A DNA stretch of 25,179 nucleotides from IMG/VR virus record IMGVR_UViG_3300047387_000087, positions 1 through 25,179 of that record; one strand, given 5' to 3'. Made by a program: the position numbers and the translations under genes. The stretch comes from a virus. Shown here piece by piece: positions 1-25,179 of this stretch; the stretch's first letter is position 1, and each line of letters opens with the position of its first letter. The notes under the pieces were generated by a model, which had not been told where the DNA came from, ran no database searches, and saw only the letters and a list, made by a program, of their open reading frames with translations.

Positions 1-1908
1 AACGTACGTACCACTTTCAACGGGAGTGGTGCTTACACCGATGGTCATACTGTCAACGTGCCAGCAATGGACATGGACGCGCAGCTTGACCCAACCCACC
101 AAGCGATCATGCGTGGCTATCATATACACGAGGTCAGCCACGTTACTGACACTGACTTCAGCGTGTTCAACAAACGTGGCGTCAAGAAGATCAAGGACAC
201 ATGGAACTGCTGTGAGGATGTGTTCGTAGAGCGCAAGGCTATGGAGAAATTTCCAGGAGCAAGGCGTTCTCTCCAACAGACAATCAATCACGTACTTGAG
301 AAAGAGAACGAGCACTGGGCTGACAACCCAGAGAAGGATGAGAAGCGTCGAGAGAAGTGGTGGACAGAGATACCATACGCTGCTCTGCAAGTGGCTCGTA
401 GGAAGATGGGGTACGACAGCGAGGCACTGGATCAGTACATTGATGACATGCCAAAGGAACTAATGAGAGAAGCGCGGAAGTTCTCCACGAAGATGATCGA
501 CGCTGACAATTCACATGATGCTCTGGCGGTTGCTCGTGCAATCGAGCGCCGCATGAAGAAGCTTGGTGAGGAGTACGTCGAAGAGGAACAGGAGAAGCAA
601 CAGCAAGGGATCGGTCAGCCCAACCCAGAAGGTGACGAGCAAGGGCGTATTGAGAACGGTAGCGATCAAAACTCTGACGACGGCGACAGTGATGGCGACG
701 GAGACGACAACGGTGATGACGATGGCGACGGTACGAACGGTGGCGGCGACGGCGAAGACGGTGACGGCGGTGCTGGCGGCGACGGCGGAGAAGATGAAGA
801 CGGCGATGCTGACACTGGTACGAACGCTCAACCCATTACCATCGATCCCAACGAGGGTGGCTTCAGTACTGCTGATGCTGAAGAGCGTGCAAAGGGTGCG
901 ATGAACGCTGTCTTTGGCAAGTACTCAAGCAAGGATGCCAAACACGTTTGCACTGACAAAGCGGAAGTGTTCGACGATCACAAGCAAGTTTGGTCGTGGC
1001 TGTATGATGTTGCCAATAGAACGGACAACGGTAAACGCGTCCACGCGCACATCAAAAACAACATTCAGGGACATAGGACTACGCCCCATGGGAGTACGCA
1101 TCTTACCACCAGAAACAACACGAAGATTATGAATGAGCGTATGCCTGATGATGTTCGTTTGTATAGCGCTAGACTTGCACGTCTACTGTTGTCGCAAGAG
1201 GACAGACGTAAAGAAGGTGGTCATCGTTCTGGCAAGATCGATGCGCGTAGGCTTTCACAAATCAAAGCAGGCAACACCAATGTCTTTGCACGTAACAGTG
1301 TAACCAAGACTGCTGAGACGCGCATCATGGTTGCGGTTGATGGTTCGTCCAGTATGCAATGGGAGCCTACCGTTTCTGCAATACTGGCTCTCAACCAGTG
1401 CCTTGGTCGTGCCAATGTCAAGTTTGATATTGTCGAATGGGGTGGCGTATCATGGGGGCATCAAGACAAAGTGTTTGGAGACAGACCTTGGCTTGTCTAT
1501 CACAAGAAATCTTCCGACAACTGGCGAAAGATCAACACTGGCTTTGAGTTCCAGCCAGTCGGCGGCGACACACCCACGTACTCTAGCATGGTTGGTACTG
1601 CTCGTATTATGAGCGAGTGGCAAGAGCCTCGACGCGTGCTCCTGTTCCTTACTGATGGCAAACCCAATGGTAGGGAACATGAGAGCAAGGTGGTTGGTGA
1701 TCTTGTCAAGGATATGTTCGCTGGCGGTATCGAAAGCTACGCCGTTTATATTGGACGGCAGCTCAAAGAAAATTCTGTTACGAGACAATTGTTGGACATG
1801 ATGTTCGATGACAAATGGACAGAGTGTACGTTCGAGAAGCTTGGCGAGACATTGCTCGGCGGTATCGAGAGGCTGCTCATCAAAGGGGGTCACGCCCATG
1901 CCGCGTGA
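1..1908 (+). CDS. CobT-like zincin/VWA protein, 5'-truncated by window edge
   Basis: The reading frame is open from base 1 and the text before the first possible start (GTG at 58) reads as ordinary protein, so the true start lies upstream. The N-terminal part carries a zinc-metallopeptidase-like HEVSH motif (codons 127-141), followed by acidic candidates for a third ligand in CEDVFVER (Glu at 214 and 229). A very acidic Asp/Gly-rich linker spans about 660-820. The C-terminal part is a von Willebrand A domain with a MIDAS: DGSSS at 1339-1353, Thr in GGDTPT near 1570, and Asp in LTDG at 1654. Cellular CobT is the VWA subunit of cobaltochelatase, which works with the AAA+ protein CobS. Phage versions are usually annotated as CobT, but the HExxH suggests a different, possibly peptidase-linked role. 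No CobS/MoxR ATPase is in the window. The family call is good; the function is inferred. Confidence 0.85.
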   Translation, partial: NVRTTFNGSGAYTDGHTVNVPAMDMDAQLDPTHQAIMRGYHIHEVSHVTDTDFSVFNKRGVKKIKDTWNCCEDVFVERKAMEKFPGARRSLQQTINHVLEKENEHWADNPEKDEKRREKWWTEIPYAALQVARRKMGYDSEALDQYIDDMPKELMREARKFSTKMIDADNSHDALAVARAIERRMKKLGEEYVEEEQEKQQQGIGQPNPEGDEQGRIENGSDQNSDDGDSDGDGDDNGDDDGDGTNGGGDGEDGDGGAGGDGGEDEDGDADTGTNAQPITIDPNEGGFSTADAEERAKGAMNAVFGKYSSKDAKHVCTDKAEVFDDHKQVWSWLYDVANRTDNGKRVHAHIKNNIQGHRTTPHGSTHLTTRNNTKIMNERMPDDVRLYSARLARLLLSQEDRRKEGGHRSGKIDARRLSQIKAGNTNVFARNSVTKTAETRIMVAVDGSSSMQWEPTVSAILALNQCLGRANVKFDIVEWGGVSWGHQDKVFGDRPWLVYHKKSSDNWRKINTGFEFQPVGGDTPTYSSMVGTARIMSEWQEPRRVLLFLTDGKPNGREHESKVVGDLVKDMFAGGIESYAVYIGRQLKENSVTRQLLDMMFDDKWTECTFEKLGETLLGGIERLLIKGGHAHAA

Positions 1909-2218
1909 TCTCAAACTACCCAGAAGTTTTGACCCGAAGGTCAATCCCACCATGAAACGAGACTGGTTCAAGCTGGCTGATGGCTGGCGACCACACTCAT
2001 GGTGGTGGCATGTGGCGTACGTCATCCGATCAAAGCGCGTACGCCACGCCGATGAAGAAAAGATTAAGCGCGTGATGCGCTTGATCGATAACAAACTTCC
2101 CCATCTACAGGAGGATTACACCCGTGGAAGTACTAACACAAGCAGTACTCTGCCTAGCATTGAACGTATACTTCGAGGCGAGGTCAGAGGATACGAGGGG
2201 ACAACTCGCCGTGGCTGA
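1898..2218 (+). CDS. Small hypothetical protein, basic and Trp-rich
   Basis: This is a 106-residue ORF starting MPRDLKLP. Its ATG overlaps the end of the CobT-like gene by 11 bases, a normal phage operon arrangement. The middle (HSWWWHVAYVIRSKRVRH) is rich in Trp and Arg, followed by a charged helix. I do not recognise the family. Its last 95 bases overlap the start of the hydrolase gene in another frame, and the tail there is low in recognisable character (Ser/Thr/Arg/Gly), so the conserved part is probably residues 1-75. Confidence 0.6.
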   Translation: MPRDLKLPRSFDPKVNPTMKRDWFKLADGWRPHSWWWHVAYVIRSKRVRHADEEKIKRVMRLIDNKLPHLQEDYTRGSTNTSSTLPSIERILRGEVRGYEGTTRRG

Positions 2219-2510
2219 AGTCACACTCAATCGAGTGAAGAGCGAGAAATATCCCGACAATATTTGTGATGTTGTGTGGCAACGAAAGCAGTTTAGTTGG
2301 ACGCACGATGGCAAGAGCGACAACCCAAAGCACGCAAAGGCTTGGGAGAAAGCGCAACGAATAGCGCTGTTCGCAATCACGACAGGCAACAAGATAGTGG
2401 GAGATGACGTCACCCACTATCACGCAAGTTATACGCAACCGTACTGGACAAACTCTTATGAACGCGTTGCGCAAGTTGGAACACATATTTTCTACAAGAG
2501 AAAGGGTTAG
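2124..2510 (+). CDS. Cell-wall hydrolase, SleB/CwlJ-like (Hydrolase_2 fold)
   Basis: The 128-residue product is about the length of a bare SleB/CwlJ catalytic domain (Pfam Hydrolase_2). It shows the family signature ALNVYFEARSE near residues 12-22, with the catalytic Glu in FEAR, then AVAEVTLNRV, a QFSW segment, and YHASY near the end. These enzymes cut peptidoglycan, typically as lytic transglycosylases. There is no signal peptide or membrane segment. The start is a GTG at 2124, chosen because AGGAGG lies 9 bases upstream. The gene is about 5 kb from the amidase endolysin and on the other strand, so it may act in virion entry or assembly rather than lysis. That role is inferred. Confidence 0.85.
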   Translation: MEVLTQAVLCLALNVYFEARSEDTRGQLAVAEVTLNRVKSEKYPDNICDVVWQRKQFSWTHDGKSDNPKHAKAWEKAQRIALFAITTGNKIVGDDVTHYHASYTQPYWTNSYERVAQVGTHIFYKRKG

Positions 2511-2513
2511 AAT

Positions 2514-2690
2514 ATGTTGGTAAGAAATAAAGTTGAGGTAGTGAACGCGCTCAAGCGAATGGAAGTTAAGGTCGGTAACTTACGCCTTGAGTTCAAAGCG
2601 ACAGGCAACCCACGAAAGTATGACATGGATGAGATGCTTACGCTCATCGACAAAGTTAAATCTAATTTAGCAGGAGCAGAAAAGACATGA
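2514..2690 (+). CDS. Small hypothetical protein (58 aa)
   Basis: This short ORF (MLVRNKVEVVNALKRM...) starts 4 bases after the hydrolase stop and ends in an ATGA overlap with the next gene. The product is charged and mostly helical by composition, with a DMDEMLTLIDKVKSNL tail. I do not recognise it. Tight packing and stop/start overlap support that it is real. Confidence 0.6.
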   Translation: MLVRNKVEVVNALKRMEVKVGNLRLEFKATGNPRKYDMDEMLTLIDKVKSNLAGAEKT

Positions 2691-3049
2691 CGGATTTTAA
2701 TCACGAAGATGTATTAAGAGAAAAGATGCTTGCGTTCGAAAGAGCGCAAGTGAAACTCAAACTAAGACCAGTGCTTCCGTGCGATAGGAAAAGCGAAGAC
2801 CGAGTTATTAAGACTTCCGAAGAAAAGCGCGAGGCCAGGATCAAACTCTACGAAATCATCTTAGAGAACATGAACGACAGCGAAGTCGTGACCGCGCAGG
2901 AGATAGCCGTTCGTACGAACATACCAATGCAGTCGGCAGCGAACTACTTACGCTCGATGGAGAAGGAAGAGTATGTGGCTGCGATACCCAGAGTGAGTAA
3001 GAATAATCGATGCTGGGCGTTCGCAAAAACAGGGAAGATGGTGGCATGA
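2687..3049 (+). CDS. Winged-helix DNA-binding-like protein
   Basis: The 120-residue product has a charged N-terminal half. Residues about 65-115 read as a winged helix: TAQEIAVRTNIPMQSAANYLRSM looks like the recognition HTH, followed by KEEYVAAIPRVSKNNRCW as a plausible wing. It overlaps its neighbours on both sides by ATGA, so translation is probably coupled across 2514-3539. Possible roles are a small transcription factor or a counter-defence protein; the sequence does not decide. The fold call is moderate. Confidence 0.6.
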   Translation: MTDFNHEDVLREKMLAFERAQVKLKLRPVLPCDRKSEDRVIKTSEEKREARIKLYEIILENMNDSEVVTAQEIAVRTNIPMQSAANYLRSMEKEEYVAAIPRVSKNNRCWAFAKTGKMVA

Positions 3050-3261
3050 CAGAAAAGAAACCAACAGCGATATACAAGTTTACCGAGCATGAGGTTATCA
3101 CCCTCATGCTTGCGTTAGAAGATGGGATCAAGACAGGGAGAGAGCGCAAAGAAAAAAAGGCAGTCAAAGATATGATGGCGTTATTCGAGCGCCTCATGCT
3201 TGACCTTGCGATGGCGAAGATGCTCTGGGATGAGCAGTCGGATGGAAAGTATTTGCAATGA
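3046..3261 (+). CDS. Small hypothetical protein (71 aa)
   Basis: The ATG at 3046 overlaps the preceding stop (ATGA), which is why it is preferred over the longer in-frame start at 3010. The product (MTEKKPTAIYKFTEHEV...) is highly charged and probably all-helical (MMALFERLMLDLAMAKMLW). No family is recognised. It ends in another ATGA overlap with the next gene. Confidence 0.6.
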   Translation: MTEKKPTAIYKFTEHEVITLMLALEDGIKTGRERKEKKAVKDMMALFERLMLDLAMAKMLWDEQSDGKYLQ

Positions 3262-3539
3262 GCGAAGATCGCCAACCAGAAATCAAATACGTACGAAAGA
3301 GATTGTATGTCACCGACGACCAAACGCCTGCGTTGTCGGTTGATGATGATGGATATGTGCGCTGCGGCCTGACCGTTGATATGCGTACGAACGATATGCT
3401 TGTCTTGGGACTGGTGCTGTCACTCAAAAATAAGAAATGGAAAGCTGACCTGATCGAACGCGTAAAAGAAAAGATGGAAGGTGCAACGACGCCGACATCT
3501 CGAAGCGTTCGCATCATGGAACTTTTAGGCGACGATTAA
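3258..3539 (+). CDS. Small hypothetical protein (93 aa), last gene of + operon
   Basis: This 93-residue product starts MSEDRQPEIKYV and overlaps the previous gene by ATGA. It looks like a mixed alpha/beta small protein, with beta-like text early (KRLYVTDDQTPALSVDDDGYVRC has the look of short strands) and a helical C-terminal half. No family is recognised. It is the last + strand gene before the terminator-like hairpin at 3581-3641. Confidence 0.6.
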   Translation: MSEDRQPEIKYVRKRLYVTDDQTPALSVDDDGYVRCGLTVDMRTNDMLVLGLVLSLKNKKWKADLIERVKEKMEGATTPTSRSVRIMELLGDD

Positions 3540-3580
3540 TCATGTACTAGGGGGCACCCGAGAAGGCTTGGCTGAAATGA

Positions 3581-3641
3581 AAAACCGCCCAGTAGATCAA
3601 GCTGATTAGCAAGCCCACACAAGACCCTACTGAGCGGTTTT
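3581..3641. terminator. Likely bidirectional terminator hairpin
   Basis: The arms AAAACCGCCCAGTAG (3581-3595) and CTACTGAGCGGTTTT (3627-3641) pair over 15 bases with one C-A mismatch; on the - strand the same position becomes a G-U wobble. A TTTTATTTTT run follows on the + strand, and A-rich flanks serve the - strand. The 31-base loop holds a small GCT-GATT-AGC hairpin (3601-3610). It sits between convergent gene sets, where a terminator is expected. The long loop is unusual. Confidence 0.7.
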
Positions 3642-3673
3642 ATTTTTCCCCACACCGATCATGTAACTCGGCG

Positions 3674-3799
3674 GTAGCTACTCTGGGGCTACAGTCTCAG
3701 GCGAAAGGAGATATCCTTCTCTGTAGTGACGCGGTTATCGGCTTGTATGAAAACAATATATAGAACCGAAGCGCACTCACGCCTTACGCATTAGGTGAG
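3674..3799. other. Cluster of inverted repeats in convergent intergenic region
   Basis: Visible elements are: GTAGC (3674-3678) with GCTAC (3688-3692); CTACAG (3689-3694) with CTGTAG (3721-3726), enclosing AAGGA-GATA-TCCTT (3705-3718); CGGTT (3732-3736) with AACCG (3764-3768); and CTCAC (3776-3780) with GTGAG (3795-3799). The first two stems share bases 3689-3692, so they cannot form together. No coding frame is convincing here. The region may be a second terminator, a structured RNA or a protein-binding region. Confidence 0.4.
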
Positions 3800-3827
3800 C
3801 CTTCGTCCATCAAGACCCACCCAATTC

Positions 3828-4556
3828 CTAAACGCACGTTGGGTTCACTTGCTCCATTCGACGTGCATAAACTATTGTTGTATGTGCCTTACCCACACTG
3901 TTGTGAGTTGTGTAACTGGCTTCCACCAATCTCCCACCACGACATAACCTTACACACGCCGATTGTACCTTGGTGTAACAACCGTTCTGTGTGCTATCAA
4001 AGTCTTTACGTTTGACAGGATTGATCGAGAGTATAGACCATAACACGTCCACGAAACCCATAGGCTCAATCGACAACACGTCGAGGATCATATCGTCGAG
4101 TTCACCGTTAGACATGTGTAGTAAAGTTGTGAACATTTGATCTCTTATTTTGAGCAAACTATCTGCGTCTGTCGCATCAGTCACAACTTCTCTGGGTCTG
4201 TCGTCGGTGACAACTTCAGCCCATTCGGTAAGTATCTCGTCGTCCGTTTTATCTTCAACGTCGATTACTTCTTCGTCGTCGTCTTCTTCGATGAGAACTG
4301 TATCTTCGTCCTCAGTATCAAGCCTGATTGCTATCCACTTAGCTAAGTGAAGTCGCTCTGGAAAATTAGGCTTGACCGTTGCTTTATATCTGTCGCCAAC
4401 ACGAACATCACAAGCGTTCGCCATAGCAACTGAGATGTAACACACCTCGTTTTCTGGTGTGGTTGAAAATGCTGCGCCTGTCTTTGCGCAACCTGTTACT
4501 TCTAGAACTGTAGTTGTGTATCTCTGCATCTTAATAACCATTAAATTTGTGTTCAT
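3828..4556 (-). CDS. Acidic hypothetical protein next to attP
   Basis: The product is 242 residues and I do not recognise it. The N-terminal 75 residues look beta-rich and OB-like (RYTTTVLEVTGCAKTG, YISVAMANACDVRVGDRYKA). A strongly acidic linker follows (EDEDTVLIEEDDDEEV), then a helical C-terminal half that could be a winged-helix-like domain ending in HTTIVYARRM. Three in-frame ATGs lie in the first 10 codons and no ribosome site clearly decides between them. The gene lies on the far side of the attP-like site from the integrase, so it would end up at the opposite end of an integrated prophage, a position often held by accessory genes. That placement argument is inference. Confidence 0.6.
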   Translation of the reverse strand: MNTNLMVIKMQRYTTTVLEVTGCAKTGAAFSTTPENEVCYISVAMANACDVRVGDRYKATVKPNFPERLHLAKWIAIRLDTEDEDTVLIEEDDDEEVIDVEDKTDDEILTEWAEVVTDDRPREVVTDATDADSLLKIRDQMFTTLLHMSNGELDDMILDVLSIEPMGFVDVLWSILSINPVKRKDFDSTQNGCYTKVQSACVRLCRGGRLVEASYTTHNSVGKAHTTIVYARRMEQVNPTCV

Positions 4557-4581
4557 CCCTAACGATGAGTTGATATGTGAA

Positions 4582-4602
4582 CCAAGTTGTGTGACAACTT
4601 GG
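4582..4602. promoter_or_regulatory. Perfect palindrome beside attP (possible operator or integrase arm site)
   Basis: Two perfect 9-base arms, CCAAGTTGT (4582-4590) and ACAACTTGG (4594-4602), are separated by GTG. It lies between the start of the acidic gene (4556) and the tRNA-like core (4649-4688). It could be an operator for the - strand gene, an integrase or accessory-factor site, or a small hairpin. There is no T-tract on the downstream - strand side, so a terminator is less likely. Confidence 0.45.
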
Positions 4603-4648
4603 ACTGCTCAATGAACACCAAAAGTTATATAAGGTATGTAGGATTTCT

Positions 4649-4688
4649 CTTAGCAGGGGAGCGCCTTCGACCACTCGGCCACGTCTCC
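4649..4688 (-). other. attP-like core: 5' half of a tRNA-Ser(GCU) gene
   Basis: Read on the - strand, these 40 bases match the 5' half of a bacterial tRNA-Ser. The acceptor strand is GGAGACG, followed by the D-arm GGCCGAGTGGTCGAAGGC, then CTCCC and the anticodon loop CTGCTAA (anticodon GCU). The expected 3' anticodon strand (GGGAG) is replaced by unrelated sequence, and there is no variable arm, T-arm or acceptor 3' strand. A tRNA half next to an integrase gene (stop at 4785) is the usual look of a phage attachment core. Most phages carry the 3' half; this one carries the 5' half. Confidence 0.8.
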
Positions 4689-4784
4689 GTGGATGGTGAT
4701 ACGCGTTACGCTTTTGATCTGCAAGAGTTATTTCCATGAGCTTATGTATAACTTTCGATGTCCAAATTAGTTGTGTGGCTGACG

Positions 4785-5795
4785 CTACGTAAGCGACATC
4801 ACGGCTGCTTTGTGATCTTCGTATGTTGTGTTCATGTATCGCATGACCATCTTCAAATCACTGTGCCCAAGTAAATCAGCGATCACTTTAGGCGGTACGC
4901 CATTACGTGCAAGACGTGTAGCGAATGTGTGGCGTAGTGTGTACGGACTTTTATTTATCTTTAGTTTATCCGTCACCTTACGCCAGTGATACCCGATCTG
5001 TTTGTTCGTTTCGAACGGTCTGCCTTCCAGCAAGAACGGATATAAACTTGGCGGTGGATCACTCTTTGGTATTGTTGCGAGTGCCCTGTCGTTAAGGGGC
5101 ACCCGACGCTCCCTGAGTTCTCCGTCTGCTCCCTTATACGAGCCGAGGACTACCGTACTGTTGGTAAAGTCTACGGCTGTATAAGTTAAACGCATTGCTT
5201 CTATTGGTCGTGCGCCAGTATGCAAAAGGAAAGTACACAATCGTCTCACGTCAGGATGCAAATCAGGAAAGATTAATTCTATCTCTTCCACTGACAGCGT
5301 ATCGGTTTTGTGTTTTCCCTCTCGCGGCTTCTTTATTTTTATACTGTCACGTAACCCTAAAGATGCAGCAAAATTTAGCAGACCTTGTAATTGGTTTAAG
5401 TCACGTCTGATCGTAGAGTTCGCATTGCCTTTGTTGACGTGTACCTCTTCAACATATTCCTCAATATCATTAAGGTCTATCTTGTTGACTTGGTAGTCAC
5501 CAAAGTAATCCGTCAATCGCATTACGTAATCCACTGTAGACTTTGAGCTGCCTGTGTGCGGCGACTTTAAATATCTACGCGCTACGGATTTGAATTTGTT
5601 TTGTGCTCCATGAGTATTCTTCGCACCTAACTTAATCGCACCCGATAAAACCTTCGCTTCAAACTCAGCGCATAGGTCTTTAGCGTGGACGTAATCATGT
5701 GTACCCAGAGTATGCCTTACTCGTAATCCTTGGAACGAGCCAATGGCGTGGTACATTTTACGACCAGAAATTTTTTTAACTTTGAATAACGGCAT
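4785..5795 (-). CDS. int: Tyrosine site-specific recombinase (phage integrase)
   Basis: The 336-residue product has a usual phage integrase length. It has a basic N-terminal region, a SAM-like core-binding domain at about 65-150, and a C-terminal catalytic domain. The catalytic set is visible: Arg196 in TGARPIEAM, Lys221 in GSYKGADG, Arg288 and His289 in YTLRHTFAT, His311 in LLGHSD, and the nucleophile Tyr320 in MRYMNTT. The start is supported by TAGGAG 8 bases upstream. The gene follows a 64-residue ORF by 3 bases and sits about 100 bases from the tRNA-Ser-like attP core it probably uses. No separate excisionase is recognised. Confidence 0.96.
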   Translation of the reverse strand: MPLFKVKKISGRKMYHAIGSFQGLRVRHTLGTHDYVHAKDLCAEFEAKVLSGAIKLGAKNTHGAQNKFKSVARRYLKSPHTGSSKSTVDYVMRLTDYFGDYQVNKIDLNDIEEYVEEVHVNKGNANSTIRRDLNQLQGLLNFAASLGLRDSIKIKKPREGKHKTDTLSVEEIELIFPDLHPDVRRLCTFLLHTGARPIEAMRLTYTAVDFTNSTVVLGSYKGADGELRERRVPLNDRALATIPKSDPPPSLYPFLLEGRPFETNKQIGYHWRKVTDKLKINKSPYTLRHTFATRLARNGVPPKVIADLLGHSDLKMVMRYMNTTYEDHKAAVMSLT

Positions 5796-5798
5796 CCG

Positions 5799-5993
5799 TT
5801 ACACTCCTACGGGTGGGGCTAGGGGAACAACGGGAATACTCCATGCTCTACCACTGACCCAATCTGACTGAGGTACTCCGCACCTCTGCATCATTTTAAA
5901 TCTCTGAATAATTCTTGACGTTGATGTGCATAAGTAGGACCAATTATAGTGTGACCCTTTAGCTATGTTATGTTTCATATAGTTAGGGAACAT
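5799..5993 (-). CDS. Small coupled ORF between regulator and integrase (64 aa)
   Basis: The ATG overlaps the stop of the LuxR-type gene (TAATG) and the stop lies 3 bases before the integrase ATG, so the ORF fills the gap exactly. The product MFPNYMKHNIAKGSHYNW... has the segment CGVPQSDWVSGRAWSIP and a hydrophobic Pro/Val tail. No excisionase or other family is recognised. Its position would suit an excisionase or a leader that couples regulator and integrase translation; both are guesses. The exact fit between neighbours is the main evidence that it is real. Confidence 0.5.
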   Translation of the reverse strand: MFPNYMKHNIAKGSHYNWSYLCTSTSRIIQRFKMMQRCGVPQSDWVSGRAWSIPVVPLAPPVGV

Positions 5994-6532
5994 TATTCTG
6001 TTTCCCTTCTGTAAATCGCAGCGTGTGGATCGTTGCCGACTTCAAAAGTCTTGCCCCAATCTACTGGCAAACCACCAGATGCTTTCTGGTAATCTGTCGG
6101 GTCAACCCGTTCCATAATATCGTTTAGAACGAGGGCTGCCTGACCCCTTGTTTTAGTTCCAACCTTCTTGCAGACCGCACGTACATGCAACTTCACAGTA
6201 TTCTCTCCGATATTTAGAACTTGGCCTATGTCTTTATTAGACCATCCTTCTATTAAGAGCTGTGATGTAACATGTTGCTTAGATGTCATAGTACGTAGCA
6301 AAGATAATTCTGCTGCGGATACTTTAACATCTTGAGCAAGTACGTTGCTTTGGTTGGCAGTACTATTACTAAGTAATAAGTTTGTAATAATGTCCAACTT
6401 GGCTTCAATTCTGGCTAAGTCGAACTTCAAAGTTTGTACTGACATGTTAATATCTTGATCCTTAAAAGTTGATAAGTGAGTTGATAGAAGTTTATCTTCT
6501 ATATCTTCTATGTAGTGTTTACGATACACCAT
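5993..6532 (-). CDS. LuxR/GerE-type helix-turn-helix regulator
   Basis: The product is 179 residues from the chosen ATG at 6532, which has AGGAAAAGG about 10 bases upstream; a longer start at 6562 would add ten residues. The N-terminal half is helical and possibly coiled (IEAKLDIITNLL). Residues about 92-137 form a GerE-like HTH: LIEGWSNKDIGQVLNIGENT, then VKLHVRAVCKKVGTKTR, the usual four-helix LuxR DNA-binding pattern. No receiver, PAS or acyl-homoserine-lactone domain is seen. It is translationally coupled to the 64-residue ORF and lies upstream of int, so it probably controls integration or the lysis-lysogeny choice. An inverted repeat just upstream (6555-6572) may be its own operator. 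Confidence 0.85.
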   Translation of the reverse strand: MVYRKHYIEDIEDKLLSTHLSTFKDQDINMSVQTLKFDLARIEAKLDIITNLLLSNSTANQSNVLAQDVKVSAAELSLLRTMTSKQHVTSQLLIEGWSNKDIGQVLNIGENTVKLHVRAVCKKVGTKTRGQAALVLNDIMERVDPTDYQKASGGLPVDWGKTFEVGNDPHAAIYRRETE

Positions 6533-6554
6533 TGTCAACAACCTTTTCCTAGTT

Positions 6555-6572
6555 ACGCACAACTTTGTACGT
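6555..6572. promoter_or_regulatory. Near-perfect inverted repeat upstream of LuxR-type gene
   Basis: ACGCACAA (6555-6562) and TTGTACGT (6565-6572) pair at 7 of 8 positions around a 2-base centre. The 18-base dyad lies 23 bases before the regulator's ATG. LuxR-type HTH proteins bind dyads of about 18-20 bases, so autoregulation is plausible. It shares the core CACAACTT/ACAACTT with the palindrome at 4582-4602. Confidence 0.4.
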
Positions 6573-6606
6573 AAAACACTGATAATAAATGAAACTTTTT
6601 ATAACT

Positions 6607-7005
6607 TTAGATGTGTGCTTTTAAAACAAAGCAAGCTTTCATACGTTTAACCAAGTAATCTGTATACCCCGACCAAAACTTTTTAAGTTCTGGTGAGGCC
6701 GCTAGGTTTTGATACTTTGAACGACACGGCTGTTCGGGGCAACGGGTGTGTACTGCCCATCCTTCTGCAACCATCACATCTAAAATATGGTTGCAACCTC
6801 GCTGACTTAATTGCGCACCTTTCGCAATTTTGTTAGCTGAAATACCTTTCTCTCCCCCCTCTAATATAAGGAGAGCGACGTCCCATCTCGACCAAGACGA
6901 GAAAATGTAATTACACAACCTCTTATTATGGTCGAGCTTTAAGTCTTCAAGTCTTTTCGAACTTGTAACACACAGATTAAGGACTTCACGTTCAATAGGT
7001 TTCAT
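6607..7005 (-). CDS. Winged-helix (MarR-like) regulator
   Basis: The product is 132 residues. Residues about 40-110 look like a winged helix: WDVALLILEGGEKGISANKI, then AKGAQLSQRGCNHILDVMVA as the HTH and EGWAVHTRCPEQPCRSKY as the wing. It starts MKPIEREVLNLC. It is the first gene of the - strand set with the LuxR-type regulator and integrase, 74 bases upstream of the former, so it is probably part of the lysogeny control module. A role as repressor or activator cannot be told apart from sequence alone. Confidence 0.7.
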   Translation of the reverse strand: MKPIEREVLNLCVTSSKRLEDLKLDHNKRLCNYIFSSWSRWDVALLILEGGEKGISANKIAKGAQLSQRGCNHILDVMVAEGWAVHTRCPEQPCRSKYQNLAASPELKKFWSGYTDYLVKRMKACFVLKAHI

Positions 7006-7116
7006 GGTTTGAAAAATTAATAATCAGTTTCATTACCACTACAGTTTCGAAAAAAAATAGTAAAGTAAACTGAACTGAGTTCGCTTAATATACAAGCCTA
7101 ATGAACATAATAGTTA
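7006..7116 (-). promoter_or_regulatory. AT-rich gap with a small dyad, candidate promoter region
   Basis: This 111-base gap lies upstream of the winged-helix gene and downstream of the spanins. It holds a perfect GAACT-G-AGTTC dyad (7072-7082), an A8 run (7051-7058) and TACTAT-like text on the - strand. No convincing -35/-10 pair is seen. It separates lysis from lysogeny genes, so a promoter for the latter is expected here. Confidence 0.35.
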
Positions 7117-7326
7117 CTAATCGCACACCCGATGGTGTGTTTCGTTATGAACTATAACGTCTGTGAGCATCTCTTTATCGTTCTTCATTAACCAATCGGC
7201 TACCTCGTCGTTGTCAAAGTAGATGGGGTAGGCTATATCGCAGTACGTATCACCGCTTATCTTTGCGCACCCAAGTAGAGGCACGATCAGACAACTCAGT
7301 ATCATCCATAGCTTTAATTTCATCAT
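7117..7326 (-). CDS. Outer-membrane spanin lipoprotein (Rz1-like)
   Basis: The 69-residue product starts MMKLKLWMILSCLIVPLLGC, a lipoprotein signal peptide whose lipobox ends LLGC, giving a short mature protein with Cys20 lipidated. The mature part, with CDIAYPIYF and VHNETHHRVC, resembles a type of small phage lipoprotein commonly found at the end of lysis cassettes. It overlaps the 3' end of the inner-membrane spanin in another frame by 77 bases, as in Rz/Rz1 pairs. o-spanins join the i-spanin across the periplasm and fuse the two membranes at lysis. The call rests mainly on lipobox, size and context. Confidence 0.75.
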   Translation of the reverse strand: MMKLKLWMILSCLIVPLLGCAKISGDTYCDIAYPIYFDNDEVADWLMKNDKEMLTDVIVHNETHHRVCD

Positions 7327-7489
7327 CGATTACTTTCTGTATTTTTAAATTTGACAGGCGTTTTTCGTCTATCTTTCTTTTGATTTTGTCCTGACCCCTT
7401 GCGACACCTGTTGAATAAATTCCAATCAGGCCAAGTACGAACGCTGCGCCAACGAGCGCGTAGAGCTGAAGCTTTTGCATACCAAACAT
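7250..7489 (-). CDS. Inner-membrane spanin (Rz-like)
   Basis: The 79-residue product has an N-terminal membrane segment (about residues 8-26, YALVGAAFVLGLIGIYSTGV) followed by a Lys/Glu/Asp-rich helical periplasmic domain ending in WVRKDKR. This is the i-spanin layout. Its ATG immediately follows the amidase stop (TAAATG), and its 3' end contains the start of the lipoprotein gene in another frame. It is shorter than lambda Rz but within the range of small phage spanins. Confidence 0.75.
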   Translation of the reverse strand: MFGMQKLQLYALVGAAFVLGLIGIYSTGVARGQDKIKRKIDEKRLSNLKIQKVIDDEIKAMDDTELSDRASTWVRKDKR

Positions 7490-8161
7490 TTACTTCCAGC
7501 CTTCTGCCCAAGCCTTAATTCTTTCTCTCATTATATAAACGCCGAAAAGAATAGTGAGGCCAGCAAAACCCAGAATGATATACTGACTTGTTTCGTTCAT
7601 GCCTGAGAGTGAAGTGACGGCAGTACCAGCACTGGCTGCAACTGTAGCTGCTGATGCCTTAACTGTTTTACTTTGGGTTGGTTTCGTACGCTCGGGCTTC
7701 TTAGCCGTTGCTTCGGAGAGCGACATGCCAGCCAACCATTTCTGTACGCGAAAGCCAGGACATGCTTTGGACGAGATGCGATTGTGTCCAATCACTCGCT
7801 CGCTCTTTATGTTGTACTGACCCTGTAGCTTTCGTATCAGTTCGTATGCTGCTGCTAGTTGTAGCGGTGTGAAGTGATCGGTTGCTAGGTCGTCTGCATC
7901 TGAACCGAAGCCACCAAAAAGTGCGATGCCAATACTATCTTTATTATGACCACGCGCATGACTACCGATCATCTCGATAGGTCTGCCCTGTACGACTTCT
8001 CCGTTGCGACCTATGAGGTAATGATATCCAATCGCCTTCCATCCCCGATCTACGACGTGCCACTTTTCCACTTCTTTGACTTGTTCGTTAATTGTTTTCT
8101 TATCCCACCAATCGGGACGGGTCGCGGTACAGTGGACAATGATCTGTCTAATCTGTCTCAT
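7490..8161 (-). CDS. Endolysin: N-acetylmuramoyl-L-alanine amidase with C-terminal membrane anchor
   Basis: The product is 223 residues. Residues 1-140 are an Amidase_2/T7-lysozyme-type domain that cuts the amide bond between MurNAc and the stem peptide. The zinc ligands are His10 (IVHCTA), His126 and Cys134; His126-Lys132-Cys134 has the same 6+2 spacing as T7 lysozyme, and Tyr47 (YHYLIGRNG) matches its catalytic Tyr. A Lys/Ala/Thr-rich linker (about 145-190) leads to a membrane segment at about 193-211 (YIILGFAGLTILFGVYI) and a basic tail. T7 lysozyme lacks such a segment. The start overlaps the upstream gene's stop by ATGA. Confidence 0.93.
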   Translation of the reverse strand: MRQIRQIIVHCTATRPDWWDKKTINEQVKEVEKWHVVDRGWKAIGYHYLIGRNGEVVQGRPIEMIGSHARGHNKDSIGIALFGGFGSDADDLATDHFTPLQLAAAYELIRKLQGQYNIKSERVIGHNRISSKACPGFRVQKWLAGMSLSEATAKKPERTKPTQSKTVKASAATVAASAGTAVTSLSGMNETSQYIILGFAGLTILFGVYIMRERIKAWAEGWK

Positions 8162-8556
8162 AGTTTAAACTCCCTGTGTAAACTTTCTGTTTGAGCTTCA
8201 AGTGTGAAGTCTATTGGGTTTATTTTAAGAGATATGGGGGGTTTGTCGTCCCATCTGCGAGCTAGGACTAGGCCAGTATCGAGAGCTACGAACAGATACA
8301 CACCGTCGTAAAAATCTTTACGGGCTTCGTTGACTTTAAAACAGTATCGGTAGTTGTCTGAGTACCTATCTTTTCGGTGGTATGGTTTACGTGACGACTT
8401 TACTTGTACGCGAATAATATCACCGTTTGGATGTGATACCCATAGGTCATCGTGAGGGAGGTCTACGTGAGTGGTGCGTAGTCCCAGCTTTTCTAAAACG
8501 TACGCCGCATAAAATTCTGCTGCACGTCCAGAGTAAATATTGTTCTGATTGCTCAG
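8158..8556 (-). CDS. PD-(D/E)XK-type endonuclease-like protein, apparent CTG start
   Basis: An open frame of 132 codons has no ATG, GTG or TTG before its conserved N-terminus. The only plausible start is CTG (8556-8554), directly after the TAA of the upstream gene; an ATT lies six codons later. The text SGRAAEFYAAYVLEKLG, then HDDLWVSHPNGD and VQVKSS reads as the Glu...Asp...(Q)xK core of small PD-(D/E)XK endonuclease-like proteins. It ends with ATGA overlapping the amidase start. No strong ribosome site is seen, so translation is probably coupled. It could also be cut short by a sequencing error. A nuclease inside a lysis cassette is unexpected; its role is unknown. Confidence 0.7.
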   Translation of the reverse strand: MSNQNNIYSGRAAEFYAAYVLEKLGLRTTHVDLPHDDLWVSHPNGDIIRVQVKSSRKPYHRKDRYSDNYRYCFKVNEARKDFYDGVYLFVALDTGLVLARRWDDKPPISLKINPIDFTLEAQTESLHREFKL

Positions 8557-8832
8557 TTATCTGTTGCGCAGTAAGTTTTCTAAATGTGTAATGGTCGCTT
8601 TTGCTGTCGCTAAATCTGATCGTAATTCTGCGATCTCTCCCAATAGTTGTTCTATCTGCTCCGTTTTATCGTCAAGTTTTTCAGCCAAACGATCTACTTG
8701 GTACTTGAGTGTGTTCTGGTACTCAGCGTTAGCATCGCGTCGTGCTTTCTCTCGCATCGATACGAAGCTCCAAAACCCAGCGCTTCCGATTAGTGCTACG
8801 GCTAGTGTGATTATGTGCTCAAGTCCCACCAT
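8557..8832 (-). CDS. Small membrane protein with coiled coil (lysis-region)
   Basis: The 91-residue product has one N-terminal membrane segment (about residues 5-25, HIITLAVALIGSAGFWSF) and a long coiled coil (about 45-88, KLDDKTEQIEQLLGEIAELR). The layout suits an i-spanin-like or holin-like lysis protein, but a better i-spanin candidate lies at 7250-7489. AGGGAAG lies a few bases before the ATG. It immediately precedes the CTG-start gene. Confidence 0.7.
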   Translation of the reverse strand: MVGLEHIITLAVALIGSAGFWSFVSMREKARRDANAEYQNTLKYQVDRLAEKLDDKTEQIEQLLGEIAELRSDLATAKATITHLENLLRNR

Positions 8833-8839
8833 TACTTCC

Positions 8840-9025
8840 CTATGTCTGCGTACCTATGTCTACGCAACGTGAAATATGAAAGCCACCTTCGGGCTTACTA
8901 ATGTTTAACATCTGTTCGTTGTTGATACGTTGCAACTCACATGCCTCTTGTGTCGTAAAAATAAATGGCAACGGCTGTATTCTGTACTCGCTTCCAACAA
9001 ACAATAAAAACACAGCCACCCACAT
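8840..9025 (-). CDS. Small exported-type protein with two cysteines (61 aa)
   Basis: The product begins with a hydrophobic MWVAVFLLFVG signal-like segment, then FTTQEACELQ and a C-terminal RCVDIG, so two Cys remain after any cleavage. Its ATG overlaps the upstream stop (TGATG). Small proteins of this layout are common among uncharacterised phage genes; no function is known to me. It resembles the 54-residue protein at 9214-9378. Confidence 0.55.
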   Translation of the reverse strand: MWVAVFLLFVGSEYRIQPLPFIFTTQEACELQRINNEQMLNISKPEGGFHISRCVDIGTQT

Positions 9026-9213
9026 CAGCTTAACTTCTTCTTTAAGTATAGTAGAGTAGCGTAGACTGTTATCAGATATACAGTTGCTATGCTGACATCG
9101 ACTAGGTGCTCGCGCATATGGTAAATAAACTCTATGCCTGCCTGTACGTCACCTTCAGTATAACCTACGTTTACGTTCTTCGTACCAGTAAAGTTCTCGA
9201 TGGTTTGTTCCAT
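9025..9213 (-). CDS. Small single-pass membrane protein, holin candidate
   Basis: The 62-residue product has a polar N-terminal half and one membrane segment near the C-terminus (about residues 40-57, VSIATVYLITVYATLLYL) followed by a KKKLS basic tail. A single C-terminal segment with a positive tail fits a small class-III-like holin, but no homology is recognised. It lies in the lysis region, follows the 54-residue gene directly (TAAATG) and overlaps the next gene by one base. Confidence 0.55.
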   Translation of the reverse strand: MEQTIENFTGTKNVNVGYTEGDVQAGIEFIYHMREHLVDVSIATVYLITVYATLLYLKKKLS

Positions 9214-9378
9214 TTACTTCTCCGCCCATAGGCAAGCTAGTGTTTCGTTCGACTTAGTTACTATTACTTTTGCTTCGTCCTTTTCCTGCTGGCATATTTC
9301 TTCCGACCCGTGCGTACTGATTTGGTAGTAGTTAATCTCACCAGTCGTTGTGAAATTGATCCACACTAAAAACCACAT
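9214..9378 (-). CDS. Small exported-type protein with two cysteines (54 aa)
   Basis: A short ORF starts MWFLVWINFTT and ends LACLWAEK, with Cys at about residues 29 and 49. A good GGAAGGGAAG ribosome site precedes the ATG. The stop codon directly abuts the ATG of the 62-residue membrane protein. The layout (MW plus hydrophobic start, Glu-Glu-x-Cys, late Cys) parallels the 61-residue protein at 8840-9025. Confidence 0.6.
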   Translation of the reverse strand: MWFLVWINFTTTGEINYYQISTHGSEEICQQEKDEAKVIVTKSNETLACLWAEK

Positions 9379-9439
9379 GCCCTATCTTCCCTTCCTAGTT
9401 CAGCTTTCGTGCAGCGCAGCCCTAGCGGAGCTGCCCCAA

Positions 9440-9931
9440 CTAAGCGATCCCCTTGAACCTCAAGACCCCGTAACCCAATAATCCTAGAAGCCCTAAAAAT
9501 AGTACGCCTGCTGCTACGTACCCAAGAAATTCCATACGTTCGTTGTGATCTGCTAGTGCTTGCTTGCGTGCTTTGGCGCGTGCAGCACGCGCTTCGTTTT
9601 CAAAAATTAGGAAGCGATCCCAACTCCCTGGCCTCCCGTACAAGCGGCACATCGATCTTAAATTTTCTCTATTCTCTTTTAATTCTTCTAACTTTTGGAA
9701 AGCTTCGAAGTCGCTGGCTGACTTACCCAAGAACTTATTGTAGATAGAGTTCTTGTCCTTATCTACCATAGCCTTCAGCTTCTCTTCACTATCGAGAACC
9801 ACACCAATTTTGTCGGCAACGGAGGCTAACTCCTTGCCGTTCTGTATCGATTGCTTGATCACCCCGTATGCTGCGTTACACGCGCTTGCCAGTGCGATTA
9901 CTTCTGCTACCGCCACGTCGAACTTCTCCAT
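9440..9931 (-). CDS. Conserved-type phage membrane protein with GRPGSWD motif
   Basis: The 163-residue product is largely helical. It has an Ala-rich N-terminus, a charged middle with KLEELKENRENLRSMCRL, a distinctive YGRPGSWDRFLIFENEARAA segment (about 98-117), and one C-terminal membrane segment (about 136-158, LGYVAAGVLFLGLLGLLGY). Proteins with a similar GRPGxW segment and late membrane helix are, from memory, recurrent in marine podovirus-like genomes, function unknown. It overlaps the small basic ORF at its start by 56 bases. A virion or lysis role is possible but not shown. Confidence 0.7.
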   Translation of the reverse strand: MEKFDVAVAEVIALASACNAAYGVIKQSIQNGKELASVADKIGVVLDSEEKLKAMVDKDKNSIYNKFLGKSASDFEAFQKLEELKENRENLRSMCRLYGRPGSWDRFLIFENEARAARAKARKQALADHNERMEFLGYVAAGVLFLGLLGLLGYGVLRFKGIA

Positions 9932-10028
9932 TGACAGACACGGTTGTCTTTGGTGTTCGTAAGATTTTTTGGTACGCAGTCTTTGCTGCCTTACCCCGTC
10001 GTGAATTTGATTTTGCTTTACGTGCCAT
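9876..10028 (-). CDS. Small basic hypothetical protein (50 aa)
   Basis: The ORF MARKAKSNSRRGKAAKTAYQ continues to a basic GGSRSNRTGKRV tail. An in-frame ATG four codons upstream (10040) would lengthen it to 54 residues. It fills the gap between the resolvase-like gene and the 163-residue gene but overlaps the latter by 56 bases, and has no clear ribosome site. It may bind nucleic acid by charge alone. This is a weak call. Confidence 0.4.
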   Translation of the reverse strand: MARKAKSNSRRGKAAKTAYQKILRTPKTTVSVNGEVRRGGSRSNRTGKRV

Positions 10029-10072
10029 GAAGATCAACATAACCGATATGAGTTTGCTATGTCGTCCTCTAA

Positions 10073-10450
10073 CTAGGAAATAGAACCTGTCTCCAACAAG
10101 TACGAGAGGTAAAGTTCACGCCAATCATGCAGTCTCATTACTACTAAGCTTTCACCCAGCTTCTCACCATTACGTCGCGTAATAACAACTGGCTTTTCTG
10201 GTGCGTGTGTAAGACGTATGTTTCTTTCTGCTTGCTTCATAGCTTCTCGAACATTTAAACGCTCTACGCGTTTTGCTTCTATAAAAATATCTGGCGTACC
10301 GATTATGTCGGCACCACCCACTACTCCTATCTTGCCACCGCCAGAAAGCGGTGCTCTTTGGCATCTGTTTTCATTAAAGATATGATCGTTGAACCAATGT
10401 GCTAGGTCTACTTCGTACCTATCACCTTTTCTTTTCTGTGGATTAGCCAT
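10073..10450 (-). CDS. Holliday-junction-resolvase-like PD-(D/E)XK nuclease
   Basis: The 125-residue product begins MANPQKRKGDRYEVDLAHWF, with Glu in the first helix. The active-site core is ADIIGTPDIFIEAKRVERL (about 48-66), supplying Asp and the ExK pair. A helix with the Gln-bearing REAMKQAERNI follows. This is the layout of archaeal Hjc-like and phage PD-(D/E)XK nucleases that cut branched DNA. It is coupled to the upstream zinc-finger gene (TAATG). It could process replication or recombination intermediates before packaging. Confidence 0.8.
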   Translation of the reverse strand: MANPQKRKGDRYEVDLAHWFNDHIFNENRCQRAPLSGGGKIGVVGGADIIGTPDIFIEAKRVERLNVREAMKQAERNIRLTHAPEKPVVITRRNGEKLGESLVVMRLHDWRELYLSYLLETGSIS

Positions 10451-10806
10451 TAGAACGGCACCTCTGGTTTGTAAGGCTTCTTCCTCGCCTGAGTTTTATG
10501 CTCTTCTTCGTAAGCTATTCGTCTAGCGTCTGCCTCTTTGTCTAGGCATGGGTCGCAACGGTACTGGTTCTTAGCTCTGGGTTTTATACAGCCGCAGTTA
10601 AGACAAGGCCGCCTCCACATTTTTGGAGACGGCTTGATTTGGTACTTGGCACCTGGAAAGTATTGAAGATTGAGCCTCATTAATATTCGTTTGAGCGTAT
10701 CGATACAAACGTCGTAACGCTCTGCTAATTCTTTGTGAGAGTAAGTATTATGAAATCGTTTTAGCCAAGCCACCTCTTCATCAGGTAGCTTTGTTTTTCT
10801 TGACAT
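10450..10806 (-). CDS. HTH plus zinc-finger DNA-binding protein
   Basis: The chosen start at 10806 has AAGGGGG a few bases upstream, so the much longer upstream extension is not used. The 118-residue product has an HTH-like N-terminus (HNTYSHKELAERYDVCIDTL, about 15-34) and a CxxC...CxxC pair (CLNCGC and CDPC, about 73-91), consistent with one zinc ribbon, and a basic tail. Such proteins are common small phage DNA-binding factors, and an HNH-related function is possible, though no HNH histidines are seen. It is first in a - strand set with the resolvase-like gene. Confidence 0.7.
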   Translation of the reverse strand: MSRKTKLPDEEVAWLKRFHNTYSHKELAERYDVCIDTLKRILMRLNLQYFPGAKYQIKPSPKMWRRPCLNCGCIKPRAKNQYRCDPCLDKEADARRIAYEEEHKTQARKKPYKPEVPF

Positions 10807-10906
10807 GACCCCCTTCAATGCAATTTCTTGAATGAACATGTTTCGTTTTGTAACATATATACAACTATGGGTAAACGTAAGTTGTGTAAAAATATATACT
10901 TTGGTC

Positions 10907-10934
10907 TTGACAATACGAACGAACACGATAAAAT
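10907..10934 (+). promoter_or_regulatory. Strong sigma70-type promoter, + strand
   Basis: A perfect TTGACA (10907-10912) and TAAAAT (10929-10934) are separated by 16 bases. Transcription would begin near 10941 and run right, against the flanking - strand genes. No + strand gene follows, which suggests a non-coding transcript or an RNA primer. The -10 box lies inside one arm of the 12-base inverted repeat 10926-10937/11018-11029. Confidence 0.55.
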
Positions 10935-11029
10935 CGCAAGCGATGTAGGCGACTGCAAGCGAATACAAGCTACGCTTAGTAGCTTGTATGAACGCAGCAC
11001 AAAGACGTAACGTAGACGCGATTTTATCG
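10926..11029. repeat. Nested perfect inverted repeats (12-bp outer, 10-bp inner)
   Basis: The outer arms CGATAAAATCGC (10926-10937) and GCGATTTTATCG (11018-11029) are perfect. Inside lies a perfect hairpin, TACAAGCTAC (10964-10973), loop GCTTA, GTAGCTTGTA (10979-10988). CTGC and GCAG also flank the inner hairpin. The set can form a cruciform or an RNA stem-loop. It lies beside the prim-pol gene, so an origin or replication site is one option, and a transcript element is another. Confidence 0.6.
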
Positions 11030-11055
11030 GTTTTCAAAAACAAATATTACGAACG

Positions 11056-11076
11056 ATTGTGCGACAATTTTTTTTT
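11056..11076 (+). terminator. Short hairpin plus T9 run, + strand
   Basis: ATTGT-GCG-ACAAT (11056-11068) is followed by an unbroken T run to 11076. The stem is only 5 AT-rich pairs, so it is weak, but with the promoter at 10907 it would end a transcript of about 135 bases. Confidence 0.35.
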
Positions 11077-11103
11077 GTACGAACGGTTATATTGGTTATA
11101 TTT

Positions 11104-13029
11104 TTACTGCGAGTTAGACACCCACGATGGTACGACTGTTTCGCGTGTTGATTTCGTCCACTCTTCTACTGTTGAAACGGGACGACCAACCCTGTCTGCA
11201 ATCTCTCCATCTGATAGCGGTGGGCGAATAGCACCTGTCGCATCTGTCCACTCTTTTGCAAAACCGATAGCCCTTTGCTTCGCTGTCTTTGGGCTAATGA
11301 CCTTTATCGTGTCGTCCATTGATGATGAGGTAAACGCTAGATTATATACTGGCTCATGCGCGTCAGACCACTCACGAACTTTCCCGTACCGTATCTGCAT
11401 CATCACGTCTATCCGACGACCTTCTGCCTCGGCAGCAGCTAAGATGTCAGTAAATGGACTAGCAGGAATGTTACCTTCGTAGAGGCCAGCCTTTACATCA
11501 GCAGTCTCTTGATCCCAGAACACTTGTGTAATCTTCATCTGAGTTTCGAGTACAGTTAATTGATTAGAGCTTCCTGCTTCTCTGCCCGACGCTGTACCCT
11601 CGGACGGTTTGTTGCTGTGGTGCAGCAACCAAACAACCAGCCCTGCATTACGTAACTTCAAACAAAGTTGGTTGATGTACCCCCACTGTTCGGCAGAGTT
11701 TTCTTGTAGACCTGGAAACGCCGAACGAATGGTATCGATAACCACATGCGTAGGCTTCGTGGCTTTAATCCACTGCTCAAAATTTTTGATGCCAGCTTCG
11801 TTCATTAAGTTCATATCTCGTTGATCGTGGAACGGTGCCCAAATCATAAAGTCACTGGCTGCCTCTCCGTACGAACGACGTGATCGATCAAGAAACTTAG
11901 CGATGTTAGCCCTGCTGTTTTCAAAATCGAAATACAAAACTTTTGATCTTTCAGCTATATCGAACGGCCCAAAACGATGTTGCCCAGAACACGCTGCGTA
12001 CAAAAGATTACGTACGAACATAGATTTACCATGACCACTATACCCAAACACTTGGACAATCGTGCCTGTCGTTGGGACAATCGGATCGATATAGAACTTC
12101 ATATTATCCACGTACTTCTGTAACTCGTCCAAGCTGTCAGTAGTAATAGGATTAAATACGTTAGGCTCTGGTTGCTTGACCTCTACTATATTGCCTTTCC
12201 GTATCTCTGCTTGCTCTGCTCTCTCGCACATCTGGCGCACTTTTTTATCGTCAATATGATTTTGGAAAAACTCATTCATAAAAAGTTGAGCACCACTTTC
12301 TAAGTCTGCGCCTCTCTCTCCTTGTCCAGCAAGTGAGGATATATACTTATAAAGCCTATCGTCTCTGCCATTACCGCCACCGTCAGGTAACTTACCTACC
12401 TTTGCAACTAACTCTTCAGTGCGCTGCCAAATAGGTTTGTCTACATAAACGTCGTCAAGGCTCATACCTTCTAAACGAAATTGGCTGATGTCTACTACAT
12501 TACTAGACTTAGAAACTGTAAATCGAGGCGGCTTATAAACAGGCATGTCATCAAAGTCAGTGCCTTCAGATATAACCCATTCGTAGTTTTTGCTTGGCGG
12601 TGCAAGGCAGTAACCTTTAGAACCACGCAAGTCCAACCCATCTATCTGAGGCCATTCGCTACCATCAGTTGTAGAGCCAGCTCTATTTTTTATCCACCCC
12701 GATCCGCTCGGAAACGAAAAGTAAAAATGACGACCACGTTTTGTCTTTACTTGTATCGGTGTCTTAGTCAGGCCAAACTTCTCTGCTGCTTCGAGAGCCT
12801 CATTATTATCGCAATCAACAATAACAAGGCCGCTCAGTTCGCATGAAGCAATTGCTACATTAGCATTTGGTGATCTTTTCCACCATGAAATTACCTCTTC
12901 TTCTGAAGGTAATCTCTTCTCGTCAACATAGATACCCCACTTTTCAGTTGGTTGTTTCGTATCTGGTGCGATTGGTATCGGCAACCAGCCCTGATCCAGA
13001 TACTCTAGTGCTGCGTCTAAGGTGTTCAT
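11104..13029 (-). CDS. Bifunctional prim-pol / RepA-like RecA-fold ATPase replication protein
   Basis: The product is 641 residues. Residues 1-170 form an archaeo-eukaryotic-type prim-pol domain: Asp72 and Asp74 in VIVDCDNN, GRHFYF with His101, and IDGLDLRGSKGYCLAPP with Asp130/Asp133. Residues about 315-520 form a RecA-fold ATPase of the RepA/AAA_25 type: Walker A GYSGHGKS (329-336), FDFEN, Walker B HVVID (428-432) and LLHHSNKP (469-476). A C-terminal HTH-like segment reads LSDGEIADRVGRPVSTVEEW. It should prime and unwind DNA at the phage origin. GGAGG lies 6 bases before the ATG, and the gene overlaps the upstream HTH gene by 86 bases. Confidence 0.93.
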   Translation of the reverse strand: MNTLDAALEYLDQGWLPIPIAPDTKQPTEKWGIYVDEKRLPSEEEVISWWKRSPNANVAIASCELSGLVIVDCDNNEALEAAEKFGLTKTPIQVKTKRGRHFYFSFPSGSGWIKNRAGSTTDGSEWPQIDGLDLRGSKGYCLAPPSKNYEWVISEGTDFDDMPVYKPPRFTVSKSSNVVDISQFRLEGMSLDDVYVDKPIWQRTEELVAKVGKLPDGGGNGRDDRLYKYISSLAGQGERGADLESGAQLFMNEFFQNHIDDKKVRQMCERAEQAEIRKGNIVEVKQPEPNVFNPITTDSLDELQKYVDNMKFYIDPIVPTTGTIVQVFGYSGHGKSMFVRNLLYAACSGQHRFGPFDIAERSKVLYFDFENSRANIAKFLDRSRRSYGEAASDFMIWAPFHDQRDMNLMNEAGIKNFEQWIKATKPTHVVIDTIRSAFPGLQENSAEQWGYINQLCLKLRNAGLVVWLLHHSNKPSEGTASGREAGSSNQLTVLETQMKITQVFWDQETADVKAGLYEGNIPASPFTDILAAAEAEGRRIDVMMQIRYGKVREWSDAHEPVYNLAFTSSSMDDTIKVISPKTAKQRAIGFAKEWTDATGAIRPPLSDGEIADRVGRPVSTVEEWTKSTRETVVPSWVSNSQ

Positions 13030-13219
13030 TCATTTCCTCCGTGAAGTATTGATCGAGGTCAAGCGTAGGCCAAGCCTCTTTGATGCGTGATAAGTAAGTG
13101 GAGGAAACAAAGTCTCTTCGTACCCACCCGTAAGGGGTAGTGCGGCAAATGCCTAATGACTTAGCTACGTACGGTGCGCCGCCAAGATCATCTATTAGTT
13201 TTTGTATGTCGAAGTGCAT
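12944..13219 (-). CDS. Cro-like helix-turn-helix protein
   Basis: The 91-residue product has a compact HTH at about residues 4-45 (LIDDLGGAPYVAKSLGICRT, then TPYGWVRRDFVSSTYLSRI), typical of Cro/YdaS-type small phage regulators. AGAGG lies 11 bases before the ATG. The last 29 codons overlap the start of the prim-pol gene in another frame and look less conserved (RSTRVSGSGLVADTN), so the functional protein is probably the first 60 residues. It diverges from the recombination operon and is a good candidate for the early switch regulator. Confidence 0.75.
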   Translation of the reverse strand: MHFDIQKLIDDLGGAPYVAKSLGICRTTPYGWVRRDFVSSTYLSRIKEAWPTLDLDQYFTEEMNEHLRRSTRVSGSGLVADTNRTRYETTN

Positions 13220-13322
13220 TTTTTTTGTTTTCCTCTTGCAATAATGTTGGATGTATCATATACGATACTTAAACACAACCTATGATCTGTATAAAGATCG
13301 ATAAAATTCAAGGGTCAACTTC
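13220..13322. promoter_or_regulatory. Divergent control region with two dyads
   Basis: This 103-base gap separates the Cro-like gene (-) from the recombination operon (+). It holds GTATC-N6-GATAC (13253-13268) and GATCT-N6-AGATC (13284-13299), both 5-base arms with 6-base spacers. TGTATAAAG lies in the second dyad and could be a + strand -10. On the - strand TTGACC and TTTATA are 17 bases apart. The paired dyads are candidate operators for the adjacent HTH protein. Confidence 0.5.
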
Positions 13323-13742
13323 ATGGAAGAAGAAATAATATTCGGTGACAATCTTCTATCTGTTCCTAAACACCCAAAGGAAGATAGACTTCGCCAACAC
13401 GCTACCCAATACGCAGAAACCCTAGCAAAGCTTGAGCATCTTAAAGATAATATAGACTATCTTAAAGAAATTTTGCTCTCTGATCTACCCCAAGAGGCAG
13501 GAGATTACCCTGTCGAAATGGACGACGGACGTACTCTGATGATTAAGGTACCAGAGAAATGGACGTGGGATAAGAAGTTGTTAAAAGATACCTACGAAGT
13601 ATCTGGACTTCCTGAATGTGTATCACAAAGTTTTCTCGTTGATCGGAAAAAATACGAAGCCGCCCCCGACAACGTGAGAGAGGTGCTCAAGAAAGCACTG
13701 ACTATTCAATGCGGCTCACCAACAATCAAGGTTCAACAATGA
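13323..13742 (+). CDS. Hypothetical protein, first gene of recombination operon
   Basis: The 139-residue product is helical and charged at the start (ETLAKLEHLKDNIDYLKEIL) and then beta-like (YPVEMDDGRTLMIKVPEKWT). It ends with KKALTIQCGSPTIKV. Proteins of this size and layout often precede Sak4-type recombinases in phages, but I cannot name the family. The stop overlaps the Sak4 start by ATGA, so it is part of the same operon. Confidence 0.7.
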   Translation: MEEEIIFGDNLLSVPKHPKEDRLRQHATQYAETLAKLEHLKDNIDYLKEILLSDLPQEAGDYPVEMDDGRTLMIKVPEKWTWDKKLLKDTYEVSGLPECVSQSFLVDRKKYEAAPDNVREVLKKALTIQCGSPTIKVQQ

Positions 13743-14521
13743 AGATAACACCGCTCAAGACAACGGATGCTACTATTAGTAGCAAATCCAAGACCTTGGT
13801 GTACGGGCCACACGGATCGGGTAAGACAACCCAGTGTGCGAACTACGCCAAACGATTTGGGAAGGGCATCATTCTATCAGGAGAAGGTGGGCTTTCGTCT
13901 ATCTCTGATATGGAAATTGATTACCTTCCCTTTAGTACGTTTAAAGCAGAGCCTAAAAAAGAAGGTTCATATTCTTTTGTTCAGTTGATGCACTACATGG
14001 CATCGGACGAGTTTAAAAAAGAAAAGTACCAATGGGTTGCGATAGACAGCGTGACAGAGCTTTCGCAAAGATGCTTTGCAGAAGTGGAACAGGCGCAAAA
14101 AGATAAAGCAAATAGCTATGATCTGTGGACTATCTACGGACGAGAGATAACTGCTGCGCTCAAGTGGATAAGAGACTTGGATATGCACGTCGTAATGATG
14201 TCTCTTGCTACTGCAAAAGAAGACAAAAGTAACGGCACGACGATGTACTGGCCTATGATGAACCAAGCTAAAATATCAGAGCTGTTGCCTGCGTTATTTG
14301 ATAATGTGTTTGCTCTTATACGAAAGACAAACGAGCAGAACGGCAAGATGACCGTTCAAAGGTATTTGGTGACTGACCAAGTAGGTGGTTGGTACGGCAA
14401 GGTTCGTGACCCCAATCGTCGCCTAGCTCCATTCGAGAACGAGCACGATGTCACCAAGTTATTGGATATAATTTACATGAAAGATGATGAGTACAAAAAG
14501 AGGAGTACAGTAAATGAGTGA
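13739..14521 (+). CDS. Sak4-like RecA-fold ATPase / single-strand annealing recombinase
   Basis: The ATG at 13739 overlaps the preceding stop and is preferred to the longer ORF start at 13709. The product has 260 residues. Walker A is GPHGSGKTT (23-31), and the Walker B is QWVAIDSV (98-105) with an Asp-Ser pair. A later segment reads HVVMMSLATAKEDK, as in the AAA_24/Sak4 group. These short RecA-like proteins promote annealing of phage DNA with the help of an SSB. The DUF669-like SSB and a nuclease follow directly, which is the usual Sak4 context. Confidence 0.9.
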   Translation: MKITPLKTTDATISSKSKTLVYGPHGSGKTTQCANYAKRFGKGIILSGEGGLSSISDMEIDYLPFSTFKAEPKKEGSYSFVQLMHYMASDEFKKEKYQWVAIDSVTELSQRCFAEVEQAQKDKANSYDLWTIYGREITAALKWIRDLDMHVVMMSLATAKEDKSNGTTMYWPMMNQAKISELLPALFDNVFALIRKTNEQNGKMTVQRYLVTDQVGGWYGKVRDPNRRLAPFENEHDVTKLLDIIYMKDDEYKKRSTVNE

Positions 14522-14954
14522 TTTCATGGGACTAGAGGGCATGGATTTATCCGATGTCGAAGTAAGCACTAACAGAATATTAAGCGTTGGTAGGCACGTC
14601 GTTAAGATTAACGATGCTACCGTTGAGAAGGATGATGGTAAAGATACTGCTCGCCTTGTTCTTTCTTACGAAAATTCTGACGGTAGTATTCGTCAATGGA
14701 TTTATCTGTATCATGGCGGTTCGCCCAAAGCTACCGAGGTTGGCAAGAAGCAGCTTAAAGAGTTGCTCCTAATGACAGGCCACGACGGTAAAGAAGCACC
14801 TAACGCCTCTTACTTTAAGGGTAAGTCTGTAGGCATCAACGTAAAGAATGAAGAATATAATGGTAAGACCCAATCGAAGGTGTCTTACTTCTTTACGCCT
14901 AAAGAAAAGGAAGCTTCTAGCGGTGACATTAAAGATGACGAAATTCCTTTTTGA
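14514..14954 (+). CDS. DUF669-type single-stranded-DNA-binding protein
   Basis: The 146-residue product is beta-rich, with VGRHVVKINDATVEKDDGKD, LVLSYENSDGSIRQWIYL, KGKSVGINVKNEEYNGKTQ, and an acidic tail ending DDEIPF. The DDEIPF end is characteristic of SSB-type proteins, where the acidic tip recruits partners. DUF669 proteins are OB-fold SSBs found next to Sak4. It overlaps the Sak4 stop by 8 bases and the nuclease start by one base. Confidence 0.88.
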   Translation: MSDFMGLEGMDLSDVEVSTNRILSVGRHVVKINDATVEKDDGKDTARLVLSYENSDGSIRQWIYLYHGGSPKATEVGKKQLKELLLMTGHDGKEAPNASYFKGKSVGINVKNEEYNGKTQSKVSYFFTPKEKEASSGDIKDDEIPF

Positions 14955-15781
14955 TGCACCCAATACACCCCCTAGCGCAAAGTGTTCTTGATGCTATAGA
15001 TCAGGGCTACGAGCAGGAAGATCGAGGAGAGGCACGATGTTATATCGGTGCTAGTATGGCAGGGACAGATTGCGTAGCGCAAATGTCTCTTTCTCTTCGT
15101 GGCTTCCCTGATGTACCTGTTGATCCACAGTTACAGAGAATATTTTTTGCTGGGCACAAGATCGAGGATTGGGTTGTTTACGACCTTAAAAGAAGAGCCG
15201 ATCTTAGGGTGTTTGAGAAAGACGATTTAACAGGTCGTCAGCATAGGAAAGAGTGGCTGAACGGTCATGTGGTTTGTAACTCAGATGGGCTTGTAGACTT
15301 TGAAGATGGTTCGGGTCAGGCAATCCTAGAGATCAAATCGATGAACGATGCAAACTTTAAGAAGTTTATGTCAGTCGGAGTAAAGGCATCGCATCGAAAG
15401 TATTATCGGCAAATGCAGATGATGATGGCGATGTTTAGGATCGAGCGTAGTTTGTTTGTTTCGTACAATAAAAATAACAGTCAATATCATTGTGAAATAG
15501 TTCTATTCGATCAAGAAGAATGGGACGAAATGTACGTTAAGATACAAGCTGCTCTTGATGGGCAGGCAGGACGTGTCGCTGCGACACCCGAAGATTGGAG
15601 ATGCAAGTCGTGCTTCAAGAGGGAAAGCTGTTGGAATATTCCAGATGTTCGTCCTGCCTGTCGTTTCTGTAAACATAGCTTTGCGAATAAAGATGGTGGG
15701 TGGACATGCAAGCTGAACAATCAAGAGTGTGAAGGCACTTGCGATCAGTACGAAATGTTTAGACCAACCGAGAAAGTATAA
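14954..15781 (+). CDS. Cas4/RecB-like PD-(D/E)XK exonuclease with cysteine cluster
   Basis: The ATG at 14954 overlaps the SSB stop (TGATG). The 275-residue product shows the RecB/Cas4 active-site series: His68 (FAGHKIED), Asp111 (NSDGLVD), Glu126 and Lys128 (ILEIKS), Gln153 (YYRQMQM). The Cys pattern Cys40...Cys217-x2-Cys220-x5-Cys226 matches that of Cas4/AddB-type 4Fe-4S nucleases. A further CRFC...C...C...C run (236-263) may bind zinc. It would resect DNA ends for Sak4 annealing. The cluster assignment is inferred from spacing. Confidence 0.88.
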   Translation: MHPIHPLAQSVLDAIDQGYEQEDRGEARCYIGASMAGTDCVAQMSLSLRGFPDVPVDPQLQRIFFAGHKIEDWVVYDLKRRADLRVFEKDDLTGRQHRKEWLNGHVVCNSDGLVDFEDGSGQAILEIKSMNDANFKKFMSVGVKASHRKYYRQMQMMMAMFRIERSLFVSYNKNNSQYHCEIVLFDQEEWDEMYVKIQAALDGQAGRVAATPEDWRCKSCFKRESCWNIPDVRPACRFCKHSFANKDGGWTCKLNNQECEGTCDQYEMFRPTEKV

Positions 15782-15783
15782 CA

Positions 15784-16014
15784 ATGGACGAAATATTTAC
15801 TGAATTAAGTGATGCACGTCAGGGTATTATCAGGAAAGAAGCTGAGATCGAGAGTATATACGAACGACTTGAGGCTTTAGATACGACAGATGTTGACGAT
15901 ATTCACCGTGCCAAAACAAAGTTACGGCATGAGAAAGAGCGTCTGGTTGATCTTAAATGTAGAGCAACCGAACTTGAAATTGACCTTATGAGAAGGCAGA
16001 AAAAATATGAGTAA
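15784..16014 (+). CDS. Small coiled-coil protein (76 aa)
   Basis: The product is nearly all helix and heptad-like (AEIESIYERLEALDTTDVDDI, then AKTKLRHEKERLVDLKCRATELEIDLM). No family is recognised. It starts 2 bases after the nuclease stop and overlaps the next gene by 8 bases, so it belongs to the recombination operon. It may be an accessory subunit of the nuclease or Sak4; this is inference. Confidence 0.6.
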   Translation: MDEIFTELSDARQGIIRKEAEIESIYERLEALDTTDVDDIHRAKTKLRHEKERLVDLKCRATELEIDLMRRQKKYE

Positions 16015-16315
16015 GCTGCGCGACCTACCTTTGGATGAGGGTAAGAGACTAATTAACACTGACCGTAACAAAGAGTATGGCGAACCATACGATAACTTCT
16101 CTGACATAGCTGCGATGATAACGGCTATACTGCGAAGCATCCTCAAAGATGGTGAGCGCGTACGTGTCGAGCATGTTGCAATGATAATGATTATCGTCAA
16201 GCTTTCGCGTATGACCACATCACCCGATAAGTTCGATAGTTGGGCAGACATTGCAGGCTACGTAGGAACTGGATGGGAAGCTATTGCTGTTGATCGGGGG
16301 ATAAATACCGACTAA
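16007..16315 (+). CDS. DUF6378-type phage protein
   Basis: The 102-residue product has the pattern RNKEYGEPYDNFSDIA near the N-terminus, then EHVAMIMIIVKLSRMTTS and DSWADIAGYVGTGWEA, the recurrent motifs of the phage DUF6378 group. These all-helical proteins are widespread near DNA metabolism genes, and a link to NTP-pyrophosphatase-like folds has been suspected, but the function is not established. It is the last gene of the + operon and its stop overlaps the stop of the giant - strand gene. Confidence 0.8.
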   Translation: MSKLRDLPLDEGKRLINTDRNKEYGEPYDNFSDIAAMITAILRSILKDGERVRVEHVAMIMIIVKLSRMTTSPDKFDSWADIAGYVGTGWEAIAVDRGINTD

Positions 16316-19300
16316 CCCCAACCATTACCCCAGCCTGATTTACTACCGCCCTTCTTGCTGCGCTCTCCTGCAACACTATCTACGATACCTTCTTTAGCCC
16401 AAGACACGCCACCGAGAACTGGTACTCGTCCTACTACTTCTCGAACTGCTGCTCTCTTTTCTCCGTTGGTATCGTCTTGATCCCACCATGATCGAGCACC
16501 TTGAAGCACAGTCGTAGCGTCATTGAATAGCCCAACTGTCGGGCCACCAATTGTTTCTAAGTTTCTTTGTGCTCCGTACGCACCGTTATCAGATTGTGAA
16601 GCTATGTCGTACATCAGCTCGCCAATAAGACCAAGACCACCTAAAGCTATCATACCATCAAAGTACCAACCCATAAGCATATCCATGTCTTCGTTTTCTT
16701 CAAAGGCAGTGGTCAGTGTTTCAGAAAGCTTTCGTTCACGTAAGGTAAACTCCCTGTTATCTTCACCACCACGACCTTGAATAATGTCTTTCGTACCGAC
16801 AGCTATACCACCCATGGCAGGGCCAGCTACTAAAAGCGCAGCCAGTGGTGCAAGTCTATTGTCACTTTGTCCTACAAAAGCTTTTGCGAAGTTAGCGCCA
16901 CGTTCAGCAGTAGTGTTACCTCTAAATGCTTCGCCAGCCACAGTGTTTATCAGTCTTGTCATCATCAAAGGATATGATTTCAACTGAAACGCAATCGCAC
17001 CTAGCGGTGTTTGTGCCCATAACGGTATGTCATTTGGGTTAGGCGTAAAGATCATTTGGTTTGTCAGCTTAATCATAGAAGCCGAAACTTTATCAGCCAT
17101 TGGATGTTCGTTATTTGTAAAACGGCTTTCCATTATCATATCTAAATCAAGTGACTGATCTTGTACTAACTCACCTAAACCCTCTTCGTTAAGTATACGA
17201 CGAGCAATACGACCAGCTCTAGAATTCGGACGCTGCTTTAAAATTCTATGCTGGGCTTTAACGTGTTCGTACGATACGGCAGCAGCCACATCTCTCATCA
17301 TGTCTGTCCAGGGGGTAAGCAATGTGGCGTTAAAAAAGCCAGTCATAAACTGCGTACTATCTACCCCATGAGCAACCGTAAGTCTTTGATGCACTGCGTT
17401 TTCTGTAGCAGCACCGATATTTCGGATCATATCTCGATACTCTGGATCAACTGCAAACTTACGAAGAGATTTAACATATGCGCCCATATCACCCGTTCGT
17501 ACTAACGGCAGCACTAGATCACCAAGAGACGTTAAGGTTGTGAACCCAAGTAGTGTAACTGCGTTGACCCCACGTAACCATTTAGAAGCGTTACGCATAG
17601 AAAATGTTCCATGTACTCCATCAATAGGTCGTCGCATTGCAGAGTTCATAAAACCTTGTGCGTGCTGTAGGTTTCTGTTTGATGGTACGTCGGTAAGACC
17701 TTTTGTGTCGCCTAGCGCACTAGCTATTGCAGAAGCTCTTTTTTTAAAGTTGTTACGTAAAAGCTCTGCGTCTGGGTTGTCGTCAAGCCTATCACCAAGA
17801 AGTTCCATAATGTTAGCTTCTATCTCAGGTGCTGTTTTACCGTCCCTTGCCATATCAATAAGCTGTTGAGCTTTTTGTTCTGCTTCAAACTTATTTTTTA
17901 TTGGCGCATAGAAATAATCATTTCTAAACGTCTGGGTTTTGGTGCCGTGATCTGTCATGCCTGATCGCGTCCAATTAGTTGTAATAATCTTATTGCTTGA
18001 AAGCAGCTTTCCAATAGCCTGACGAGCGTTCATTGGCTGAGACAGGATAGCCATGTAATCATGGTATCCATGTGCGCCTACTCCAAATTTTTCTGATATG
18101 TCTATACGATGTTCTAAGTTGTCACTGTATTTAGTCATAGCAACGAGCAGATCATTCTCTAAAAACACACCCAAGCTATCAGGTACATCCATGTCAGCAA
18201 ACTCTGGGAACTCGTCAAGGCGAATAAGTCTGGTGTAGTCTAAGTGATCTGACTGATCTCCTGCTTTATCGGCGTTACGTTTAAAGTTTTGCGCTGGGTT
18301 AGAGTACACACCATCTTCGTCTGTAAGTCTTTGCATTACGCGTCGAGCTGCCGCTTCTGCTTTAGCCGCTTCGCCTGTTCCGTTTCTTTCTGCCAAGAAA
18401 TACTTTTTAAGTCTGCGAACAAACTCTTCTGGGTCGGCTTGGATCAAGTCCTTGCGCCATACCTGTGGGAAATAGTTTTTCTTTAAGTTGCCAACAAGAG
18501 CACCAGATGCACGCAATCGACCAGTAGCTTCGTCAAGATAACCACGTACATGGTCATATGTAATCCTTTCTGATGGGTCAAGTTCACCAACTTTATTTGC
18601 ATCTCGTAGCGCACTGATAATTCGTAAGTGGCTGGCTGGCTGTGTCATACGGCGTCTTGGGTTGATGCCCATTGCACCCATTGCACTTTCAGCCATCATT
18701 TGTGGCCCTGTTCGAAAGTAGTTTGTAAGTTTATTTTTACTATCAGGTAACTCTTTTAGCATTTTTGTAAGAGGTATAATAAACTTACCCATACGTGCGT
18801 TTGTTCTTTCAAAGTGACCACCACTTCCATCCGTAGGCTCAAAGAAATTAGCAAGATTTCTTATACCCGAACGGTTCATTATTTTTGAGTTAGTACGAAA
18901 CGGATTGTAAATATTAGACTTACGTATTTCGGCTGCTGCATCAGCAGGCATACCTCTTCCCCTGGCAACTGCCACCATTGCTTCTAGCGTACGAGCAGGA
19001 ACGCCAGCTTCTTCTAGTTCTCCTGCTGCTTGGTTTATAACTCGTATTGTGTTGTCACCTTCGACGGCTTGGATTATTCTACCGTTTACTGAGTGAAGCT
19101 GTGAACCTTCACCAATAACAGGTGTTGATGCTTCAAACACATCACTTCGTATGTTACGAACGTTTCGGTTAGACAGCATCATTTTAACGTCACCAAGATT
19201 TACGCTAGTAAAACCAGCCTCTTGCATTGACTTCTTAAACTTACGAACGCCGCCCATAATTCCTACAACCTTACGTGCCATTTCTTCGGCAGTATGCACA

Positions 19301-22300
19301 CCCGTAATTGCGTCAAGGTCGTTAGCTTCTCTGTTCTTACCTAGTGATCTCATTTGCCCGATTAGTGTAGTGATAAGATCATCTGATCCTGCCATGTTTT
19401 CAATAAATACAGCAGGAGTTGTATCTCTTACAAAAACAGGTTCTACAGTTGTAGATACTTCAACACCTAATCCTTGCAATTCTTCGGAAAGAAGATCATC
19501 CATTGTGTATAGTTTATCTATGTGGGCTGACGAAGAACTGTTGTCTAATCTGGCAGTATTAATCTTTGCCCTTGCTAAACTAATTTGATCGACCAGCTCT
19601 GTTGCATCTTCTTTTTTATCTACTGGTGCAGAAGATATTAAAGCCTCTCTTACGTTCTCCATCGTATTGCTTGGTGCTCTAGTTACATATTGACCAGAAC
19701 CAAACACACCATCTCTTACACCGTCGCGATAAAAAGGAATAACGCTGTCGCCAGTAAACTCTCGCACGGCGGCATACCCAGAAGCTGTGTAGTCGCTAAT
19801 TATTTCGTGAGAAAAGTCTTCAGCAAACTCTGCTGGTACACGGTCAACAAACCTAGTTCGAGGACTTCCTTTTGATGGATTGGCACTACCGATCATGTCT
19901 CCATAGGCAGTGATGCCAGAAAATCTTTCTCTCGCAACAGGACTTTTAATCATGCCGTTGAGTACATACCCAGCAGCTTCGGAAGCGTCTTGCTCTAGCT
20001 CTTCCAAAAAGTCATCAAACAAGTCAGCATCTTCGCCATCCATTATTCTAGAAATAGATTTTAGCTGTGGCTTACTTGAGTTAATGTCGTTTACTTCAGC
20101 AAGTGTATCGGCAAAAAGTTTCTCTGGCGATATGTTAAGTACTTGAGATGCCTTAGATAATACATTTCGAGAAGCGTGCGTAATAACATTGCTAGAATAC
20201 AACGCTTCTCCTACGAACGTAATAGCTTGCGTAACATCATCGCTTCGTTGCAAATTTGTCGCTGCTGTTCGTACGGCTTTTCTGTACGAAGAGTACGAAT
20301 TTGCGTCAATTGATTGTGGCAGGCTTTCTGACCCAAGCCGAGCCATCCTTGCTGTAACTGTTCTAGCAGCAAGTTCGGTGTCGTTGCTTCGGTGTGTAAT
20401 GCCTCGGAGATACTCACGCATTTTCATTGTAGCATTTGATGGTATCCCATTCTCGAAAGACGTACCCATATCTTGTGATTGCTCGATTATTATAGCATTA
20501 CTTACAGGTGTGGATTGTCTAGCCTTTCGAGCCTGCTTTCTGGTACGCATTAAGTGTTTTAAAATATTAGTTGCTTGCTCTGGTGATGCGCCAAAACCCT
20601 TTATAACCTGTCCGTCTGCTGACATAGCAAGGCCAAGAGTTATTTCTGGTTGCTGCACAGATACTGCTATACCCTGATTGCCCCCCGTTTTTTCCTTGGA
20701 CTGCATTTTATTAAAGATCGCCTGCTCTTCTTGAGTAAGCACAACATCTTTTGTTTCGGTATTAACAAGATGCTTAACTCTATTAGATAGCTTCTTACCA
20801 AACTCGGTTGGCTTACCGTCTTTACCTATCTGACGACGATACTCGCTAAGAGCTTCAGCAAGTGAGTAATTGTTTAGATCATTACCCTTAGTGGATTTTG
20901 TTACCTCTCCTGCAAACTCTCTGGCGTTTACTTTACCCTGATCTTGCATAATAGTTTGCATAGTTTTCTTAAACTTAGCTCTATTAAGATTAGTGACGCG
21001 CTTTACTTTTTGCTCGAAGTTCTTGATCTTTTCTATCTTTGCAGGAGTGAAAGAGTTTGCTTGGCGAAGCGACAACACTACGTCTGAAAGCTTGGCTTCT
21101 GGTATATCACCGTACTCAATGTCTAGGTATGCCTCATTGATTTCGTCAAGCTTACCCTCTGAATATCTCTCAAGACCTTTATCCCAAAGCTCGATAATGT
21201 CTTTTTCCATATCAGAGTGGAATACAGAACCACCAATAATACTATCATCGCCTGCTTCGCTAACGGTGTAATCTGTAGATGCAGTGATCTCGTTTATTTG
21301 TTTAGCGTAATCACTCATACGCTTATGGCCTTTGATTGCTTTAAAAGCACCAGTATACCTACCGATAAGTACTGTATCTGTTGGCGTAATCTTGCCGTCT
21401 ACTGAGCTACGTCTTGCTGCAATACCACGCGCTCTTTGTGTCATCGTTATAGATGAGAAAGCGTTTGCAATAGACCTTGCGGCAAAGGCAAGTTTTGCTG
21501 GATCATGTAAATCAGGGTATCCTTCACGCGCTGCTTTAAACGCATGGATGCCTTCTCTGATTTCCATATACCTTGCCTGCAATGCTTTACCCAGTTTTGA
21601 GCTTGCATCTTTAGGGTTTGTAAACCTTGTGCGTAACGCTTCGTCTTTGTTTGCAATCATTTTTTCAAAGATTGCTTCGTACTCTTTAGAAACAAAATGC
21701 CTGTTTGTAATGTGGTTCCATAGCTTCTTAATAAGATCAGCAGCTTTATCAAAAAAGCTCATAGGAGCTATAGGAGCATTGTATTTGTGGTGTGCATATG
21801 TCGCGAACTGATTTGCAAAAACTTCAGCCGCATTTTGTTTTGCATTAGCAACCCCTGCGCTTTTGCCATTTATTTGTACGAGGGGAGAATGTGCATCGAG
21901 CAAAGTTCCTTCAACCCTGTCAGAGACAAAGCCTCCGTCAAACTTACCGTTAGCGTAATAGTATTCACCAACCTGTTCCCAAAACTCTCTTTTAAGTTCT
22001 GGCGTCATTAAGTTATCGTAAGCCCAATGACCAAGTTCGTGCATAATTGTAAACGATCCAGTTATGCCAGTCTTTGTACCGTCACGATCCATTTTGTCAG
22101 GATCAAGAAAGATGCGGTTAAAATCATCACCCATTATAACCGCGCCTTCAGCTTCGGCTTGTAGGTTTTCCATATAGTTCGGAGAATTTATAGTACGGTC
22201 TTTAAACGTTTCTGCCTTTGCAGAATAAAGACCATTTACGTTGTCATCCATCATAACTGATAAATCGTAATTTTTTAGCCGCTCAAATATTGGTGCTCGA

Positions 22301-25179
22301 TCTGATGGAGATATTGCTCTTATCATTCTCTCAACGTGAGCAAACTGGGTTTTATTAAGATTAGTTGCTAATTTACGTAACTGATCTACAGACTTTTGAA
22401 TACCCTGTGTTGGCTTACGTATGCCAAAAGGAGCTTCGTTTCCTATTACTTCTAGGTAAGCGTTGATGCTATCTAGCTTACGTTCAAAATCTACTTCTTG
22501 CCCTCCAACAAAAGTTCTCCAATCAGAACCTTCAAGATCATTAAGCACATCATTCAAAGCGCCTATGCTTGGCTGAGAAGCTAAAAAGTCGTCTAATGTT
22601 TCTTCTACCACACCGCTATCAACAAGTCTCGAACCAATCCAAAGTCTATTGGCAAGCTGTTTACCCTCTGGTGTAGAAGCAAGTCTTTTAATATCTACAA
22701 CCGTAGCTGCTATATCTTCGTAGTTCATCGGCCCTTTGGGTACATTCGTACGAACTTCTTTTGGAGCAGGCTGCGCTCCGATAGAGTTCTTCTCATCAAA
22801 CGGTACGAAGACACTTTTAAGAATGTCTCGATCTGTTGCATTACTTGGTCGCTTACCGTTTACTTCCCTCGGTACGTAGCCAATGTTATAATTCTCAACA
22901 GTATCTTTACCCAATAGTACAGCTAGTCCATCGCCACGTAAAATTTGTGGTTCGCTAATAACTCTGGCTTTTCTTTCTAATGTCTTGGGTAAAATGATAA
23001 GAACCATATCATCACGAGTAGTAGGGACATCAGGAAGTGTTTGTACTTCAGTGACATCGTTACCGCGCCCGTCAACAACTTTAGTAACTTCTTCATCTAC
23101 TTCTAATCCTCCTTTTCGAGCCTTGGCTTCGATAAGCGATTGCTCTTCTTCAAGTCGGTCTACGTCTGCGTGCTTAGTAAAGCTCTTCTCTGCTTCGTCC
23201 ATCATACGTTCAAAGTCTTCTCGAACAGTAATACCCTTGCTATCGTCTACGATAATGATTGGGTTCTTTTTGTTAGATGGCTGTAGTCCTGCCCGTGCTT
23301 TTGCTTCGGCTTCTGTGGTATATACTTCGAACTTTGTATTACCAGATTTTACGTTTCGTACGAGAGTTCCGTATACCACCTGGCCTTCTTTAGCATTTAC
23401 ATTTCCACGTAATCGCATCCCTGCCCGTGCAGCAAAAGAATATACGGCTCTTAGCTTGCCGTTGTTTAAATCCATTTCCGCTCTGGCTCTAGCGGCTTCT
23501 CTGGTTTCGTTTCGACGCTGAAGCATATCAGCGCCCTCGGTAATTGTACGTCCGTCGCCAACGTCTAGACCTCTTCTAAACAGTTTGTTTATTTTAGAGG
23601 TTGTTCTTTTTTCACCTGTTTTTGGGTCAATAAAGTTTTGGAACACACGGCCTGCATACTTATCAAATGCTAACGCCTCACCAGATTTTTGCGTACGGTC
23701 TGCGACCCTGCCAGCAGTAAACTTTAAATCGTCTGACCCAGCTTTTGCAGACAGCTTTGTTTTAAAGTCGGCAACCTTTTGTTGGTTTTTAAGGGCTAAG
23801 TATGTTTCACCGCCTTCGTTATCAAGTAAATCAACACGACGGCGTACGGCTGCTATAATCTCTGGGTCAAACGGAGTACCGTCGTCTGCTGCTGCTTGGA
23901 TGGCTGCTGCTACATAGTTACGAACTTTTTGCGCTCGTAAGTGTTCGTAATACCCAGATGATCGTACGAGATCGTAAAAAACAGCATCGGCTGCTTCGCT
24001 TACTTCTGCTATCTCTGGTGCATCGGGATCAGTCTTGCCCTCTGCTGCATTTTTTTGAGCCGCTACAGTTGGGTCTGTAAAACTTGCTTCGTCAGGTTTA
24101 CGTACTTTTAACTTAGATACTCTACCTTCTCTATTAGCAATAAAAGAACGAATAGCTTGATTGCCTACTCTTGTTAAAACGCCCTTTTTATTAACACCAC
24201 CATCTACGGAGCCAACAATAACTTCTAAATCTTTTTGAGTTAGGGGTTTGTAGTCAGTGCCATTTTTCTCGTTTGCTTTTTTTACTTTATTCTTATGAGT
24301 AGCAAAATCTTTTCCAAGTGTTTTATTAAGACTTGTTTTCTGCGCGTCCGACAGCTTGAATTTAACAGGCTTAGACTTGGGTAGTTCCATTACCTCAAAG
24401 GTCGGCTCTTCTGCTTCCCCTCCTTCTGCTCCTGCTTCAGCTAGGTCTTTCGATGTTTCGTCAGCCGCATCGTCTGCTGCGTCGCCAGCTTTTGTACCCG
24501 TTACTTTTTGAGCTTCTTCTCCTAACGCTTTTGCTTCTTCTACACTCATGCCTTCGGCATCTGTAACTGTAGGTTTAGTTGCTCTTGCTGCTGTTTCTGC
24601 TGCACGGTTGCCTGCTATTGCCGCATTGTCTAAACGAGCCGCACGTTCCACGTCTGTTGAATTAAGAAGCTCTTCGAATACTTTATACTCTTGGTCGTAC
24701 TCGGCTTTAAGGGCTGTTACATCATCACCTTTTGCTTGCGCTGCTGTTAATGTTTTTGCTTTACCTTCAAGCTGATTATCAAGAGCTACTACTTTATTGA
24801 CTGCCTGCTGGACATCAGCTCTTTCTTTTTCTATGTCTAGCAAGTCGTCTTCTGCATCAGCTCGTAACTCAGGAGCCAATGTATCGTCGGATGCGTTTGC
24901 ACGAGCAATACGCTCAAGATCAGTAAGCTCTGTAAGACGACTATCTAATTTTTCTGACAGAGGAGTTCCAGGTCGCCAGTCTAATGCTCGTTGAGCAGGC
25001 GCTCTAGATGCTAACGCACCAATAGGCGCACCAATTCCAGCAGATAAAACACCCTCTAATGCACCTACTTTAGCTATGTCGCCTACGTCGTACTCGTCTC
25101 GGATGCCCTGTTGTATCTGACGTGTTTGCTGTAATGCTTCGAAGCCAGTACCGATACCCGTACCCACGGTGCCTTCGAT
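16312..25179 (-). CDS. Giant polyvalent/virion-type protein, C-terminal 2955 residues, cut by window edge
   Basis: The frame is open through the right edge; text before the GTG at 25167 continues as protein (IEGT), so the real start is outside. Residue numbers below count from 25167. The N-terminal visible part is Ala/Glu-rich and coiled. A zincin motif HELGHW lies at 1043-1048 (near 22041), with a Glu candidate third ligand in NAAEVFANQF at 1115. A KNYFPQVWRKD motif (near 18470) is of the type seen in large phage virion proteins. Hydrophobic helices occur near the end (LAPLAALLVAGPAMGGIAVG, near 16820, and MIALGGLGLIGELMY, near 16640), and the tail is Gly/Ser/Trp-rich. It fits the polyvalent or internal virion proteins ejected with DNA. 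No T7-type RNA polymerase motifs were found. Confidence 0.85.
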   Translation of the reverse strand: MEGTVGTGIGTGFEALQQTRQIQQGIRDEYDVGDIAKVGALEGVLSAGIGAPIGALASRAPAQRALDWRPGTPLSEKLDSRLTELTDLERIARANASDDTLAPELRADAEDDLLDIEKERADVQQAVNKVVALDNQLEGKAKTLTAAQAKGDDVTALKAEYDQEYKVFEELLNSTDVERAARLDNAAIAGNRAAETAARATKPTVTDAEGMSVEEAKALGEEAQKVTGTKAGDAADDAADETSKDLAEAGAEGGEAEEPTFEVMELPKSKPVKFKLSDAQKTSLNKTLGKDFATHKNKVKKANEKNGTDYKPLTQKDLEVIVGSVDGGVNKKGVLTRVGNQAIRSFIANREGRVSKLKVRKPDEASFTDPTVAAQKNAAEGKTDPDAPEIAEVSEAADAVFYDLVRSSGYYEHLRAQKVRNYVAAAIQAAADDGTPFDPEIIAAVRRRVDLLDNEGGETYLALKNQQKVADFKTKLSAKAGSDDLKFTAGRVADRTQKSGEALAFDKYAGRVFQNFIDPKTGEKRTTSKINKLFRRGLDVGDGRTITEGADMLQRRNETREAARARAEMDLNNGKLRAVYSFAARAGMRLRGNVNAKEGQVVYGTLVRNVKSGNTKFEVYTTEAEAKARAGLQPSNKKNPIIIVDDSKGITVREDFERMMDEAEKSFTKHADVDRLEEEQSLIEAKARKGGLEVDEEVTKVVDGRGNDVTEVQTLPDVPTTRDDMVLIILPKTLERKARVISEPQILRGDGLAVLLGKDTVENYNIGYVPREVNGKRPSNATDRDILKSVFVPFDEKNSIGAQPAPKEVRTNVPKGPMNYEDIAATVVDIKRLASTPEGKQLANRLWIGSRLVDSGVVEETLDDFLASQPSIGALNDVLNDLEGSDWRTFVGGQEVDFERKLDSINAYLEVIGNEAPFGIRKPTQGIQKSVDQLRKLATNLNKTQFAHVERMIRAISPSDRAPIFERLKNYDLSVMMDDNVNGLYSAKAETFKDRTINSPNYMENLQAEAEGAVIMGDDFNRIFLDPDKMDRDGTKTGITGSFTIMHELGHWAYDNLMTPELKREFWEQVGEYYYANGKFDGGFVSDRVEGTLLDAHSPLVQINGKSAGVANAKQNAAEVFANQFATYAHHKYNAPIAPMSFFDKAADLIKKLWNHITNRHFVSKEYEAIFEKMIANKDEALRTRFTNPKDASSKLGKALQARYMEIREGIHAFKAAREGYPDLHDPAKLAFAARSIANAFSSITMTQRARGIAARRSSVDGKITPTDTVLIGRYTGAFKAIKGHKRMSDYAKQINEITASTDYTVSEAGDDSIIGGSVFHSDMEKDIIELWDKGLERYSEGKLDEINEAYLDIEYGDIPEAKLSDVVLSLRQANSFTPAKIEKIKNFEQKVKRVTNLNRAKFKKTMQTIMQDQGKVNAREFAGEVTKSTKGNDLNNYSLAEALSEYRRQIGKDGKPTEFGKKLSNRVKHLVNTETKDVVLTQEEQAIFNKMQSKEKTGGNQGIAVSVQQPEITLGLAMSADGQVIKGFGASPEQATNILKHLMRTRKQARKARQSTPVSNAIIIEQSQDMGTSFENGIPSNATMKMREYLRGITHRSNDTELAARTVTARMARLGSESLPQSIDANSYSSYRKAVRTAATNLQRSDDVTQAITFVGEALYSSNVITHASRNVLSKASQVLNISPEKLFADTLAEVNDINSSKPQLKSISRIMDGEDADLFDDFLEELEQDASEAAGYVLNGMIKSPVARERFSGITAYGDMIGSANPSKGSPRTRFVDRVPAEFAEDFSHEIISDYTASGYAAVREFTGDSVIPFYRDGVRDGVFGSGQYVTRAPSNTMENVREALISSAPVDKKEDATELVDQISLARAKINTARLDNSSSSAHIDKLYTMDDLLSEELQGLGVEVSTTVEPVFVRDTTPAVFIENMAGSDDLITTLIGQMRSLGKNREANDLDAITGVHTAEEMARKVVGIMGGVRKFKKSMQEAGFTSVNLGDVKMMLSNRNVRNIRSDVFEASTPVIGEGSQLHSVNGRIIQAVEGDNTIRVINQAAGELEEAGVPARTLEAMVAVARGRGMPADAAAEIRKSNIYNPFRTNSKIMNRSGIRNLANFFEPTDGSGGHFERTNARMGKFIIPLTKMLKELPDSKNKLTNYFRTGPQMMAESAMGAMGINPRRRMTQPASHLRIISALRDANKVGELDPSERITYDHVRGYLDEATGRLRASGALVGNLKKNYFPQVWRKDLIQADPEEFVRRLKKYFLAERNGTGEAAKAEAAARRVMQRLTDEDGVYSNPAQNFKRNADKAGDQSDHLDYTRLIRLDEFPEFADMDVPDSLGVFLENDLLVAMTKYSDNLEHRIDISEKFGVGAHGYHDYMAILSQPMNARQAIGKLLSSNKIITTNWTRSGMTDHGTKTQTFRNDYFYAPIKNKFEAEQKAQQLIDMARDGKTAPEIEANIMELLGDRLDDNPDAELLRNNFKKRASAIASALGDTKGLTDVPSNRNLQHAQGFMNSAMRRPIDGVHGTFSMRNASKWLRGVNAVTLLGFTTLTSLGDLVLPLVRTGDMGAYVKSLRKFAVDPEYRDMIRNIGAATENAVHQRLTVAHGVDSTQFMTGFFNATLLTPWTDMMRDVAAAVSYEHVKAQHRILKQRPNSRAGRIARRILNEEGLGELVQDQSLDLDMIMESRFTNNEHPMADKVSASMIKLTNQMIFTPNPNDIPLWAQTPLGAIAFQLKSYPLMMTRLINTVAGEAFRGNTTAERGANFAKAFVGQSDNRLAPLAALLVAGPAMGGIAVGTKDIIQGRGGEDNREFTLRERKLSETLTTAFEENEDMDMLMGWYFDGMIALGGLGLIGELMYDIASQSDNGAYGAQRNLETIGGPTVGLFNDATTVLQGARSWWDQDDTNGEKRAAVREVVGRVPVLGGVSWAKEGIVDSVAGERSKKGGSKSGWGNGWG

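Follow-up and report, generated by a model that had tools for sequence, protein, structure and literature searches.

Why would a virus carry the first half of a tRNA gene next to its integrase? The question is raised by a stretch of 25,179 bases (positions 1-25,179 of the IMG/VR virus record IMGVR_UViG_3300047387_000087), which was analyzed as a whole and is referred to here as the window. Read on the minus strand from 4688 to 4649, the window has GGAGACGTGGCCGAGTGGTCGAAGGCGCTCCCCTGCTAAG, which corresponds to bases 1-40 of the tRNA-Ser(GCU) of Rhodobacteraceae: the acceptor 5' strand, the D arm, the 5' strand of the anticodon stem, the loop CTGCTAA and one base of the 3' strand. From there on the window continues with GAGAAATCC where the tRNA would have GGGAGTA. 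The preliminary description of this DNA, a 40-base 5' half of tRNA-Ser(GCU) beside a tyrosine integrase, was thus exact in coordinates and extent, and the integrase was recognized by its family match (Table 1). The integrase gene reads toward the half tRNA on the same strand, with 96 bp between its end and tRNA base 1. A 2951-aa ORF (16312-25167), also on the minus strand, occupies the right third of the window.

Table 1. Features at and around the half tRNA of the window, in the order in which they are read on the minus strand
Feature	Position	Strand	Remarks
LuxR-type (GerE) regulator upstream of the integrase gene	5993..6562	-	PF00196, E = 3e-10
Tyrosine integrase, 336 aa	4785..5795	-	PF00589, E = 3e-19; phrog_1, E = 2e-51
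Arm-like site, integrase side	4747..4764	-	ATCGAAAGTTAT on the minus strand; 18-nt inverted repeat with 4612-4629
-35-like hexamer TTGCAG	4719..4724	-	TTG at -36 to -34 (14-15 of 16 Ser-type sequences; also in host genes)
-10-like hexamer TATCAC	4696..4701	-	TA at -13/-12, as in host genes (15 of 16 Ser-type sequences)
tRNA-Ser(GCU) 5' half, probable attP core region	4649..4688	-	Equals host bases 1-40; departs after the anticodon loop
Anticodon loop CTGCTAA	4650..4656	-	Putative 7-bp strand-exchange (overlap) region
Arm-like site, far side	4612..4629	-	ATAACTTTTGGTG on the minus strand; inverted partner of 4747-4764
Hairpin behind attP	4582..4602	-	CCAAGTTGT-cac-ACAACTTGG; perfect 9-bp inverted repeat
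Conserved ORF, 242 aa, directly behind attP	3828..4556	-	Same strand as the integrase gene and the half tRNA

The half-tRNA segment matched two Rhizobium phages (E = 2e-8) in the 2.3 Gb of phage records searched, and an exact 36-base match was found in 23 other IMG/VR contigs. The IMG/VR matches are either complete tRNA-Ser(GCU) genes or sequences that end after the anticodon loop. Among Rhodobacteraceae, a 37-mer of the half was present in 189 of 249 genomes (up to two mismatches were allowed, most matches being exact), and in every listed genome case that was examined it belonged to tRNA-Ser(GCU). The E value in the phage records together with the number of host genomes rules out a chance match. 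The target segment is single-copy in 185 of the 189 genomes and has two copies only in G078, G133, G233 and G245. In all relatives of the phage the identity with the host stops 1-4 bases past the anticodon loop. The reading given in the preliminary description depends on the phage having no full tRNA elsewhere. ARAGORN and Rfam detected none in the window, nor was one found in a 55-kb record with 100% identity to the window throughout the 9.8 kb that were compared, or in 11 related phage records (12 with the 55-kb one). Neither was the 3' half of a tRNA detected in the window or within 260 nt behind the related integrases.

We have scanned IMG/VR using the integrase, and also an alignment of 11 members, as query, and have read the DNA behind each integrase gene for tRNA halves in the 39 distinct contigs whose integrase was at least 35% identical. 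The 5' half of tRNA-Ser(GCU) appeared in 25 of them and that of tRNA-Arg(CCU) in 10 (for example L050 and L144, GGCCCCGTGGCTCAACTGGATAGAGCAGCCCCCTCCTAAG), so that 35 of the 39 have a tRNA 5' half at the same place, while L129, L134, L141 and L147 have neither. The users of Ser and Arg interleave on the integrase tree, indicating that targets have changed while the polarity stayed. Hence, relatives were found either at the same site or at tRNA-Arg(CCU) with the same polarity, as the preliminary description needed, and the whole integrase clade would integrate by 5' polarity on one of these two tRNAs. Some members are peculiar. L141 and L147, with integrases near those of the Arg users, have ACTAGCCC-TCTGGCACG-GGGCTAGT instead of a half tRNA between the same arms (at about 4015-4150), perhaps a switch to another target. 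In L134 the attP region is missing behind 4002 and the next gene follows directly, the integrase being nearly identical to that of L017. The integrase of L049 (255-1262), a Ser-type relative, has an in-frame stop codon. No tRNA was found near two more distant Rhodobacterales integrases (L244 and L245).

The surroundings of the half also look like those of an attachment site. The integrase residues R196, K221, Y285-xx-R288, H311 and Y320 are invariant in the alignment of 11 members and, with the first H of the HxxR motif replaced by Y, the protein still classifies as a tyrosine recombinase (PF00589). The arm-like site on the integrase side is conserved in relatives, and the distance from the start of the half to the far arm is a constant span of 67 nt in 18 of 18 contigs (those matching a pattern with 30 nt of slack), the intervening DNA being different. 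An inverted repeat with constant spacing is the behaviour of an attP core with its arm sites, and we propose that these repeats serve as arms.

The integrated form was represented by one bacterial contig found in the scan of genome contigs, JAOEQC010000016.1 of Ascidiaceihabitans sp. AH-135-O06 (L052). It contains, in this order, an integrase 73% identical to that of the window, a phage-type arm and promoter, a complete tRNA-Ser(GCU) (1427-1516) and chromosomal host genes. The arm, of the type described above, contains CGAAAGTTAT, and the upstream sequence GTTGCC...TACTCC is as in the phages L043 and L044. Three sibling species (L092-L094), unlike L052, have TTGCCCCCC...TAAACG before the tRNA gene, and yet their tRNA 3' half is the same as in L052, variable arm and acceptor strand included. 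With an upstream region of phage type and a 3' half shared with the siblings, the tRNA-Ser gene of L052 is a phage-host hybrid: a complete tRNA on the side of the element, preceded by DNA derived from the element. This is the arrangement anticipated in the preliminary description, in which the phage contributes the 5' end of the rebuilt tRNA as well as the DNA upstream of it, and a full tRNA-Ser(GCU) lies at the prophage boundary. The contig begins 317 bases before the integrase gene and the assembly, which is incomplete, contains no second copy of the half tRNA, so the body of the prophage and its far junction were not seen; as a formal possibility, L052 may be an assembly chimera. An integrated copy of the clade was found in only 1 of 397 Rhodobacteraceae genomes, and such lysogens are therefore rare in the genomes sampled. 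A pattern search of the viral contigs gave no further attR junctions of the clade. Two contigs of the same metagenome (L006 and L021, from 3300046449) have a common upstream region and tRNA 5' half and then fork, one branch leading to a complete tRNA-Ser and the other to an integrase-bearing element, which looks like an assembly fork at an attachment site.

The lone host 5' half at the far end, absent from the L052 assembly, was seen in G233 and G245. There the second copy, 45 kb away from the first in G233 and 40 kb in G245, is a 5' half standing alone at the far end of an element whose near end is a complete tRNA-Ser(GCU), and the exact direct repeats, of 66 and 43 bp, end just past the anticodon loop. 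The integrases of these elements form another group on the tree, which means that more than one Rhodobacteraceae integrase lineage works with 5' polarity at tRNA-Ser(GCU). The sibling G408 matches G245 upstream of the complete tRNA over about 150 bp (by tblastx, over as much as about 330 bp). The shared DNA may be of host origin or may remain from a related element, so that G245 counts as support only. The G245 element (L218-L220 joined) has at ~34.5-38.5 kb, between integrase and attachment site, ORFs of 700 and 644 aa that, judged by eye, resemble an ATPase of the OLD type and a helicase of the UvrD type, respectively, and might form a Gabija-like defence pair. In the Rhizobium phages RHph_TM3_3_3 and RHph_I1_23 (L002 and L003) a tRNA-Ser(GCU) 5' half extends through the anticodon stem (4996-5041) with the integrase on the anticodon side, a layout opposite to that of the window and another lineage with 5' polarity.

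As acceptor 5' strand of a rebuilt tRNA, the phage half must pair with the 3' strand of the host. The acceptor 5' strands found in the phages are GGAGACG, GGAGATG, GGAAACG and GGAGCTG, with AGAGACG in L052, and all of them also occur in host genes, where the respective 3' strands are CGTCTCC, CGTCTCC, CGTTTCC, CGGCTCC and CGTCTCT. All five acceptor pairs form, with one G-U in the second and one in the fourth, whereas GGAAACG or GGAGCTG against the CGTCTCC host strand would give a mismatch. We take this as an indirect sign that the half carried by the phage functions as part of a tRNA, and that the types of phage and host correspond.

If the phage provides the 5' half, the expression of the rebuilt gene becomes an issue. 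The preliminary description had pointed to a weak -35/-10-like pair upstream on the minus strand, TTGCAG and TATCAC separated by 17 nt, as a possible promoter, and the pair was found exactly so (4724-4719 and 4701-4696), TATCAC lying 7 nt before tRNA base 1. We aligned 16 Ser-type phage-derived sequences anchored on that base. The three positions of TTG (-36 to -34) were kept in 14, 15 and 14 of the 16 and TA (-13/-12) in 15, at the positions found in host genes and with little conservation in between, the exceptions being shifts of 1-2 nt. A scan with the sigma-70 consensus gave no promoter at TTGCAG/TATCAC, a result that is uninformative because the host tRNA promoters here share the same degenerate -10. 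Positional conservation argues for selection on a tRNA promoter, whose activity is a prediction, and the promoter guess of the preliminary description gains weight accordingly. A different source of transcription is conceivable, with the same integration taking place and the rebuilt tRNA being transcribed by read-through from the integrase gene or another phage promoter, the -35/-10 pair being merely inherited host sequence. The short distance from the end of the integrase gene to the half, on the same strand, would suit such an arrangement, as would the Arg-type members, which show no -35/-10 pair at the corresponding place and in some cases have less than 45 bp between integrase gene and half; an archaeal pTN3-like case has moreover been described as expression from the integrase promoter (PMC8371274). 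We nevertheless consider read-through unlikely, although it deserves to be kept in mind, since in the Ser-type phages the hexamers stay in place although the spacer and the flanking sequence have diverged.

Taken together, the data very probably reflect a tyrosine integrase whose attP, carrying the 5' half and its promoter, rebuilds the host tRNA-Ser(GCU) as a phage-host hybrid, the region at 4649-4688 serving as attP in a temperate marine phage that is CRP-810-like and has a Rhodobacteraceae host. The integrase would bind the arms and the core and exchange strands across the anticodon loop CTGCTAA, as suggested by the point where identity ends in all relatives. Integration would split the usually single-copy host gene at this loop and, as the attP carries the 5' half with the promoter, rebuild it at the integrase-side junction, where phage promoter, phage 5' half and host 3' half would form the intact gene that is seen in L052. 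The rebuilt tRNA would then be expressed from the phage promoter, and the far junction (presumably attL throughout the clade) would retain the host promoter and the host 5' half, cut off from the rest of the gene and facing the ORF at 3828-4556. What supports this scheme comes from sequence comparison: the half itself, its conservation in the clade, one hybrid gene, the promoter position in the Ser-type members and the acceptor-strand match. The interpretation in the preliminary description was therefore largely right, and to it we add the clade-wide polarity, the match with host acceptor strands, the arm-like inverted repeat and the conserved ORF behind attP.

Homologues of this ORF occupy the corresponding place in 17 of the 30 related contigs examined, and the family searches gave no match for it. 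Between it and attP lies the hairpin, perhaps a terminator or an RNA element, whose stem letters vary among relatives while the stem itself is kept. In free phage DNA the ORF is preceded by the integrase gene and by the tRNA promoter that the phage carries, and integration would move it directly behind the constitutive host tRNA-Ser(GCU) promoter and the stranded 5' half. One might speculate, as a rather improbable reason for the polarity, that it has been kept because it gives a needed gene a host-driven promoter specific to lysogeny.

Very little room is left for the half tRNA being a leftover of imprecise excision or picked-up host DNA, with the real attachment site elsewhere. Half tRNAs do occur as relics, and L134, L141, L147 and L129 have related integrases without it, but a relic would hardly recur in 35 of 39 contigs down to 35% integrase identity, with constant arm spacing and a hybrid gene in L052. 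Least probable of all, to the point of being negligible, is a tRNA-dependent lysogeny, in which the host tRNA would be inactivated by integration and its role taken by a complete tRNA gene of the phage. This mechanism is known in mycobacteriophages (PMC10865867) and is suggested here by CRP-810, where a complete tRNA-Thr lies next to the integrase and the core, of 13 bp, is in the host tRNA-Thr. Against it, the window, the 55-kb matching record and the 11 relatives lack a complete tRNA, and the 40-bp common core rebuilds the gene.

A hybrid gene of this kind would mean that, in one clade of ocean phages, the phage supplies the promoter and the 5' half of a usually single-copy tRNA gene, and that every lysogen would rely on phage DNA for one serine tRNA. 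It makes testable the question of why the polarity is normally 3', as well as the tuning of host translation by a prophage or the exploitation of the stranded host promoter. In practical terms, prophage boundary finders that seek only 3' fragments would miss such prophages.

The nearest cultured relative is the Roseobacter phage CRP-810 (CRP-810-type family, PMC11288001), which also integrates in a tRNA gene. Both have a CobT-like gene and the order LuxR regulator, integrase, att site, and the primase/polymerase of the window is 39.6% identical to that of CRP-810 over 97%; the integrases, however, are only 28% identical. The type is defined by cobS/cobT, LuxR, integrase and primase/polymerase in conserved order and by a phylogeny of six core genes, and what the 25-kb fragment offers of this is the CobT-like gene, the LuxR-integrase-att order and the primase match. 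The short tRNA-Thr core and complete phage tRNA of CRP-810 (L232, 6951-7025) contrast with the 40-bp 5' half and promoter of the window, which has no complete tRNA. A complete tRNA-Thr is also found beside a related integrase fragment in a Proteobacteria MAG (L053, 377-451); it was first read as conventional polarity, and the layout of CRP-810 is identical, with a phage-borne tRNA-Thr. This may be an alternative att strategy in related phages.

Conventional phages and islands that target tRNA genes likewise have a tyrosine integrase beside attP and an identity block with its edge at the anticodon loop (PMC8371274), but what they bring in is the 3' part, and the host promoter stays where it was, whereas here the 5' part and the promoter are carried. 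In the mycobacteriophage Fionnbharth the lysogen also needs phage DNA for an essential tRNA, although in that system the host tRNA is destroyed by way of a short core and its loss is complemented by a complete tRNA of the phage (PMC10865867), while in the case described here the gene would be rebuilt as a hybrid. Reversed polarity itself has been documented for archaeal pTN3-like integrases and rare bacterial cases (Cossu 2017; Zhao & Williams 2002, as cited in PMC8371274 and PMC6563490), and a review considers the bacterial exceptions to 3' replacement very few (PMC8371274). According to the accounts given in those two articles, such elements also carry the 5' part of the tRNA, and the promoter of the rebuilt gene comes from the element. 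As they are described there, the pTN3-like elements are archaeal plasmids and viruses with the att site inside the integrase gene, whereas here the phages are bacterial, attP follows the integrase gene and the -35/-10 pair resembles that of the host. In the open-licence literature searched we found no published phage clade with tRNA-Ser or tRNA-Arg 5' halves, a promoter and matched acceptor strands. The principle of reversed polarity is thus already known, and what is new is a phage clade specialized for it.
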